From the NCBI RefSeq assembly GCF_016806835.2, contig NZ_CP086112.1:80001-144000 (forward strand): DNA of 64,000 nucleotides, read 5' to 3'. The stretch's first letter is position 1; each line of letters begins with the position of its first letter. The position numbers and the translations under genes were made by a program. This DNA is from Skermanella rosea (GTDB lineage: Bacteria; Pseudomonadota; Alphaproteobacteria; Azospirillales; Azospirillaceae). This document shows positions 1-64,000 of the stretch, in pieces. Under the pieces are notes generated by a model. The model was given only the letters and a program-made list of their open reading frames with translations, searched no databases and was not told the DNA's origin.

Positions 1-635
1 AGGGTGACGGTATAGCTCAGGCTCATGTCGAGCGTCGACGTGCCGCCCGGAGCCGGCAGGAACGGATTGGGATCGGAATTGTAGTCGAAGACCTCGAACG
101 GACAACGCCTCTCGCCGCTCTGGACGCATTCGAACCGGTTCGTCATGCGCAGCTCCCGCTCGAAGGGGCCGCCCGGGTCGTACAGGATCGACAGCCGGTA
201 GGCGAGGCTGTACCGGACATCGTCGAGTTCGTGCAGGTCGATGACGGTGTTGGGACCGATATTAATCGCCGAGAAGGGCGAGCCCTGCTGGTCGGCCGGA
301 AGGGTGACGGTCGTCCTCACCTTGCCGTCGAGGGTCACCTGGGCGAACCCCGTTCCCGTGAGGTCAAGTCCGACGGAACCCTGCACGCCCCCGAAGGCGC
401 GGTTCAGGTCTGTGCCCTGGATGGCCGAAACCCGGCCCGACGCGATCCCGCCCCCGGCGGATCTCTCCACGACGGTCGGCTCGGACAGCGACGCGGTGGA
501 GATGACGGTACCCGGTGCCGGTTCGTCTATGGTGACGCTGACCAGCGGAAAGCCGGTGATGGGCACCGCCTGCGCGCAGGTCGACGTCAGCGCCGCCGCG
601 AACAGGCCGAGTGCCAAGCATTTGGCCATGTGCAT
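1..635 (-). CDS. Secreted protein of unknown function (C-terminus cut by window edge)
   Basis: About 211 codons are visible and the frame runs off the left edge without a stop, so the C-terminus is missing. The start is an ATG preceded by a strong GGAGGAGG ribosome site (complement of about 642-653). The first 23 residues are a clear Sec signal peptide: a Lys, then the hydrophobic run LALGLFAAALTSTCAQA. The mature part is rich in Thr, Val, Gly and Pro, looks beta-strand rich, and carries a pair of cysteines near residues 172 and 180 (motifs FECVQSG and RRCPFEV) that could form a disulfide. I do not recognise the family. Export to the periplasm or beyond is likely; the role is unknown. Confidence 0.75.
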   Translation of the reverse strand, partial: MHMAKCLALGLFAAALTSTCAQAVPITGFPLVSVTIDEPAPGTVISTASLSEPTVVERSAGGGIASGRVSAIQGTDLNRAFGGVQGSVGLDLTGTGFAQVTLDGKVRTTVTLPADQQGSPFSAINIGPNTVIDLHELDDVRYSLAYRLSILYDPGGPFERELRMTNRFECVQSGERRCPFEVFDYNSDPNPFLPAPGGTSTLDMSLSYTVT

Positions 636-728
636 ATCCCGCCCCCCTCCTCCGATCCGACTGGCCGGCGCCCGGGAACGCGGCCCGCCGGATCGTTATC
701 TGCCGGAACCGGAACGGCGGTCTCCTGC

Positions 729-1664
729 TCATCGGTCGATCTGCCCGATTGGCAGGTCGGTCCCCTCGATCACCCGGCGGCGCCTGCCGATCTCGGCGGC
801 CATGAAGTCCAGGAAGACCCGGATGCGCGGCGCGTGGCGAAGGTCCGGATGGGTCAGCAGCCAGAGGTCGGCCGAAAGCTCCGGGTCGGGAGGGGCCAGC
901 CGGACCAGCGCCGGCCGCACGTCGGCGATCAGGCACGGCAGGTACGCGATGCCGATGCCGGCCTCGACCGCCTCCCCCAGCCCGAGCACCGAGTTGGTGC
1001 GGTAGGCGATCCGCTCCGGCGGCACGTTCTCGCGCACGCGGCGGACCACCTTCATGCCCGCCATGTCCTCGCCCAGCGAAACCCAGGAGCGGCGGTGGAG
1101 GGTGTCGGGATCGGCCGCCCCGGGAACCGGGAAGTCGGCCGCCCTGCCGTAGAGCGCCCAGGCGATGCGGGCGGCGCGGCGGCCGACCAGCGTTTCCGGC
1201 GGGTTGTCGGTCGCCCGGATCGCCACGTCGGCATCACGCTTCGACAGGTTGAGCGGCTGGTTGCTGAGCACGACGTCCAGCCGCATGTCGGGGCATTGCA
1301 CCAGGAACAGCGCGAACAGCGGCGTCAGCAGGTGGACGAGGAGGGAATCGTTGGTCGTGACCCGCAGCTCGCCCGCCGGCGACGGTTCGCGCCCGGAGAC
1401 CTTCCGGGTGAAGGCGGTGATGTCCTCGTCCAGGCGTGCCGCCAGGGATACCATCTCCTCCCCCGCCGCCGTGGGAACGTAGCCGACCCGGTGCCGCTCG
1501 AACAGCGGGGTGCCCAGGGCCGTCTCGATCTGGCGCAGGCGCCGGAACACGGTCGAGTGGTTGATGCCGAGCTGCTGGGCCGCCGACGGCAGGCCCTTGG
1601 CGTCCGCGATCGCCTTGACCAGCCGGAAGTCGTCCCATGCCAGGTTCCTGAACGGTTCGGCCAT
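729..1664 (-). CDS. LysR-family transcriptional regulator
   Basis: A 311-residue protein of normal LysR length. Residues about 12-70 form the N-terminal winged helix-turn-helix (motifs AAQQLGINHSTVFRRLRQIE and GTPLFERH), and about 90-300 are the periplasmic-binding-protein-like effector domain. The start is the ATG before AEPFRNL, with GAGGAA about 9 bases upstream; an in-frame ATG further up is less well placed. It is transcribed away from the dioxygenase/hydrolase operon that begins at 1854. That divergent arrangement is typical for LysR proteins that control their neighbour, so it probably senses a quinone or phenolic and regulates that operon. Target and effector are inferred. Confidence 0.9.
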   Translation of the reverse strand: MAEPFRNLAWDDFRLVKAIADAKGLPSAAQQLGINHSTVFRRLRQIETALGTPLFERHRVGYVPTAAGEEMVSLAARLDEDITAFTRKVSGREPSPAGELRVTTNDSLLVHLLTPLFALFLVQCPDMRLDVVLSNQPLNLSKRDADVAIRATDNPPETLVGRRAARIAWALYGRAADFPVPGAADPDTLHRRSWVSLGEDMAGMKVVRRVRENVPPERIAYRTNSVLGLGEAVEAGIGIAYLPCLIADVRPALVRLAPPDPELSADLWLLTHPDLRHAPRIRVFLDFMAAEIGRRRRVIEGTDLPIGQIDR

Positions 1665-1692
1665 CGGGCCCGTTCCTCGCATCTGTTCGCTG

Positions 1693-1741
1693 TTGCAATC
1701 TCCACGGCAAAACCGCACTCACAGCATTGCACAGGCGCAAT
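1693..1741. promoter_or_regulatory. Candidate LysR operator in the divergent intergenic region
   Basis: The 189 bp between the LysR gene and the dioxygenase operon hold two TTGC...GCAA dyads. One is TTGC (1693-1696) with GCAA (1707-1710). The other is a perfect ATTGC-6-GCAAT at 1726-1741. The second has the T-N11-A form usual for LysR boxes. Function is inferred from form and position only. Confidence 0.45.
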
Positions 1742-1853
1742 CGATAACCCATAGGCTTTTGCCGTCGGACCCGCCATCTTTGCATCAGTCAGGAACAACC
1801 CGCCGGCAAGCCGGCAAGGCGACGGACACTCCGCCGCCCTGGAGGACAAGACA

Positions 1854-2798
1854 ATGGGCTCTGTTGCGAACCGGAACGGAATTCATCACGTCACGGCGAT
1901 CGCGGGATCGACGCACCGCAACTTGGACTTCTACGGCCACACACTCGGGCTGCGGCTGGTCAAGAAGACGGTCAACTTCGACGATCCGGGCACTTATCAC
2001 TTCTATTATGGCGACGAGGTGGGCCAGCCCGGGGCGATACTGACCTTCTTCCCGTGGGACCACGCGGCGCCGGGCCGCCTGGGGATCGGGGAAACGAAGG
2101 GAACCGTCTTCCGGGTTCCCGAGCAGTCCCTGGGCTACTGGACCCACCGGCTGATCGAGCGCGGCGTTCGCCACGAAGCCCCGGAAAAGCGCTTCGGCGA
2201 GACGGTCCTGCCGTTCCGCGACCCCGACGGCATGCGCCTGGCGCTCGCCGCGGTTCCCGGGATCGGCACCGAGCCCACCTGGGCCGGCGGGGAAGTCCCG
2301 GCGGAACACGCGATCCGCGGCTTCCACGGCGTCAGCCTGCTGCTGAAGGAGGAGGCGCCGACCGGCGCGATCCTGACCGACGTGTTCGGCTTCACCAGGG
2401 TCGGGCAGGAAGGAGCGGTCGTCCGCTTCAGAGTCGAGGGAAACCCCGTCGGCGGGATCGTGGACATCCGGGTGGCGGGAGGTTTCCTGCCGGCACGGAT
2501 GGGGGCCGGGTCGGTCCACCACATCGCGTTCCGGGCGGCCGACGACGCGGCGCAGGCCGGCATGGTCGCGAGGCTGGCGAACCATCACGGCATCCGCACG
2601 ACGGAACAGAAGGACCGCAACTATTTCCGGTCGGTCTATTTCCGCGAGCCGGGGGGCGTGCTGTTCGAGATCGCGACCGACGAGCCGGGCTTCGCCGTCG
2701 ACGAGCCGGTGTCGGACCTGGGCCGCACGCTGAAACTGCCGGACTTCCTGGAGCCGCGCCGGGCTTCGATCGAGGCGGTGCTGCCGGAAGTCGCCTGA
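1854..2798 (+). CDS. Ring-cleaving dioxygenase of the VOC (glyoxalase) superfamily, MhqO/MhqA-like
   Basis: A 314-residue two-module VOC protein. The N-terminal module starts at GIHHVTAIAG (about residue 9) and includes [13 protein letters not shown]. The second module has GAGSVHHIAFRA (about 220) and [18 protein letters not shown] (about 262-280), which supply the His and Glu metal ligands of extradiol-type enzymes. Family members cleave hydroquinones or catechols with Fe(II) and oxygen and are linked to quinone resistance in Bacillus (mhq genes). TGGAGGACA precedes the ATG. It is the first gene of an operon with a hydrolase and a paralogous dioxygenase (3561). The substrate cannot be read from sequence. 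Confidence 0.88.
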   Translation: MGSVANRNGIHHVTAIAGSTHRNLDFYGHTLGLRLVKKTVNFDDPGTYHFYYGDEVGQPGAILTFFPWDHAAPGRLGIGETKGTVFRVPEQSLGYWTHRLIERGVRHEAPEKRFGETVLPFRDPDGMRLALAAVPGIGTEPTWAGGEVPAEHAIRGFHGVSLLLKEEAPTGAILTDVFGFTRVGQEGAVVRFRVEGNPVGGIVDIRVAGGFLPARMGAGSVHHIAFRAADDAAQAGMVARLANHHGIRTTEQKDRNYFRSVYFREPGGVLFEIATDEPGFAVDEPVSDLGRTLKLPDFLEPRRASIEAVLPEVA

Positions 2799-2854
2799 AA
2801 TTCTCGACCGTCCGTTCCATCCGAAGCCGGACCGGCTTCCCGAAGAGGTTCGCC

Positions 2855-3499
2855 ATGACCACCGCCCTGTCCTTCATCCACCGGTTCGAACCCGCCGCCG
2901 CGCCGGGGAAGCCGCCGATCCTTGTGCTTCACGGCACGGGCGGCGACGAGAACGACCTGATGCCGCTGGGCGGCATGATCGCCCCCGGTTCGGCCCTGCT
3001 CTCCCCGCGCGGCAAGGTGCTGGAGGGCGGCATGCCGCGGTTCTTCCGCCGCCTGGCCGAAGGCGTGTTCGACGAGGCGGACGTCAGGCACCGCGCCCAT
3101 GAGCTCGCCGACTTCGTCGCCGCGGCGCGGGAAGCCTACGGTCTGGCGACCCCGGTGGCGGTCGGGTTCTCCAACGGGGCGAACATCGCCGCCGCCGTGC
3201 TGATGCTTCGGCCGGAGGCGCTGGCCGGGGCGGTGTTGCTGCGGGCCATGGTGCCGCTGACCGACGCCCCGGCGGCGGCCGGGGGGAGCCTCGGGCTGGA
3301 CGGCAAGCCCGTGCTCCTGCTGTCCGGCGCGATGGACCCGATCGTCCCGGCCGACAACGCCGCGCGGCTCGCGGCGCTGCTGGGCGCCTCGGGAGCCGAG
3401 GTCGAGCAGAGGGTCCTGCCGGCGGGGCACGGCCTGTCGCAGGCGGACGTCAATCTTGCCAGGGACTGGATCGGCCGGCTCGCCCCGGTCCCCGCCTAG
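2855..3499 (+). CDS. Alpha/beta hydrolase (MhqD-like carboxylesterase)
   Basis: A 214-residue small alpha/beta hydrolase. The triad is visible: nucleophile Ser106 in GFSNGAN, Asp161 in [10 protein letters not shown] and His192 in LPAGHGLSQ. The oxyanion-side motif is [13 protein letters not shown] near residues 24-36. Homologues next to ring-cleaving VOC dioxygenases hydrolyse esters or ring-cleavage products and belong to quinone-stress operons. It lies 56 bp after one dioxygenase and 61 bp before the second, same strand, so co-transcription is likely. The start is the ATG before TTALSFIH, preceded by GAAGAGG; longer open reading upstream overlaps the dioxygenase in another frame and is not needed. 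Confidence 0.88.
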
Positions 3500-3523
3500 T
3501 CCCCCCATTCCTGTAACAAGGGA

Positions 3524-3543
3524 CCGCCGCCCCCGGGGCGGCG
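3524..3543 (+). repeat. GC-rich inverted repeat just before the second dioxygenase gene
   Basis: CGCCGCCCC and GGGGCGGCG face each other with almost no loop, immediately before the ribosome site of the gene starting at 3561. With no following T-run it is a poor terminator. It could influence translation of, or RNA processing before, the third gene of the operon. Confidence 0.4.
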
Positions 3544-3560
3544 GCGAAGGAGATCCGATC

Positions 3561-4505
3561 ATGCAGCTCACCGGCATCCATCACCTGACCGCCGTCTCGG
3601 CCGACGCGCCTGGCAACCATGCCTTCTATACGCGGACCCTGGGCATGCGGCTGGTCAAGAAGACGGTCAACCAGGACGATGTCAGCGCGTACCACCTGTT
3701 CTACGCGGACGCCCTCGCCTCCCCCGGATCGGACATCACCTTCTTCGACTGGCCGGTTCGGCGCGAGCGGCGCGGCAACCACAGCATCACCCGCACCGGC
3801 CTTCGCGTCGCCGGGCAGGATACGCTGGCCTGGTGGAAGCGCCATTTCGCCGAGACCGGCGTACCGCACGAGGAAGTGGTCGAACGGGACGGCCGCGCGA
3901 CGCTGGACTTCGAGGATTTCGAGGGACAGCGGCTGAGCCTGATCGACGACGGCGGCACGGATGCCGCCCACCCCTGGGACCGCAGCCCGGTCCCCGCCAA
4001 GCACCAGATCCGCGGCCTGGGACCGATCACGATGACCGTGCCGGACCTGAAGCCCACCGACCTTGTGCTGACCCGGGTGTTGAACATGGCCCAGGTCCGC
4101 GACTATGCGACGCCCGAGGCTCCCTCGTCGCGCACCCTTGTCTACGCCATGGGCGACGGCGGTGCGGCTGCGGAACTCCATGTGGCGGTCCGGCCCGATC
4201 TCGCGCCGGCCCAGCCGGGTGCCGGCAGCGTCCACCACGTGGCGTTCCGCATTCCGGATGCGGACTATGAGGCCTGGGCCGACCGCCTGGACCGGGTACG
4301 CATGCCGTCGAGCGGCCCGGTCGACCGCTTCTATTTCCGCAGCCTCTATTTCCGGGAGCCCAACGGCGTGCTGTTCGAGATCGCGACCGACGGCCCAGGC
4401 TTCGCGACCGACGAGGCGCTGGACACCCTCGGCGAGAAGCTCTCCCTGCCGCCCTTCCTGGAGGGCCGGCGCAGGGAGATCGAAGCCAACCTGAAGCCGC
4501 TCTGA
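3561..4505 (+). CDS. Second ring-cleaving dioxygenase of the VOC superfamily
   Basis: A 314-residue paralogue of the protein encoded at 1854, same length and architecture: N-terminal module from [13 protein letters not shown], shared block [17 protein letters not shown], second module with [14 protein letters not shown] and a closing block [20 protein letters not shown]. The start is the ATG at 3561 with GAAGGAGA eight bases upstream; a longer frame begins inside the hydrolase gene but lacks family similarity there. Two copies flanking a hydrolase suggest successive or parallel cleavage of related aromatic diols/quinols. The two diverge enough to have different substrates. An extradiol-type activity is established for the family, not shown for this protein. 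Confidence 0.87.
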
Positions 4506-4526
4506 CGCGGATTTGGCGAAGAAAGG

Positions 4527-4715
4527 CTAATGGTCGTCCTTCTTGTCCTTCGGGTCCGGCTTGCCGTCGCCACCGGCAACCGCCCCGCCGGGCATTTCGT
4601 CGGCGCCCATCCCGGGCGCGCCCATATCCGGGAGACCCGCAGGAGGATCCCGGGTATCGGTGACGGCCGGGTCCTTGTCCTTTGCCCGGTCGCCCGGCTT
4701 GTTGTTCTGGGTCAC
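4527..4715 (-). CDS. Small disordered acidic/basic hydrophilic protein
   Basis: A 62-residue protein if translation starts at the GTG (4713-4715) preceded by GGGAG eight bases upstream. Upstream codons in the same frame look random. It is rich in Asp, Lys, Pro and Gly (for example DRAKDKDPAVTDTRDPP, and the tail KPDPKDKKDDH), with a Met/Gly/Ala middle, no hydrophobic segment and no cysteine. That composition means intrinsic disorder. It resembles in style, not in sequence, the 65-residue protein at 55086. It converges on the dioxygenase operon. Function unknown; stress- or desiccation-related hydrophilic proteins look like this, but that is only a suggestion. Confidence 0.5.
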   Translation of the reverse strand: MTQNNKPGDRAKDKDPAVTDTRDPPAGLPDMGAPGMGADEMPGGAVAGGDGKPDPKDKKDDH

Positions 4716-5280
4716 TGGATCGCTCCCGCTGTTTGATTTCCGAAGATACCAACAGCGGACCGCGTTACTTGTCACGCGGCGACGGCCGGAGTCCAAAAAG
4801 AAGGGCCGCGCACACGCGGCGGCCCCAGTTACACGGAATGTGAAGCCGATGCAAGCAACTCCACGGCGTCTATTTCTCTGCGGAAAGCCAAGATTCAAGT
4901 GCTTGTACCGACGACTTCCGAAAAACTGGGCAGCAGCTTGACTGCTGCCGAACCCTTGGAGCAAAGTCTTCCTCGAAGGCGGGAAAAGTCCTCGCCGTTG
5001 CGGGCACGCGTGAGCACCTGCCGGGAGAGCTCTCCGATGGGCAGGGGAACAGGCGCGGATCGGACGGCGGCGGATCGGTCAGTGGAACGTCGTGAGGTCC
5101 GGCACCGGGCCGCCGGCGCCTCGTGGAACGATCGGGCGCCCGGCAGGATTATCCGGAGACGAGGCGACCCGCCTTGTGCAATCCAGGTCTACGTATCTGG
5201 CATACCAAATACACCGTACTGATCTTGTGTCGCAGGATCCTTCCTTTATCTTGGTTGCAACGCACAAAGGAGACCGAAAC
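4716..5280. other. 565-bp region without a convincing gene
   Basis: No reading frame here has a believable start, ribosome site and protein-like composition. It holds one GC-rich imperfect hairpin at about 4803-4825 (GGGCCGC facing GCGGCGGCCC around CACA). The right end should contain the promoter of the small gene at 5281, but no clear -35/-10 pair stands out. Confidence 0.5.
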
Positions 5281-5478
5281 ATGCTGACCGACGCCCCGAT
5301 CGAAATCGCCCTTCTGGTCTTCGTGGCAACCATGGCCGCGACCATTCTCGCCTCCGTGATGCACGCCTTTTTCGCGAAAAGTTCCGTTCCGGAGTTCGCA
5401 CGGCCCGCCAACAGCAACAATCCGTCCGGCAGGGCTCCTTCCGGCACCCGCCGGCCCAACCTGAGGGTCGTCGCCTGA
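5281..5478 (+). CDS. Small single-span membrane protein
   Basis: A 65-residue protein. AAAGGAGA ends eight bases before the ATG, a strong start signal. Residues about 7-30 form one hydrophobic helix (IEIALLVFVATMAATILASV); the rest is polar and basic, with a Ser/Pro/Arg-rich tail (SGRAPSGTRRPNLRVVA). It is probably an inner-membrane peptide with the tail in the cytoplasm. No family is recognised and no operon partner is evident, since the next gene is 0.8 kb away. Confidence 0.6.
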   Translation: MLTDAPIEIALLVFVATMAATILASVMHAFFAKSSVPEFARPANSNNPSGRAPSGTRRPNLRVVA

Positions 5479-6291
5479 CCCGTTGCACCGGCCGGAACTC
5501 GGCCGACGCGGCCGGTCACAGTGGTAGGATCAGGCCAGGAACTGCGGGAAGAACACGCAGACGCTGATCGCGGCCAGGGCGGCGACACCGCTTCAGGCCC
5601 ATGTCATCATGACCTTGTTCGGCAGATCCTCACGCTCCCCACCCGGTGAAGTCATTCTTCAGTGACTGGATGCCCGGGCCCGCGGCACGCCACGTATCGC
5701 GCATGCCGGCCCCGGGTACCCGGCCGCATGGTCTTCAGATCGTCGGCCGTTTCCCAGGGCGCCTGCCTGCGACGTTCATCGGCGCTTCCGGCAGGGGACT
5801 GGTGATTATCCATCGATTCTCCCTTTATTATGATCCTGTACCGGCTTTCCTCCGAGAGCCCCAGTAGTTGTCGCTTGGCATGTCTGATGCAATGTGCCGG
5901 GCCGGCTGAACTGCCGAATCCCGCCGGTTTCCCGCATCATGGAAACTTCGTCCGTTTCCCGGCAGGCGTGTCACTGCGCACGCCCACACCTGCCCAACGA
6001 CGATCCGGAGCCTATTTTGGCCCCCTCCTCGCCCCGATAGTGTCACTGGAACTTTCCGCACCCTGTGACGATAAATCAACTTCTTCGCAAAATAGGCAGA
6101 AAAAACACCAGCCTAAGATGCGTTGAAGGAAGATCTGCACGGTACTTGACCGCGGTCTTGAAACCGGCTGCTGAAGTTGCCGCGGTAGTTTCGGCACGAC
6201 CGGGTGGTTTCTTTCGACGACTCAAACCGGCCTGCCGGGGACTCGATCCGTAGGCGGACGACTTCATATCCATCGAACCTGGATAAGCCTC
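5479..6291. other. About 0.8 kb of non-coding or decayed DNA
   Basis: No credible intact gene. The minus strand near 5537-5611 reads as a short membrane-protein-like frame broken by one TGA (listed separately). Around 6065-6120 the composition becomes AT-richer, as expected for a promoter zone of the RTX gene at 6292, but I cannot name boxes with confidence. Confidence 0.5.
5537..5611 (-). pseudogene. Possible remnant of a tiny membrane protein gene with an internal stop
   Basis: Read leftward from the ATG at about 5611, the frame gives MMTWA, a TGA, then SGVAALAAISVCVFFPQFLA and a stop. The part after the TGA is a textbook membrane helix. A single TGA in place of TGG would join the two. It could equally be chance in GC-rich DNA. 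Confidence 0.25.
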
Positions 6292-8898
6292 ATGCCATCC
6301 ATTTCCGAGACGACCCCCACGGCCGCCGCCGGGAACGATTCCGCCGCGCCGGCGATCGCGCCCGAGCTTTTTCAGGTCCGTGCCACAGCTCCGGTCGTCA
6401 AGGCACCTGCCCTGCCCTCCGCATCGAGGCCGGGCGAGATCGTCGCCGTTCAGCTTCAGAACAATTCCGATGGCACCGAAGACGCCGGACTGATCACCTT
6501 CGGTCAGGTGTTCGGCAAGGGCGACCTGGGCGGCGGCAGCCATCTGGTCGGGGTTGTCGACGGTCGTGAAATCCCGGTCCAGATGGATGTCAAGGCGACC
6601 CACGCCGATGGCTCCGTGCGCCACGCCATCCTGACCATCGCGCAGCCGGCCCTGGCGGCGGGCGAGGTCGCGACCGTGATGTTGGAGGCCGCGGACCATG
6701 GACCGGGCGGGACGGCGATCAGGCCGGCGGATGTCCTCCGGAGCGGCTACGACGTCGATATCAACCTGACCGTCAGGGGCGCCAGCGGAACGGCGACCCG
6801 GTTCAAGGTGGACGCCGCCGCGGAACTGGAGAAGGCGACAGCCGCTGGCACCCTCAAGACCTGGATGAGCGGGCCGCTCGCATCCGAGTTCCGTGTCGTC
6901 AAGCCTCTCGACGATCATCTCGCCGTAACCCTCGATATCCGCGCTTTCGATGACGGCACGGTCCGTACCGACGTGACCGTCGGTGTGGAGTCGTCCTACC
7001 GGCCGGGCCTTCCGACCTTCTACAACTACGACGTCGAACTGCTCGATCAGGGCCGTGTCGCCTTCGAGAAGGACGGTATCGCTCACCACCGCAACAGCCG
7101 CTGGCACAAGGAAGTCTGGTCAGGGGACGCTCCCGGCGTCCATGTGGCGCAGGATGTCGGATACCTGAAATCGAGCGGGGCCGTCGTCGGCATCGATACG
7201 TCCCTCGGCGTGACCGCGGGCAGCCTCGGTCTCCCCTCGACTGCCGACACCGGCCCGATGGGCAACGCCACGATCATGAAGAAGATGACGGAAGTCGGCG
7301 GACGCGGCGACCTCGGCATCATGCCGATCTGGAACGCCCGCTACCTGGCGAGCCAGGATGAACGGGCCCTGGAAACCATGCTGGCCAACGCCGATGCCTC
7401 CGGCAGCATCCCCTGGCATTATCGCGACGAGAGCACGGGCGAGTACCTGCGCATCGACGATCACCCCGATCTGTGGATGGATGGCCGTACCCAGTGGCCG
7501 CAGTTCGGCGACGATGGGCTGACCAACGGCTTCGCCAACGGAGCCGCGGCGGGATGGGAGTTCGACACGGCCCATCAGCCGGCCCTCAACTACCTGCCCT
7601 ATCTCGTCACCGGCTCGCAATACTACCTGGACGGCCTGATGGCCCAGACCGCTTACAGCATCGCGTCGTTCGCCCCGCACTACCGTGGGCAGGAAGAAGG
7701 CTTCCTCGATTTCGACCAGGTGCGCGGACGGGCCTGGACGTGGCGCAACATGAGCGACGCCGCCTATGCCACGCCCGACGAGCACCCCCTGAAGGCCTAT
7801 TTCGTCAAGCTGCTGGACAGCAACCTCGACTCCCTGGTCGCCCGCCACATCGTCGATGGACAGGGAGACAAGTACGGCGAGTTCGAGGGCTTTCTTCGCC
7901 ACGACATGTGGCCGGACGGCGACCTGCTGGTCTGGCAATCCGACTTCGTCGTGCTAGCACTCGGCACCATGGCGCAACGGGGTAGCGAACAGGCCGTGAA
8001 GATGCTGGAGTGGATGGACAACTTCACCTCGGGCCGCTTCATCAACGAGGAGAACGGCTTCGATCCGCGCTTCGGCTCGGCCTATATGTTCAAGGTCAAT
8101 GCCCCCGGCAACGGCCCCGCCTATGACACCTGGGAAGAGCTGTTCCAGCGCAGCTTCGGCAACGCGCCGGCCGATCCGCCGGACGGCATCCAGGGGTGGC
8201 CCAGCTCTCCCTTCGCCTACGCGGCCAATGCCCGGGCGGCGGTCTCCGCGATCTTCACCGCCACGCAATCGGCCGACGCCATGGAAGCCTTCGGCTACCT
8301 GACGAAGGAAATGGTCAAGGCCCGGGGTGCCGATGGGTTCCACGCCGATCCCACCTGGAACGTGGCCCCCCGACTGCCGGATGGCGATACGCTCGAGTTC
8401 GACCAGATCCGCATCGCTCGCGGCCCGGAAGACCAGATCCTGCGGGGGGCGGAGGGCAACGAGCTGATCCATGGCTCGGCCGGCGACGATACCGTGACGG
8501 GCGAGGGCGGCATCGACATCCTGTTCGGCGGGCAGGGGAACGACGCCCTTTCCGGCGGTGCAGGGGACGATTTCCTGTATGGCGGTGCAGGCGACGATCG
8601 CATCGCGGGAGGGGCGGGCGACGACTACCTCAAAGGCAACGGCGGGGCCGACCGGTTCGAGTTCGGCTCCAATGCCGGTGGACGGGACATTGTCGCGGAC
8701 TTCAAGAGGGGATCGGACCTCATCGAGATCGAGGCCGACCTCGATGGCAACGGCCTGACCACCGCCGCACAGGTGCTCGGTGCGGCCGAGGCCGACGGTT
8801 CCGGCAATGCGGTGCTCGATCTGGGCAACGGCCTGGAAGTCACCGTCCTCGGCCTCGCCCCGGACGAGATGACCGCCGGCATGATCCGGATGATCTGA
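6292..8898 (+). CDS. RTX-repeat secreted protein with large unassigned N-terminal region
   Basis: 868 residues. Residues about 723-790 hold glycine/aspartate nonapeptide RTX repeats (GSAGDDTVTG, GGQGNDALSG, GAGDDFLYGG, GAGDDYLKGN), followed by FEFGSNAGGRDIVADF, the usual closing block of hemolysin-type Ca-binding modules. There is no N-terminal signal peptide, so export by a type I system recognising the C-terminus is expected; no such exporter is in the window. The first 700 residues are not RTX. Phrases such as VDGREIPVQMDVKATHADGS and VRHAILTIAQP recall the RIFT-barrel start of rhamnogalacturonan-lyase-like proteins, so a polysaccharide-acting enzyme is possible but unproven. A strong hairpin terminator follows at 8923. 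Confidence 0.75.
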   Translation: MPSISETTPTAAAGNDSAAPAIAPELFQVRATAPVVKAPALPSASRPGEIVAVQLQNNSDGTEDAGLITFGQVFGKGDLGGGSHLVGVVDGREIPVQMDVKATHADGSVRHAILTIAQPALAAGEVATVMLEAADHGPGGTAIRPADVLRSGYDVDINLTVRGASGTATRFKVDAAAELEKATAAGTLKTWMSGPLASEFRVVKPLDDHLAVTLDIRAFDDGTVRTDVTVGVESSYRPGLPTFYNYDVELLDQGRVAFEKDGIAHHRNSRWHKEVWSGDAPGVHVAQDVGYLKSSGAVVGIDTSLGVTAGSLGLPSTADTGPMGNATIMKKMTEVGGRGDLGIMPIWNARYLASQDERALETMLANADASGSIPWHYRDESTGEYLRIDDHPDLWMDGRTQWPQFGDDGLTNGFANGAAAGWEFDTAHQPALNYLPYLVTGSQYYLDGLMAQTAYSIASFAPHYRGQEEGFLDFDQVRGRAWTWRNMSDAAYATPDEHPLKAYFVKLLDSNLDSLVARHIVDGQGDKYGEFEGFLRHDMWPDGDLLVWQSDFVVLALGTMAQRGSEQAVKMLEWMDNFTSGRFINEENGFDPRFGSAYMFKVNAPGNGPAYDTWEELFQRSFGNAPADPPDGIQGWPSSPFAYAANARAAVSAIFTATQSADAMEAFGYLTKEMVKARGADGFHADPTWNVAPRLPDGDTLEFDQIRIARGPEDQILRGAEGNELIHGSAGDDTVTGEGGIDILFGGQGNDALSGGAGDDFLYGGAGDDRIAGGAGDDYLKGNGGADRFEFGSNAGGRDIVADFKRGSDLIEIEADLDGNGLTTAAQVLGAAEADGSGNAVLDLGNGLEVTVLGLAPDEMTAGMIRMI

Positions 8899-8922
8899 TC
8901 CCCTGCCCCGCTCCGCCAACGA

Positions 8923-8956
8923 GCCCGCCTGTGCGGAACCGCACAGGCGGGCTTTT
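8923..8956 (+). terminator. Rho-independent terminator that also contains a parS-like core
   Basis: A perfect 14-2-14 inverted repeat (arms GCCCGCCTGTGCGG and CCGCACAGGCGGGC) followed by TTTT, 24 bp after the RTX gene stop. Its centre, 8930-8945, is TGTGCGG-AA-CCGCACA, the same core found at 9011 and 10950 around parAB. Confidence 0.75.
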
Positions 8957-9009
8957 CACATCCGGGCGCTCGGGCCGGGCGCTCGGGAAGGAAAGACTGC
9001 CGCGGGGTG

Positions 9010-9027
9010 GTGTGCGGTTCCGCACAC
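9010..9027. promoter_or_regulatory. parS-like palindrome upstream of parA
   Basis: GTGTGCGG-TT-CCGCACAC, a perfect 8-2-8 inverted repeat with no T-run, 103 bp before the parA start. It shares the 16-bp core TGTGCGG-NN-CCGCACA with 8930-8945 and 10950-10965. ParB-type proteins bind 14-16 bp palindromes of this form beside their own genes, so a centromere site is the best reading. Confidence 0.6.
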
Positions 9028-9065
9028 ACATCCGCGGAAGATGGCCGAAGACCGGCAAACCGGCG

Positions 9066-9095
9066 TTGACAATGAGTCCGTGCGGTCCGAAACAT
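9066..9095 (+). promoter_or_regulatory. Candidate parAB promoter with overlapping half-sites
   Basis: TTGACA at 9066-9071 is a consensus -35; AAACAT at 9090-9095, 18 bp on, is a weak -10. GTGCGG (9080-9085) and CCGCAC (9099-9104) straddle the -10 and match the two halves of the parS-like core set wider apart, suggesting autoregulation by ParB or ParA. Confidence 0.4.
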
Positions 9096-9129
9096 CTGCC
9101 GCACAGATCCAATGACATAGAGGCTGGAG

Positions 9130-10026
9130 ATGGCGCGAACCGTCAAGACGACAAGCACAGGTTCCGGAACGCTCGTCGAGGATCGAGACGCCGGCGCAAA
9201 GGCGCCCCCGGCCACCAAACGCACCTTCCATCTCGCGGTCACCAACCTGAAGGGCGGCGTCGCCAAGACGACTACGGCGGTCAATGTGGCCTGGGGACTG
9301 GTCGATGCGGGAATGAGTTGCCTCGTGGTCGATCTGGACATGCAGGCGAACGCCACCTCGGACCTTGGCTTCGACATCAGCGAGGTCCGCGAGAACGGCT
9401 TGAACATGGCGTCCGTCCTGCGCGGGCAGTGCGAGATCGAGAGCATCCTCCTCCAGTACGGCGACACGGAGCTCTGGGTTGCCCCAAGCTCCAAGGCCCT
9501 GACGGACGCAGAACGGACGCTGAGCAGCGAAATCGGCGGAGAGAAGCGGCTGAGCCAGAAGCTGTCGGCTGTGCAGGGCCGGTTCGACGTCATCATCTTC
9601 GACTGCGGTCCCAACCTGAACCTGTTGACGATCAACGCGCTCAGCCTCGCCGATTACCTGATCATCCCGGTGCAGACCGAGTATCTGGCGGCCCACGGGA
9701 CCCTGAGCCTGCTGGATACGGTCGCCCAGGTTCGGGACAACTATAATCCGGGGCTGACCATCCTCCCGATCCTGCCGACCATGTACACGGCCAAGAACAG
9801 CCAGGAGCAGGCGACGCTGGGCGAACTGAACCGGCTGGTGTCGGACCTTGTCCCGATCTTCGAGCCGGTTCCGCGGGCCACGGTCTTCAGCAAGGCCTCG
9901 GCGGCCGGCCACCCTGCCCTGCGCGCCAGCGCGCGGTCCAAGGCCGTCGCGACTTACCGCGACTATGTGAAGCTCATCCTCAAGCACATCAGAGCGGCCC
10001 AGGCGGCTCAAGCAAAGGCTGGTTGA
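9130..10026 (+). CDS. parA: ParA-type partition ATPase
   Basis: 298 residues. The deviant Walker A motif KGGVAKTT is at 41-48 with the signature lysine, the A-prime motif VVDLDMQANAT at about 69-79, and Walker B in VIIFDCGPNLN at about 155. It is a P-loop ATPase that binds DNA non-specifically as an ATP dimer and moves replicons via its ParB partner. The first 32 residues, rich in Thr, Lys and Ala, are an extra hydrophilic extension rather than the helix-turn-helix of type Ia ParA, so transcriptional autoregulation would have to come from ParB. The parB gene starts 3 bp later. No rep gene adjoins it. Confidence 0.92.
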   Translation: MARTVKTTSTGSGTLVEDRDAGAKAPPATKRTFHLAVTNLKGGVAKTTTAVNVAWGLVDAGMSCLVVDLDMQANATSDLGFDISEVRENGLNMASVLRGQCEIESILLQYGDTELWVAPSSKALTDAERTLSSEIGGEKRLSQKLSAVQGRFDVIIFDCGPNLNLLTINALSLADYLIIPVQTEYLAAHGTLSLLDTVAQVRDNYNPGLTILPILPTMYTAKNSQEQATLGELNRLVSDLVPIFEPVPRATVFSKASAAGHPALRASARSKAVATYRDYVKLILKHIRAAQAAQAKAG

Positions 10027-10029
10027 TCC

Positions 10030-10923
10030 ATGGCTAATCTTCTCGCCCGTCGCTCGTCGGACAATATCCAGCGCCAGGTCAAGGAACTGGCCGCCAAGGG
10101 AGGCGAAGCCGATCCCAACGGCCGCCAGCAACGTATCCCCGTCTCCAGCGTCAAGCCCAATCCGAACCAGCCGCGCAAGAACGTCGACCCCGGCAAGATC
10201 GCGGCATTGGCCGAGAACATCCGCAAGGTCGGGCTGATCAATCCCATCACCGTCGTCTGGCTTTCCGAGGGCGAGTACGAACTGCGCGCCGGGCAGCGGC
10301 GCCTGCTGGCTCACGAGCACCTGGGCGAGACGACGATCCTGGCGCGGGTCTTCCTGAAGAGCGATCCCGCGGTTGCCATCGCCGAGAACCTGATGCGCGA
10401 AGACCTGGACGTGGTCGAAACAGCGTTGGCGTTTCGCGGGCTGATGGAGCAACTCGGCATCACCGACCAGACTGCGGTCGCCGATCTCGTCGGCATGGAG
10501 CGATCGCGCATCAGCCGGTTCCTGGGGGTGCTCCGGATGCCGCAGGATATCCTGGACGAATACCAGGACATGGCGGACCAGGTTTCGGCGGCACGGCTGT
10601 TCGAAGTCGCCTCGGCCGGGACCGAGGACCGCCAGCGCCAACTGTGGCATCTGGCCAAGGCCGGCCTGACCGAACGCGAACTCCGCGACGCGAAGCGCGG
10701 CGACGCTCCCGTCGAGATCGGCACCAGGCAGCCGTCCCGCCAAGCCGTCGCGAGCGACCGGAACATCAGGCCGATGAAGCCGGGCAAGCAGATACTCGGC
10801 ATCATCGACCGACTGTCCGCAACCATGGACGATTGGGAGAGCCGGCAGGCGCAGGTCGACGAGGATCACCGGATGCGGCTTGAGAGCCTGCGGGATCAGA
10901 TCGATCGTCTGCTGAAGGCCTGA
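10030..10923 (+). CDS. parB: ParB-family centromere-binding protein
   Basis: 297 residues. The N-terminal ParB/Srx-like CTP-binding domain runs from VSSVKPNPNQPRK (about residue 37) through the arginine motif AGQRRLLAHEHLG (about 85) and AENLMREDLDVVE. The central helix-turn-helix DNA-binding region is around 140-175 (TDQTAVADLVGMERSRISRF). The C-terminal 60 residues are charged and likely dimerise. It is translationally linked to parA (3-bp gap). The palindromes TGTGCGG-NN-CCGCACA at 8930, 9011 and 10950 are the obvious binding-site candidates. Unlike RepB of repABC plasmids, there is no repC downstream. Confidence 0.9.
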   Translation: MANLLARRSSDNIQRQVKELAAKGGEADPNGRQQRIPVSSVKPNPNQPRKNVDPGKIAALAENIRKVGLINPITVVWLSEGEYELRAGQRRLLAHEHLGETTILARVFLKSDPAVAIAENLMREDLDVVETALAFRGLMEQLGITDQTAVADLVGMERSRISRFLGVLRMPQDILDEYQDMADQVSAARLFEVASAGTEDRQRQLWHLAKAGLTERELRDAKRGDAPVEIGTRQPSRQAVASDRNIRPMKPGKQILGIIDRLSATMDDWESRQAQVDEDHRMRLESLRDQIDRLLKA

Positions 10924-10944
10924 AGGCGCTTTGGACGGGCAGGG

Positions 10945-10973
10945 AGGCGTGTGCGGATCCGCACACGCCTTTT
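10945..10973 (+). terminator. parB terminator hairpin with parS-like core
   Basis: A perfect 26-bp palindrome (half AGGCGTGTGCGGA, 10945-10970) followed by a short T-run, 22 bp after the parB stop. Bases 10950-10965 are TGTGCGG-AT-CCGCACA, the third copy of the shared core. Confidence 0.7.
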
Positions 10974-11049
10974 CTGTTCACCGGGCCGGTGCGCGTCCCG
11001 CAGGCGGCGGGAAGGCATTCCTTCCCCCGGTCCTTTATTGGCTCGGCGC

Positions 11050-12645
11050 TCACGTCGTGGTGGCAACCCGCTGTTTCAGGTGGTCGGTCAACCTGAGGGC
11101 CAGCGCCACGATGGTCAATGTGGGATTGATGTTGCTGCCGGTCGGAAAGACGGAGCTTCCGGCGATGTAAAGGTTGTCCATCCCGTGCACCCTGCAATGG
11201 CGGTCGACGACCCCTCGCCTCTCGTCGTCCGCCATCCGGGTCGTTCCCATGTGGTGATAGCCGATCACCACGTCGGGGCTCCAGTTGTTCGCCCTATCGG
11301 CGAGCCAGGGCTCCATCCGGAACAGGCCCAGGCCCATCCGGGCCAGTTCCGCCCCCAGCAGTTTGGTTTGGACATAGAGCGATCTCTTGTCCAGTTCGGA
11401 TAGCCGCCAATCCAGGACCATCTGCCGGCTGCCCAGGGCGTCGCGCTTGTCGGAGAGCATGATCCGGCTGTCCGGGTTCGGGGCCTGCTCCGCCTGGAAC
11501 GTGAACAGCACTTCGGTGACGCTGGCGGGCTTCGGCACGATCGGCAGGTCGGCGATCATGCGGCGGTAGAGATTGTAGGCCACGATATCGGCATTCAACA
11601 AAAGCTCGCCGACCGTTTCGACCGGCCTGGACGGCACCTGCCCCGCCGCCACCGCCCTGCCCACCCGCTGGAGCATCTGGAGCGTATTCTCGGTGGTCGT
11701 GAAGCGGAGCTGGATCCGGCTGTTCAGGACCTGCTCCCTCTCCATCGCCGCCTCCGTCAGGACGACCGACGGGAAGTAGAAATGCTTGCCGCGGCGGCTG
11801 GTCCGAAGCGCGTCGATGAGCTTCATGGGATCGCTGGTTACGATGCTGCCCACGCGATCCAGCGGATGGTCCATGAAATAGCGGCCGACCAGGTCATGCC
11901 GATTGCCGATGCCGTTGGGCTGGACGCGATCGGAGTCCAGCATCAGCCGGGCATTCTCCATGCCGCCGCACGCCAGGACGACGAAGCGCGCCCGTGCCGT
12001 CATCACGCGGCCTTTCAGGGAACGGAGTTCGACCCAGGTGATCACGCCGCCGGCCTCGTCCGTCCTCAGTTCCGTGGCGTTGGCGTTGAAGACGACGCGG
12101 ATGTTGGGAGCGTCGCGCAGTTCAGCCCCGTAGGCCTCTCCGAAACGGATCGGCGGCGCGGCGATCTCCCAGAAATGATATTTCAGGCGGGATCCGTCGA
12201 AGGGGAGGGGAGGCACACCCATACGTTCCTGGATCCACTCGGTCGAGCGGCGCGGCGGCAGCCCGCAGAGCGGGCGTGCGCGGTCGTAATAGGGAAAAAG
12301 CTCCTCGATGCCGAAGGGCCATCCGCTGTCGGGCACCCAGGACCGCTGCCGGAGGTCGATCGGTTCGAACTCCCCGCACCAGTTGTCCCAGTGGTTGGAC
12401 GAGCCCCCGAAATAGCGGAGCCGGCTCTGGTCCAGCGCGAAGTAGGGGATGCCGACGCTCTCGCTGGCATAGAGCTCCTGGGTATCCCCGTCGAACTCCA
12501 GTTCCCCGCTTTCGAGCAGGAGAACGCGTACCGGTGTGCCGATCAGATCGCGGGCCATGCTGATGCCGGCGGGTCCGGCGCCGATGATGCAGATGTCGGC
12601 CTCGAGCTCGGCATGCTCGTCCAGGCCGTTGATGTCGATGAACAT
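11050..12645 (-). CDS. GMC-family flavoprotein dehydrogenase, large subunit
   Basis: 531 residues. The N-terminal FAD Rossmann motif is DICIIGAGPAGISMARDL (about 17-34), followed by the substrate-pocket block RLRYFGGSSNHWDNWCGEFE (about 75-94). The C-terminal GMC signature contains GYHHMGTTRM (about 448) with the catalytic His area and FPTGSNINPTLTIVALALRL near the end. It resembles the FAD subunit of gluconate, sorbitol or fructose dehydrogenases more than cholesterol or choline oxidases. The gene just upstream encodes a Tat-signal small subunit of the same enzyme class, so a periplasmic membrane-linked sugar/alcohol dehydrogenase is likely, with the large subunit hitch-hiking through Tat. 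No cytochrome c subunit gene is adjacent. Confidence 0.85.
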   Translation of the reverse strand: MFIDINGLDEHAELEADICIIGAGPAGISMARDLIGTPVRVLLLESGELEFDGDTQELYASESVGIPYFALDQSRLRYFGGSSNHWDNWCGEFEPIDLRQRSWVPDSGWPFGIEELFPYYDRARPLCGLPPRRSTEWIQERMGVPPLPFDGSRLKYHFWEIAAPPIRFGEAYGAELRDAPNIRVVFNANATELRTDEAGGVITWVELRSLKGRVMTARARFVVLACGGMENARLMLDSDRVQPNGIGNRHDLVGRYFMDHPLDRVGSIVTSDPMKLIDALRTSRRGKHFYFPSVVLTEAAMEREQVLNSRIQLRFTTTENTLQMLQRVGRAVAAGQVPSRPVETVGELLLNADIVAYNLYRRMIADLPIVPKPASVTEVLFTFQAEQAPNPDSRIMLSDKRDALGSRQMVLDWRLSELDKRSLYVQTKLLGAELARMGLGLFRMEPWLADRANNWSPDVVIGYHHMGTTRMADDERRGVVDRHCRVHGMDNLYIAGSSVFPTGSNINPTLTIVALALRLTDHLKQRVATTT

Positions 12646-12653
12646 TACAGTCC

Positions 12654-13010
12654 CTAAGCCAAAGATACGGCCGAACAGGTGAGGGCGATGGAGTGGGGCA
12701 GGACCCAGCCGTCCACCACCACGACATTGCCGTCATGCAGATCCTGCCGGATGCGTCGCGCGGTGTGGCCGAGCATGGCGTCCTGTCCGGCCTCCTCCAG
12801 GACGGCCAGCCAGGATCGGACCGCGATCGTTTCCTCGGGATGCAGTTCCAGGAAGCGTCGCCCGAGGATGCGCATGGCCTCGACGTCCCCGAATGCCGAT
12901 GAGAACGGGTCCGGCAGCAGGGCAGTGACGGGCTTCACCGTCGCCAGGGGCAGCCCCGCGGCGCAGAAGGGCAGGGGGAGCAGGTACAGGAGGAAGGACC
13001 GGCGGCGCAT
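12654..13010 (-). CDS. Tat-signal small subunit of an FAD-dependent sugar/alcohol dehydrogenase
   Basis: 118 residues. The N-terminus MRRRSFLLYLLPLPFCAAG is a twin-arginine-like signal (RRRSFL). The C-terminus VVVDGWVLPHSIALTCSAVS matches the VDGW-type ending of sorbitol/gluconate dehydrogenase small (gamma) subunits, and the middle (FLELHPEETIAVRSWL) is a helical chaperone-like part. Its TAG stop is 8 bp before the GMC start. Its ATG overlaps by one base the TGA of the preceding small gene (TGATG), so the three are coupled. The small subunit in this family guides folding and export of the flavoprotein. The family assignment rests mainly on the C-terminal motif and gene order. Confidence 0.7.
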   Translation of the reverse strand: MRRRSFLLYLLPLPFCAAGLPLATVKPVTALLPDPFSSAFGDVEAMRILGRRFLELHPEETIAVRSWLAVLEEAGQDAMLGHTARRIRQDLHDGNVVVVDGWVLPHSIALTCSAVSLA

Positions 13011-13285
13011 CACGCGGTCTCCGCGCTGCGTCGGCGGACGGCAGGTTCCGGCCGGGCGGCATGCCTGCCGGCACTTCCTGCGGGATAGGTGCCCGGCCTG
13101 GCGGGGCGCGACAGCACGAACCAGTAGACGGCGGCCACGTTGAGCACCGGGACAAGGATCAGAAGGGAAAGCCAGCCGGGTCGTCCCGTCCGCCGGCACA
13201 GCTTCCAGCAGGCCGCCAGAGGGACCGCGACAAGCAAGGACAGCGTGACGAGCAGGATCGCCTGAAAGATTTCGAACGACAACAT
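13010..13285 (-). CDS. Small two-span membrane protein with CRRxGRPGW motif
   Basis: 91 residues. The first hydrophobic helix is about 7-25 (FQAILLVTLSLLVAVPLAA); then comes CWKLCRRTGRPGWLSLLILV, leading into a second helix ending near VYWFVL (about 58). The tail is Arg/Ala/Pro-rich and cytosolic-looking. The ATG (13283-13285) is followed in frame to a TGA that overlaps the start of the Tat-signal subunit gene. It shares the CxxLCRRxGxP core with the protein at 13378, so the two are paralogues. Family not named; its role may be linked to the dehydrogenase by position only. Confidence 0.6.
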   Translation of the reverse strand: MLSFEIFQAILLVTLSLLVAVPLAACWKLCRRTGRPGWLSLLILVPVLNVAAVYWFVLSRPARPGTYPAGSAGRHAARPEPAVRRRSAETA

Positions 13286-13377
13286 CAAGAACCCCTCCGG
13301 GATTGCGCCTCTCCTCCTGGTGTTCCGGCCGAGACATTTGGTTCCTGGCGTTGGGCTACGCCGTCCCGGCCGGAACA

Positions 13378-13599
13378 CTACGCAGATCCCGCGGAGCCGG
13401 CCGAGGAGCGCGGCTGCAGCAGGATCATGAGGAACACGACGAGGCCGATATAGGGAACGGCCAGCCACAGGGACAGCGCCGGCGGGTATCCCCAGCGCCG
13501 GCACAGCAGCCAGCACGGAGGAATGATCAGCGGAACCATCACAAACCATCCGAGAAGGACGAGCAGCATCAAGGCGATCAGGACAGACATGACGGGCAT
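13378..13599 (-). CDS. Small two-span membrane protein, paralogue of the next gene
   Basis: 73 residues, almost entirely hydrophobic: VLIALMLLVLLGWFVMVPLI forms helix 1, then CWLLCRRWGYPPALSLWLAV, then VPYIGLVVFLMILL forms helix 2 and a short Ser/Ala/Gly tail. The CWxLCRRxGxP turn is shared with the 91-residue neighbour. Start uncertain: ATG at 13599 or at 13590, neither with a clear ribosome site. It is the first gene of the leftward cluster that continues to the GMC dehydrogenase. Confidence 0.55.
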   Translation of the reverse strand: MPVMSVLIALMLLVLLGWFVMVPLIIPPCWLLCRRWGYPPALSLWLAVPYIGLVVFLMILLQPRSSAGSAGSA

Positions 13600-13800
13600 T
13601 CTGGAGCAGGGATGAAACTATTTCCATAACTGTATGGGTCATAACGCTTCCGCATCACGCTGCGCTGCAGCATCGATCTGTCCGGAGGCGGGTGCGCCGG
13701 CTGCTGGACCACCGTCGCGGATATGGCGTATCAATGCACTCCGGACCGCGGGTTTCGCTCGCTTGCCGTCCGGACGTGTCGCGCCCAGGGGAGGGTTATC

Positions 13801-14889
13801 ATGAATCAATGGCCAGACCGTCGCATCCTCGACCTTTTCGGCATCGATCTTCCGATCATCCAGGCTCCCATGGCCGGGGCGACCACGCCGGAAATGGTGA
13901 TCGCGGTCAGCGAGGCCGGCGGGTTGGGCTCGCTGCCCTGTGCAATGTACAGCGCCGCCCAGGCGCGCGAGGCGCTGGACACGATCCGCCGGGCCACGTC
14001 CCGCCCGATCAACCTCAATTTCTTCTGCCACAGACAGCCGGCGATCGACGGCGCACGCGCCATGGCATGGCGGGCGCGGCTGGCGCCGTACTATGTCGAG
14101 CACGGCCTCGATCCCGAAGCACCGGTCCCGGTTTCCAACCGCGCGCCGTTCGACGGGGAGTTCTGCTCCCTGGTCGAGGAGTACAGGCCCGAAACCGTCA
14201 GCTTCCATTTCGGTCTTCCCGACAGGACGTTGCTGGAGAGGGTAAAGGCGACGGGCGCCCGGATCATCTCCTCGGCGACCACCGTCGCCGAGGCCCGTTG
14301 GCTGGAGGAACGGGGCTGCGACGCCATCGTTGCCATGGGCATTGAAGCCGGCGGGCACCGGGGGACCTTCCTGGGACAGGATCTCATGGCCGACATGGAT
14401 CGCCAGGTCGGCACCTTCGCGCTGGTGCCGCAGGTCGCCGATGCCGTCCGGGTCCCGGTGATCGCGGCCGGCGGGATCATGGACGCGCGCGGGATCGTCG
14501 CCGCCCTCGCGCTGGGTGCCTCCGCCGTGCAGATCGGTACGGCTTACCTGTTCACGCCGGAAGCGAAGGTTTCCGCCATGCACCGCGAGGCGCTCAGGAC
14601 GGCGGCAGCCGACGACACCGTCGTCACCAACGTCTTCACCGGGCGCCCGGCGCGCGGGATCGTCAACCGCATCATCGCCGAGGTCGGGCCGCTGTCGCCG
14701 CTCGCCCCGGAATTTCCGCTGGCCGGCGGAGCCCTGGTGCCCTTGAGAGGACTGACCGAGCCGGCCGGCTCGCCGGACTTCACCAACATGTGGGCGGGGC
14801 AGGGGGCACCGCTGGGCCGCGAAATGCCGTCCGGCGATCTCACGCGTCACCTCGCGGCGGAAGCACTGGAGAAGGGGGGCAGGGGCTGA
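13801..14889 (+). CDS. Nitronate monooxygenase (NPD/2-nitropropane dioxygenase family)
   Basis: 362 residues, a typical FMN TIM-barrel nitronate monooxygenase: LPIIQAPMAGATTPEMVIAV near the N-terminus (residues 17-36), GGLGSLPCAMYSA, LNFFCHRQP, the phosphate-binding stretch GIEAGGHRGTF (about 181-191), and IAAGGIMDARG (about 221). The enzyme oxidises alkyl nitronates such as propionate-3-nitronate using FMN and oxygen. The ATG at 13801 has GGGAGGG nine bases upstream; a longer frame lacks family similarity. It stands alone between leftward and rightward operons. Family assignment is firm; physiological substrate unknown. Confidence 0.9.
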   Translation: MNQWPDRRILDLFGIDLPIIQAPMAGATTPEMVIAVSEAGGLGSLPCAMYSAAQAREALDTIRRATSRPINLNFFCHRQPAIDGARAMAWRARLAPYYVEHGLDPEAPVPVSNRAPFDGEFCSLVEEYRPETVSFHFGLPDRTLLERVKATGARIISSATTVAEARWLEERGCDAIVAMGIEAGGHRGTFLGQDLMADMDRQVGTFALVPQVADAVRVPVIAAGGIMDARGIVAALALGASAVQIGTAYLFTPEAKVSAMHREALRTAAADDTVVTNVFTGRPARGIVNRIIAEVGPLSPLAPEFPLAGGALVPLRGLTEPAGSPDFTNMWAGQGAPLGREMPSGDLTRHLAAEALEKGGRG

Positions 14890-14926
14890 CGTTCTCACGA
14901 AGGGATTAACTCTCTGGGAGACTTGC

Positions 14927-14990
14927 GGTGGAGGCTCAAGCAGTTTCAATTGGTTAGAAACCAATTGCCCGAAGCGAGCGGGTCTCCACC
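14927..14990. repeat. 64-bp imperfect inverted repeat with perfect inner hairpin
   Basis: The inner stem CAATTGGTT (14947-14955) and AACCAATTG (14959-14967) has a 3-base loop. The outer stem GGTGGAG (14927-14933) pairs with CTCCACC (14984-14990). There is no T-run after it. It lies between the nitronate monooxygenase stop and the ABC operon, so it could be a terminator, an RNA structure in the operon leader, or a small repeat element. Confidence 0.45.
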
Positions 14991-15066
14991 ATGCACGGAA
15001 CATCCCACAGTGATTGCATCGCCATCAGGTTGGGCGGCTGTCCGCCTTCAGCCCCCCGTATCATGA

Positions 15067-15915
15067 ATGTCTGATGCCCTGAGGCGCTTTGCCGGCAACC
15101 GCATCGCCATGGCGGGGCTGGTCCTGATCGCCGTCATCGTCGGGGCTGCGCTGTTGGCGCCCCTGCTGGCCCCGTTCGATCCCAACGAGCAGTTCTTCGA
15201 AGGCCTGACCCTGGAAGGGGCGCCGCTGCCGCCCAACGGAACCTTCTGGCTGGGGACCGACCAGCTCGGCCGCGACCTGCTGTCCCGCCTGATCTACGGC
15301 GCACGCACCTCCCTGGTGGTCGGCGTGCTGGCGAACGGGGTGGCCGTCCTGGTCGGCACGCTGCTGGGCGTCGTCGCCGGCTATGCGCGGGGCGTAGTCG
15401 GGGCCGCGATCATGCGCTTCACCGACCTGATGATGGCGTTCCCGGCGCTGCTCCTGGCGATCGCGCTGGCGGCGATCTTCAGCCCGTCGCTGCTGATCGT
15501 GGCCCTGGTCATCGCCATGGTAAACTGGGTGCAGATCGCCCGCGTCGTCTATACCGAGACGACGGCGCTGGCCGAGCGGGACTATATCGAGGCGTGCCGG
15601 GCGCTGGGTGCCGGCTGGCCGCGCATCCTGTTCCGCCATATCGTGCCGCATCTGGTCCCGACCGTGCTGGTCTATGCCACGCTCGGCATCGCCACGACGG
15701 TCCTGCTGGAAGCGACCCTGTCGTTCCTCGGCATCGGCGTCCGCCCGCCGGAGCCCTCCTGGGGCAACATCATCTACGAGAACCAGACCTATTTCGCCAA
15801 TGCGCCCTGGCTGGTGTTCATCCCCGGCGCCGCGATCCTGCTGCTGGCGCTGGCCTTCAACCTTGTCGGCGATGGGCTGCGCGACGCGCTCGACCCGACC
15901 CAGCGGGGCCGGTGA
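15067..15915 (+). CDS. ABC transporter permease, dipeptide/opine type (DppC-like)
   Basis: 282 residues with six predicted helices and the N-terminal OppC-type extension (first helix MAGLVLIAVIVGAALLAPLL). The periplasmic segment has GTFWLGTDQLGRDLLSR, typical of DppC/OppC. The cytoplasmic EAA loop is EACRALGAGWPRILFRHIVP (about 178-197), which docks the ATPases. It pairs with the DppB-like permease that starts 2 bp downstream. Unusually for dpp operons, the C-type permease comes before the B-type. First gene of a six-gene importer operon. Confidence 0.92.
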   Translation: MSDALRRFAGNRIAMAGLVLIAVIVGAALLAPLLAPFDPNEQFFEGLTLEGAPLPPNGTFWLGTDQLGRDLLSRLIYGARTSLVVGVLANGVAVLVGTLLGVVAGYARGVVGAAIMRFTDLMMAFPALLLAIALAAIFSPSLLIVALVIAMVNWVQIARVVYTETTALAERDYIEACRALGAGWPRILFRHIVPHLVPTVLVYATLGIATTVLLEATLSFLGIGVRPPEPSWGNIIYENQTYFANAPWLVFIPGAAILLLALAFNLVGDGLRDALDPTQRGR

Positions 15916-15917
15916 CC

Positions 15918-16838
15918 ATGGCGGGATATCTTGCCCGGCGTGTCGTCCAGGCGGTGCTGATCCTCCTGGGCGTCACCTTCGTCACCTTCATCCTGCTCTA
16001 CTTGCTGCCGGCCGACCCGGCGCGCCAGATCGCCGGGCGGTCGGCGACGGCGGCGACGGTGCAGTCGATCCGCCAGCAGCTCGGGCTCGACCTGCCGCTC
16101 TGGCAGCAGTACCTGCGCTACCTGGGCAACCTCGTCCAGGGCGACATGGGGCGTTCCTACATCCAGAGGACGGAGGTCGCCTCCCTGGTCTGGAGCCGGC
16201 TGCCCGCGACCCTGCTGCTGATGGCCGGCGCCATCGTCTGCGAACTGGCGATCGGGCTGGCGGCGGGCATCCTGGCGGCGGTCAGGCGGGGACGGCCGAC
16301 CGACACGGCGATCATGGTGGCCTCCTTCCTGGGAGTATCGGCGCCGCAATTCGTGGTAGGCATCCTGCTGCTCTACGTGTTCGCGGTCCAGCTCGGCTGG
16401 TTCCCGATCGGCGGCTACGGCACCTTCGCCCATCTGGTCCTGCCGTCGCTGACCCTGGGGATCCTGGGCGGCGGCTGGTACAGCAGGATGGCCCGAAGCT
16501 CCATGGTGGACGTGCTGCGCCAGGACTATATCCGGACCGCACGCGCCAAGGGGGCCGGCGGTCGCCGCATCGTCTTCGTCCACGCGCTCCGCAACGCGGT
16601 GCTGCCGCTGATCGCCATGATCGGCCTGGATATTGGCATCTTCATGAGCGGCGCCGTGGTCGTGGAGTCCGTGTTCGGCTGGCCCGGCATCGGCCAGCTG
16701 ACGTGGCAGGCGATCCAGCAGGTGGACATTCCCGTGATCATGGGCGTCACGCTGACCGCCGCCGTTTTCATCGTGCTCGGCAACCTGCTGGCGGACCTGA
16801 TCGCGCCGCTCGCCGATCCGCGCATCAAGCTGCGCTGA
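15918..16838 (+). CDS. ABC transporter permease, dipeptide/opine type (DppB-like)
   Basis: 306 residues. N-terminal helix RRVVQAVLILLGVTFVTFIL, then LLPADPARQIAG and QLGLDLPLWQQYLRYLGNL, both hallmarks of the DppB family. The EAA loop ARAKGAGGRRIVFVHALRNA (about 208-227) contacts the ATP-binding subunit. Start ATG 15918, with the previous stop at 15913-15915, indicates coupled translation. It forms the channel with the upstream permease for the substrate captured by the lipoprotein-like/periplasmic protein at 16896. Confidence 0.92.
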   Translation: MAGYLARRVVQAVLILLGVTFVTFILLYLLPADPARQIAGRSATAATVQSIRQQLGLDLPLWQQYLRYLGNLVQGDMGRSYIQRTEVASLVWSRLPATLLLMAGAIVCELAIGLAAGILAAVRRGRPTDTAIMVASFLGVSAPQFVVGILLLYVFAVQLGWFPIGGYGTFAHLVLPSLTLGILGGGWYSRMARSSMVDVLRQDYIRTARAKGAGGRRIVFVHALRNAVLPLIAMIGLDIGIFMSGAVVVESVFGWPGIGQLTWQAIQQVDIPVIMGVTLTAAVFIVLGNLLADLIAPLADPRIKLR

Positions 16839-16895
16839 ACCCATGGCTCAAGTGAAGAAACGACAAGACGAATAGCTACAGGAGGCTTTACGGAC

Positions 16896-18524
16896 ATGCG
16901 TACCCTGATGCTTGCCGGCGCCCTCGCGTCGGCCCTGCTGTGCGGAACCGCACTCACCCAGGCAGCCGGTGCCGCCGATATCAAGAACGGCGGCTCCATG
17001 ATCGTGACCTACAAGGACGATGTCGCGACGCTGGACCCGGCGATCGGCTACGACTGGCAGAACTGGTCGATGATCAAGGCACTGTTCGACGGCCTGATGG
17101 ATTACGAGCCCGGCACGACGACCCTGCGGCCGAACTTGGCCGAGAGCTACGAGATGTCGGCCGACGGCATGACCTACACCTTCAAGCTCCGGCCGGGGGT
17201 CAAGTTCCACAACGGGCGGGCGCTCACCGCCGAGGACATCAAGTATTCGATCGAGCGCACCGTCAACCCCGCGACCCAGAGCCCCGGCGCCGGCTTCTTC
17301 GGATCGATCAAGGGCTTCGAGGAGGCGACGGCCGGCGACGGCAGCCTGTCCGGCATCACGGTGGTCGATCCCCGGACCGTCAGGATCGAGCTGTCGCGCC
17401 CCGACGCCACGTTCCTGCACGTGATGGCGATCAACTTCTCCTTCGCCGTCCCGAAGGAGGAGGTCGAGAAGTCCGGCGCCGATTTCGGCAAGCAGCCGGT
17501 CGGCACCGGCGCCTTCAAGCTGGCGGAGTGGGTGCTGGGCCAGCGGGTCGTGTTCGAGCGCAATCCCGACTACTTCGAACAGGGGCTGCCGCACCTGGAC
17601 CAGATCACCTTCGAGATCGGGCAGGAACCGACCGTGGCCCTGCTCCGGCTGGAGCGGGGCGAGGTGGACGTGCTGGGCGACGGCATCCCGCCGGCCCGTT
17701 TCCTGGAAGTCCGCGGCAACGCGAAGAACAAGGACCTGATCGCCGAGGGCGGCCAGCTCCATACCGGCTACGTCGCCATGAACGTGTTGATGGAGCCGTT
17801 CGACGATGTCCGGGTCCGCCGGGCCGTCAACATGGCGATCAACAAGGACCGCATCGTCCGCATCATCAACGGCCGCGCCGTTCCGGCGACCCAGCCGCTG
17901 CCGCCGACCATGCCGGGCTATGCCAAGGGCTACGAGGGATACGCCTTCGACCAGAACAAGGCCAAGGCGCTGCTGGCCGAGGCCGGGTTCCCCGACGGCT
18001 TCGATACCGAGATCCTGGCCAACAACACCGATCCCAACCCGCGCATCGTCCAGGCGATCCAGCAGGACCTGGCCGCGGTCGGCATCCGGGCGGCGGTCAA
18101 GACGCTGGCCCAGGCCAACGTGATCGCGGCCGGCGGCGAGCCGCAGGGCGCCCCGATGATCTGGTCCGGCGGCATGGCCTGGATCGCGGACTTCCCCGAC
18201 CCGTCCAACTTCTACGGCCCGATCCTGGGCTGCGCCGGCGCGGTGCCGGGCGGCTGGAACTGGTCCTGGTACTGCAACAAGGACCTGGACGCGAAGGCTG
18301 CCGCGGCCGACGCCATGGTCGATCCCGCGAAGAAGGAGGAGCGCACCGCCGCCTGGCGCGACATCTACCTGAAGATCATGGAGGACGCCCCCTGGGCTCC
18401 CGTGTTCAACGAGCAGCGCTTCACCATGCACAGCGCCCGCATGGGCGGCCCCGACGCGATCTTCGTCGACCCCGTCCATATCCCGGTCAATTACGAGCAA
18501 GTGTACGCAACCGATGTCCAGTAA
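16896..18524 (+). CDS. ABC transporter substrate-binding protein, family 5 (dipeptide/opine/nickel type)
   Basis: 542 residues. Sec signal peptide of about 26 residues (LAGALASALLCGTALTQAAG then AADIKNGG). The mature protein shows the SBP_bac_5 pattern: VATLDPAIGYDWQN, LAESYEMSADGMTYTFKLRP, the signature region VKFHNGRALTAEDIKYS (about 108-124), and a C-terminal lobe with WSGGMAWIADFPDPSNF. Members bind short peptides, opines, glutathione or metal chelates in the periplasm. The stop overlaps the start of the amidase gene by 11 bp (18514-18524). The amidase in the operon hints at an amide-containing ligand; this is inference. Confidence 0.9.
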   Translation: MRTLMLAGALASALLCGTALTQAAGAADIKNGGSMIVTYKDDVATLDPAIGYDWQNWSMIKALFDGLMDYEPGTTTLRPNLAESYEMSADGMTYTFKLRPGVKFHNGRALTAEDIKYSIERTVNPATQSPGAGFFGSIKGFEEATAGDGSLSGITVVDPRTVRIELSRPDATFLHVMAINFSFAVPKEEVEKSGADFGKQPVGTGAFKLAEWVLGQRVVFERNPDYFEQGLPHLDQITFEIGQEPTVALLRLERGEVDVLGDGIPPARFLEVRGNAKNKDLIAEGGQLHTGYVAMNVLMEPFDDVRVRRAVNMAINKDRIVRIINGRAVPATQPLPPTMPGYAKGYEGYAFDQNKAKALLAEAGFPDGFDTEILANNTDPNPRIVQAIQQDLAAVGIRAAVKTLAQANVIAAGGEPQGAPMIWSGGMAWIADFPDPSNFYGPILGCAGAVPGGWNWSWYCNKDLDAKAAAADAMVDPAKKEERTAAWRDIYLKIMEDAPWAPVFNEQRFTMHSARMGGPDAIFVDPVHIPVNYEQVYATDVQ

Positions 18525-19482
18525 CCACACCCACGCGCCCGGACAGGGGCACGGCCACACCATCCACCGCCACTGCCACCACCATGGCTGGGACAATTCC
18601 AATACCCCGATCCTGACCATCGCCCCGGGCGAGACCGTGGAGTTCGAGACGGTGGACAGCTCGGGCGGGCAGCTCGGCCCCGGCAGCGTGCTGGACGACC
18701 TGCTCCGGCTCGATTTCGGCAAGGTCAACCCGGTCACCGGCCCGGTCCATATCGACGGGGCGGAGCCGGGCGACGCGCTGAAGGTGACCCTGGTCTCCTT
18801 CAGGCCGTCCGGCTGGGGCTGGACCGCCAACATTCCCGGCTTCGGGCTGCTGGCCGACCAGTTCACCGAAGCCGCGCTGCACATCTGGAAATACGATCCC
18901 GCCAGCATGGCGCCGGCCCTCTACGGACCCGGCGGCCGGGTTCCCCTCAAGCCCTTCACCGGCACGATCGGGCTGGCACCGGCCGAGCCGGGGCTGCACA
19001 GCGTGGTTCCGCCGCGCAGGGTAGGGGGCAACCTGGACGTCCGCGACCTGTGCGCCGGCACCGAGCTGTACCTGCCGGTCGAGGTGGCGGGAGCCCTGTT
19101 CTCCGTCGGCGACACCCACGCGGCCCAGGGAGACGGCGAGGTCTGCGGCACCGCCATCGAGAGCCCGATGGACGTCACCCTGAAGTTCGAGCTGGTCAAG
19201 GGCGCCAACCTGGCCTTCCCGCGCTTCCGCACCCGAGGTCCGGTGACCCGCCACCTGGACGCGGAAGGATACGAAGTGACCACCGGCGTGGGTCCCGACC
19301 TGATGGAAGGGGCGCGGGCCGCGGTGTCGGGCATGATCGACCTGCTGACCGCCCGGCACGGCATGTCGGCGGTCGAGGCCTACATGCTGTGCAGCGTCTG
19401 CGGCGATCTGCGCGTCAGCGAGATCGTGGACATGCCGAACTGGGTGGTCAGTTTCTACTTCCCGCGGGTGGTGCTGTCCTGA
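18514..19482 (+). CDS. Acetamidase/formamidase family protein inside the ABC operon
   Basis: 322 residues of the FmdA/AmdA family, whose members hydrolyse formamide or short amides to the acid and ammonia. Family blocks: [19 protein letters not shown] (about 80-98), [45 protein letters not shown] (about 168-182) and [20 protein letters not shown] (about 196-215), the metal/active-site loop with Asp, His and Cys. The N-terminus is a histidine-rich stretch ([15 protein letters not shown]) that may bind metal. It overlaps the binding-protein gene by 11 bp and is 2 bp before the first ATPase gene, so it is made together with the importer. Likely role: releasing ammonia from the imported compound. 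Confidence 0.88.
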
Positions 19483-19484
19483 CC

Positions 19485-20468
19485 ATGTCCGAAACCAGGC
19501 CGCTGCTGGAGGTGCGGGACCTGACCGTCAGCTTCGGCGGGCGGGACCGGGGCGATGCCCGCGCCACCGTGCTGGACGGGGTCGGCTTCACCCTGAACGC
19601 CGGCTCGGTGGTCGGGCTGGTCGGCGAGTCCGGCTGCGGCAAGAGCGTCACCGCCATGTCGATCCTGCGCCTGCTGCCCTCTCCGCCGAGCCGGGTGGAG
19701 CGGGGCAGCGTGCGGTTCGACGGCATCGACCTGCTGTCCCTGGACGAAGGCGCCATGCGCGACATGCGGGGCAACCGCATCGGCATGATCTTCCAGGAGC
19801 CCATGACCAGCCTCAACCCAACCTTTACGGTCGGCTGGCAGATCGACGAGGCGCTGCGCCTTCACACGGGGCTGGACCGGGCGGAGCGGCACCGGCGCTG
19901 CCTGGAACTGCTCCGCCTCGTCGGGATCGGGGCGCCGGAGCGGCGGCTCGCGCAGTACCCGCACGAGCTATCCGGCGGCCTGCGCCAGCGCATCATGATC
20001 GCCATGGCGCTGGCCTGCGAGCCGCGCCTGCTGGTGGCGGACGAGCCGACCACCGCGCTCGACGTGACGATCCAGGCGCAGATCCTGGACCTGCTCTCAA
20101 GCCTGCGCGAGCGGCTGGGCATGGCGATCCTGCTGATCACCCACGATCTGGGCGTGGTCGCGGAATACTGCGACGAGGTCGTGGTGATGTATGCCGGCCG
20201 GGTGGTCGAGACGGCGCCGGTCCGACCCCTGTTCGCCCGTCCGCGCCACCCCTACACCGCGGGGCTGCTTGCCTCCATGCCCAGGCTCGACGGCGGGCGC
20301 GGCGTGCTGCCAACCATCCCCGGCATGGTGCCGAGCCCCGGCAAGCGCCCGCCGGGTTGCCCCTTCGCCGACCGCTGCCCCAACGTCCTGGACCGCTGCC
20401 GGGCCGAGATGCCCCCGCTGGCCGGCGGCCCGGACCGCCATGCCTTCGCCTGCTGGAACCCCGCGTGA
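19485..20468 (+). CDS. ABC transporter ATP-binding protein (DppD-like)
   Basis: 327 residues. Walker [11 protein letters not shown] (about 46-55), Q-loop [12 protein letters not shown], signature LSGGLRQRI, Walker [15 protein letters not shown] and the H-loop LLITHDLG. The C-terminal oligopeptide-transporter domain has the cysteine cluster [15 protein letters not shown]; in this family the cysteines can hold an Fe-S cluster. Start ATG 19485; its TGA overlaps the next ATG by one base. It pairs with the DppF-like ATPase. Confidence 0.93.
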
Positions 20469-21451
20469 TGACTTCGGCCCCCGAAACGACGGCGCCCGAC
20501 GACCTGCTGACGGTCGAGAACCTGACCAAGCATTTCCCGATCAAGGGCGGCGGCGTGATCCACGCCGTCAACGGCGTCAGCCTGCGCCAGCGGCGGGGCG
20601 AGACGATCGGCATCGTCGGCGAGTCCGGCTGCGGCAAGTCCACCCTGGCGCGGCTGTGCCTGCGGCTGGTGGAGCCTACCTCCGGCGCGATCCGGTTCGA
20701 CGGCGAGGACATCAGGGCCTTGCCGGCGCGTGCGCTCCGCGCCAAGCGCCGCGACATGCAGATCATCTTCCAGGACCCCTACGCCTCGCTCGACCCCCGG
20801 ATGAGCGTCGGCGACATCATCCGAGAGCCGCTGGACATCCACGGCATCGGCAGCCGGGTCGAGCGGCGGGCCCAAGTCGCCCAACTGCTGGAGAAAGTCG
20901 GGCTTCCTCCCGATGCCGCCCGCCGCTATCCGCACGAGTTCTCCGGCGGGCAACGCCAGCGCATCGGCATCGCCCGGGCGATCGCGCTGAAGCCCAAACT
21001 GGTCGTCGCGGACGAGCCGGTCTCCGCCCTGGACCTGTCGATCCAGTCCCAGGTGCTGAACCTGCTGGTGGCGCTACGGGCGGAGATGAACCTGTCCTAC
21101 CTGTTCATCTCCCACGACCTCGCGGTGATCCGCTACATCAGCGACCGGGTCGCGGTGATGTATCTGGGCCGGATCGTCGAGCTGGCCGACGTGGACACGC
21201 TCTACGCCGACCCCGCCCACCCCTACACCCGGGCGCTGCTGTCGGCGATCCCGCAGCCCGACCCGGAACGCCGTCGTGCCCGCACCATCCTGGCCGGCGA
21301 CCTGCCCAACCCTGAATCACCGCCGCCCGGCTGCCCCTTCCATCCCCGCTGCCCCGCCGCCATGGACCATTGCCGCACCCTCGAGCCGGCGGAGCGGAAC
21401 ATCGGCACCCCGGACAGGCCGCATCTGGTGAGCTGCCATCTTTACGGTTGA
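20468..21451 (+). CDS. ABC transporter ATP-binding protein (DppF-like)
   Basis: 327 residues. Walker [12 protein letters not shown] (about 56-66), Q-loop [18 protein letters not shown], signature [10 protein letters not shown], Walker [16 protein letters not shown]-loop FISHDLAV, and the C-terminal cysteine block [16 protein letters not shown]. The start is the ATG that shares its A with the stop of the preceding ATPase gene (TGATG). Last gene of the importer operon; the ParD-like gene follows 52 bp later on the same strand but belongs to another module. Confidence 0.93.
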
Positions 21452-21503
21452 TGCCGGGTGGTACACAGTGAAGGGTAACGGCGTCGGCTTTCAGGATTAT
21501 GGC

Positions 21504-21776
21504 ATGACGGTCAAGACATCGATTTCCTTGACGGATGAGCAGGAAGCATATGCCCGAAGCCTTGTGACCGCCGGTCGGTATTCCAGTCTCAGCGCGGTGC
21601 TTCAGCAGGGGCTCGAACTGCTCAGGCGCGACAACGAGGCGCGCAATGCGAAAATCGCCGGCCTGCGGGCACTGATCGACCGGCGCCATTCGGAAGGCTT
21701 CGTCTCTCTCGAGGAAAGCGAGCGGGACATCGACGCGATGCTGGAGAACAGAAGACAGGATCGTGCGAATTTATGA
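21504..21776 (+). CDS. parD: ParD-like type II antitoxin (ribbon-helix-helix)
   Basis: 90 residues. The N-terminal ribbon-helix-helix is clear: TVKTSISLTDEQEAYARSLV with the strand TVKTSISL, then GRYSSLSAVLQQGLELLRRD (about 25-44). The C-terminal half is a charged helix (RHSEGFVSLEESERDIDAML) that normally wraps ParE. The ATG at 21504 fits the family; an upstream in-frame start would add 12 unrelated residues. The toxin frame starts 14 bp before its stop, the usual parDE overlap, but that toxin is broken. The antitoxin may therefore be orphaned, or neutralise a ParE elsewhere. Confidence 0.85.
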   Translation: MTVKTSISLTDEQEAYARSLVTAGRYSSLSAVLQQGLELLRRDNEARNAKIAGLRALIDRRHSEGFVSLEESERDIDAMLENRRQDRANL

Positions 21777-21994
21777 CGTCCGTCCGGCCAGGGGCGTCGT
21801 CCGCGACTTGGCGCTGATTGAAAGCTTCCTCTTAAAATCATTCCGGAATATGGCCGGGCCTGCGCACCGTGACCAAAGAAAAGTTCATCTTCTACTTCGA
21901 GATCGACGAGGTCAGGTCGGAAGTCAGGATTCTTGCCGTCTTCTTTGGAGGAGAAGATCACACGCAGAGGATCATGGACTGGCTCCAATACTGA
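21763..21994 (+). pseudogene. parE: Degenerate parE toxin gene (internal deletion and frameshift)
   Basis: From the GTG at 21763 the frame reads RIYDVRPARGVVRDLALIES, a ParE N-terminus, up to FRNMAGP (about 21859). The remaining ParE-like sequence is in the next frame from 21860: LRTVTKEKFIFYFEIDEV, then VRILAVFFGGEDH and QRIMDWLQY before a TGA at 21992-21994. Together the two parts give about 77 residues against 90-100 for intact ParE, so roughly 20 residues were lost at the frame change. The toxin is almost surely inactive. Confidence 0.8.
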
Positions 21995-22233
21995 AGCGAT
22001 GCGCCTTCGTCTATCGCTGCGCGACGCCGGTCTGGATCGCCATCCGCGTCGGGTCCCGGTAGCGCCCAAGCTTCTCCCGCATCTTCCATCCAGTATAGAT
22101 CCGTGTTTCGGGCGGATCAACCCGAAAGTCGTGGAATCGTTGCGGGACTGAGGGGGAGAAACGTCTTCAAGGCGGGGCGAGGGCACTGCATACTGAAGGC
22201 TCGGACAGCGGCAATAATCGAAGAGGCACGGCG

Positions 22234-23001
22234 ATGACCCTCCAGGCGATCATCTTCGACGTCGACGGCACCCTCGCGGAAACCGAGGAGGAGCATCGCC
22301 GGGCCTTCAACGAAACCTTCGGCAGTTTCGGCCTGGACTGGCACTGGGACCGCCGGCTTTATGCCGAACTGCTCAGGGTGACCGGCGGCAAGGAGCGCAT
22401 CCGCGATTATGTCAGCCGCCACCGCCCGGCCGAGGCGGGCAGGGTGGAGCCGATCGTCGGCGAGATCCACAGGGCCAAGACGGACCGCTACGTCTCGAAC
22501 CTCGCTGCGGACGGCATAGCACTCCGTCCCGGCGTGGCGCGGCTGATCCGGGAGGCGGCGGACGCCGGCCTGCGGCTCGCCATCGCGACCACCACCAGCC
22601 TGCCCAACGTGAAGATCCTGCTGAAGCAGGCGCTGGGGCCGGACGCCCTGGGCCTGTTCGAGGTGATCGCCGCCGGCGACATGGTCGAAGCCAAGAAGCC
22701 GGCGCCGGACGTCTACCTGCTGGCGCTCGACCGGCTGGGGCTTCCGGGCCAGGCCTGCGTCGCGATCGAGGATTCCTACAACGGCGTCATGGCGGCGCGG
22801 CGCGCCGGCATCCCGACCCTCGCCACCACCAGCGACTATACCCGGTTCGAGGACCTGCGCTACGCCATGGGCGTGCTGTCGGACCTGGGCGAGCCCGACG
22901 CGCCGTTCCTGCACCTCGGCGGCATCGGCGCCGGGGAGCGCTGCGTCACCGTCGAGATGCTGAGACGCTACGGCCGAAGCACCACCTTGAGCGCCGGGTA
23001 G
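22234..23001 (+). CDS. HAD-family hydrolase, CbbY/phosphoglycolate-phosphatase-like
   Basis: 255 residues. Motif I FDVDGTLAETEEEH (9-22, nucleophile Asp9 and acid Asp11), a helical cap, motif II LAIATTTS (Thr), motif III Lys in EAKKPAPDVY (about 152), and motif IV IEDSYNGVMAA (about 176). The CbbY group removes phosphate from sugar phosphates such as xylulose-1,5-bisphosphate. Its 3' end overlaps the tail of the leftward FGGY kinase by 34 bp, and it borders the polyol regulon, so a housekeeping or proofreading role on a sugar phosphate is plausible. AAGAGG precedes the ATG. Confidence 0.88.
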   Translation: MTLQAIIFDVDGTLAETEEEHRRAFNETFGSFGLDWHWDRRLYAELLRVTGGKERIRDYVSRHRPAEAGRVEPIVGEIHRAKTDRYVSNLAADGIALRPGVARLIREAADAGLRLAIATTTSLPNVKILLKQALGPDALGLFEVIAAGDMVEAKKPAPDVYLLALDRLGLPGQACVAIEDSYNGVMAARRAGIPTLATTSDYTRFEDLRYAMGVLSDLGEPDAPFLHLGGIGAGERCVTVEMLRRYGRSTTLSAG

Positions 23002-24464
23002 AGCGCCTTGTAGGAGTCGTAGACCGGCCGGTACGCCTCGTACCGCTTCATGTCCGGCTCGACCGTCCGGACCACCTGGACCATGCGGCCCGCGGCCGTC
23101 CCGATGTCGTCGTAATGGCCGGCGCCGACCGCCGCCAGGACGGCGCTGCCCAGCATGGGCGCGTTGGCGATGCGGGTCAGCTTGAGCGGCAGGCCGGAGA
23201 CGTCGGCGTGGATCTGGATCCACAGGTCCGAGTTGGTCGCCCCGCCGCAGACCACCACGTCCTCCGGCTTGAAGCCGGCGGCGCCCATGGTCTCCAGGAT
23301 CAGCTCGGTGCCGAAGGCGACGCTCTCCATCATGGCACGGAAGATGTGCGCCGGCCCGTGGCGCAGGGTCAGGCCGGTGATCGCCCCGCGCGAGGCGGAG
23401 TCCGTGTAGGGCGTCCGGTTGCCCTGGAAATGGTCGAGCACGACCAGACCCTCCGAGCCGGGCAGCAGCTCGGCCGCCTCGGCGTTCAGACGCTCGTAGG
23501 TGATGCCGGAATCGATCAGGCGCTTGAACCAGGCGATCACCGATCCGGTCGAGGTCTGGCCGCCCTCGATCGCGTGCAGGCCGGGGATCACCGCGTCGGG
23601 ATATGTTCCCCAGAACCCCGCGCCATGGACCTCCTCGCCCACGAAGCCCAGATGGTTGTGGGACGAGCCGGTGATCATGGCGAGCCGGTTCGGCTGGACC
23701 ACGCCCAGTCCGATCATCCCGATGAAGGCGTCCGATCCGCCCTGGGCGACCGGAAGGCCGGCGGGAAGTCCCAGATGCTCGGCGGCGGCGGGGGTCAGGC
23801 CGCCGATCACCTGGCCCAGTGGCAGCACCTCGCGCGGCCAGCGGTCGAGCAGGGCGGTCAGGCCGAGCTTGGACAGCAGGCCGGCGGCGTAGCCGGTCCG
23901 GCTGTCGTAATGCCAGCGGGTGGACGCGCTGGTGATGTTGGCGACCATGCGGCCGGTCAGGTGGAAATTGATGTAGTCCTGGCAGTCGCAGACATAGTCG
24001 GCCTGCTCGAACAGGTCAGGCTGGTTCTCCGCCATCCAGAGCGACTTGGGGATCATCCACTCGGCCGAGACGGGGCCGCGGCCGGCATTGTTCACCTTCA
24101 GCGCCGGGTCGTCCAGCGCCGCGATGCGGGCGGCCTGGGGGGCGGCCCGCATGTCCATCCAGATGATCGCGGGGCGGAGCGACCGGCCCCGGTCGTCCAT
24201 CGCCACCACGGTGCAGCAGGTCGTGTCGGCGGCCAGCCCGACCACCTGGTCGGGGCGGATGCCGGCCTTGCCGACCGCCTGGCGGACCGAGGCGCCGAGC
24301 GCCCGCCACCAGTCCTCCGGGCTCTGCTCGGCCCAGCCGGCCTGGGGAAACCGCGTCTCGATCGGCGTCACGCCCTCGGCGACCAAGCCGCCGTCCAGGT
24401 CGAAGACGCCCGCCCGCATGCTCTCGGTGCCTGCGTCGATGCCGATCACGTAGATGTCTGCCAT
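22968..24464 (-). CDS. FGGY-family carbohydrate kinase (ribulokinase-like)
   Basis: 498 residues in the two-domain FGGY fold: VIGIDAGTESMRAGVFDLDG at the N-terminus (phosphate-1 loop), IIWMDMRAAPQA (about 108), YVCDCQDYINFHLTG (about 160), GGSDAFIGMIGLG (adenosine side), and VVCGGATNSDLWIQIHADV (phosphate-2 loop, about 412). Length and the DCQDYINFHLTG block are closer to L-ribulokinase/D-ribulokinase relatives than to glycerol kinase. It likely phosphorylates the keto-sugar made by the polyol dehydrogenase at 25788. It is downstream of the ABC ATPase gene on the same strand (43-bp gap), making a two-gene leftward operon. Confidence 0.87.
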   Translation of the reverse strand: MADIYVIGIDAGTESMRAGVFDLDGGLVAEGVTPIETRFPQAGWAEQSPEDWWRALGASVRQAVGKAGIRPDQVVGLAADTTCCTVVAMDDRGRSLRPAIIWMDMRAAPQAARIAALDDPALKVNNAGRGPVSAEWMIPKSLWMAENQPDLFEQADYVCDCQDYINFHLTGRMVANITSASTRWHYDSRTGYAAGLLSKLGLTALLDRWPREVLPLGQVIGGLTPAAAEHLGLPAGLPVAQGGSDAFIGMIGLGVVQPNRLAMITGSSHNHLGFVGEEVHGAGFWGTYPDAVIPGLHAIEGGQTSTGSVIAWFKRLIDSGITYERLNAEAAELLPGSEGLVVLDHFQGNRTPYTDSASRGAITGLTLRHGPAHIFRAMMESVAFGTELILETMGAAGFKPEDVVVCGGATNSDLWIQIHADVSGLPLKLTRIANAPMLGSAVLAAVGAGHYDDIGTAAGRMVQVVRTVEPDMKRYEAYRPVYDSYKALYPALKVVLRP

Positions 24465-24507
24465 CACGCACCTGATCTCGGGAAAAGGGAAGGGGAGACG
24501 GGAAGCC

Positions 24508-25620
<1,113 letters not shown>

Positions 25621-25695
25621 TTGCTCTCCCCTCCCCAAGTTTCTCGTTCTCGCACCGGTGCTCGTCCCCAACCCTGGCTAAGCCGAATAAATGTA

Positions 25696-25769
25696 TTGTC
25701 GGAATTACAAAAGCTTGACACTCTTAGTTTCCTCACAATACGATATTTGTAAATTCATTCTTACAAAAG
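25696..25769. promoter_or_regulatory. Divergent promoter/operator region of the polyol regulon
   Basis: An AT-rich island in GC-rich DNA. Rightward promoter: TTGACA (25715-25720), 18-bp spacer, TACGAT (25739-25744). Just downstream is a perfect dyad TTTGTAA-8-TTACAAA (25746-25752 and 25761-25767). The 9-mer TTACAAAAG occurs twice (25705 and 25761), and TTGT/ACAA also flank 25696-25710. The dyad sits over the expected transcription start, a position suiting the SorC-type regulator encoded at 30093. Confidence 0.6.
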
Positions 25770-25787
25770 TCAAGGAGGAGACCCAGC

Positions 25788-26819
25788 ATGCGCGCCGCGT
25801 ACATCCACGGGATCCGGGATATCCGGGTGGGCGACAAGCCGACCCCCCAGCCCGCGGCCAACGAGGTTCTCCTGAGCGTCAGCGCCGTCGGCGTATGCGG
25901 CAGCGACCTGCATTACTACAAGGAAGGGGCGATCGGCTCCGCCCGGATCAGCCAGCCCTTCGTGCCGGGGCACGAGTTCGCCGCCCACGTGATCGAGGAC
26001 CGGCCAGACCTGGGCCTGAAGGCCGGCCAGCTGGTCGCGGTCGATCCGGCGAAGCCGTGCGGCCATTGCGAATGGTGCGAGCGCGGCCACGTCAACCTGT
26101 GCCCGAACGTCGAGTTCATGGGCGCGCCGCCGACCACCCACGGCGCCATGACCGAGCTGATCTCCGCCGCTCCCAGCCAGATCTTCCCGGTGCCGGACAA
26201 TTTCACCGACATCCAGGCGGTCATGCTGGAGCCGCTGGGCGTCGCGATCCACGCCATGGACCTGGCCAAGATGAAGCGGGTGTTGGAGACGGTCGCGATC
26301 ATCGGCAGCGGCCCGATCGGGCTGTGCCTGCTCCAGCTCGCCAAGTTGATGTGCAAGGACAAGGTCTACGCGATCGACCCCGTGGGCTACCGCGCCAGCC
26401 TGGCGAAGAAGCTGGGCGCCGACGAGGTCGCCGACAGCCATACCGCCATCGCCGACTGGACCGGCGGCCGGGGCGTCGATTTGGTGCTGGAGGCTACCAA
26501 TTCGCCCCTGGGCTTCCAGATCGCGGCGGAGTCCGCGCGCATCGGCGGCCGGATCGTGCTGGTCGGCATCCCCGACGGCGACCAGTACGTCCCGCTCAGC
26601 GCGTCGCTGCTGCGGCGCAAGGGTCTGGACATCAAGATGTCGCGGCGCATGGGCCATGTCTACGAGCGCGCCATCAAGCTGGTCGCCGACGGCCGGGTGG
26701 ACGTGGATACCATGGTGACCCATCGCTTCGCCCTCGATAAGGCCGACGACGCCTTCAGCTATCCGGCTGAGTTCCACGACGGCGCGGTGAAGACCATCAT
26801 CCTGCCGAACCAGGCCTGA
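25788..26819 (+). CDS. Zinc-dependent polyol dehydrogenase (xylitol/sorbitol/L-idonate dehydrogenase-like MDR)
   Basis: 343 residues of the medium-chain dehydrogenase family. Catalytic zinc site: Cys in GVCGSDLHYYKEG (about 38) and His in PGHEFAAHVIED (about 63). The structural-zinc cysteines lie in CGHCEWCERGHVNLC (about 92-106), and the NAD-binding motif is IIGSGPIGLCLLQL (about 170). HYYKEGAIG is typical of sorbitol and xylitol dehydrogenases, which oxidise a polyol to the 2-ketose with NAD. AAGGAGGAG precedes the ATG. It heads the rightward operon with the ABC importer, so the imported sugar alcohol is its likely substrate and the FGGY kinase the next step. Confidence 0.88.
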   Translation: MRAAYIHGIRDIRVGDKPTPQPAANEVLLSVSAVGVCGSDLHYYKEGAIGSARISQPFVPGHEFAAHVIEDRPDLGLKAGQLVAVDPAKPCGHCEWCERGHVNLCPNVEFMGAPPTTHGAMTELISAAPSQIFPVPDNFTDIQAVMLEPLGVAIHAMDLAKMKRVLETVAIIGSGPIGLCLLQLAKLMCKDKVYAIDPVGYRASLAKKLGADEVADSHTAIADWTGGRGVDLVLEATNSPLGFQIAAESARIGGRIVLVGIPDGDQYVPLSASLLRRKGLDIKMSRRMGHVYERAIKLVADGRVDVDTMVTHRFALDKADDAFSYPAEFHDGAVKTIILPNQA

Positions 26820-26864
26820 ACTGCAGACCAAACAACATTCCATCAAAAACATCCTGGAGGGAAC

Positions 26865-28205
26865 GTGATGAGGAAAAAGCTTGCGTGCGCCATCGCCTTC
26901 GCGGCGGCGCTCGTATCTTCCACCAGCGCCATGGCCTGGACGCTGGAACAGGCGGCGGAGCCCTACAAGGGCACCAGCATCAAGGCGATCTTCCTTGACC
27001 GGCCCGGCTACGCCGCCGCGATCAAGCTGCTGCCGGAGTTCGAGAAGAAGACCGGCATCAAGGTCGATTACGAGATCGTTCCCTACGAGAACAGCCGCGA
27101 GCGGCAGGTGCTCGACTTCACCGCGGGCGGCGAGATCGACGTGGTCCTGACCGACGTGGTCTGGATCGGCGAGTTCGCCGGCAACGGCTGGCTGGAACCG
27201 ATCAAGACCTTCACCGACGACGAGGACCTGGCGGACCCGAACCTGAAGCTGAACGGCTTCTTCCCGATCCTGCTGGAGTCCTTCGGCACCTGGGGCGACG
27301 AGGTCTACGGCCTGCCGTTCGACAATTACTCGGGCCTGCTCTACTACAACAGGTGCATGCTCCAGGAGGCCGGCTTCGACAAGCCGCCGGCGACCTGGGA
27401 CGAGCTGCTGAACGTCTACGGTCCCAAGCTGACCGACCAGGCGAACCGGAAATACGCCTTCGCGCTCCAGTCGCGCCGGGGCGAGACCCAGTCGGCCGAC
27501 AGCTTCATGCGCGTGCTGTGGCCGTTCGGCGGCTCGCTGCTGGACGACAAGTTCAAGTCGAACCTGAACTCCCCGGAGTCGCAGGCCGGCCTGAAGTTCC
27601 GCCAGGACCTGATGAAGATCATGCCGCCGGGCATCGTCGACTATGACCACGCCGAGGCGGTCAACGCCCTGGCCCAGGGCAACGTCGCGATGATCACGGA
27701 ATGGTCGGCCTTCTACAGCACACTGGCCGACCCGACCAAGTCGCGGATCACCGACTGCCTGGCGGTCGCCACCGAGCCCGCCGGCCCGGCCGGCCTGAAG
27801 CCGGCGCTGGGCGGCTTCTCGCTGGGCGTCAACGCGCAGTCGTCGGACGACAAGAAGGCGGCCGCCTGGCTGTTCATCCAGTGGGTCACGTCCGAGGAGA
27901 TGGCGAAGCCCTACGTGGAGGCCGGCGGCGTCAGCGGACGCACCTCGGTCTACAAGGATGCCGACATCCAGAAGCGCTATCCCTTCGTCCAGCCGATGGT
28001 GACGTCCTGGGACGATGGGGTTCCCGACTTCCGCCCCCGCTTCGCCGAGTGGCCGGAAATCTCCGAGGTGGTCGCCGAGTGGGGCACCCGGATGATGCTG
28101 GGCAATGTCAGCGTCGAGGAAGGCGCCCGGTCGATCGGTACCCGGGTCGAGGAGATCCTGGGCCAGGCCGGCTACTATGACGGCAGCAAGCCGCTTCGGA
28201 AGTAA
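26865..28205 (+). CDS. ABC sugar-binding protein (family 1)
   Basis: 446 residues. The Sec signal peptide of about 25 residues ends at TSAMA before WTLEQAAEP. The mature protein follows the SBP_bac_1 plan: [60 protein letters not shown], and late [20 protein letters not shown]. It binds the carbohydrate or polyol in the periplasm for the permeases encoded next. CTGGAGGGAACG precedes the start. The gene is followed by a GC-rich hairpin (28213) and a 69-bp gap before the first permease, a place where mRNA processing could leave more binding protein than permease. Confidence 0.9.
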
Positions 28206-28212
28206 GGGCGGG

Positions 28213-28235
28213 GGGCGGCGGGACGCCGCCCCTCC
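28213..28235. repeat. Short palindromic repeat, copy 1 (inverted copy at 34546)
   Basis: Stem GGGCGGCG-GGA-CGCCGCCC followed by CTCC. The 23 bp are identical to the reverse complement of 34546-34568. It sits between binding-protein and permease genes with no T-run, the position of REP-type elements that stabilise upstream mRNA. Confidence 0.6.
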
Positions 28236-28274
28236 ATCATCTAGCCCATTCAGCACCAGGGGAGATCCGCGTCC

Positions 28275-29183
28275 ATGCCCAGCGGAACCAAGCCAGCCGT
28301 GTTTCCCACGCTCTGGAACAACGGGCGGGCGGCCTTCGCCTTCCTGGCCCCGGCGGTGGTGGCGCTGGCGCTGATCGGGATCTTCCCGACGGTGTTCGCG
28401 CTGGTCAACTCGTTCCGGCGCTACAACCTTGCCCGCCCCCGCGACGCAACACCCTTCGTCGGGTTCGACAACTACCTGACGGTCTTCTACGACCCGTCCT
28501 TCTGGGGCGCGCTGGGGCGGACCTTCACCTTCCTCGTCACCGTCGTGCCGATCCAGATCGCGCTGGGCCTGGCGATCGCCCTGCTGCTTCACAAGCCGGG
28601 GCTGTCCGGCTTCAAGCTGCTGGCGCGGCTGAGCCTGGTGATCCCGCTGGCGACCGCGCCGGCCGTGGTCGGGCTGATCGGAAGGCTGATCTTCAACCGC
28701 GATTTCGGCGTCGCAAACGCCATCCTGACCCTGGTCGGGAGCGGCCCGATCGAGTGGCTGGGCGACACCACCAATGCCTTCATCGCGGTGGCGCTGATGG
28801 ATATCTGGCAGTGGACGCCGTTCTGCGCCCTTGTGCTGCTGGCCGGCCTGACCATGGTCCCGACCGAGATCGAGGAGGCGGCGAGGCTGGAGACCCGCAG
28901 CCGCTGGCAGATCGTCCGGTACGTCCAGCTGCCGTTCCTGCTGCCCAGCATCACGGTGATCCTGATCCTGCGGACCGCCGACATCCTGAAGATGTTCGAC
29001 ACCGTCTTCACCATGACGCGGGGCGGTCCGGGGGCCGCGACCGAGCTGGTCAGCGTCTATATCCAGCGCGTGGGCTTCCGGGTGTTCGACCAGGGGGTGG
29101 CCTCGGCCCAGGCGATCCTGCTGCTGATCCTGACCATCATCCTCGCCCGCCTCTACATCAAGTTCGTCTACCGGGAGATCTGA
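28275..29183 (+). CDS. ABC sugar permease, MalF/UgpA type
   Basis: 302 residues with six helices; the first is FAFLAPAVVALALIGIFPTV and then VNSFRRYNLARP. The EAA loop EEAARLETRSRWQIVRYVQL (about 198-217) binds the MalK-type ATPase. The stop is 3 bp before the next permease gene. GGGGAGA precedes the ATG. It forms a heterodimeric channel with the following permease. Confidence 0.92.
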   Translation: MPSGTKPAVFPTLWNNGRAAFAFLAPAVVALALIGIFPTVFALVNSFRRYNLARPRDATPFVGFDNYLTVFYDPSFWGALGRTFTFLVTVVPIQIALGLAIALLLHKPGLSGFKLLARLSLVIPLATAPAVVGLIGRLIFNRDFGVANAILTLVGSGPIEWLGDTTNAFIAVALMDIWQWTPFCALVLLAGLTMVPTEIEEAARLETRSRWQIVRYVQLPFLLPSITVILILRTADILKMFDTVFTMTRGGPGAATELVSVYIQRVGFRVFDQGVASAQAILLLILTIILARLYIKFVYREI

Positions 29184-29186
29184 CCC

Positions 29187-30056
29187 ATGGCCGTGGCAAC
29201 CGCCGACAGCGCCGTCCCGGCGACGTCCCAGCGAAGCAAGCCGAAGCGGCTGGTGACCGCGTGGCACCTGGTCGGGCTGCTCGCGATCTTCCTGTTCGCC
29301 GTGTTCCCGTTCTACTGGATGGTGGCGACCAGCCTGAAGACCCAGGCGGAGGCCCTGGCGTCGCCGCCGATCTGGGTCTTCACGCCCCGGCTGGACAATT
29401 ATTTCGAGGTGCTGTTCAACCGCGACGTCCTGTCCAGCCTGATCAACTCGATCATCATAGCGGTCTCCACGACGGTGCTGGCGGTGGGGCTGGGCACGCC
29501 GGCGGCCTATGCGCTGGCCCGGTTCGAGTTCAAGGCCAAGGGGGAGCTGTGGTTCTGGTTCATCACCAACCGCATGCTCAGCCCGATCGTCGTGGCGCTG
29601 CCGATCTTCCTGATGGCCCGGACCTTCGGCATGATCGACACCCATATCGTGCTGATCCTGGTCTACCTGACCTTCAACCTGCCGATCGTGGTGTGGATCT
29701 GCACCGACCAGTTCCGCGGCGTGCCGAAGGACCTGGACGAGGCGGCCCGGCTGGCCGGCGCCTCGCGCTTCACGATCTTCTGGCGGATCGCCCTGCCGCT
29801 CGCCATGCCCGGCGTCGCGGTGTCGGCGATCTTCTCCTTCATCTTCTCGTGGAACGAGCTGCTCTACGCGCTGGTCCTGACGCGCAACGCGGCGCGGACG
29901 GCCCCGGTGGCGGCGACCAGCTTCATGAGCGGCTACGACCTGCCGTGGGGCGAGATCATGGCGACCGGCACGCTGATCGTCCTGCCGGTCATCGTCTTCG
30001 CCCTGATGGTGTCCAAGCACCTCGTCCAGGGATTGACCATGGGAGCGGTGAAATAG
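29187..30056 (+). CDS. ABC sugar permease, MalG/UgpE type
   Basis: 289 residues. After a short polar N-terminus come helix 1 (LVGLLAIFLFAVFPFYWMVA) and TSLKTQAEALASPPIWVF, typical of MalG. The EAA loop is DEAARLAGASRFTIFWRIAL (about 186-205), followed by PLAMPGVAVSAIFSFIFSWN. It ends with a short SKHLVQGLTMGAVK tail, diagnostic of this family. Confidence 0.92.
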   Translation: MAVATADSAVPATSQRSKPKRLVTAWHLVGLLAIFLFAVFPFYWMVATSLKTQAEALASPPIWVFTPRLDNYFEVLFNRDVLSSLINSIIIAVSTTVLAVGLGTPAAYALARFEFKAKGELWFWFITNRMLSPIVVALPIFLMARTFGMIDTHIVLILVYLTFNLPIVVWICTDQFRGVPKDLDEAARLAGASRFTIFWRIALPLAMPGVAVSAIFSFIFSWNELLYALVLTRNAARTAPVAATSFMSGYDLPWGEIMATGTLIVLPVIVFALMVSKHLVQGLTMGAVK

Positions 30057-30092
30057 GACTGTTGCAGTCCGACGATGCGGGAAGGAAAAGCC

Positions 30093-31070
30093 GTGCAGAC
30101 CAGGAGCCTGGACGACGATGTGGCCACCAGCTCGGACGAGCAGCTGAACATCCGCATCGCGTGGTATTACTATATCACCGACATGACCCAGCAGCAGATC
30201 GCCGACCGCTTCGGCATCACGCGGGTGCGGGTCAACAAGGCCCTGGCGACCAGCCGGGAGACCGGCGTCGTCCAGATCCGGATCAATTCCAAGCTGGCCT
30301 CCTGCATCAAGCTGGAATACGAGCTGGAACAGCTCTACGGCCTGTCGCGGGTGACGGTCGTCCCGACTCCGGAGGACGACCGTTTCATCTTCCGCGTCCT
30401 GGGCGTCGGCGTGGCGCCCTATATCCACGACCAGGTGTTCGACGGCTGCACCCTGGCGGTCGGCTGGGGGCGGACGCTGCGGCAGGCGGTGCGCGAGACG
30501 CGGGGCCGGTCGCTGCCGAACATGACGGTGCTGTCGCTTCTGGGCGGCCTGCATTACGGCTCGGCCAACAACACGGCGGAGATCGCGTCGAGCTTCGCCA
30601 GCCTGTTCGGCGGCTCGTATTATTACTTGGCGGCCCCGGTCTATGCGAGCTCGGACGAGTACCGCGACATGATCCTGGCCGAGGCCTCGGTCCAGGACGT
30701 GCTGGGCAAGGCCCGCGACGCCGACATCGCCCTGGTCACCGTCGGCGACCTGACCAAGCGGTCGCTGATGATCGAGCTGGGGCTGGTCAGCCCGGAGGAC
30801 GCCAAGACCCTGAAGGCCGCGGGTGCTGTCGGCGACCTGCTGGGCCACTACCTGAACAAGGACGGCGAGGAGGTCGACCACCCGCTTAACCGCCGGGTGA
30901 TCGCGCTGGACCTGGAGGACCTGAAGCGGGTCAGGAAGGTCGTCCTGGTGTCCGGCGGACCGTACAAGGCCGACATCATCCGCGCCGTCCTGCTGCGCAA
31001 CTTCGTCCACGAGCTCGTGATCGACGAGGCGACCGCCGAACGGCTGGTCAGCCGCCAACCCCGGAAATGA
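30093..31070 (+). CDS. SorC-family sugar-binding transcriptional regulator
   Basis: 325 residues. The N-terminal helix-turn-helix is about 14-55 (YYITDMTQQQIADRFGITRV and RVNKALATSRETGVVQIRI). The effector domain (about 60-320) is of the sugar-phosphate-isomerase-like fold with DGCTLAVGWGRTLRQAV, SLLGGLHYGSANN and ALVTVGDL. The GTG start at 30093 has GGAAGGAA seven to eight bases upstream, better than the ATG 18 bp earlier, which lacks a ribosome site. SorC proteins bind a phosphorylated sugar and regulate the surrounding operon; the TTTGTAA-8-TTACAAA dyad at 25746 is the likely operator. Encoded within the operon it should control. Confidence 0.88.
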   Translation: MQTRSLDDDVATSSDEQLNIRIAWYYYITDMTQQQIADRFGITRVRVNKALATSRETGVVQIRINSKLASCIKLEYELEQLYGLSRVTVVPTPEDDRFIFRVLGVGVAPYIHDQVFDGCTLAVGWGRTLRQAVRETRGRSLPNMTVLSLLGGLHYGSANNTAEIASSFASLFGGSYYYLAAPVYASSDEYRDMILAEASVQDVLGKARDADIALVTVGDLTKRSLMIELGLVSPEDAKTLKAAGAVGDLLGHYLNKDGEEVDHPLNRRVIALDLEDLKRVRKVVLVSGGPYKADIIRAVLLRNFVHELVIDEATAERLVSRQPRK

Positions 31071-31095
31071 CCCCGGAAACGAACCAGGAAATGAC

Positions 31096-31662
31096 ATGAC
31101 CGAGAGCGTTGCAGCACTGGCATCCCAAGCCTGCGCCGAGATCGCCGCGACCTTCCGGACGATCGACGAAACGGCCGTGGCGGCACTGGTCGAGGCGATC
31201 GCCGCCGCCCGGCGGGTCGTCCTTCACGGCGTCGGCCGGGAAGGGCTGATGATGCGGGCGCTGACCATGCGCCTGTTCCACATGGGCCTGGACGCCCATC
31301 CCGTCGGCGACATGACGACGCCGGCGGTCGGCCCCGGCGACCTGGTGGTGGTCAGCGCCGGACCGGGGGAGTTCGCGACGGTCAACGCCCTGATGGGCGT
31401 GGCGAAGGCCGCGGGCGCCCGGGTCGCCGTCGTCACCGCCCAGCCGGGCGGCGGTGCGGCGCGCGCCGCCGACCTGGTGATGTGCCTGCCGGCCCAGACC
31501 ATGGCGAACGATTCCGGCCCCGCGGCCAGCGCGGTGCTGTCCATGGGAAGCGCCTTCGAGGGCGCGCAATACGTCTTCTTCGAGGTGCTGGTCCTGCTGC
31601 TGCGCCAAAGGCTGGGCATCGGCGCGGAGGACATGCGCGCGCGGCACACCAACCTGGAATGA
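31096..31662 (+). CDS. SIS-domain sugar-phosphate isomerase-like protein
   Basis: 188 residues forming a single SIS domain: VVLHGVGREGLMMRALTMRL (about 41-60, phosphate-binding loop), DAHPVGDMTTPAVGPGDLVV, VVSAGPGEFATVNALMGVAK and a helical end. Length and motifs fit the 6-phospho-3-hexuloisomerase (HPI/PHI) group, which interconverts hexulose-6-phosphate and fructose-6-phosphate. The catalytic Glu/His positions cannot be checked without alignment. It is 25 bp after the SorC gene and closes the operon. A phospho-ketose isomerase fits with an importer, polyol dehydrogenase and FGGY kinase as the last entry step into central metabolism. Confidence 0.8.
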   Translation: MTESVAALASQACAEIAATFRTIDETAVAALVEAIAAARRVVLHGVGREGLMMRALTMRLFHMGLDAHPVGDMTTPAVGPGDLVVVSAGPGEFATVNALMGVAKAAGARVAVVTAQPGGGAARAADLVMCLPAQTMANDSGPAASAVLSMGSAFEGAQYVFFEVLVLLLRQRLGIGAEDMRARHTNLE

Positions 31663-31701
31663 CGGGATTGGTAAAGGCGGGGCGGAGATAGCCGGGCCGG
31701 G

Positions 31702-32361
31702 TCAGCGCACCGCGGCCAGCGCGCCCGCCTTGAAGACGGGCAGGGCGTTTGCCGGAAGCGGCTGGGTCAGCGGGGTCGAGGTCAGCGAGGTCGAGGTCAT
31801 CAAGGCGGGCGCCCGGCGCGGGGTGGTGGATGCAGGCTTCGGCGCCGCCGCCGCCGCCGGCCTGCCGGCTGTCGTCGATTGCGGCGCCGGGTCATTATCC
31901 GAGGTCACTATTTCGACGGCGGCGCCGGCGAGGTGGCCGTCGTTCTCCTCGGCCGGGTCGGGGTCGTGCGTCTCCAGGTCGGCATCGGGGTGCGGGGCGG
32001 CCGTGAAGTGGTGGGGGATGCGCTTGTCCAGCATGATGCCGCACAGCTTCAGGCGCAGCTCGACGGCGCGCAGCGCCAGGGCGCAATGCTTCTTCTCCAT
32101 CGCGTCGGCGATGATCGCCTTGACCGTCTCTGCCGCTTCCTTCAACTCGACCTCGATCCCGGCGGAACGGGCCGCCCGGAGCTGATCGACGCGGATGCGG
32201 ATCTCCGGCCGGGCCATCAGGTACGCCCCGCGCTGCTTGGCGCCCTTGGGCGAATAGCCGGCCCGGCGCGCGGCTTCGGCCCCGCCGACATTGGCGGCCA
32301 CGGCCTGGCAGAAAGCCTCGTGCCGGGCGGTGAGGCGGATCACGGGAGTTGCATCGGACAT
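31702..32361 (-). CDS. Terminase-small-subunit-like protein, orphan
   Basis: 219 residues. The N-terminus LTARHEAFCQAVAANVGGAE and AARRAGYSPKGAKQRGAYLM with RPEIRIRVDQL is the DNA-binding helix-turn-helix of the Terminase_2 small-subunit family, which recognises phage DNA for packaging. The middle helix has KKHCALALRAVELRLKLCGI. The last 70 residues are low-complexity Pro/Ala/Thr/Ser (STTAGRPAAAAAPKPASTTP), unlike phage TerS. No large terminase, portal or capsid gene is nearby. It may be a domesticated phage gene used for another DNA-binding role, or a relic. The start is the ATG at 32361; longer reading upstream is not protein-like. Confidence 0.7.
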   Translation of the reverse strand: MSDATPVIRLTARHEAFCQAVAANVGGAEAARRAGYSPKGAKQRGAYLMARPEIRIRVDQLRAARSAGIEVELKEAAETVKAIIADAMEKKHCALALRAVELRLKLCGIMLDKRIPHHFTAAPHPDADLETHDPDPAEENDGHLAGAAVEIVTSDNDPAPQSTTAGRPAAAAAPKPASTTPRRAPALMTSTSLTSTPLTQPLPANALPVFKAGALAAVR

Positions 32362-32587
32362 GGCGGCGGCCCCTCGAGGTAGGTTGCGCCGGGGATTTTT
32401 CAGGAAGGATGAGAACAAATAAAGAACAATGCGTCCTTCTTCCCGTGGCGAACCAGTTGACGGGCCGAGCCCTTGCTGGGCCATATCGATTTCGTGGCCG
32501 CTTATCTGATTGCGAAGGGTGAGATGCCGCAATGATTCTCCCGCTCCATGTTTTGCGATGCGTCGGCCCCAGGTCCGGAAGGTCGGT

Positions 32588-33550
32588 CTACTTCGAGGCG
32601 TCACGGCTCACCCCGCGGTTGATGGAGAACAGACCGATCAGCGAGAGGCACATGCCGACGGCCATCATGATCGACAGGGGCTCGTCGAAGACGGCATAAG
32701 CCCAGATCATCGTCACGGGCGGGCTGAGATACAGGGCGCCGCTGGCACTTTCGGCCGAACCGAGGCGGAGGCACATCCAGTACAGCCCATATCCCCCCAG
32801 CGTCGGGACCAGCACGAGCCACAGGAGGCTCAATCCGAATTCCGGACTCATCACGGGGGCGATGCCGCCTTCGAGCAGAGCCAGGACACCGAAGACAGGC
32901 ACGCTGACGCAGACCTGGATGAAGAGTGTCGCCATGATCGGCAGTGACAGGTCGGTACCGCCGGTCTTCTCCTGGATCAGCGTCGCGACGGCCAGGGACA
33001 GCATGCCGACTATCGGCAAGCCGTAAGCCCAAACCGGGGCGGAGCCCAACCGGAAGCTTTCGCCCGCCACGAGCACGGCGCCGAGAGCGCCGATGCCGAC
33101 GCCGAACCATCGCAGCCCGCCCATCCGCCGCCCGGGCAGGATCACCGACACTCCCGCGACCGCCAGGGGCAGGAGGTCGGCGGCCAAGGCGGCCAGACCC
33201 GCCGGAACTCCGTACTCGATCGACTTCGCGATCGGCGCCAGATAGCCGCAGATGGCGAAGACGCCGATCAGCGCCTGACGCCCCATTGCCGCCAACGGTG
33301 CCGCGCGGAGAGCCGGCAAGGCGAAGGGCAGCAGGAGCGGGGCCGCCAGCGCGAAACGCCAGAACGAGATCAGGAACGCCGGCGCATGCTCGGCCGCATA
33401 GCGGTAGCCGATGAAACCCGCGCTCCAGGCCACGACCATGGCCGCCTGAAGCGCGAAGAGCATGAGTGCCGAGGGAGCGGCGCGACCCACTCCGCCTCTC
33501 CTGCGCTTCGCGGTCCCGCATGCGGCCGCCTTTTCCATCACCGTGTCCAT
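32588..33550 (-). CDS. DMT-superfamily transporter (EamA type)
   Basis: 320 residues with about ten predicted membrane helices in two EamA repeats; the first begins LMLFALQAAMVVAWSAGFIG and the second GLPIVGMLSLAVATLIQEKT. Repeat ends show PPVTMIWAYAVFDEPLSIMM, a typical EamA closing block. GGAAGGAG precedes the ATG at 33550. Such proteins usually export amino acids or metabolites or import nucleotide sugars. A LysR gene is transcribed divergently 96 bp away, the common regulator-exporter pairing. Substrate unknown. Confidence 0.88.
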   Translation of the reverse strand: MDTVMEKAAACGTAKRRRGGVGRAAPSALMLFALQAAMVVAWSAGFIGYRYAAEHAPAFLISFWRFALAAPLLLPFALPALRAAPLAAMGRQALIGVFAICGYLAPIAKSIEYGVPAGLAALAADLLPLAVAGVSVILPGRRMGGLRWFGVGIGALGAVLVAGESFRLGSAPVWAYGLPIVGMLSLAVATLIQEKTGGTDLSLPIMATLFIQVCVSVPVFGVLALLEGGIAPVMSPEFGLSLLWLVLVPTLGGYGLYWMCLRLGSAESASGALYLSPPVTMIWAYAVFDEPLSIMMAVGMCLSLIGLFSINRGVSRDASK

Positions 33551-33646
33551 GACCGTACTCCTTCCGTCGATGGGCTTGACAATCGAGCCGGAAGGGCGTG
33601 CAATCAAACGAAACTATCGGCACCAGTAATGCGGAAATCGTGAACC

Positions 33647-34510
33647 ATGGCGCCGCCTCTCGATATCGAGCTTCTTCGCACCTTCCACGCCATCGCCCGC
33701 TTCGGTCAGTTCCGCGCGGCGTCGCTGCATCTCAACCGCAGCCCTTCGGCGGTCAGCACCCATGTCCGCCGCCTTGAGGAGCTTTCCGGCCGGCGCCTGT
33801 TCGACCGCGACAACCAGGGCGTGACGCTGACTCCCGCCGGACGAAGCCTGCTGATCCAGACCAACGATTTCCTTCAGGCGCATGACCGGATCGTCGCGAG
33901 CTTCGACACATCCGCAGCGACGGGGCGCGTGCGGTTCGGCGTCTCCGAGGAATATACCCGCAGGCTGCTGCGCGATGCCTTGCCCCTCTTCTCGGCGGAA
34001 CATCCCGGCGTCGAGCTCGAAGTGGAGACGGGGTCGAGCGGCGAGCTGGCGAACCGGCTGGAGTGCGGCAGCCTCGATCTCGCCCTTGTCGTGCAGCCCG
34101 CGGGCCAGCCACGCGAACCCGGCCGCCGGCCCTTCGGCACGACGCAACCCGTGTGGGTCGCGGGTTTCGGATTCGCCCTCCCCGCGGACATGCCGGTGCC
34201 CCTCGCCCTGCACGGCTCCGGCTGCCCTTACCGGAGTGCCGCGGTCGATGCCCTGGCGGCGATCGGCCGATCCTGGCAGACGGTCGTGACGAGTTCGGGG
34301 TCGGCAGCCATCGAGGCGGCGATCGAGGGGGGTTTCGCGGTCGGCATCCTTGACCGCGCCCGTGTCACCGATGCCATGAGGATCCTCGGCCAGGACGAAG
34401 GACTACCAGCCTTGCCCGCCTATGATCTGGTCATCGCCCAGGCTGCAGGGTCCTCCGGCAAGGCGCAGGATCTCCTCGCCCAGACGATCATCCGCCACTT
34501 TCGCCTTTAG
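33647..34510 (+). CDS. LysR-family transcriptional regulator
   Basis: 287 residues. The HTH is about 5-63: LDIELLRTFHAIARFGQFRA, LHLNRSPSAVSTHVRRLEEL and RRLFDRDNQGVTLTPAG. The effector domain is about 90-280, with RVRFGVSEEYTRRLLRDALP. Divergent from the EamA transporter gene, it probably regulates that exporter. It is followed by structured repeats (34546-34593) rather than a clear T-run terminator. Confidence 0.9.
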   Translation: MAPPLDIELLRTFHAIARFGQFRAASLHLNRSPSAVSTHVRRLEELSGRRLFDRDNQGVTLTPAGRSLLIQTNDFLQAHDRIVASFDTSAATGRVRFGVSEEYTRRLLRDALPLFSAEHPGVELEVETGSSGELANRLECGSLDLALVVQPAGQPREPGRRPFGTTQPVWVAGFGFALPADMPVPLALHGSGCPYRSAAVDALAAIGRSWQTVVTSSGSAAIEAAIEGGFAVGILDRARVTDAMRILGQDEGLPALPAYDLVIAQAAGSSGKAQDLLAQTIIRHFRL

Positions 34511-34545
34511 GGAAACCACCGTTGGACCAAGGCGCTGAAGTATGC

Positions 34546-34593
34546 GGAGGGGCGGCGTCCCGCCGCCCAAGGTGCGCGGGACGCGCACCCTCC
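34546..34593. repeat. Clover-shaped repeat containing copy 2 of the 23-bp palindromic element
   Basis: 34546-34568 is identical, inverted, to 28213-28235. Within it GGGCGGCG (34550-34557) pairs with CGCCGCCC (34561-34568). A second perfect hairpin follows, GGTGCGCG-GGA-CGCGCACC (34571-34589), and GGAGGG (34546) can pair with CCCTCC (34588-34593), overlapping by two bases with the second hairpin. It looks like a dispersed REP-like element in an otherwise empty 261-bp gap. Confidence 0.6.
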
Positions 34594-34717
34594 CAGGTAG
34601 CAAACGAGTGGCAGGAAACCTTGTCCGCGGCGGTTAAGACGCTGGCCGCCGATAGGCAGTCTCCCGCCGTGGGTGGATAAGCCCGCGCATGATGGAAGTA
34701 GAACAAATCTAGCTAAC

Positions 34718-34746
34718 TTGACTAACCTAGAGCCGGCTGGCTAAAT
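34718..34746 (+). promoter_or_regulatory. Promoter of the vapBC pair
   Basis: TTGACT (34718-34723), 17-bp spacer, CTAAAT (34741-34746), 25 bp before the antitoxin ATG, with GGAGGG as ribosome site between. The surrounding CTAGCTAACTT...CTAACCTAG repeats could be where the antitoxin complex autoregulates. Confidence 0.6.
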
Positions 34747-34771
34747 TGTCCCTCATGTCAGGAGGGCTGGA

Positions 34772-35005
34772 ATGAAACAGGTTACCATTCACGCGGCCAA
34801 GACCAATCTGTCCAAGCTCATCGAGGCGGCACTGAGCGGCGAGGAAATCGTAATCGCAAAGGGCAGCAAGCCGGTTGTCCGGCTCGTTCCGGTCTCGCAA
34901 GGAGTGTTCAAGATCGGTCTGCTCAAGGGTAAGCTTGGCACCGGCCCCGACTTCTTTGAGCCGATGGACGAGAGCGATCTCCATGCGTGGGAAGGGGGCC
35001 AGTGA
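34772..35005 (+). CDS. Type II antitoxin, Phd/YefM (VapB) type
   Basis: 77 residues. The Phd/YefM N-terminal DNA-binding fold: QVTIHAAKTNLSKLIEAALS and GEEIVIAKGSKPVVRLVPV. The C-terminal segment (GPDFFEPMDESDLHAWEGG) is the acidic toxin-neutralising tail. The TGA overlaps the toxin GTG by 4 bases (GTGA), as is normal for such pairs. It binds the PIN toxin and probably its own promoter at 34718. Confidence 0.9.
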   Translation: MKQVTIHAAKTNLSKLIEAALSGEEIVIAKGSKPVVRLVPVSQGVFKIGLLKGKLGTGPDFFEPMDESDLHAWEGGQ

Positions 35006-35385
35006 CGGCGGTCCTGCTCGATACCCATGCCTGGGCCTGGAGCTTGGCCGGGGACAGACGCCTGACGAAGCCGGCCCTTGCCGCCATCGAGGCGGCTGAC
35101 ATGGTGCTGGTCAGCCCGATAACGTTCTTCGAAATCGGTCAGAAGGTTCGGTTGGGCAAATGGCCGGAGATGGAGCCCTTCGTGGGCCAATTGGTGGCAC
35201 TGCTGGGCGAACAGGGCGGGTCGGTAGCAGGCTTCGATCCGGCTATTTGCATCGCGGCCGGCATGATGCCCTGGCCCCACCGCGACCCGTTCGACCGGCT
35301 GCTGGCGGCCACGGCAATGCACTACAACTTGCCGCTTGTGTCGGCCGACACGGTTTTTGACGGTATCGTGACACGCCTGTGGTGA
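35002..35385 (+). CDS. PIN-domain toxin (VapC type)
   Basis: 127 residues. The PIN fold carries its acidic residues: Asp in LLDTHAWAWSL (about 8), Glu in ITFFEIGQKVRLGKW (about 41), Asp in HRDPFDRLLAATAM (about 95-98) and Asp in LVSADTVFDGI (about 116). It is a Mg-dependent RNase that cuts tRNA or rRNA and is held by the antitoxin encoded just before it. The start is the GTG at 35002 with GAAGGGGG upstream; an upstream in-frame start would add five residues. The pair is intact, unlike the parDE pair at 21.5 kb. Confidence 0.9.
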   Translation: MTAVLLDTHAWAWSLAGDRRLTKPALAAIEAADMVLVSPITFFEIGQKVRLGKWPEMEPFVGQLVALLGEQGGSVAGFDPAICIAAGMMPWPHRDPFDRLLAATAMHYNLPLVSADTVFDGIVTRLW

Positions 35386-35524
35386 TCCGCAGCGTTTGGC
35401 GTTCACCCACGCGGACGAAGGCTCTATAGACCTGATCGGAATCGCCCGGCTGCCGGGCTTGCTCCATGGCAGTAATCGAGTGAGCGTGCCGTAACATGCG
35501 ATCATCGCCTCGGAGACCTGACAC

Positions 35525-35968
35525 ATGCCAAGCCGCACGCTTTACGAAACCGACTTCGCGGCCTGGACCGAACAGCAGGCGGCGCTGCTCCGCGCCGGAC
35601 GGCTCGACGCGGCGGACATACACCACATCGCCGAAGAGATCGAGAGCTTGGGGCGGAGGGAACTGCGGACGATCGAAGGCGCCCTGATGCGGATCCTCGG
35701 GCACCTGCTCAAGCTTGCCTATGCGTCCGCATCCGATCCCCGCGACGGCTGGCGGGAGTCGGTGACGATCCAGCGCCTCGAATTCGAGGCTCTTGCCGAC
35801 GACAATCCCGGCTTGGTCGGGCGAGTGCGCCTGCCGACTGTATATGATCGCGCCCGGCGGCTGGCCGGTGTCAGCTTGGCGCAGCATGATGGCCTGCCCA
35901 TGTCGATCCTGCCGGCCACCTGTCCCTGGACCCTAACCGAGATTGCCGATACGGGATTCTGGCCTTGA
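35525..35968 (+). CDS. DUF29-family protein
   Basis: 147 residues. The DUF29 pattern is clear: LYETDFAAWTEQQAALLRAG, then IAEEIESLGRRELRTIEGAL, ILGHLLKLAYAS and a C-terminal YDRARRLAG block. The family is common, often in multiple copies, in cyanobacteria and alphaproteobacteria and is frequently found near mobile elements and toxin-antitoxin genes; its biochemical role is unknown. It lies 139 bp after vapC on the same strand with its own ribosome-site region. Confidence 0.85.
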   Translation: MPSRTLYETDFAAWTEQQAALLRAGRLDAADIHHIAEEIESLGRRELRTIEGALMRILGHLLKLAYASASDPRDGWRESVTIQRLEFEALADDNPGLVGRVRLPTVYDRARRLAGVSLAQHDGLPMSILPATCPWTLTEIADTGFWP

Positions 35969-36132
35969 GCCGTGTCGTCACTCCAGCCCTTTGGAGCGGA
36001 TTCAAGGAGCGTCCGCGAGGAAATCATCCGGCTAGACTTCGTCGAGCAACGGGTTGGCTTGGCCGATTCTCCCATTTACCGCGCCCTGACATGGCCCGCT
36101 CCGGTGGGAAATCCATCAAACGGTAATATCTC

Positions 36133-36366
36133 CTACCGCCTTCCGGCCCAACCGATGGCGTTGATGGACAGCCCGATGCCGACGATGATCAGCCCGGCGA
36201 CGATCACGGAGTCGTAATCCACCTCCTCGCCGAACATGTAGGCTTGGTAATCGAGCCGGAGGTTCAGGACCGCGACCTTCTGGCTGATCCTGTCGGCGGT
36301 GGTGGGCAGGATCAGGAGCGGCAACAGCGCGCCCCAGATAACCAGTAGCTTGCCGAGAGTACGCAT
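36133..36366 (-). CDS. Small two-span membrane protein
   Basis: 77 residues. GGAGGCG precedes the ATG. Helix 1 is KLLVIWGALLPLLIL (about 6-20), which could also act as an uncleaved signal; a polar middle follows with DYQAYMFGEEVDYD, then helix 2 VIVAGLIIVGIGLSINAIGW. No family recognised. It stands alone, transcribed toward the DUF29 gene. Confidence 0.65.
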   Translation of the reverse strand: MRTLGKLLVIWGALLPLLILPTTADRISQKVAVLNLRLDYQAYMFGEEVDYDSVIVAGLIIVGIGLSINAIGWAGRR

Positions 36367-37047
36367 TCATCGCCTCCGTTCAGGCCGGGGCAATCGGGCG
36401 GGAACGACGTTCGAGCAACGCCGAGCTTTCGAAATGCATGGGTTTTCCAGACATGAGAGATCGCTCCGCGCATCCGGCCGCAGGGGCGGGCAGGGCGCCA
36501 TGCTGAAAGGAGCGAGTTGCGGGACAACACCGAGCCATCCCGGGCGGGATCAGGTCAGGCCCGAGCGGGTCGGGAGCCGCGACGACGGACGCGGTGGTCA
36601 GGCGGTCGGGCGCATCCGACGAAGTGACGCTCCGCCAATCGGGACGCCGCGGAAAACCGCGACGCCCCCCTTCAACCCCGCCGCGGCAGTGGGAACCAGC
36701 GCGGCACATGACGGGAAATTTCGGCGCGGCAACGCGCCGGGCGTTGTGCTATGGAGTGCGTTAGCCATTGATACGATTCCTTAAACTGGTCTATCGAAGG
36801 TCAGGCCGGATCGAGAGCTTCCACCCTCTCGGTTCGGCCGCCCTGCGGGTGCATGGGTGTGGCGAGACTGAGGGGATTACCTCGAAATGTCAAAGGTGGG
36901 CGCTTAGCCGATAGGCTCCAGCAAAGCTTGTGACGCGAGCTTCACCTGTAAGTTAATCGCCTTTGGGCTGCGGGCTTTGCGTCACAACGCCATATATGTT
37001 TCTCCACAATATGGTAAGATCCCCAAGGCGCGAAGTTGGAGATAGAA
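36367..37047. other. 681-bp region without a convincing gene
   Basis: Open frames on both strands here lack ribosome sites and have Arg/Pro-rich shadow composition. Near the right end the DNA becomes AT-richer, with CCATAT (36992) and ATATGG (37011) as facing half-sites about 40 bp before the next gene; this is probably its promoter region. Confidence 0.45.
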
Positions 37048-37602
37048 ATGGCCGGAGATAATGACAGCCAAAAGTTTCAAAACTGGCTATCGTTATGGGG
37101 AACGCCAGCATTGGTTGCTGTGTTCGGCATCATTGGCGCCTCTTTCCTGAGCGGAATCCAGTCGCAACTCAGCAGTGTTCAAGGCGATGTATCCGGGCTT
37201 GGGACCAGGATCGATCATGTCAATTCGCGGATCGACGATTCCGTAGGTCGGGTTACTCAACGCGTGGACAAACTGCTTGAAGATAATTCGGGGATTCGGC
37301 AGCAGTTGGCGGTAGTCGCAGGCGATACGTCATACCTCCGGGCTCGTGCGGATGCCACTGAGCGAACAATTATTCGCTATGATGACCATATCTCCAAGTT
37401 GAGGCTCGCCCCAGCGATTGCATACTTCAGCGGTCATGGCTCGGTGGCACAGACGTCGATCGGATACATCGATGATGATGGTCAAGTTATAGTTATTCCA
37501 ACGGATGAGAACGCCAGAGCTGCCCTTGAAAACAAAGGTTGGGTAAAAAAGGAACTCCCTTCTGGCGTTGAGGGGTATGCAGCTCCGAGCATGGAGCGGT
37601 GA
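37048..37602 (+). CDS. Membrane-anchored coiled-coil protein of unknown function
   Basis: 184 residues. GGAG six bases before the ATG fixes the start. One membrane helix at about 17-37 (GTPALVAVFGIIGASFLSGI) is followed by a heptad-rich coiled coil of about 70 residues (SSVQGDVSGLGTRIDHVNSR, DSVGRVTQRVDKLLEDN). The C-terminal globular part has YFSGHGSVAQTSIGYIDDDG. Codon use is noticeably less GC-rich than in its neighbours, suggesting recent transfer. The topology resembles small phage or accessory membrane proteins, but I do not recognise a family. Confidence 0.7.
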   Translation: MAGDNDSQKFQNWLSLWGTPALVAVFGIIGASFLSGIQSQLSSVQGDVSGLGTRIDHVNSRIDDSVGRVTQRVDKLLEDNSGIRQQLAVVAGDTSYLRARADATERTIIRYDDHISKLRLAPAIAYFSGHGSVAQTSIGYIDDDGQVIVIPTDENARAALENKGWVKKELPSGVEGYAAPSMER

Positions 37603-37727
37603 TGTGGATCACCTGAGGGCACCGATTTCAGACAGGCTGGATCGGCGGCCGACCCATCCGAAGCCTTGCCATCCCGCCCTTGGCCCCCGACACTCGGCGC
37701 CCTGTCAACTGAACGGGAGCCAACACC

Positions 37728-38447
37728 ATGGTCCGCTACGATTTCACCGGCAAGCGCGCGCTGGTGACCGGGGCCGGGAAGGGGATCGGGCGGGAGGTGG
37801 CATTGCTGCTCGCCGGGTGCGGGGCGGAAGTCATAGCCCTTGGCCGCACCGCCGCCGACTTGGAGGGGCTGGGCGTGCCGGTCGTGGTCGATCTGGCCGA
37901 CGCGGAGGCGACGCGGGCGGCCGTGCGGGCGGTGCTGCCGGTGGACCTGCTGGTCAACTGCGCCGGGATCGTCGAGCTGGAGAGCTTCCTCGACACCAGC
38001 ACCGAGACGTTCGACCGCACCATCGCCGTCAATACCCGCGCGCCGCTGGTCGTGGCGCAGGAGGTCGCGCGCGACCTTGTCAGGCGCGGGGCACCGGGGG
38101 CGATCGTCAATGTGTCCAGCCTCGCCGCTGATGTCGGCACGCGGGACCACACGGCCTATTGCGCGTCCAAGGCGGCGCTCGACGCGGTCACGCGGGTGAT
38201 GGCGCTGGAGCTGGGGCCGCACGGCATCCGGGTGAACAGCCTGAACCCGATCGTGACGCTGACCCCGATGGCGGACAAGGCGTGGAGCGATCCGGCCAAG
38301 TCGGGGCCGATGCTGGCCCGCATCCCGCTGGGGCGGTTCGCCCAGCCGGCGGAGGTGGCGGCCTCCGTCGCTTTCCTGCTGAGCGACGCCGCCGCCATGG
38401 TCCACGGCACCTGCCTGACCGTGGACGGCGGGTTCAGCGCCGGTTGA
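37728..38447 (+). CDS. Short-chain dehydrogenase/reductase, L-xylulose-reductase-like
   Basis: 239 residues. NAD(P) motif TGAGKGIG (13-20), NCAG (about 83), catalytic Ser in NVSSLAAD (about 130) and YCASK (about 144-148), and a closing block MVHGTCLTVDGGFSAG. The acidic-free start of the second strand (ALGRTAADL) points to NADP. Length and the N-terminal pattern are close to the dicarbonyl/L-xylulose reductase group. It converges on a xylulokinase gene with a 14-bp overlap of the coding ends, supporting a pentose/pentitol role. The exact substrate is inferred. Confidence 0.85.
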   Translation: MVRYDFTGKRALVTGAGKGIGREVALLLAGCGAEVIALGRTAADLEGLGVPVVVDLADAEATRAAVRAVLPVDLLVNCAGIVELESFLDTSTETFDRTIAVNTRAPLVVAQEVARDLVRRGAPGAIVNVSSLAADVGTRDHTAYCASKAALDAVTRVMALELGPHGIRVNSLNPIVTLTPMADKAWSDPAKSGPMLARIPLGRFAQPAEVAASVAFLLSDAAAMVHGTCLTVDGGFSAG

Positions 38448-39954
38448 GCTGGGCGAGGCGCGGGTAGAGGTCGCGCAGCCTTGGGTACAGGTCGGCGTAG
38501 AGGCCGAGCAGGTCGGCGTGGAAAACGGCCTCGGCGGGGTCGGGGTGGAACGCGGCGCCGGTGTGGGTCATGGCGGCGGCGGCTTCCTCGAAGCCGGGGT
38601 ACCAGCCGGCCCCGACGGCCGCGGCGATGCCGGCGCCCAGGCTCGACGCCTCCGCCGTCTCGGCGCGGACTACGGGACGGCCGGTGATGTCGGCGATGAT
38701 CCGGCACCAGGGATCGCTGGCGGAGCCGCCGCCGATCGCGACGAAGCTGTCCACCGGCTGGCCGGTCGCGGCCACGACGCGGTCGGTGGCGAAGGCCTGT
38801 TCCAGGGCGATGCCCTCCAGCAGCGCGCGGTAGATCTCCGCCCGGCCGTGGTCGGGGGAGAGGCCCAGCAGGCAGCCCCGGGCGTCCTGGTCCCAATAGG
38901 GGTTCATCACGCCGTTCCAGTAGGGCAGCAGCAGAAGGCCCCGGCTGCCGGGAGGGACAGCGGCGGCCTCGGCCTCCAGCCGGCGGAAGATGCCTGGATC
39001 GGCGTCGGGGTCGAGGCCGAACATCTGCCGGATCAGGGAGTTCACCAGCAGCGTGCCGGACCGGAGCGAGGTTTCCAGGATATAGCCCTGGCGGTCGATC
39101 GCGCACAGCGTTCGGAACGCGGGATCGATCCGCGGTTGCCGGTCGTAGACGCCGGACACGATCGCCGTGCCGAGGTTGAGATAGGCCGTGCCCGCCCCGG
39201 CCACACCCGTGCCGAGCCCTCCGGCCTGGCCGTCGCCGCCGCCGGCAACGACCGGGGTGCCGGCGCGCAGGCCGGTCAGGGCGGCGGTCTCCGGGGTGAT
39301 CCGGCCGATGACGGTGCCGGGGGCCGCGGCCTGCGGGAAACGGCCGGGGTCGAGGGCGATCGGCAGGGCGCCGATCACCTCGTCGGCCCAGACGTGGGAG
39401 GATATGTCGAAGGCGCCGAGCGGGTCGGCGCTGGCCCAGCTCGTCGCGAACTCGCCGGTCAGACGGCGGACCAGCCAGGCATGGGGGTCGTAGACGTGGC
39501 GGACGCGGGCGAACAGGTCGGGCTCGGCCTGTGCCATCCAGGCGAGGCTGTAGACCGCCGGGGCGAAGTCCAGCGGCTTGCCGGTCATGGCGTGCATCCG
39601 CTTGACGCCGACGCGGGTGGACAGGGCGGAGACCTCCGCCTTGCGGCGCTCGTCCAGCCACAGGATCGCGGGGCGCAGCGGAACGTCGTCGGCGCCGGTG
39701 ACCGCGACCGTCTCCCGCTGGTTGACCACGGCGAGGGCGGCGACCGACGCGGCGGGGACGGTGGCGAGGGCTTGGCGGAGGGCGGTTTGGGCGGCCTGCC
39801 ACCAGGCGTCGGGGTGCTGCTCGTAGGCGTTGGGTTCCGGGCGCTCCAGGCTCAGCGGGGCGCGGCCCTCGGCGACCGCGCGGCCGTCGCGGTCCCAGGC
39901 GATCGCCTTGCAGGTGGTGGTGCTGAGGTCTATGCCGATGACGGTGTCTTGCAT
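38434..39954 (-). CDS. FGGY-family kinase, xylulokinase-like
   Basis: 506 residues. VIGIDLSTTTCKAIAWDRDG at the N-terminus (phosphate loop), VNQRETVAVTGADDVPLRPA, ILWLDERRKAEV (about 98), LGTGVAGAGTAYLNLGTAIV, and the C-terminal FVAIGGGSASDPWCRIIADI. Phosphorylates a ketopentose, most likely D-xylulose, at the expense of ATP. The start is the ATG at 39954; a TTG seven codons earlier has no better ribosome site. It is separated by a 33-bp-arm inverted repeat from the acyl-CoA synthetase gene upstream. With the SDR and the polyol dehydrogenase at 25788 it could complete a pentitol route. Confidence 0.85.
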   Translation of the reverse strand: MQDTVIGIDLSTTTCKAIAWDRDGRAVAEGRAPLSLERPEPNAYEQHPDAWWQAAQTALRQALATVPAASVAALAVVNQRETVAVTGADDVPLRPAILWLDERRKAEVSALSTRVGVKRMHAMTGKPLDFAPAVYSLAWMAQAEPDLFARVRHVYDPHAWLVRRLTGEFATSWASADPLGAFDISSHVWADEVIGALPIALDPGRFPQAAAPGTVIGRITPETAALTGLRAGTPVVAGGGDGQAGGLGTGVAGAGTAYLNLGTAIVSGVYDRQPRIDPAFRTLCAIDRQGYILETSLRSGTLLVNSLIRQMFGLDPDADPGIFRRLEAEAAAVPPGSRGLLLLPYWNGVMNPYWDQDARGCLLGLSPDHGRAEIYRALLEGIALEQAFATDRVVAATGQPVDSFVAIGGGSASDPWCRIIADITGRPVVRAETAEASSLGAGIAAAVGAGWYPGFEEAAAAMTHTGAAFHPDPAEAVFHADLLGLYADLYPRLRDLYPRLAQLNRR

Positions 39955-40003
39955 GGTGCCTGGATGCCGGTTCAAGGGGGGCTTTCACGGAGCCCGTAGA
40001 GCC

Positions 40004-40084
40004 CGTAGGTCGGCTAAAGCGAAGCGGCAGCCGACAAAGCCGGCGCGTGGATGTCGGGTGCCGCTTCGCTCTACCCGACCTACG
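40004..40084. repeat. Large intergenic inverted repeat (33-bp arms)
   Basis: Left arm 40004-40036 begins CGTAGGTCGGCTAAAGCGAA; right arm 40052-40084 ends CGCTCTACCCGACCTACG; loop of 15 bases. The arms match at about 28 of 33 positions, including AGCGAAGCGGCA/TGCCGCTTCGCT. It lies in the tail of the acyl-CoA synthetase gene (overlapping its stop by 5 bp) and before the xylulokinase. It is REP-like and shares its CGTAGGT end with the repeat at 51033. Confidence 0.7.
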
Positions 40085-41663
40085 CTTCCTGACGTCGATT
40101 CAACTCCTCGCGGATCAGCTTCTTGGTGATCTTGCCGTAGCCGGATTTCGGCAGTTCCTCCCAGAAGACGACGCGCTTGGGCATCTTGTAGCGGGCGATC
40201 CTGCCGTCCAGCCAGCCCAGCAGCTCCGCCTCGCCGAGGGTCGAGCCGGGTCGGGGGACGCAGACGGCGACGCCGACCTCGCCCCATTGCGGGTCGGGGA
40301 CGCCGAGCACCGCGACCTCCGCCAGGTCGGGATGCATCAGGATCTTTTCCTCGATCTCGCGCGGATAGATGTTCGACCCGCCCGAGATGTACATGTCGGA
40401 CGCCCGGCCCGTGATGTAGAGGAAGCCCTGCTCGTCCATGTGGCCCAGGTCGCCGGTGCGGAACCAGCCGTCGCGGAACGCCTTGGCGTTGGCCTCGGGG
40501 TTGTCGTGGTAGCCGGCGAAGACGGCGGGGCCGCAGACGCAGATCTCTCCCGTCTCGCCGGGGGCGAGCTCGCGGCCCGCGTCGTCCTGGATGGAGACCT
40601 GCATGCCCGTCCGCTCGAAGCCGCAGGTGCCGATCCGGGCGCCCTCGCCCTCCTCCAGGCTGTGCAGACGGGGCGGCAGGACGGTGATGTTGCCGGTCAC
40701 CTCGCCCAGCCCGAAATACTGGACCAGCACCGGGCCGAGCCTGTCCAGCGCGTGCTTCTGGTCGGCGCGGTACATCGGCGCTCCGGCATAGATCACGTAG
40801 CGCAGGCTGGAATGGTCGAACCGGTCCACCGACGGGTGCTCGGCCAGCATCTTCAGGATGGTCGGCACCGTGAACATGTTGGTGATCCGCCACCGCTCCA
40901 CCATCGCCCAGGCCTGCTCGACGTCCAGCCGTTCGGAGGCCGGCAGCACCGTCTTGGCGGCGCGGGCGACCTGGACGAGCTGGTGGATGCCGGCACCGTG
41001 GGACAGCGGGGCGACCACCAGGGAGGCGTCCTGCTCGGTCGTGCCGGGCATCAGGTCGCACAGGTGGTTGGTCACCACGAAGGCCATCTGGCCGTGGGTC
41101 AGCACGGCGGCCTTGGGCCGGCCGGTGGTGCCGGAGGTGAAGAAGAACCAGCAGGGATCGTCGCGGTCCACGGCGGCCACGGCGGGCTTCTCGCCGTCGT
41201 GGCGGGCGACCAGCGCGTCGTAGTCGTCGCCGAAGTCGGACGGGCCGATCGAGACGACGCTGCGCAGGCCCGGCTGGGCGGCCCGGCAGGCCGCCGCGTG
41301 CTCCGGGAAAGCGGCGTGGCAGATCATCGCCGCGGCGCCGCCCGCCTTGGCCAGCCAGGCGACCTCGTCCGGGGTCTGGCGGTAGTTGGCCGGGACCCAG
41401 ACGGCGCCGATGCGGAAGCAGGCGAACATGGACTCGAACATCTGGTTGCAGTTCTTCGACTGCACCAGCACCCGGTCGCCTTTGGCGACGCCCCGGTGGA
41501 GCAGGGCGGAGGCCATGGCGTCGACCCGCCGCTCCATCTCGCTCCAGGTCCAGGTGCGGTCGCCCCAGACGAAGCCCACCTCCGCCCCGTGGCGGCGCGC
41601 CGCCTGGGTCAGGAAGTGGGCGAGGTTCATCACCCGCGTGGTGACGGGCTTGTTTTCCGTCAC
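40080..41663 (-). CDS. AMP-forming acyl-CoA synthetase
   Basis: 527 residues of the ANL superfamily. P-loop FTSGTTGRPKAAVLTHG (about 166-182), ATP motif VQYFGLGEVTG, GYHDNPEANAKAFRDGW, the hinge Asp region WFRTGDLGHMDEQGFLYITG, and the C-terminal catalytic Lys in LPKSGYGKITKKLI. Activates a carboxylic acid to its CoA thioester through an acyl-adenylate. It starts at the GTG (41661-41663) that overlaps the TGA of the thiolase gene by 4 bases, with GGAGCGGGTGAA upstream, so the two are co-translated. The divergent TRAP transporter probably imports the acid. Confidence 0.9.
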   Translation of the reverse strand: MTENKPVTTRVMNLAHFLTQAARRHGAEVGFVWGDRTWTWSEMERRVDAMASALLHRGVAKGDRVLVQSKNCNQMFESMFACFRIGAVWVPANYRQTPDEVAWLAKAGGAAAMICHAAFPEHAAACRAAQPGLRSVVSIGPSDFGDDYDALVARHDGEKPAVAAVDRDDPCWFFFTSGTTGRPKAAVLTHGQMAFVVTNHLCDLMPGTTEQDASLVVAPLSHGAGIHQLVQVARAAKTVLPASERLDVEQAWAMVERWRITNMFTVPTILKMLAEHPSVDRFDHSSLRYVIYAGAPMYRADQKHALDRLGPVLVQYFGLGEVTGNITVLPPRLHSLEEGEGARIGTCGFERTGMQVSIQDDAGRELAPGETGEICVCGPAVFAGYHDNPEANAKAFRDGWFRTGDLGHMDEQGFLYITGRASDMYISGGSNIYPREIEEKILMHPDLAEVAVLGVPDPQWGEVGVAVCVPRPGSTLGEAELLGWLDGRIARYKMPKRVVFWEELPKSGYGKITKKLIREELNRRQEA

Positions 41664-42832
41664 TTCACCCGCTCCAGGATCGACACGTAGTTGGCGACGG
41701 CGGCGCCGCCCATGTTGAACACGCCGGCCAGGTCGGTGCCGGGGATCTGCATGCCTTCGGCCTCCCCCATGACCTGGAGCGCGGCCATCACGTGCATGGA
41801 GACGCCGGTGGCGCCGATCGGGTGGCCCTTGGCCTTCAGCCCGCCAGACGGATTGACCGGCAGCCTGCCGCCCTTGGCGGTGGTGCCGTCGCGCACCACG
41901 CGATAGCCCTGGCCCGGCTCGGCGAGGCCCATCGCCTCGTACTCGATCATCTCGGCGATGGTGAAGCAGTCGTGGGTCTCGACCAGGCTGAGGTCGGACA
42001 GGGTCAGGCCGGCGTCCTCCAGCGCCCCGCGCCAGGCCCGGCGGGCGCCCTCGAAGGCGGTCGGGTCGCGGCGGCTGAGCGGCAGCATGTCGTTGACGTG
42101 GCGGCGCGCCCGGAAGGCGATCGCGCGCTCCAGCGTCTCGGCCGTCTCCGCGTCGGCGATCACCAGGGCGGCGGCGCCGTCGGACACCAGGGAGCAGTCG
42201 GTCCGGCGCAGCGGTGCCGCCACATAGGGGTTCTTCTCCGACACGGCGTTGCAGAACTCGAACCCGAAATCCTTCCGCATGTGGGCGTAGGGGTTGGCCA
42301 TGCCGTTGGAATGGTTCTTGGCCGCGATGCGGGCCAGCTCCTCCGACCGGTCGCCGTAGCGCTGGAAATAGCCCTGGGTGATCCGGCCGAAGATGCCGGC
42401 GAAGCCGCCCTCGATGTCGGCTTCCTCCTTGTGGTAGCTGGCGCCCAGCAGGATGTCGCCGATCTTCGTTCCGGGGGTGGCGGTCATCTTCTCCGCGCCG
42501 ACCACCAATGCTACGCGGCCGCGGCCGGACTCCACGAAGTCCAGGGCGGCGTAGAGGGCGGCGGAGCCGGTGGCGCAGGCGTTCTCCAGCCGGGTCGCCG
42601 GCACGTGGGCCAGCCGCTCGTCGGAGAGGGCCACCAGCGAGGCCTGGAAGTCCTGCTTGGAGAAGCCGTTGTTCATCACGCCGACATAGATGCCGTCCAC
42701 GGACTCGGCCGGGACGCCGGCATGGTCGAGCGCCGCCCCCGCGACCTGGGCCATCAGCGCCTCGGTGTCCGGGGCTTCCGCCTTGCCGAACACGGTATGC
42801 GCCCAGCCTACGATCCTGCCGTTTCCTGCCAT
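41660..42832 (-). CDS. Thiolase / acetyl-CoA acetyltransferase, SCP-x type
   Basis: 390 residues. The nucleophilic Cys is in RLENACATGSAALYAA (about 87), a second-site region lies in SLVETHDCFTIAEM (about 290), and the catalytic His loop is SGGLKAKGHPIGATGVSMHV (about 335-350). The His-Asp-Cys-Phe motif and length fit the SCP2/SCP-x thiolase group, which cleaves 3-ketoacyl-CoA or acts as a carrier-type thiolase. First gene of the leftward operon with the acyl-CoA synthetase. A perfect 14-bp palindrome at 42890 lies in its promoter region. Confidence 0.9.
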   Translation of the reverse strand: MAGNGRIVGWAHTVFGKAEAPDTEALMAQVAGAALDHAGVPAESVDGIYVGVMNNGFSKQDFQASLVALSDERLAHVPATRLENACATGSAALYAALDFVESGRGRVALVVGAEKMTATPGTKIGDILLGASYHKEEADIEGGFAGIFGRITQGYFQRYGDRSEELARIAAKNHSNGMANPYAHMRKDFGFEFCNAVSEKNPYVAAPLRRTDCSLVSDGAAALVIADAETAETLERAIAFRARRHVNDMLPLSRRDPTAFEGARRAWRGALEDAGLTLSDLSLVETHDCFTIAEMIEYEAMGLAEPGQGYRVVRDGTTAKGGRLPVNPSGGLKAKGHPIGATGVSMHVMAALQVMGEAEGMQIPGTDLAGVFNMGGAAVANYVSILERVK

Positions 42833-42853
42833 GGTCCCGTTTCCTCATTCCTG

Positions 42854-42878
42854 CGGCGCCCGGGTTATCGGGGCGCCG
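42854..42878. repeat. GC hairpin in the leader of the thiolase gene
   Basis: CGGCGCCC (42854-42861) and GGGCGCCG (42871-42878) form a perfect 8-bp stem with a 9-base loop, 21 bases before the thiolase start on the leftward transcript. It could modulate translation of the thiolase operon or be incidental. Confidence 0.35.
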
Positions 42879-42889
42879 GTACCGAAGCT

Positions 42890-42903
42890 TATTGAATTCA
42901 ATA
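42890..42903. promoter_or_regulatory. Perfect 14-bp palindrome between divergent operons
   Basis: TATTGAATTCAATA is fully self-complementary and AT-rich within GC-rich DNA, in the 171 bp between the thiolase/CoA-ligase operon and the TRAP operon. A second partial copy, TTCAATATTC, follows at 42909-42918. GntR-, TetR- and IclR-type repressors use sites of this size; no such regulator gene is in the immediate neighbourhood. Confidence 0.6.
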
Positions 42904-43003
42904 CGCACTTCAATATTCTTCGCGCCGGTAATGCAAATGGAAATCAGATCCGGCGCGGGCCCGAGGGCTTCGGGCTAATGGGGGGAGAATCCTAAGGAAT
43001 GAC

Positions 43004-43486
43004 ATGCGCGCGGTGATCGACTATTTCGAGGAAGGGCTGTGCGCCCTGATCTTCCTGGCCATGACCGGCCTGGGATTCGCCAACATCCTGGTCCGTTACC
43101 TGAGCAGCCGGTCGCTGGCCTCGACCGAGGAGCTGCTGATCAACGGCTTCCTGCTGCTGACCGTCCTGGGGGCGGCGATCGCCGCCAAGCGGGGCGACCA
43201 TCTGGCGGTGACGGTCGTCCACGACCTGCTGCCGCGGGGCGGCAAGGTCGCGCTGACGATCCTGGCGACCGCGCTGGGCTGCGTGCTGCTGGGGGCGGCG
43301 GCCTGGTTCACGGCGGAACTGGTGGCGAACCAGATGGCCACCGGCGTGCTGTCCTACGCGCTCCAGATCCCCGCCTGGTACTACACCGTCGCCGTCCCCG
43401 CCGCCTTCCTGCTGGTGATGGCGCGCTTCGTGCAGCAGGCGGCCAGGGCCGTGCGGGACCTGCGGTCGGAGGGTGCCCGTGGCTGA
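43004..43486 (+). CDS. TRAP transporter small membrane subunit (DctQ-like)
   Basis: 160 residues with four helices. The pattern FEEGLCALIFLAMTGLGFAN, IAAKRGDHLAVTVVHDLLPR and a last helix with IPAWYYTVAVPAAFLLVMAR is typical of DctQ. It works with the large permease and the periplasmic DctP protein to import organic acids using the sodium or proton gradient. The TGA is embedded in the next gene's start region (8-bp overlap). It is transcribed divergently from the thiolase operon. Confidence 0.9.
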   Translation: MRAVIDYFEEGLCALIFLAMTGLGFANILVRYLSSRSLASTEELLINGFLLLTVLGAAIAAKRGDHLAVTVVHDLLPRGGKVALTILATALGCVLLGAAAWFTAELVANQMATGVLSYALQIPAWYYTVAVPAAFLLVMARFVQQAARAVRDLRSEGARG

Positions 43487-44810
43487 GTTTCTCGGACTGG
43501 GCGTCGGCACGCTGATGGTGATCGTCTTCTTCGTGCTGCTGTTCCTGAGGCTGCCGGTCGCCTTCGCGCTGGGCCTCTCCGCCATGTTCGCCATGTGGGA
43601 ACTGGGCTTCGGCCTGGACCTGGCGGGCGACCTGATCACGACCGGCATCACGAAATACTCGCTGCTGGCGGTGCCGTTCTTCATCCTGGCCGGCTCGCTG
43701 ATGGGCGTGGTCGGAATCGCGGAGCGGATGATCCGGTTCTTCCGGGTGCTGATCGGCGGGCTGCCCGGCGGCATGGGGGTGGTCGGGACGGTGGTCTGCC
43801 TGTTCTGGGGGGCGGTCAGCGGATCGGGGCCGGCGTCGGTCGCGGCGATCGGCCCGCTGATCATTAAGAGCATGGCGGAGGACGGCTATCCCCGGCCCTT
43901 CGCGGCGGCCCTGGTCTGCACCGGCGCCGCCCTGTCGATCGTGATCCCGCCGTCGATCGGACTGGTGATCTACGGAGTCATCGCCGAGACCTCGATCTCC
44001 GACCTGTTCCTGGCCGCCATCGTCCCGGGCCTGCTGATGGGCGTGCTGATGCTGGCGGCCCTGCCGTTCGCGTCGCGCGGGCGGCCCCAGGACGGTCCGG
44101 GGCGGGAGGGCGGCACCGTGGCGCTGCTGGAGCAGCCCTATGCCGGCCTGCCGTACTTCGCGCGGCTGGGGCGGGCCTTCGTGGACGCCTTCTGGGGGCT
44201 GCTGACGCCGGTGGTGATCCTGGGCGGCATCTATGGCGGCGTCTTCACGCCGACCGAGGCGGCGATCGTCGCGACCGTCTACGCCATGTTCGTGGGCGTC
44301 GCGATCTATCGCACGCTGACGCCCCGGGTGCTGTTCTCGGCCCTGGCGGAGGCCAGCGCCTCCTCCGCGGTGGTGATGCTGGTGGTGGCCTTCGCCAGCC
44401 TGTTCGGCTGGGTGGTCACGGTGGACGACATGGTCGGCCAGTACTCGTCCGTGCTGCTTGGGCTCAGCCATAATGAATGGGTGATCCTGTTCGTCATCGC
44501 GGTGATCCTGCTGATCGCCGGGATGTTCATGGACGCGATCACGATCATGTTCATCACCCTGCCGATATTCCTGCCGGTGGTGAGGGAGCTGGGCTGGGAC
44601 CCGGTCTGGTTCGGCGTGATCCTGATGGTCAACCTGTCGATCGGCCTGTTCACCCCGCCGGTCGGAATCAACCTGTTCGTCGCCGCCAACATCACCCGGC
44701 TGTCGCTGGAACGCATCGCGATCGGCGCCATCCCGTTCCTGATCACCAGCCTGATCGGGCTGGCGATCCTGTCGATGTTCCCGTGGATCTCGCTGTTCGT
44801 CCTGCGGTGA
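43479..44810 (+). CDS. TRAP transporter large permease (DctM-like)
   Basis: 443 residues with about twelve to thirteen helices. Signature blocks: LRLPVAFALGLSAMFAMWE, VPFFILAGSLMGVVGIAERM, FWGAVSGSGPASVAAIGPLI (about 108-127), PPSIGLVIYGVIAETSISDL, and LFTPPVGINLFVAANITRLS near the C-terminus. The start is GTG at 43479, five bases after GGAGGG; an in-frame GTG two codons earlier is too close to that site. This is the ion-coupled transport channel of the TRAP system. Confidence 0.93.
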   Translation: MAEFLGLGVGTLMVIVFFVLLFLRLPVAFALGLSAMFAMWELGFGLDLAGDLITTGITKYSLLAVPFFILAGSLMGVVGIAERMIRFFRVLIGGLPGGMGVVGTVVCLFWGAVSGSGPASVAAIGPLIIKSMAEDGYPRPFAAALVCTGAALSIVIPPSIGLVIYGVIAETSISDLFLAAIVPGLLMGVLMLAALPFASRGRPQDGPGREGGTVALLEQPYAGLPYFARLGRAFVDAFWGLLTPVVILGGIYGGVFTPTEAAIVATVYAMFVGVAIYRTLTPRVLFSALAEASASSAVVMLVVAFASLFGWVVTVDDMVGQYSSVLLGLSHNEWVILFVIAVILLIAGMFMDAITIMFITLPIFLPVVRELGWDPVWFGVILMVNLSIGLFTPPVGINLFVAANITRLSLERIAIGAIPFLITSLIGLAILSMFPWISLFVLR

Positions 44811-44839
44811 CCAAACTTATTCCAAGGAGGAAACACACC

Positions 44840-45844
44840 ATGAAGATCGCAACCGCCCTGAAGGGCATCGCCGTCGCCGCGGCCCTGGGGCTCGCCGCGA
44901 TCGGCAGCGCGGAAGCCGACACCTTCCGCCTGTCGCACAACACGTCGGACGCGACCACCTGGCACAAGGGCGGCGAGCGCTTCGCCGAGCTGCTGAAGGA
45001 CAAGACCGGCGGCAAGCACACGGTCCGGCTGTTCGCCAACGCGACGCTGACCGGCGGCGACCAGATGAAGCAGGCCGAGATGGTCGGGCGCGGCGCCATC
45101 GACTTCGTCATGACCTCGGCGATCAACGTGACGCCGCTGGTGCCCGAGATGGCGGCCTTCTCGCTGCCCTACCTGTTCACCTCCTACGAGCAGGTGGACG
45201 CGGCCACGGCCGGCGAGCCGGGCAAGCGGATGACCGAGATCCTGGACAAGCACGGCATCGTCGTCCTGGCCTGGGGCGAGAACGGCTTCCGCGAGGTGAC
45301 CAACAACGTCCGCCCGATCAAGTCGCCCGACGACATGAAGGGGCTGAAGATGCGGGTCGCCGGCCCGATGTACATCGACGTGATGAACGCGCTGGGCGCC
45401 AACCCGCAGCAGATGCAGTGGGTCGAGACCTTCTCCGCCCTCCAGCAGGGCGTGGTGGACGGGCAGGAGAACCCGATCGGCGCGGTGATCATCCCGCAGC
45501 GGGTGTATGAGGTGCAGAAGTACCTGACCACCTGGCACTATTCCTACGACCCGATCTTCCTGGGCGTGTCGCGCAAGCGCTGGGACTCGTGGGACGCCGA
45601 CACCAAGGCCAGCGTGAAGGCCGCCGCCGAGGAGGCCATGGCCTTCCAGCGGAACCTGACGCGCGAGCAGACCGCCCAGGGCATCGAGATGCTGCGCCAG
45701 AAGGGCATGCAGGTCCATGAGCCGACCGAGGCGGAGCTGGCGGCCTTCAAGGCGGCGACCCGCCCGGCCTTCGAGACCTGGGCGGCCAAGGTCGGCCCCG
45801 ACCTCGCCAAGCTGTTCGAGACGGCGGCGGCGAGCGCCGACTGA
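44840..45844 (+). CDS. TRAP transporter periplasmic solute-binding protein (DctP family)
   Basis: 334 residues. Signal peptide of about 26 residues ending IGSAEA before DTFRLSHNTSD. DctP features include GGDQMKQAEMVGRGAIDFV, LPYLFTSYEQVDAA, MKGLKMRVAGPMYIDVMNAL (about 165-184, with the ligand-carboxylate Arg in KMRVAG), VETFSALQQGVVDGQENPIG and YEVQKYLTTWHYSYDP. It binds an organic acid in the periplasm. AAGGAGGA precedes the ATG by about 9 bases. The divergent CoA ligase suggests that the ligand is an acid catabolised as a CoA ester. A terminator follows. Confidence 0.92.
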   Translation: MKIATALKGIAVAAALGLAAIGSAEADTFRLSHNTSDATTWHKGGERFAELLKDKTGGKHTVRLFANATLTGGDQMKQAEMVGRGAIDFVMTSAINVTPLVPEMAAFSLPYLFTSYEQVDAATAGEPGKRMTEILDKHGIVVLAWGENGFREVTNNVRPIKSPDDMKGLKMRVAGPMYIDVMNALGANPQQMQWVETFSALQQGVVDGQENPIGAVIIPQRVYEVQKYLTTWHYSYDPIFLGVSRKRWDSWDADTKASVKAAAEEAMAFQRNLTREQTAQGIEMLRQKGMQVHEPTEAELAAFKAATRPAFETWAAKVGPDLAKLFETAAASAD

Positions 45845-45871
45845 ACCTTCGCCCGGTCCGGTACCGGCAGG

Positions 45872-45904
45872 AACGCCCGGCAGGCTCCGCTTGCCGGGCG
45901 TTTT
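45872..45904 (+). terminator. Rho-independent terminator of the TRAP operon
   Basis: An 11-bp stem, AACGCCCGGCA (45872-45882) with TGCCGGGCGTT (45892-45902), 9-base loop, TTTT at the end. It is 28 bp after the DctP-gene stop. Confidence 0.85.
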
Positions 45905-46011
45905 CGTCGGATATCCCGATGCCGCCGCGCCGACGACCGAAAAATCCGCACATTCGTCGGCGCGGGTCACGTAGACTGGGAAGCGGGACAACGGGACACC
46001 AAGGGACCCTA

Positions 46012-47601
46012 ATGACCACGGGCGAACCCGCAGCCGATCAGAACGCCGCCTCGCCGGAGAAGCGGGCAAGCCGGTCGGCCGCCGCCGCCCTCGCCCTGAC
46101 GGCGCTGCTGCTGGTCCTGGTGCTTTCGCTGGCGGGTCAGTTCATCTGGCAGAGCCGGAAGGACGCGCGGGCGACGATGGAAGCGCAGGCCGCCAGCGCC
46201 GCCTACGTGGCGTCCGCGCACATCCGCTGGCTGATCGAGGCCAACCTCCAGGCGCTGCGGCGGATCGACGAGGCCCTGGACGCCGGCCCGGAGCTGCACG
46301 GCAGCGGAAGCGTGCGCGGCCTGGACACGGCGGTCGGTGCGCTGCCGGGAGCCGTCCATGTCTGGGTGTTCGATGTCGACGGCAACGCGGTGCTGACCGA
46401 CGAGCCCGAACTGGCACCGGCCAGCATCGGCGACAGGGACTATTTCCAGGCCTTGAAGGCCGGAGCGGAATGGCACATCGGCACCCTGGTGAACGGCCGG
46501 CGCACCGCCCGGAAGGTGTTCCCGATCGGCCGCAGGATCGAGCGCGGAGGCCAGTTCCTGGGAGCCGCGGTCATCTACGTCCCGGCCGATCTGCTGGCCC
46601 AGTTCTGGCAATCCATGGATCTCGGCCCCGGGTCCACGGTCGGGCTGCTGCGCGACGATGGCTGGCTGGTGGCGCGCTTCCCGGTGCCGGAGCGAACGCT
46701 GAACCTGGCCGACTACGCGCTGTTCACCGAGCATCTGCCCAAGGCCGCGGAAGGGTCCTACGAGGCCCCGGCGTCCCCCGCGGACGGGCGGCCGCGGATC
46801 GTGGGATACCGGCGGGTGGAGGGCCTGCCGCTGGTCACCGTGATCGGCATTCCGACCAGCGTCCTGACCGAGGACCTCTGGAGCCGGCTGGGCGAGATCG
46901 CGCTGATGGCCGCCTTGTTCGGGGGGGCGCTGCTGCTGGTGTCGCTGTGGGTGGTGAAACTGCTGCGGCAGGAGGAACGGGCCCGCGACGCGCTGGCGGT
47001 CGCGCTGGAGGAGAACCGGATGCTCCTGCGCGAGGTCCATCACCGGGTGAAGAACAATCTCCAGACGGTCTCGTCCCTGATCCAGCTCCAGCCCGGCGAT
47101 CCGCAGGGCAAGAGCGAGCTGATGCGCCGGATCGCGGCCATGACGGCGGTCCATGAGCATATCTACGGATCGGACCAGTTCGGCCAGCTCGATCTGGCCG
47201 ACTATGTCCGAAGGCTCGTCGCGGGCCTGTGCGACGGCTACGGGTCGGAGGTAAAGGTCCAGTGCGACCTGGAGCCCGTGACGGTCGGCGCCGACCAGGC
47301 GCTGCCGCTGGGGCTGGTCGTCAACGAGGTGGTTTCCAACGCCTTCAAGCACGCCTTCCCCAACGGCCGGGCCGGCCTGATCACCGTGACGCTCACGCCG
47401 GAGGGCGGCGACCACGCCGTCCTGCGCGTCCGGGACGACGGCGTCGGCTACCAGCCCGGTCGACGGGCCGGCATGGGGAGCCGCCTGATCCAGGGCCTGG
47501 TTCAGCAGATCGGGGGGGAGTGCGAGTTCCAGGACGACCACGGCACCGTGTTCGTCCTCAGGTTCCCGGCGGCCGACCTGCCGGCGGCGCGGGCGGCCTG
47601 A
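46012..47601 (+). CDS. Membrane sensor histidine kinase with HisKA_2 domain
   Basis: 529 residues. Helix 1 is at about 25-45 (AAALALTALLLVLVLSLAGQ). A periplasmic dCache-like sensor lies at about 50-295 (VWVFDVDGNAVLTDEPELAP, IGDRDYFQALKAGAEWHIGT, GYRRVEGLPLVTVIGIPTSV). Helix 2 is at about 300-322. The phospho-acceptor His is near residue 344 in LREVHHRVKNNLQTVSSLIQ, the HisKA_2 (LytS/general-stress type) motif. The ATP-binding N-box is LGLVVNEVVSNAFKHAF and the G-box DDGVGYQPG. No response-regulator gene is adjacent, so it is an orphan kinase here. It may work in the PhyR/general-stress network, where kinases of this type are common in alphaproteobacteria. Confidence 0.88.
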   Translation: MTTGEPAADQNAASPEKRASRSAAAALALTALLLVLVLSLAGQFIWQSRKDARATMEAQAASAAYVASAHIRWLIEANLQALRRIDEALDAGPELHGSGSVRGLDTAVGALPGAVHVWVFDVDGNAVLTDEPELAPASIGDRDYFQALKAGAEWHIGTLVNGRRTARKVFPIGRRIERGGQFLGAAVIYVPADLLAQFWQSMDLGPGSTVGLLRDDGWLVARFPVPERTLNLADYALFTEHLPKAAEGSYEAPASPADGRPRIVGYRRVEGLPLVTVIGIPTSVLTEDLWSRLGEIALMAALFGGALLLVSLWVVKLLRQEERARDALAVALEENRMLLREVHHRVKNNLQTVSSLIQLQPGDPQGKSELMRRIAAMTAVHEHIYGSDQFGQLDLADYVRRLVAGLCDGYGSEVKVQCDLEPVTVGADQALPLGLVVNEVVSNAFKHAFPNGRAGLITVTLTPEGGDHAVLRVRDDGVGYQPGRRAGMGSRLIQGLVQQIGGECEFQDDHGTVFVLRFPAADLPAARAA

Positions 47602-47760
47602 CGGTACGCCGCGGAAGCGGGCACCGCCGAAGAAAGGGGCGGGAACGGGCCTCGCCGGCGTTTTTCACGATCCATTCACGCTCCCCATGACGGCGCCGTG
47701 ACAGGCGGCGGGTAGCGTCGGTCCAGGAATACGGACCGACCACCACATGGAAGCCTCATC

Positions 47761-49140
47761 ATGAGCCTCAAGGACCTGCGCGGCGAGCCCGTGTCCGCTT
47801 CGGACCGCCGCTCGCTCGACCGATTCGAACATGCCCTCGGGCTGCTGAACGGCTATTTCGCCGACCCGCTGGCGGCCATCGACGAGGCGCTGGAGGAGAA
47901 CCCCGGCTTCGTCATGGGCCACTGCCTGCGCGGAGCCCTGATGCTGATGGCGGCGGAGAAGTCGGCCGAACCGGAGCTCCGCCGCAGCGTCGAGGCGGCC
48001 GAGGCGCTGGCCGGCTCCGCCAACGGCCGCGAGCGCGGCCATGTCGCGGCGCTCCGGTCCTGGCTGGACGGCGACTTCCACCGGGCGGGCGAGCTGTACG
48101 GCGAAGTGCTGCTGGAGCATCCGCGCGACCTGCTGGCGCTCCAGGTCGCCCATCAGGTCGATTTCTTCATCGGTAACACCGCCCTGCTGCGCGACCGGCC
48201 GGCCCGCGTGCTGCCGCAGTGGGACGCCGCCACGCCGGGCTACGGCTACGTGCTCGGCATGCACGCCTTCGGGCTGGAGGAGAACAACATGTTCCGCCGG
48301 GCGGAGGAGGCGGGCCGCCACGCGGTGGAGCTGACGCCGCGCGATCCCTGGGCGATCCATGCCGTGGCCCACGTGATGGAGATGGAGGGCCGGTTGGGCG
48401 ACGGCATCCGCTGGATGACCAAGCGGGTGGACGACTGGGCGCCCGACAACATGCTGGCGGTCCACAATTGGTGGCACCTGGCGCTCTACCACCTGGACCA
48501 CGGGCAGCCGGACAGGACCCTGGCGATCTACGACGAGCATATCCGGCCCCGGCCGGGCGGGCCGGCGATCGAGCTGGTGGACGCCACCTCCATGCTGTGG
48601 CGCCTGCACCTGCGCGGGATCGACGTGGGCGACCGCTGGGAGCCGGTGGCAGACGCCTGGGAGCCGATGGCCGAGGACGGCTACTACGCCTTCAACGACA
48701 TGCACGCCATGATGGCCTTCGTGGGCGCCGGCCGCGACCATGCCGCCCGCCGCCTGCTGGTGGTGCTGAACCGGCGCGCCGCCGGGACCGGCAGCAACGC
48801 CGCCATGACCCGCGAGGTCGGGCTGAAGGTATGCTCGGCGATCCGGGCCTTCGCCGACGGCTTCCACGACATCGCGATCGACCTGCTGACCCAGGCGCGC
48901 GCGGTGTCCCACCGGTTCGGCGGCAGCAACGCCCAGCGCGACGTGATCACGCTGACCCTGATCGAGGCGGCGCTGCGCGGCGGCCGGGCGAAGCTTGCCC
49001 GGGCGCTGGCGGCGGAGCGGATCGACCTGAAGCCGTCCAGCCCGTTCAACTGGGCGCTCGCCGCCCGCGCCCTGGACGGGGCCGGCGATGCCGCGGCGGC
49101 CGGGCGCGCCCGCCAGCGCATGGCCCGGATGCAGGCCTGA
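47761..49140 (+). CDS. TPR protein of the TTC38 family
   Basis: 459 residues, cytoplasmic (no signal). Alpha-helical repeats throughout; the block WAIHAVAHVMEMEGRLGDGI, WMTKRVDDWAPDNM and VHNWWHLALYHLDHGQPDRT (about 196-258) is the hallmark of TTC38-like proteins. The role in bacteria is not established; TPRs generally mediate protein contacts. The following gene is a secreted TPR protein 34 bp downstream, and the giant regulator at 51164 also ends in TPRs and points toward them, so these may be a functional group. GAAGCCTCATC precedes the ATG, a weak ribosome site. Confidence 0.8.
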   Translation: MSLKDLRGEPVSASDRRSLDRFEHALGLLNGYFADPLAAIDEALEENPGFVMGHCLRGALMLMAAEKSAEPELRRSVEAAEALAGSANGRERGHVAALRSWLDGDFHRAGELYGEVLLEHPRDLLALQVAHQVDFFIGNTALLRDRPARVLPQWDAATPGYGYVLGMHAFGLEENNMFRRAEEAGRHAVELTPRDPWAIHAVAHVMEMEGRLGDGIRWMTKRVDDWAPDNMLAVHNWWHLALYHLDHGQPDRTLAIYDEHIRPRPGGPAIELVDATSMLWRLHLRGIDVGDRWEPVADAWEPMAEDGYYAFNDMHAMMAFVGAGRDHAARRLLVVLNRRAAGTGSNAAMTREVGLKVCSAIRAFADGFHDIAIDLLTQARAVSHRFGGSNAQRDVITLTLIEAALRGGRAKLARALAAERIDLKPSSPFNWALAARALDGAGDAAAAGRARQRMARMQA

Positions 49141-49174
49141 GAAGAATCGCGAAGTTTGGAAACGGAGAGGAAAC

Positions 49175-50941
49175 ATGACCCGTTCGACCCTGCGGACCTC
49201 GCTCCATGCCGGCCTGGTGACGGCCGCGATGCTGGCGCTGGTCCACCCCGCCGGAGCCCAGACGGGCACCCAGCACCAGGGCATGCACCACCAGCCGATG
49301 AAGGTGGAGACCAAGCCTTTCGTCCCGCCCGCGGGCGGCATGTCGCCGGAGGTCTATGACGACCTTTCCGACGTGCCGCTGTGGCCGAACCTGGGTACGG
49401 TCACCTATCCGGTCACGACGGCGTCGCCCCTGGCGCAACGCTATTTCGACCAGGGGCTCCGGCTGGCCTACGGCTTCAACCATGCCGAGGCGCGGCGCGC
49501 CTTCCGCAAGGCCCAGCAGATCGACCCGGCCTGCGCCCTGTGCTTCTGGGGCGAGGCGCTGGTGCTGGGGCCGAACATCAACGCGCCGATGGATGCCGGC
49601 GCCGTGGCACCCGCCCTGGCCGCGATCGCCCAGGCGGAACGGCTCGCCGCCAACGCCCGGCCCCATGAGCAGGCGCTGATCCAGGCGCTGTCGCGGCGCT
49701 ACGCCGCCGAGGGCACGGCCGACAGGGCTGCCCTCGATAGGACGACGCTCGATAGGGCCTATGCCGACGCCATGGCGGAGGTCGCCCTGCGCTACCCCGA
49801 GGACACCGAGATCGCCGTCCTGGCCGCCGAGGCGCTGATGAACCTGGCGCCGTGGGACTATTGGCAGGCCGGCGGCGCGCAGCCCAAGGGCCGCACGGCC
49901 GAGATAATCGGGATGCTGGAATCCGTGATGGCGCGGAACCCCGACCATATCGGGGCGATCCACTACTACATCCACATGGTCGAGGCATCGGACCGGCCGG
50001 AGCGGGCGGTGCCGGGGGCGGACCGGCTGGCATCGTTCGACCTGGGGGCGGGGCACCTGGTGCATATGCCGTCGCACATCTATTACCGCATCGGCCGCTA
50101 CCTGGACTCGCTGGAAGCGAACCGGCGCGCGGTCGCGACCGACGAGGCCTATCTGGAAAGCATCGGCACGGCCGGCATCTACCCCTCGGCCTATTATCCG
50201 CACAACATCCACTTCCTGCTGGTCTCCGCCCAGATGGCCGGCGACGGCCCGACGGCGGTGAGCGCCGCCGAGAAGCTTCGGGCGACGGTGACGGACGAGG
50301 CGGCGCGCGCCATCCCCTGGGTCCAGCCGATCATGGCCGCGCCTTACTTCGCCCATGCCCAGTTCAGCGCCCCGGAGACGGTGATGGCGGTGCCGGCGCC
50401 CACGGACGAGTTCCCGTTCGTCAAGGCGATGTGGCACTACGCCCGGGGCGTGGCCCTGGCGGCGTCCGGCGACGCGGCGGGTGCGGCGGGCGAGGCCGAC
50501 GCCATAGCCGCGCTGGAGAAGACCTCCGGGATCGGCGGGCTGGTATCCGCCGGGATTCCGGCATCCACCGTCCTGGAAATCTCGCGCCACGTGGTCCGGG
50601 CGCGGATCGCCCAGGCCCGCGGCGACCTGGACGGCGCGATCGCCGAGTTCGGAACCGCGGCGGCGCTGGAGGGGCAGCTTCCCTATATGGAACCGCCGTT
50701 CTGGTACTATCCGGTCCAGCAGTCCCTGGGGGCCGCCCTGCTCCGTGCCGGGCGCGTCGACGAGGCCGAGCAGGCCTTCGCCGCGAGCCTGACGCGGTCG
50801 CGCAACAACGGCTGGGCCCTGTACGGCATGATGAAGGTCCACGAGGCGCGCGGCGACCAGGAGGCCGCGAAGCAGTCCGCCGAAGTCCTTGAGCACGCCT
50901 GGGCGGGCGACCGCGCGCTCCTGGACCTGGAGCGGATGTAG
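49175..50941 (+). CDS. Secreted tetratricopeptide-repeat protein
   Basis: 588 residues. Signal peptide of about 28 residues (SLHAGLVTAAMLALVHPAGA then QTGTQH), followed by a Met/His stretch (HQGMHHQPM) that could bind copper. TPR-like repeats include RYFDQGLRLAYGFNHAEARR, FRKAQQIDPACALCFWGEAL (with a CALC cysteine pair) and HIGAIHYYIHMVEASDRPER, with late repeats near 500-570. The ALCFWGEAL and HYYIHMVEA blocks define a family of large periplasmic TPR proteins in proteobacteria, of unknown function. The ATG at 49175 has GGAGAGG upstream; the longer frame overlaps the previous gene. Likely co-transcribed with the TTC38-like gene. Confidence 0.82.
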   Translation: MTRSTLRTSLHAGLVTAAMLALVHPAGAQTGTQHQGMHHQPMKVETKPFVPPAGGMSPEVYDDLSDVPLWPNLGTVTYPVTTASPLAQRYFDQGLRLAYGFNHAEARRAFRKAQQIDPACALCFWGEALVLGPNINAPMDAGAVAPALAAIAQAERLAANARPHEQALIQALSRRYAAEGTADRAALDRTTLDRAYADAMAEVALRYPEDTEIAVLAAEALMNLAPWDYWQAGGAQPKGRTAEIIGMLESVMARNPDHIGAIHYYIHMVEASDRPERAVPGADRLASFDLGAGHLVHMPSHIYYRIGRYLDSLEANRRAVATDEAYLESIGTAGIYPSAYYPHNIHFLLVSAQMAGDGPTAVSAAEKLRATVTDEAARAIPWVQPIMAAPYFAHAQFSAPETVMAVPAPTDEFPFVKAMWHYARGVALAASGDAAGAAGEADAIAALEKTSGIGGLVSAGIPASTVLEISRHVVRARIAQARGDLDGAIAEFGTAAALEGQLPYMEPPFWYYPVQQSLGAALLRAGRVDEAEQAFAASLTRSRNNGWALYGMMKVHEARGDQEAAKQSAEVLEHAWAGDRALLDLERM

Positions 50942-51032
50942 GCCGGGGGCCACGGTTCTTTCAAACTGGAGCGGTTTCCGATCGGGTTGAACCGTTCCGG
51001 TCCATGCGGCCTGCCGTTCCATTCGCCGCGGT

Positions 51033-51118
51033 GCGTTGGGCCACGGCCCAACCTACGGTTTGATGCAGGGCGGAGGTGATGCAAGCCGTCGATCGTAGGT
51101 TGGGCCGTGGCCCAACGC
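51033..51118. repeat. Intergenic inverted repeat with 25-bp arms
   Basis: Left arm 51033-51057 (GCGTTGGGCCACGGCCCAAC then CTACG) and right arm 51094-51118 (CGTAGGTTGGGCCGTGGCCC then AACGC) are near-perfect reverse complements with a 36-base loop. Each arm also contains the internal palindrome TTGGGCC-N-GGCCCAA. It lies between two convergent genes. REP-like. Confidence 0.75.
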
Positions 51119-51163
51119 GTCGGCCCGGTTGCCCAGGCCGGATCGACCCGATCGGGTACCGCT

Positions 51164-54100
51164 CTAAAATTCTCCCAATGCCCTCTCTATGCGGGGGGTG
51201 TGGCGGTCGAGGGCGGCGGCGCGGCAGGTCTTCAGGACACGGGCAAGGTCCTGGCGCAGGTCGCAGCCGCGCTCGCCCCGGCCGAACCGGGCGAGCAGGC
51301 GGCCGCGGGTGGTGAACAGGCTGCTCCAGGGCAGCGGCTCGGGGCTGGCATAGTCCTCAAGCCCGTCGGCGTAGCGCTCGGCTGCGTCCCAGTCACCCAT
51401 GTCGAGCGCCGTCTCGATCGCCTCGCGGTGGAAATAGAGGTGGTTATGGCTGACGCTGCCGCGCGCCAGCATCGCGGCGCCCTCGTCCAGCAGGCGGCGG
51501 CGCTCGTCCGGGTCCTCGCCGGCCAATGCCATCAGCGCCAGGATGCTGGGGCCGAGATATCCCTCCCCCGTGCGCAGCGCGATCTCCAGGGCCTGCCGCA
51601 GCAGGTCAAGGCCCTCCTCCCGCCGGCCGGCATGGAGCGCCATCCGGCCGAGGCCCAGCAGGTTCTCGGCCTCGAACCGCCAGGCGCCGAGCTGGGCGGC
51701 CAGGGCCTGGGCGCGGGCGAAATGGGGCCGGCCGGCCTCCTCGTCGCCCAGCTCGCCCAGCATCTCGTTGGCGACGATGTGGCTGAGCAGTTCGGCCCGC
51801 CGGTGGCCGATCCGGACGGCGACATCGATCGACTCCCGCGCCGTGGCGAGGGCGGCGCCCGGGTCGTTCATGAAGAAGCGGGTGACCGCGTCCATGTAGA
51901 GGTTTTCCGCCTCGATCCGGGGCAGCGACCGCCCGCGCGCCCGGCGGACGCAGCGGGAGAAATAGCCGTGGGCGGTGATCATCCGGCCGCGCAGGTAATA
52001 GGCGTCGCCGAGGCCGCTCATGGCGTGGAGTTCCAGGTCGGGCTCGTTCGACCGCCGCGCCCAGTCCAGGGCGGCCTCGTGCTCGCGCAGGCAGCCGTCC
52101 AGGTCGCCGCGCGGGAAGCACAGGTTGCCGCGCAGGTGGTGGATTCGGAACCGCTCCGCCGCGAGGCCGGCGCGCATGGCCGCCGCCTCGGCATGCTCCA
52201 GCGCGTCCATCGCGCCGGAGAGGTCGTCCACCACGCGCATGCCCGACGCCAGCCCCAGCCAGGCGCGACAGCGTTCCGCGTCGGTCTCCGCCAGATCGCG
52301 AGCCTGCCCGTAGGACCGGATCGACGGGGCGACGGATCCCAGCGCGTCCAGCACCTCGCCGTGCAGGCAGGCCAGCTCGAACCGCTCGGGGCGTCCGCAG
52401 TCCAGCGCCAGGCCGCGCTCCACCAGCGACAGCGCGCGCTCGAACCTGAAGCCGGCGGCGTGGAACCGGGCGGCTTCCAGGAAGGCCGCGGCCGCCCCCG
52501 GGTCCTCCGCCTGGGCCAGGTGCTCGGCATGAAGGGCCGGGTCGCGCCCGGCGTACCACGCGGCGGCGCGGCGGTGCAGCTCGCACCGGCGGGAGCGGAG
52601 CAGGCCGGAATGGACCGCTTCCTGGACCAGGGCATGGGCGAACAGGTAGCCGCCGCCATTTCCGCCATCGGGGGCCGCCGGGCGGACCAGCGCCTGGTCG
52701 AGCAGCGCCGCCATACCATAGTCCGGGTCGTCCAGCAGCGTGCGCAGGGCGTCCAGGTCGAAGCGCTGGCCCAGTACCGAGGCTGCCTGGAGCGCCCGGC
52801 GGTCGGCCGGGGGCAGCGCGTCGGTGCGCGCCAGCACGATGCAGTGGATGGTGTCCGGCACGCTGCCGCCGGTCCCCCGGCTGCGCAGGAGCTGTTCCAG
52901 GAACAGGGGGTTGCCGCCCGACCGGGTGACGCAGCTTTCGGCGAAGGTCCGGTCGTCCGCCGCCATCGCGCGCGCCAGGGTCTGGGCCAGGGCCTGGGCT
53001 TCCGCCGGGCGCAGGGGGCCGAGGTCGATGGTCATGATCGGCACCCCGCCGGCGGCGGCCCGCCAGGCGGCGTCGAGCGGATCGCCCTGGACCCGGGTCG
53101 TCAGCACCAGGATCAGCGGGCAGTCGGCCACCAGCCCGGCGAGCATCGCGACGTAGGGTTGGACCTGGGCATCGGCCCAGTGGACGTCCTCGATCGTGAG
53201 GACCAGCGGCCGGTCGCCGGCCGCCGCCCGGACCAGCGCCGAGATGACGGCGCGGCGGCCCAGGTCGCGGGTGCCGTGGTCCAGCGCGTCGTAGACGGAG
53301 CGCTGGTCGGGCGGCAGGGGCCGGTCGAGCAGGGGGGCGAGGTGGATCCCATGCTCCGGGCCGAGCGTGCCGGCGGCCGGCAGGTCCGCAAGCGCCCGGA
53401 CTACCGCCTTGATCGCGTCCTGGCCCCGGCCGACGCCGAAATCGAGCACGCAGCCGGTGACGCAGCGCAATTCCTGGGCGCCGGCCATGGCCTGGAACTC
53501 CTCCACCAGCCGGGTCTTGCCGATGCCCGGTTCGCCCCGGATATGAATCACGGTGCCGCTGCCGGTCTCGCGGCAGGCGGCGAGCAGGCCGTTGAACTGG
53601 TGCAGCTCCGCCCGCCGTCCCACGAAGGGGCGGGAGGCCGCCGCCTTGCCGGTGCCGGCCGTGCGGAACCCCCGCACCCGCCAGGGCGGCCCGCCGCCGC
53701 CCTCCAGGTCGAGGAACCCGTCCAGCGCCTCCCGCACCCCGCGGGAGACCAGGATGTCGCCGGGGCCGGCCAGGGTGGCGAGCCGGTTCCCCTCCTGCAT
53801 GGCGGTGCCGGTCAGCACGAAGTCCGGCCCGCCGTCCACGACGACCAGCCCGCAGGAAACGCCGATGCCGGGAGGCTCCGCCGTGCCGTCGACCCCGGCG
53901 CGCAGGTCGAGCGCCGCGCGCAGCGCCCGCTCCGGATCGTTGCCGTGGGACCGGCGCGCGCCGAACGCCGCGATCACGGTGTTGCCGACGTGGCGGTAGA
54001 GGTCGCCGCCATAGCTCCGGGCGATGCGCTCCACATGGCCGACCGCGTCGGCGGTTTGCCTGTGCATCTCCTCCGGATCGTCGGTGTCGGACCCGGACAG

Positions 54101-54937
54101 GGCCGCGCAGAGGATGGCGGCGACGCGCAGCTCGGGGGCGGAGGGGAAGGGGCGGGGCGGCGCCTCGCCGGCTTCCGGGAGGGGTGCCGCGGCGGGGTCG
54201 GGCGGGTCGGCCCGGCTCGCGCGGCGGCGCTCCCGGATCTCCCGCAGGAGCGCCTCGGTCTCCGGTTCGGGCCGCACGCCCAACTCGCGCTCCAGGACGG
54301 TGCGGCAGGTCTGGTACTGCTTCAGGGCGGCGGCGTGGCGACCCTGGCGGGCATAGAGCCTCATCAGGGCGCGGTGGGCCGGTTCGCGCAGGGGATCGAG
54401 CGCCAGCAGCCGTAGCGCGTGGCGGACCCCGGCCTCGGCGTCGCCGGATTCCAGGGCGTGGTCGAGCAAGCGGCCCAGCACGCCCTGGACCTGCTCGCGC
54501 AGGTGCTGGCGCTCGACCTGGAGCCAGTCCTCGAAGCCCGGCGACCGGGACGGGGCGCCGTCGAACAGGTCTCCGCGATAGAGTTCCGCCGCCCGCGCGA
54601 GCTGCGCGGGGGAGCCGTCGGCGACGGCCGCCCGGAATTCCGCGACGTCGGTGGCGAGGGTCCCGGTCGGGACGGCGACGCCGTCGCCCTCCGCGGTCAG
54701 GATGGGCAGGCAGCGGCGGAGCAGGGCCAGCGCCTGGCGGAGGCTGCTGCGGGCGAGGGCGTCGGGGCTGTCCTCCCACAGCAGCGTCGCGAGCTTCTCG
54801 CGCGGATGGGACTGGCCGGGGCGCAGGGCCAGGTACGCCAGCAAGGCCATCGGCTTGCGGGCGGTCAGGGAAATCGGCGATCCGGCTGGCGAAAGAAGGT
54901 CGAACCCGCCGAGGAGATTGAGGCGATGGGTGCCCAC
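51164..54937 (-). CDS. Giant regulator: SARP/BTAD, degenerate cyclase, AAA ATPase and TPR domains
   Basis: 1257 residues. Residues 1-90 form an OmpR-type winged helix (HRLNLLGGFDLLSPAGSPIS, RSSLRQALALLRRCLP). The BTAD helices at 95-250 hold FEDWLQVERQHLREQVQGVL and ALKQYQTCRTVLERELGVRP. A class III cyclase homology domain at 280-440 has VAAILCAALSGSDTDD where VLFADL is expected and RHVGNTVIAAFGARR where a GD pair is expected, so the metal-binding aspartates are missing. The AAA/STAND ATPase has Walker A HIRGEPGIGKTRLVEEF (about 465-480). TPR-like helices run to the end. It is probably a cytoplasmic, nucleotide-switched transcriptional activator. The start is the GTG with GAGGAGG just upstream; an ATG at 54961 is the alternative. 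Confidence 0.85.
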   Translation of the reverse strand: MGTHRLNLLGGFDLLSPAGSPISLTARKPMALLAYLALRPGQSHPREKLATLLWEDSPDALARSSLRQALALLRRCLPILTAEGDGVAVPTGTLATDVAEFRAAVADGSPAQLARAAELYRGDLFDGAPSRSPGFEDWLQVERQHLREQVQGVLGRLLDHALESGDAEAGVRHALRLLALDPLREPAHRALMRLYARQGRHAAALKQYQTCRTVLERELGVRPEPETEALLREIRERRRASRADPPDPAAAPLPEAGEAPPRPFPSAPELRVAAILCAALSGSDTDDPEEMHRQTADAVGHVERIARSYGGDLYRHVGNTVIAAFGARRSHGNDPERALRAALDLRAGVDGTAEPPGIGVSCGLVVVDGGPDFVLTGTAMQEGNRLATLAGPGDILVSRGVREALDGFLDLEGGGGPPWRVRGFRTAGTGKAAASRPFVGRRAELHQFNGLLAACRETGSGTVIHIRGEPGIGKTRLVEEFQAMAGAQELRCVTGCVLDFGVGRGQDAIKAVVRALADLPAAGTLGPEHGIHLAPLLDRPLPPDQRSVYDALDHGTRDLGRRAVISALVRAAAGDRPLVLTIEDVHWADAQVQPYVAMLAGLVADCPLILVLTTRVQGDPLDAAWRAAAGGVPIMTIDLGPLRPAEAQALAQTLARAMAADDRTFAESCVTRSGGNPLFLEQLLRSRGTGGSVPDTIHCIVLARTDALPPADRRALQAASVLGQRFDLDALRTLLDDPDYGMAALLDQALVRPAAPDGGNGGGYLFAHALVQEAVHSGLLRSRRCELHRRAAAWYAGRDPALHAEHLAQAEDPGAAAAFLEAARFHAAGFRFERALSLVERGLALDCGRPERFELACLHGEVLDALGSVAPSIRSYGQARDLAETDAERCRAWLGLASGMRVVDDLSGAMDALEHAEAAAMRAGLAAERFRIHHLRGNLCFPRGDLDGCLREHEAALDWARRSNEPDLELHAMSGLGDAYYLRGRMITAHGYFSRCVRRARGRSLPRIEAENLYMDAVTRFFMNDPGAALATARESIDVAVRIGHRRAELLSHIVANEMLGELGDEEAGRPHFARAQALAAQLGAWRFEAENLLGLGRMALHAGRREEGLDLLRQALEIALRTGEGYLGPSILALMALAGEDPDERRRLLDEGAAMLARGSVSHNHLYFHREAIETALDMGDWDAAERYADGLEDYASPEPLPWSSLFTTRGRLLARFGRGERGCDLRQDLARVLKTCRAAALDRHTPRIERALGEF

Positions 54938-55085
54938 GGGCTCCTCCTCGCGCACGATCATGAGGGACGACGACGAACGATCTTGCCACCCCGGCCCGTC
55001 CGCCACCAGGAAAAACGCCATCGGGAACCGCCCCGGCGCCCTCCTGTTGAGGTCGGTCCGAGCATCTGAACCAAGGAGAGCCCCC

Positions 55086-55283
55086 ATGGCCGAGCAGCGA
55101 GACAAGTTCCACCGGGTCGGCGGCAACACGGACCCCAAGGCCAACCCGCCGAGCCCCGACGGGCCGAACGCCGTCCACAACCCTGACGAAACCAACCGCG
55201 GCAACAAGCCGGGCCAAGTCTCCCAGGAAGCCGACAAAACCGAGAAGCCCGAGCCCAGCACCGGATCCGGCGCGCCGGGCTGA
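55086..55283 (+). CDS. Small disordered hydrophilic protein
   Basis: 65 residues with no hydrophobic segment: Asn, Pro, Asp, Lys, Gly and Glu make up most of it (FHRVGGNTDPKANPPSPDGP, VHNPDETNRGNKPGQ). AAGGAGAG precedes the ATG. Divergent from the giant regulator, with only 148 bp between starts, so it may share its promoter region or be its target. It is similar in character to the 62-residue protein at 4527. No known function; hydrophilin-like stress roles are a guess. Confidence 0.6.
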   Translation: MAEQRDKFHRVGGNTDPKANPPSPDGPNAVHNPDETNRGNKPGQVSQEADKTEKPEPSTGSGAPG

Positions 55284-55478
55284 CGACCGCCGCGCCCCGG
55301 AAAGCATCGGCATCCTCTTTTCCGTAAAGCGCGCGCGGGGGCTCGATCGACGGCTATCCGGCACAGTTATTGCCCAGATATTCCCGCTGGCTCTTCCTGG
55401 GTTTCGGGGTAGCGGCGCTTCTGTCGTGAGGTACGCGGAGATCGGTTGAGGGAAGATTATGCCATCAGTTCCGGTGCT

Positions 55479-56310
55479 TCTCATCCCCTGTCATCCCTGG
55501 TGAACCCCTCCTCGCTGATTGACGAGGCGAGGGTTGGGAGCTGGTGCACCGGTATCGGTGGCCCAGGCGCGTCCGCTGCCCGCACTGTGAAAACGCTTCA
55601 GCGGCTTGCCATGGGCCTGATGACACGTAGTGGCATCGGCAACGCTATCGGTGCCAGCAGGGCCAGTGTCGCCTCGATGATCTGACCGGCACTGTTCTGG
55701 CAGGATACTCCAAGCCGCTTCGGGTCTGGGTGCCGTGGCTCTATTTCATGGGCCTCGATCCGTCGAACCGGCAGATTGCCCGGGAGTTCTATCTGAACGA
55801 GGACGATGTCCAAGTGATGCCCGAACACGTGCGTTCCGGGCTCGGGGCCGCAAAGCCAGCCGTGATGCTAGAGGGTACGGTCGAGTTCGACGAGGTTTAT
55901 GGCGTCGCCGGGCACAAGGGCAGTTCGGCCGCCGTTTCGAAAAAGCCGGTCTGGACGGTGACGGCGCCTGAAACGTACGCTTGGTCACGGCACGCTGAAG
56001 AGGGAGAAGTATCAGATCTCCGGCCTGAACCAGCTTGGTGGCGAGATGGTCTCCACATGCTGGCCAACGTTCAACTAACGACCATCCGTCCGATCATTGA
56101 GGCGGTGGTCGGCCAAGGATCACTATTTAGACCCACGAGCACGCCATCTACGCGCGCCCGACGGCCCTCGGGCTGCGAGCACAGGATGGAGTGCCACGGC
56201 CGCGGCGAGTACGCCCGTGACAAGGACGGCTCTGGACTCGAGCGGGGCTTATGTCCAGTACGATAGAGGGCTTCTGGTCGTTGCTGCGTTCCTGGCCGCG
56301 CCCGCACCAG
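55479..56310 (+). pseudogene. Degraded IS1595-family transposase
   Basis: Recognisable IS1595 pieces lie in several frames. An N-terminal zinc-ribbon relic (VRCPHCENA then RYRCQ and LDDLTGTVLAG, about 55565-55705) is followed by VPWLYFMGLDPSNRQIAREF (55732) and VMLEGTVEFDEVYGVAGHKG (about 55862-55921), which holds the first acidic residues. After that come MLANVQLTTIRPIIEAVVGQ (about 56056-56115), then HGRGEYARDKDGSG and, in another frame, STIEGFWSLLRSWPRPHQ (to 56310). At least three frame changes and an internal stop mean it is inactive. Terminal repeats were not identified. Confidence 0.75.
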
Positions 56311-56557
56311 GTCTGGTCGAGCATCGGCACCTCGGGATCGGTCGAGGTCACCGGCAGCTCAGGACGGGCGAACTTCTCATTGATCCTGTCAACGTCGGTC
56401 TCGCGCAGCGGGGCCGGGTTGCTGTCAGGGAAGTGGGCGGATTGATCTGGGCCAGCGCCGGGGTCGGCGCGGGAGTCGCCGGAGCCGCGACGATCAGCGG
56501 CAGCAGGGCGGGGCCGCCAAGCGCTCCGGCCCGATGCCGCGACCGTTGGGAGGACAT
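56311..56557 (-). pseudogene. Frameshifted N-terminus of a two-partner-secretion transporter (ShlB/FhaC-like)
   Basis: AGAGGAAGAAAG precedes an ATG (56555-56557). The first frame gives a signal peptide (LLPLIVAAPATPAPTPALAQ). Near 56430-56445 the frame changes, and the sequence continues PDSNPAPLRETDVDRINEKF, then RPELPVTSTDPEVPMLDQ, the Pro-rich plug-helix region typical of TpsB proteins. It then stops exactly where the IS1595 remnant begins (reading toward it). About 80 of roughly 550 residues remain. Family assignment is by pattern and moderate. Confidence 0.5.
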
Positions 56558-56889
56558 TCTTTCTTCCTCTTGAGGATAGGTGATGGTGAACAGCAGTCGC
56601 TCCACAACCGGGAATGAACACGTTTGAACTAACTGCGATTATCGGAGGGAACAGGTTATTCCCGTCATCATCGACTGTCCGGAGAGATATTCTAGTAATT
56701 ACCTTCGGAACGGGAAGCCGACCGGCCGGCGGCGGACATGGTGTGGCGCAGAAATCGTTAACCAATATCCGGCAGAATTCCACGAGTGAAACCGCAGGGC
56801 CGGCCGCGTGGACGCCGCGACCCGGCCGAACTGGGGGACGCCCGGAGCGGCGGGATGGGGTACCGGTACGCGGCGCCAGGACGGAGTGG
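56558..56889. other. 332-bp region without a convincing gene
   Basis: It lies between the divergent TPS remnant and the hypothetical gene at 56890. The left half is AT-richer (56600-56700) and probably carried promoters in both directions. An open frame continuous with the downstream gene exists from 56614, but it lacks protein-like composition. Confidence 0.4.
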
Positions 56890-57636
56890 ATGGACAATAC
56901 TCGGCAGACCGGACAGAAGCAGGAATCGCTGTGGACCCTTGCGGCCGCCCTGATACTGATGGGCGGCATCTTCGCCGTGGCGACGGCGCTGGACCGGTCG
57001 GGCGCCGGGGCCGCGGGGCAGTCCCGTGGCACCGTCGTCCACGACCGGTCCTTCGCGGCGGCGCTGTCACGTTTCCCGGAAGAGATGAGCCGGACCCGGC
57101 CGGAGCTGTTCGGCAGCTTCGCCGACGGCGACGTCCGCATCCAGAGCTGCCTGGGCTTCCTGACGGCGACGGTGCGTCCCGACCGGCTGCGCCACTTCAG
57201 CGGGCTCGCCGACTCGCACCATTACGACGACTGCCTGCCGCTCCGCGCGGCCTATCTGGGCCGCAGCCCGCGCAACTTCCTCGCGCCGGACCAGCGGCTG
57301 GGGCAGGTCCTGGGCGACAGGCTCGACCCGTCCCGGCTCAAGGACATGCTGCCGGCCTGGATCAGGCCGGCGCGCAGGCTCCGCGACGCCGGCGCCGACC
57401 GGATCGAGATCCTGCCCCACGGCATCGTCCTCCACCGGGGCGGCCGGGCGGCGACGGTCGAGGTGCTGGCGTCCGCCGACATCACGGGACGCGGTATCGA
57501 GGATCTGGTCATCCGGGTGACCGGGTCCGGCCCGTTGCGCCACGCGCTTCTGGAACAGGACCAGAGCGGCGCGCTGGTCCCCATGGACCGTCAAGCTGTC
57601 ATCGCCCACGCCGGCCTGGGCAACCAGACGGATTGA
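56890..57636 (+). CDS. Hypothetical protein with one N-terminal membrane anchor
   Basis: 248 residues from the ATG with GGAG upstream. Helix at about 14-34 (LWTLAAALILMGGIFAVATA). The remainder is periplasmic and Arg/Asp/Leu-rich: ELFGSFADGDVRIQSCLGFL, LADSHHYDDCLPLRAAYLGR, and a late strand region HGIVLHRGGRAATVEVLASA with DITGRGIEDLVIRVTG. The two cysteines near 81 and 107 may pair. No family recognised. It stands between decayed elements but itself looks intact, with normal codon use. Confidence 0.6.
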   Translation: MDNTRQTGQKQESLWTLAAALILMGGIFAVATALDRSGAGAAGQSRGTVVHDRSFAAALSRFPEEMSRTRPELFGSFADGDVRIQSCLGFLTATVRPDRLRHFSGLADSHHYDDCLPLRAAYLGRSPRNFLAPDQRLGQVLGDRLDPSRLKDMLPAWIRPARRLRDAGADRIEILPHGIVLHRGGRAATVEVLASADITGRGIEDLVIRVTGSGPLRHALLEQDQSGALVPMDRQAVIAHAGLGNQTD

Positions 57637-57747
57637 CCGCCCTCGAAGCCGACAGGGCGCGGGAACCTTCCTTTGACATTGCAACCGCGCCAATGACCAT
57701 ATCGAACCCATCGATGGATCCTGTTGGTATGGTGGCCGAGAGACAGC

Positions 57748-58320
57748 ATGACAGAGTGGCTTCCCGTCCTGACGCCCGGGCGGCACGGCGGCGCCCGCGG
57801 ACAGACCAAGCACGGGGTGCTGACCGAGGCGATCATCGCCGACACCGACGCCGGCCGGCTGACCCGCGGCCAGCGGCTGCCGGCTCACCGGGAGCTGGCG
57901 CTGCGGCTCGGGCTGAGCGCCCGGACGGTGAGCGCCAGCTACAAGGAGGTTGAGCGGCGGGACTACCTGCGCAGCGAGGTCGGCCGCGGCACCTTCGCCA
58001 TGGGCAGGATCGCCGAGGGAGGCGGCTGCAGGCTGGAGATGCGGCCGAGCGGGTCGTTCGACCTGTCGGTGGTCCGGGCCGTCTTCACCGACCGGCACGA
58101 CGCCGCCCCGCGCACCCTGCTGGCCGCGCTGTCGCAAGCCGACAACGCGCCCTGGATGCAACCCTGCCGCCCGGTCGCCGGGCTGGAGGCCCACCGGGCC
58201 GTGGGGTCCGCTTGGCTGGCCAGCACGGTGTCATCGGCCTGTCCAACGTCCTGGGCTTCACCCTGTGCGGGCTGCCGACCGACCGCGAGGGCATCCTGCC
58301 CCCTCTGTGCCAACGTCGGA
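57748..58320 (+). pseudogene. MocR-type (GntR/aminotransferase) regulator, 5' part, with internal deletion
   Basis: The N-terminus TEWLPVLTPGRHGG, then LTEAIIADTDAGRLTRGQRL and LALRLGLSARTVSASYKEVE, is the GntR winged helix of MocR/PdxR proteins. Residues to about 158 (GLEAHRAVGSAWLA) start the aminotransferase-like domain. At about 58220 the frame changes to GVIGLSNVLGFTLCGLPTDR, a segment normally some 50 residues further on, so DNA was lost. The gene is then cut by the IS3-family element whose end is at 58321; its continuation is at 61655. Confidence 0.75.
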
Positions 58321-58371
58321 TGAGACAGTTGCCTGCTGAACTGATCAGTAGAGGGCGCTGTTGAGGACCTG

Positions 58372-58737
58372 ATGAGCATGACTTCCCTACCCCAAACCGG
58401 AACCCCGCTTTCACCACCGGACCCGGAGGTGAGTGACCGGCCCCAGCGCCGGACGTTCAGCGTGGCCGACAAGCTGCGCATCCTGGACGAGATCGACCGC
58501 GCCCGTCCCGGTGATGTCGGCGCCATCCTGCGTCGTGAAGGTCTGTACTCGTCCAATGTCGGGCAGTGGCGCCGACAGCGCGACGCCGGCACGCTGCACG
58601 GACCGGCGCCGGCCAGATCGGGGCCGAAGAGCGCGCCGGCCACTTCCCACAAGAACGACCTAGTGCGCCTGGAGCGGGAGAACGCCCGTCTGCGCGACCA
58701 GCTCACCCGCGCCGAGGCGATCATCGAGCTCCAAAAA
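58372..58737 (+). pseudogene. IS3-family orfA, 5' part (split by the IS110 element)
   Basis: A helix-turn-helix/leucine-zipper OrfA: RRTFSVADKLRILDEIDRAR, GAILRREGLYSSNVGQWRRQ, then the coiled coil LVRLERENARLRDQLTRAEA and IIELQK. The frame is broken after ELQK, where the IS110 sequence begins; the remainder (VAQLLETSLGSTDPGERR) is at 60348-60407. The rejoined protein would be about 140 residues, normal for IS3 OrfA. Confidence 0.8.
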
Positions 58738-58740
58738 AAC

Positions 58741-58973
58741 CCTCGCCGGCCTCCGGCCCGCCTGTGGCCAGAGAAACGGTCCCGAGGTAGAATCTGACGG
58801 CGGAGGGGAGCGGCCGACGAATTTTTGGTGGCGGATGATCCCGTAAAAAAACGTGGTCCATGGATTGTTGCGCACTTGAGAGTGGTGACGCCTCGCGGTG
58901 ATCCCGGTTAGGAAATTGATATCCTGCGCAGTCCAGCCCCTCCCGCTGTTTAGCGACACAGGGAGATGCTGGC
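58741..58973 (+). ncRNA. Candidate bridge-RNA region of the IS110-family element
   Basis: The non-coding left end before the transposase. In IS110-group elements this interval encodes a structured guide RNA that pairs with target and donor DNA. Here it is AT-richer than the transposase and holds possible loops (GATCCCGTAAAAAAACGTGG, and GATATC within GGAAATTGATATCCTG). The RNA ends and fold have not been determined; assignment is by position. Confidence 0.45.
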
Positions 58974-60347
58974 ATGACTGGAACGAACAAGCCGGTCCAA
59001 TCACGGGCGATGTCCCCCATCCATCCTCGGGCGGCCGCCATCGACGTGGGGGCGAAGATGCATGTCGCGGCGGTTGGACCGGATCGCGCCTCGGAGCCGG
59101 TCCGCACGTTCGGCACCTTCACCGATGATCTCCATCGTCTGGCGGACTGGTTCCAGGAGTGCGGGATCGAGACGATCGCCATGGAGTCGACCGGGGTCTA
59201 CTGGATTCCCGTGTTCGAGATCCTGGAGCAGCGCGGCTTCGAGGTTCTGCTGGTCAATGCCCGCGACGCCAAGCATGTGCCGGGCCGCAAGACCGACGTC
59301 AGCGATGCCCAGTGGTTGCAGCGCCTGCACGAGTTCGGTCTGCTGCGCGCCAGTTTTCTTCCCAAGGGCGAGATCGCCGCATTGCGCGCGTATCTACGCC
59401 AGCGCGAGCGGCTTGTGGAGCTGGCGGCGACGCACATCCAGCACATGCAGAAAGCCCTGATGCAGATGAATGTCCAGGTGCATCACGTGGTGTCGGACAT
59501 CATGGGGGTCACCGGCCTGCGCATCCTGCGCGCCATCGTCGCCGGAGAGCGTGACCCCGGCGTGTTGGCCGCCAACCGCGACCGGCGCTGCCGTGCCGAT
59601 GTCGAAACCATTCAGCGGGCGCTGACCGGCACCTGGCGTGCCGAGCATCTCTTCGCGTTGGAACAGGCGCTGGCGCTTTACGACGCCTGCCAGGAGAAGG
59701 TTGTCGCTTGTGACAGGAAGATCGAAGCGACGCTGAAGCGCATCGAGGCCCAGTCGGCGAAGCCTGTCGGTGAGCTGCCCCCCGCCCGAACGACCACGCG
59801 GCAGCCGAACGCCGTCGACTTCGACGTCAGAACGGCGCTGCACGCCGTGCTCGGGGTCGACCTGACGCAGATCCACGGGCTGGGTCCCTATCTGGCGCTG
59901 AAGCTGGTCGGCGAATGCGGGACCGATCTCTCGGCGTGGCCGAGCGCCAAGCACTTCACCTCCTGGCTTGGCTTGGCGCCGAGCAACAAGATCTCCGGAG
60001 GGAAGGTTCTGTCCTCGCGAACGCGCCGTTCCAGCAACCGGGCGGCGTCGCTGCTGCGGTTGGCGGCGGTGACGGTCGGACGGACGGATACGGCGCTGGG
60101 CGCCTTCTTCCGCCGCTTGTCGGGCCGTGTCGGCAAGGCCAAGGCCGTCACCGCCACGGCTCGCAAGATCGCGGTGCTCTTCTACAACACCCTGCGCCAT
60201 GGGATGGACTATGCTGATCCCGGCGCCTCCTACTACGAGGAGCGCTACCGGCAGAGGGTTCTGACCAACCTCCAGAGGCGGGCGAAGTCGCTGGGCTACG
60301 TCCTCCAACAGGCTGATGCTGCCCCGGCTACCAACGGAGTTTCTTAG
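58974..60347 (+). CDS. IS110-family transposase (DEDD recombinase)
   Basis: 457 residues, intact. The RuvC-like N-terminal domain has Asp24 in AAIDVGAKMHV, Glu71 in IAMESTGVYWIPV, and Asp108/Asp111 in RKTDVSDAQWLQRLHEFG. The C-terminal Transposase_20 domain has GLGPYLALKLVGECG (about 302) and WLGLAPSNKISGGKVLSSRT (about 325-344), containing the serine nucleophile region. GGGAGATG lies just before the ATG. It is longer than typical IS110 members (330-400) because of a linker rich in Thr/Arg around 262-285. Probably still functional, and the youngest event in this zone. Confidence 0.92.
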   Translation: MTGTNKPVQSRAMSPIHPRAAAIDVGAKMHVAAVGPDRASEPVRTFGTFTDDLHRLADWFQECGIETIAMESTGVYWIPVFEILEQRGFEVLLVNARDAKHVPGRKTDVSDAQWLQRLHEFGLLRASFLPKGEIAALRAYLRQRERLVELAATHIQHMQKALMQMNVQVHHVVSDIMGVTGLRILRAIVAGERDPGVLAANRDRRCRADVETIQRALTGTWRAEHLFALEQALALYDACQEKVVACDRKIEATLKRIEAQSAKPVGELPPARTTTRQPNAVDFDVRTALHAVLGVDLTQIHGLGPYLALKLVGECGTDLSAWPSAKHFTSWLGLAPSNKISGGKVLSSRTRRSSNRAASLLRLAAVTVGRTDTALGAFFRRLSGRVGKAKAVTATARKIAVLFYNTLRHGMDYADPGASYYEERYRQRVLTNLQRRAKSLGYVLQQADAAPATNGVS

Positions 60348-60407
60348 GAAGTCGCTCAGCTGCTGGAGACCTCACTCGGCTCGACCGATCCCGGCGAGCG
60401 CAGGTGA
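60348..60407 (+). pseudogene. IS3-family orfA, 3' part
   Basis: Reads EVAQLLETSLGSTDPGERR and a TGA, continuing OrfA after the IS110 insertion. The TGA overlaps the orfB ATG by one base (TGATG), as in related elements. Confidence 0.75.
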
Positions 60408-61627
60408 TGACCGCCATCGAGCAGGCGGCCCCGGCGGTGAGCGTCGCCACCGCCTGCCAGGCGCTCGGCGTCCCCCGCGCCAGCTTCTATCGCCATCGCG
60501 ACATGTTGCGCCGGATTGGACCACCCCTCCCGCCCGCGCGCCGGTCCTCTCCCCCACGCGCGCTGAGCAGGACCGAGTGCCGTCAGGTTCTCGACCTGCT
60601 GCACGGCGAGCGCTTCGTCGATGCCGCCCCGGCCCAGGTCTACGCCACGCTGCTCGACGAGGGGCGATACCTGGGCTCGGTGCGCACCATGTACCGCCTG
60701 CTGGCCGCCAACGACGAGGTCCGCGAGCGCCGGCATCCGGTCTATACCAAGCCCGAACTGCTGGCCACCGGCCCCAACCAGGTGTGGAGCTGGGACATCA
60801 CCAAGCTGAAGGGACCGGTCAAGGGCACCTGGCTGTGCCTGTACGTCATTCTCGACATCTTCAGCCGCGCCGTGGTGGGGTGGACGGTGGCCTATCGGGA
60901 AAGCGCTGCGCTTGCCGAGCGGCTGATCCGGCAGACCGTGCGCAAACAGGGTGTCGCCCGCGACCGGCTGACGCTGCATGCCGACCGCGGCGCCGCCATG
61001 AAGGCCAGGGCGGTGGTCGAGTTGCTGGCCGACCTCGGCGTGACGCGCAGCCACAGCCGGCCGCAGCAGTCCAACGACAATCCGTTCTCCGAGGCGCAGT
61101 TCAAGACGCTGAAGTACCATCGCGACTTCCCCGAGCGCTTCGGCTCGATCCAGGACGCCCGGGTGTTCTGCCGTACCTTCTTCGCCTGGTACAACACCGT
61201 GCACCGGCACTCCGGGCTGGCGCTGATGACACCGCACCAGGTCCACTATGGCGACACCGGCGCGATCCGGTCGGCGCGGCAGGCGGTGCTTGATGACGTC
61301 CACCGCCGCCATCCCGAACGCTTCGTGAGCAAGCGGCCCGAAGCTCCCGCACCGCCCGCGGCGGTCTGGATCAACCCGCCGGCCGCACCGGAGGAAGGTG
61401 GGGGTGCACATCCCTCATCCCGATGTTCGGCTGAACAGCGGCCATCCCGCCGTCCCGGCCTGCCGACCTCACCGCCGGCGCACGAGGGAACGGGCAAGGT
61501 CCTTCTCGAGGGACCCGCCCACGGGGCGGGACGGAAGGGCCTTGCGCGGCCCGAGAGCGCCGGCATCCTGGAAGCGGACGAACGGCCGCGGGAAAACCAC
61601 CCCGCCGGCAGTCAGCCCCAACCCTGA
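60407..61627 (+). CDS. IS3-family transposase OrfB (DDE integrase)
   Basis: 406 residues. N-terminal HTH_21-like region (VSVATACQALGVPRASFYRH). The rve catalytic core has Asp in VWSWDITKLKGPVKGTWLCL (about 129), Asp in LTLHADRGAAMKARAVVELL (about 190), and Glu in NDNPFSEAQFKTLKYHRDFP (about 226), spaced as D-D-35-E. The C-terminal 80 residues after AVWINPP are Pro/Gly/Arg-rich and probably incidental reading toward the IS end. The reading frame is intact, but OrfA is split, so the element is likely unable to move by itself. Confidence 0.9.
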   Translation: MTAIEQAAPAVSVATACQALGVPRASFYRHRDMLRRIGPPLPPARRSSPPRALSRTECRQVLDLLHGERFVDAAPAQVYATLLDEGRYLGSVRTMYRLLAANDEVRERRHPVYTKPELLATGPNQVWSWDITKLKGPVKGTWLCLYVILDIFSRAVVGWTVAYRESAALAERLIRQTVRKQGVARDRLTLHADRGAAMKARAVVELLADLGVTRSHSRPQQSNDNPFSEAQFKTLKYHRDFPERFGSIQDARVFCRTFFAWYNTVHRHSGLALMTPHQVHYGDTGAIRSARQAVLDDVHRRHPERFVSKRPEAPAPPAAVWINPPAAPEEGGGAHPSSRCSAEQRPSRRPGLPTSPPAHEGTGKVLLEGPAHGAGRKGLARPESAGILEADERPRENHPAGSQPQP

Positions 61628-61654
61628 GCTACGACAAAACGATCAGCTGTCTCA

Positions 61655-61848
61655 TACGTGTTGACATGTACCGGCCCGAGGCGTTCGAGGAAGCCTGCCG
61701 GACCGCCAAGGTCAAGGCGCTGGTCTGCACGCCGACCTTCACCAACCCGACTGGCAGCCTGATGGGCGCCGCCCGCCGCTGGCGCATAGCCGAGGTCGCG
61801 CGGGCCAACAACGTCTATATCATCCGGGACGAGTTTACCGCCCGCTGA
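61655..61848 (+). pseudogene. MocR-type regulator, 3' fragment after the IS
   Basis: Reads YRPEAFEEACRTAKVKALVC, then TPTFTNPTGSLMGAARRWRI and VARANNVYIIRDE, the aminotransferase-like region (PTFTNPTG is the conserved fold-type I block) that should follow LPTDREGILP of the 5' part at 57748. It ends after IIRDEFTAR at a stop, where intact proteins continue another 150 residues with the PLP-lysine region, so the far 3' end is lost too. Confidence 0.7.
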
Positions 61849-62034
61849 TCCGTAGTCAGATGCTCTGCCTTGGACAGGCTTGTCCGGGGTGCGACTATCC
61901 CTTACGATCCCTTGTTTTTCAACGCGGTCACGCCGCCCCGGCGACGCCGACGCCCGCCCCGGTTGGGTATCGCGTGGGTACCCGGTGGGTCCCCGGGGAC
62001 GGCGCCGGGGACGGGGAAAGCGGAAGGGGGGCAG

Positions 62035-63273
62035 GTGCGGACCAGGATCACGAAGCGGATCGTCGATGCGGCCCGGGCCGAGGGGGGCGGGCGGCTGCAC
62101 GTCTACGACGACGTGGTGCAGGGATTCGGGCTGCGGGTGACGCCGGCCGGAGCAAAGAGCTACTTCGTGGAATACCGGCCCGGTGCGGGTGGCCGGAACG
62201 CCCCGAAGCGCCGCATGACCATCGGCACCCACGGCGCTCCCTGGACTCCGGACACGGCCCGGAGCGAGGCGGTGCGCATCCTCGGACTGGTTCGGGCGGG
62301 CCAGGACCCGGCGGCGGACCGCCAGCGGGAGCGCCTGGTCGAGCCGCTCACCGTCGCGACCCTGGCCGAACGCTACATCATCCAGCACTGCAAGGGCCGA
62401 CAGCGCTCCTGGCGCGAAAGGGAGCGCGTGTTCAACCGCGACGTCCTGCCGCTCATCGGCCGCAAGTCCGTCGATCAGGTGAGCCGCGCGGACATCGAGG
62501 CTGTCCTCGACTCGATCGGCCCGCAGGCCCCGACGATGAAGCGCCGCACCTTCGCCTATCTCCGCGCCTTCTGGAATTGGGCGGTGAGGAAGGAGTATAT
62601 CTCGGCGTCACCCTGCGACAGGATCGACGGCGAACGCGAGGCGCCGCCGCGCGAGCGGGTCCTGACCGAGCCGGAACTGGTCGAGATCTGGACGGCGGCC
62701 GGGACGATCGGATATCCATGGGGACCATTCACCAAGCTGCTGATCCTGACGGCCCAGCGCCGGTCGGAGGTCGCCGGCATGGCGTGGGCCGAGATCCACG
62801 ATACCGACGACGGGCCGGTCTGGCGGATCCCCGGCGCGCGCGCCAAGAATGGCAAGCTCCACGTGGTGCCGCTGTCGCCCCAGGCGCTGGCGCTCCTGGC
62901 GGACATCCCGCGGCAGGGGCCGCTGGTGTTCACGACCACCGGAAACACCCCCATCAGCGGCTTCAGCAAGGGGAAAGCCAGACTCGACCGGCTTATCCTG
63001 GCGGCCCGTGGGGACGGCGCGCAGCCCTTGGCCGAATGGACCATCCACGACCTTCGGCGAACCGCCACCACCGGGCTGGCGCGTCTCGGCGTGCGCGCCG
63101 AAGTGGCCGACAAGATCCTGAATCACCTGACCGGGACCATCAAGGGCGTCGCCGCTATCTATCAGCGCCATGACTATGTCCGCGAGGCGCGTGCCGCGCT
63201 CGAACTGTGGGGCCGGCACCTGGAGCAGGTGACAGGATCAAAGTCATCGATCAATACCGTTTGGTCCGGGTGA
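62035..63273 (+). CDS. Tyrosine recombinase / P4-type phage integrase
   Basis: 412 residues from the GTG at 62035, which has GGAAGGGGG just upstream; an earlier in-frame ATG would add low-complexity residues. The N-terminal DUF4102-like arm-binding region (LHVYDDVVQGFGLRVTPAGA, KSYFVEYRPGAG) is followed by the core-binding SAM-like domain (LTVATLAERYIIQHCKGRQR). The catalytic domain has Arg in LTAQRRSEVAGMAW (about 243), His-x-x-Arg in TIHDLRRTATTG (about 340), LNHLTG and the Tyr in AIYQRHDYVREARAALELWG (about 381). It likely marks the end of an integrated island extending to the right. No tRNA gene is seen next to it. Confidence 0.9.
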   Translation: MRTRITKRIVDAARAEGGGRLHVYDDVVQGFGLRVTPAGAKSYFVEYRPGAGGRNAPKRRMTIGTHGAPWTPDTARSEAVRILGLVRAGQDPAADRQRERLVEPLTVATLAERYIIQHCKGRQRSWRERERVFNRDVLPLIGRKSVDQVSRADIEAVLDSIGPQAPTMKRRTFAYLRAFWNWAVRKEYISASPCDRIDGEREAPPRERVLTEPELVEIWTAAGTIGYPWGPFTKLLILTAQRRSEVAGMAWAEIHDTDDGPVWRIPGARAKNGKLHVVPLSPQALALLADIPRQGPLVFTTTGNTPISGFSKGKARLDRLILAARGDGAQPLAEWTIHDLRRTATTGLARLGVRAEVADKILNHLTGTIKGVAAIYQRHDYVREARAALELWGRHLEQVTGSKSSINTVWSG

Positions 63274-63402
63274 GCAGGGCAGAAAAGCGGCGGTTCGACT
63301 AAGGGAATGGAGCGGGTATCCTCGAAGGAAGCTCTCACCGGCGACTTTCCAGTTTGGACATTTCAGTGACGCCGTCCCGCCGTATGCTTCCGGCAGGGCA
63401 TT

Positions 63403-63437
63403 TCGTCGGAACTGGAAATGTCGTCGGAACTGGAAAT
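63403..63437. repeat. Short tandem repeat near the integrase
   Basis: TCGTCGGAACTGGAAAT occurs twice, at 63403-63419 and 63421-63437. A related inverted block, TTTCCAGTTTGGACATTTC, lies at 63347-63365. This could be recombinase arm sites or the end of a lost insertion element. Confidence 0.5.
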
Positions 63438-63469
63438 AGTGACGGCGCTGGCATGTTCATTGAAGCAAT

Positions 63470-63931
63470 CTATGGTGGACTTCTTTGTGTCGGAATGTGC
63501 GCCGCTTCGGTGGCCAATGTAGAGGATACTTCATACCTAATGTCGTCCATTACTTCATCTGGCAATAAAGGTCCGAGAACAGCTACACGTTTGCATTGTT
63601 CTACGCGGTCGGTCACCTCAAGATGCGCCTTATGAGACATTTCAATGGAGGAGCGGAGATTATAGCCAAGTTCCTCAAGTTCTCCCCTGCTCCACTTGAC
63701 CTCTGCAAGCAAGTGAGCATAGACTTCTGAGTAAACTAAGCTCAGGTATCGTGCTGCCCCTTCAAGTGAAGCAATGGAAACTGCATCAAGAATTTCCCTG
63801 CATTCTGTACAGCTTGGCAGATTGACAATAAGGTCTGCCCCGGCGTCGTCATCATTGACACCTGGCAGATAGCTATAAGGTGTTCTGATAAACGACCCAG
63901 CATAATCACTGCAAAAAATGCACTTTATCAT
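63470..63931 (-). CDS. Hypothetical protein with N-terminal cysteine motifs
   Basis: 153 residues. CIFC at 4-7 and CTEC near 41-44 form a CxxC...CxxC set that could bind zinc, as in HNH-like or zinc-ribbon proteins. Then comes a helical stretch, VSIASLEGAARYLSLVYSEV and LLAEVKWSRGELEELGYNLR. Codon use is clearly AT-richer than the rest of the window, which points to recent acquisition with the adjacent integrase. The start ATG lacks a strong ribosome site. No family assigned; the CxxC-first layout is common among small accessory-island proteins, including some of phage-defence loci, but nothing here shows that role. Confidence 0.65.
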   Translation of the reverse strand: MIKCIFCSDYAGSFIRTPYSYLPGVNDDDAGADLIVNLPSCTECREILDAVSIASLEGAARYLSLVYSEVYAHLLAEVKWSRGELEELGYNLRSSIEMSHKAHLEVTDRVEQCKRVAVLGPLLPDEVMDDIRYEVSSTLATEAAHIPTQRSPP

Positions 63932-64000
63932 GTTAAAGCCAGAGGCTAGTTATTGCGAAGACAGCATGCAGAATAACAATTAAATGACATGTACTGTCAA

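Follow-up and report, generated by a model that had tools for sequence, protein, structure and literature searches.

Candidate parS sites with an altered centre at the parAB genes of a Skermanella megaplasmid, two of them in terminator-like hairpins

Introduction

The closest described counterparts of the locus reported here are the chromosomal ParB–parS system, represented by Caulobacter and its site TGTTTCACGTGAAACA, the Noc–NBS system, the Bsr partition families and the stability module of IncU RA3. According to the portions of the comparison of ParB with Noc considered here, R173 of Caulobacter ParB contacts G1 of parS, the A1 of the Noc system is paired with a glutamine at this position, and base 6 of parS lies opposite residue 201 (PMC7383237). 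The part of a further report used here states that with the exchange E102A the Caulobacter protein no longer hydrolyses CTP and its clamp is locked (PMC8367383). The Bsr families of Burkholderiales secondary replicons use replicon-specific 16-bp palindromic parS sites, which share the central CG with chromosomal parS and are T-rich at the 5′ end (excerpts of PMC5450999). In RA3 the partition operon is followed by a tested Rho-independent terminator, and parS is located downstream of orf11. A further element, mpR, lies between orf11 and parS, and in the passages of this report used here, with which the comparison is by description only, parS is not described as part of the terminator (PMC7414963).

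The stretch of DNA analysed in this study, hereafter the window, comprises 64,000 nucleotides of the Skermanella rosea genome. The preliminary description of the window had left the replicon to be determined; it is contig C2 (612,959 bp), of which the window covers bases 80,001–144,000. Palindromes with the core TGTGCGG-NN-CCGCACA surround a parAB gene pair. Like the Bsr sites in the excerpts of PMC5450999, they are 16-bp palindromes specific to their replicon. Unlike them, they have AA, TT or AT at the centre and GC-rich arms, and two of them lie in terminator-like hairpins. With the chromosomal and Noc systems, as far as the portions of PMC7383237 describe them, the window shares the ParB_N/HTH fold, the pairing of Arg173 with G1 and the TGT...ACA ends of the site, whereas bases 3–7 of the site differ from chromosomal parS. 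It had been claimed that, compared with chromosomal parS, the core has another sequence but the same form. This holds for the bases; as to form, the central CG of the Bsr and chromosomal class is missing as well. The window ParB differs from the Caulobacter protein by R in place of N178, A in place of G201 (T in the relative G003), F in place of R204, and GQRR in place of GERR. Its kin also include the system on contig C4 of the same genome and ParBs of Azospirillaceae plasmids (TATTCGACGTCGAATA and related sites), which are 31–42% identical to it and have palindromes adjoining parB. All assigned sites of this group share the G at half-site base 5 with the window, and base C4 and residue R178 occur in many of them. 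Most of the plasmid kin have an ACGT centre (nearly all) and K/R-S at residues 200–201, whereas GGWWCC and A-A (A-T in G003) are found in the window clade.

Results and Discussion

The parAB genes and their palindromes

The parA gene (9130–10026, + strand) encodes an AAA_31/ParA-type ATPase of 298 aa. It is directly followed by parB (10030–10923, + strand), which encodes a protein of 297 aa with ParB_N and HTH_ParB domains, whose recognition helix begins at R158, the counterpart of Caulobacter R173. The adjacent genes thus carry the ParA AAA and ParB_N/HTH_ParB domains of a parABS system. The three palindromes were found at the positions and with the centres that had been reported, and the outer two indeed extend to 30 and 26 bp and run into TTTT. 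The left palindrome (8923–8952, core 8930–8945, AA centre) is 30 bp long, or 32 bp if the closing A-T pair is counted, and has TTTT next to it on the + strand. It starts 24 bp past the stop codon of the upstream RTX-repeat gene (6292–8898). The middle site (9011–9026, TT centre) has no T-run and ends 39 bp upstream of the −35 hexamer of parA. The right site (10945–10970, core 10950–10965, AT centre) is a perfect palindrome of 26 bp with TTTT on the + strand, and lies 21 bp after the stop of parB (10923) in the gap between converging genes.

The exact motif occurs three times in the genome of 7,759,404 bases (7 contigs), and all three copies fall within 2.04 kb around parAB, so that the even spread named in the preliminary description as an argument against centromere sites is not seen. 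A first-order Markov estimate based on C2 statistics predicts about 0.09 copies. The reversed pattern gave no exact match in the whole genome, and 100 shuffles of the window gave no exact copy. Allowing one mismatch adds two further sites in the genome, one of them at 16939–16954. With up to two mismatches 21 sites are found genome-wide, against 26 for the reversed control, and since this count is no higher than that of the control, the looser matches are regarded as background. The central NN is better given as WW, which is present in all 11 exact sites across four genomes (12% expected for a random centre).

These four genomes emerged from a set of 99, the window's own and 98 relatives, that was searched for ParB with an E value of 1e-40 or better. 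A close orthologue was found in 4 of the 99 (own genome included), all of one genus, the three relatives being 69–94% identical. The exact motif is likewise present in these four genomes, with 3, 2, 3 and 3 copies that without exception lie at parAB. Neither the ParB clade nor the motif was found in the other 95, which include a fifth member of the genus (G001). The co-occurrence gives a Fisher p of 2.7e-7, which overstates the case because orthologous loci are not independent. In an unguided search for recurrent palindromes this motif ranked first in all four loci. In G003, where ParB identity falls to 69%, the 14 specified bases of the site are still fixed, and none of the RTX, GMC and transporter neighbours was found in the 20 kb fetched.

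The contig C2 bears a replication initiator of the RPA type, and the S. mucosa orthologue resides on pSM-2, a complete circular plasmid of 434,629 bp that also has an RPA gene. On both replicons the RPA gene lies about 265 kb from parAB (in one direction, with C2 taken as circular). The GC skew of C2 is weak, and its minimum is about 30 kb away from parAB. Beyond the genus, a scan of genome contigs with the ParB alignment yielded at least 563 confirmed places, the best 80 of which are 29–45% identical and come from many phyla, no close relative from outside Skermanella being among these 80, and a scan of viral contigs yielded 33 distant loci. The closest ParB outside Skermanella among 82 genomes of the order is that of G110 (42%), and no recurrent or ACGT-centred palindrome was detected in the 20 kb fetched around it.

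The one-mismatch site at 16939–16954, TGTGCGGAACCGCACT, had escaped the preliminary description. It lies 6 kb from the other sites within a gene for a substrate-binding protein of a transporter (16896–18524) and is also present in S. mucosa and G004; the gene itself was not found in the fetched 20 kb of G003. G004 has the same codons at the site; since the two genes agree in 77% of codons wherever their residues match, however, the conservation of the site is not significant by itself. The site uses uncommon Gly and Ala codons (GGA 3/51, GCA 4/70). Because it is rare (one of only two one-mismatch sites in the genome), close to parAB and written in uncommon codons, we take it as a probable fourth, degenerate parS.

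ParB and its recognition of the sites

The structural model of ParB has a mean pLDDT of 82 and a pTM of 0.55, with blocks of 89–97 in the HTH region. The Foldseek matches are Noc and ParB structures (7nfu, 6t1f and 6s6h), and the TM score against the Caulobacter DNA-binding domain on parS (6s6h_A) is 0.71 by target; whole-chain scores by query are just 0.25–0.44, the domain angles being different. R158 occupies the position of Caulobacter R173, and the window sites have G1. A palindrome was assigned to 28 of the 32 ParBs aligned, and in every one of these 28 base 1 agrees with residue 173, the pairs being 9 R-G, 8 Q-A, 10 K-T and 1 E-T. The scripts did not filter by the base-1 rule; sites were assigned by hand, with preference, at loci that had several palindromes, for one that recurs or is shared with relatives, and several assignments rest on a single copy. 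Four aligned ParBs have no assigned site (L007, L033, L034, L041). At L029 a perfect CATCCGACATCGGATG, 2 kb downstream, would not fit K173 of its ParB and was left out of the assignment, as was one further imperfect palindrome each at L049 and L006. For five loci without a found site, predictions were written before wider flanks were fetched. Two of them were then found: at the first, the predicted 16-mer was exact, one copy lying 3.5 kb and the other 9.2 kb from parB, and at the second A1 was present as forecast, also in two copies. The other three had no fitting site, and the recurrent GC-rich near-palindromes of one of them (L199), which do not fit, were taken for something else.

Residues Q147 and G155–R163 of the HTH are invariant across the four ParBs of the clade. 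Bases 6–7 of their sites are GW, against AC in the plasmid relatives, and helix 6 has A-A (A-T in G003) against mostly K/R-S. A change of specificity at the parS centre may be inferred for this ParB clade; the link between the helix 6 residues and the site centre is a correlation only. The CTP box is GQRR (AGQRR; Q89 in the window) in all four clade members instead of GERR, which is found in 24 of the 28 other aligned ParBs, these being the 24 in which the search string located the box. The text available from the SCP1 report (PMC13245405) regards the pocket residues found in chromosomal ParB as one possible solution and no strict requirement, and GQRR is for this reason not treated as excluding the locus from parABS. 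Since this ParB has Q where its relatives have the E of GERR, it is not certain that it undergoes ordinary CTP cycling.

The interpretation of the palindromes as parS is strongly supported by the genome specificity of the motif, by its co-occurrence with a single ParB clade and by the contact rule between ParB and parS. A repeated palindrome near parAB that is specific to the ParB clade at hand is what the comparison has revealed. On these comparative grounds, the locus is a genuine parABS system whose parS sequence is a new variant, and the three palindromes are with high probability the centromere sites of the Skermanella megaplasmid.

Palindromes of other Azospirillaceae ParB loci

In the same genome, TGTTTCACGTGAAACA and TATTCGACGTCGAATA are each found at a single place, no more than 2.5 kb away from the ParB gene of contig C1 and of contig C4, respectively. 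Such separate sites for each replicon fit the replicon-specific parS of Burkholderiales, as presented in the excerpts of PMC5450999. Candidate parS sites, mostly of the form N4-CGACGTCG-N4, were also noted for the plasmid ParBs of other Azospirillaceae loci (L005, L026, L030, L035, L043, L195 and L198). A C-G centre is shared by chromosomal parS and almost every related plasmid palindrome detected, but not by the window sites; at L049 the centre is of the A-W type. The search for recurrent palindromes was blind to the centre, but the later selection kept six centre types, so this regularity is partly a product of selection. At L035 (2321–2354) of G028, a member of another genus, a parS-like 16-mer after parB lies in a perfect palindrome of 34 bp that has no T-run of 4.

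Do the outer sites act as terminators?

The outer sites are perfect palindromes with arms of 15 and 13 bp that lead into TTTT, so that two of the three window sites resemble terminators. Both follow stop codons, that of the RTX gene (8898) and that of parB (10923). The predicted RNA folds have energies of −32.8 kcal/mol (z −7.7) on the left and −31.2 kcal/mol (z −7.5) on the right. Among 77 perfect hairpins of C2 (stem of at least 9, loop of at most 6; 5,000 bases masked), only five, including both outer parS sites, lead directly into TTTT on either strand.

The main alternative is that the sites are true parS and that the outer pair owes its arms and T-runs to chance or to reasons acting at the DNA level only. 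In the relatives the core is fixed, and the arms and T-runs differ from genome to genome or are lost. No exact site of G004 has a T-run of 4 or more, and neither of the two in S. mucosa has one of 4, which is in favour of this alternative. A third S. mucosa copy, in which the outer pair T-A is changed to C-G, carries TTTTT and is the best terminator-like hairpin of that species. In G003, the left site has TTTT and wobble pairs in its arms, and the right site has TTT. Other ParB loci also have long parS palindromes that lack T-runs: among 37 unique candidate sites there, one has a T-run of at least 4 within 14 nt on either strand (L026:244), three others have at least 4 extra pairs, and none has both. 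A strict terminator scan, which listed neither outer hairpin, points the same way. The outer T-runs are only 4 long, and that of the right site (10950) can pair weakly with an upstream GGGA. Against a chance origin, Watson–Crick pairing continues beyond the core for 8 pairs on the left and 5 on the right, for which the per-site chance is about 1.5e-5 and 1e-3, respectively, in a comparison that examined 16 sites. Moreover, each T-run begins immediately where the stem ends, a short distance past a stop codon and on the same strand as the gene upstream. In the window clade, 3 of the 11 exact sites have a T-run and 2 of the 11 have a T-run together with at least 4 extra pairs. The frequency of T-runs, 3/11 against 1/37, gives a Fisher p of 0.033 when the relatedness of the sites is ignored.

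Taken together, the use of the hairpin looks opportunistic and lineage-specific, built round a fixed core, and a terminator role of the outer sites is, judged by the relatives, not a conserved feature of the system. The proposal that the same DNA serves as centromere and terminator survives for the hairpin structure of two window sites and fails as a general property, given G004 and S. mucosa; it is plausible but unproven. We lean slightly towards a parABS system in which the outer pair of parS sites truly functions in termination, and give the chance or DNA-level origin of arms and T-runs a substantial, lesser probability. In the literature searched on parS together with terminators (titles and the beginnings of abstracts), no description of a parS inside a terminator was found, nor did the literature searched contain any of six 16-mers, four from the present class and two related ones, as an exact string.

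The parA promoter and the operator question

The sequence TTGACA-N17-GAAACA (9066–9094, + strand), both hexamers of which are identical in all four genomes, is the probable promoter of parA. Its −10 hexamer is weak, and a consensus promoter scan reported no promoter in the region upstream of parA. Spaced half-sites extend across it (9080–9105), and both had been described as recurring there. This is accurate for CCGCACA at 9099–9105; GTGCGG at 9080–9085 is preceded by C instead of T and matches in only 6 of 7 bases. Around GAAACA, the half-sites are kept in S. mucosa, are absent from G003, and have both arms altered in parallel in G004, where their spacing is 14 instead of 13. Kept in one of three relatives, the half-sites are a possible but weak candidate for an operator. 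An exact site is found at the position of the middle parS in all four genomes.

It is conceivable that the sites are the operators of a repressor of parAB and its neighbours and not centromeres. Such a function would suit the middle site, which precedes the parA promoter, and the two half-sites that overlie it, but sites are also found downstream of parB and inside the transporter gene, and among the neighbours annotated ParB is the one DNA-binding protein that accompanies the sites at each of the four loci. KorB of RA3 binds both parS and operators according to the excerpts of PMC7414963, so an operator function is partly compatible with that of a centromere. A repressor-only interpretation was rated low because of the sites after parB and in coding sequence, and we consider it very improbable. 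Least credible of all is that the palindromes are merely intrinsic terminators that share a core sequence: strong GC hairpins with T-runs just past stop codons are present at two sites, but the middle site has no T-run and precedes a promoter, the core stays fixed as arms and T-runs change, and the motif has no further exact copies, its mere three occurrences in the genome having also led us to reject a generic terminator.

Proposed function and significance

We propose that ParB dimers would dock on the 16-bp TGTGCGGWWCCGCACA through the recognition helix of the HTH, with R158 reading G1. The docked ParB would close as CTP clamps and slide to neighbouring DNA, and ParA would move the ParB complex. 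ParB loaded at the middle site probably represses parAB, since this site closely precedes the parA promoter. The outer sites of this species appear to have gained complementary flanking arms and a T-run, and because of this acquisition the outer DNA probably ends the RTX transcript and the parAB transcript. Termination would keep RNA polymerase from running through the partition complex. A more far-reaching version, which we regard as rather unlikely, combines centromere and terminator in one element: the outer parS would be shielded from transcription that strips ParB off, and ParB may tune termination. The ParB lineage would have switched from a CG to a WW centre and lost the glutamate of the catalytic box, which now reads GQRR, perhaps giving long-lived clamps that need such shielding.

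The analysis provides concrete candidate parS sites for the Skermanella megaplasmid. A side result is candidate sites for a number of ParBs from Azospirillaceae plasmids, in which the recognition residue obeys the R-G / Q-A rule established by crystal structures. The ParB–parS code can be tested in this natural set of coexisting replicons, one of which has both an altered centre and an altered CTP box. If parS and terminator do share the same DNA, the locus would offer a simple test of the separation of transcription from ParB loading.
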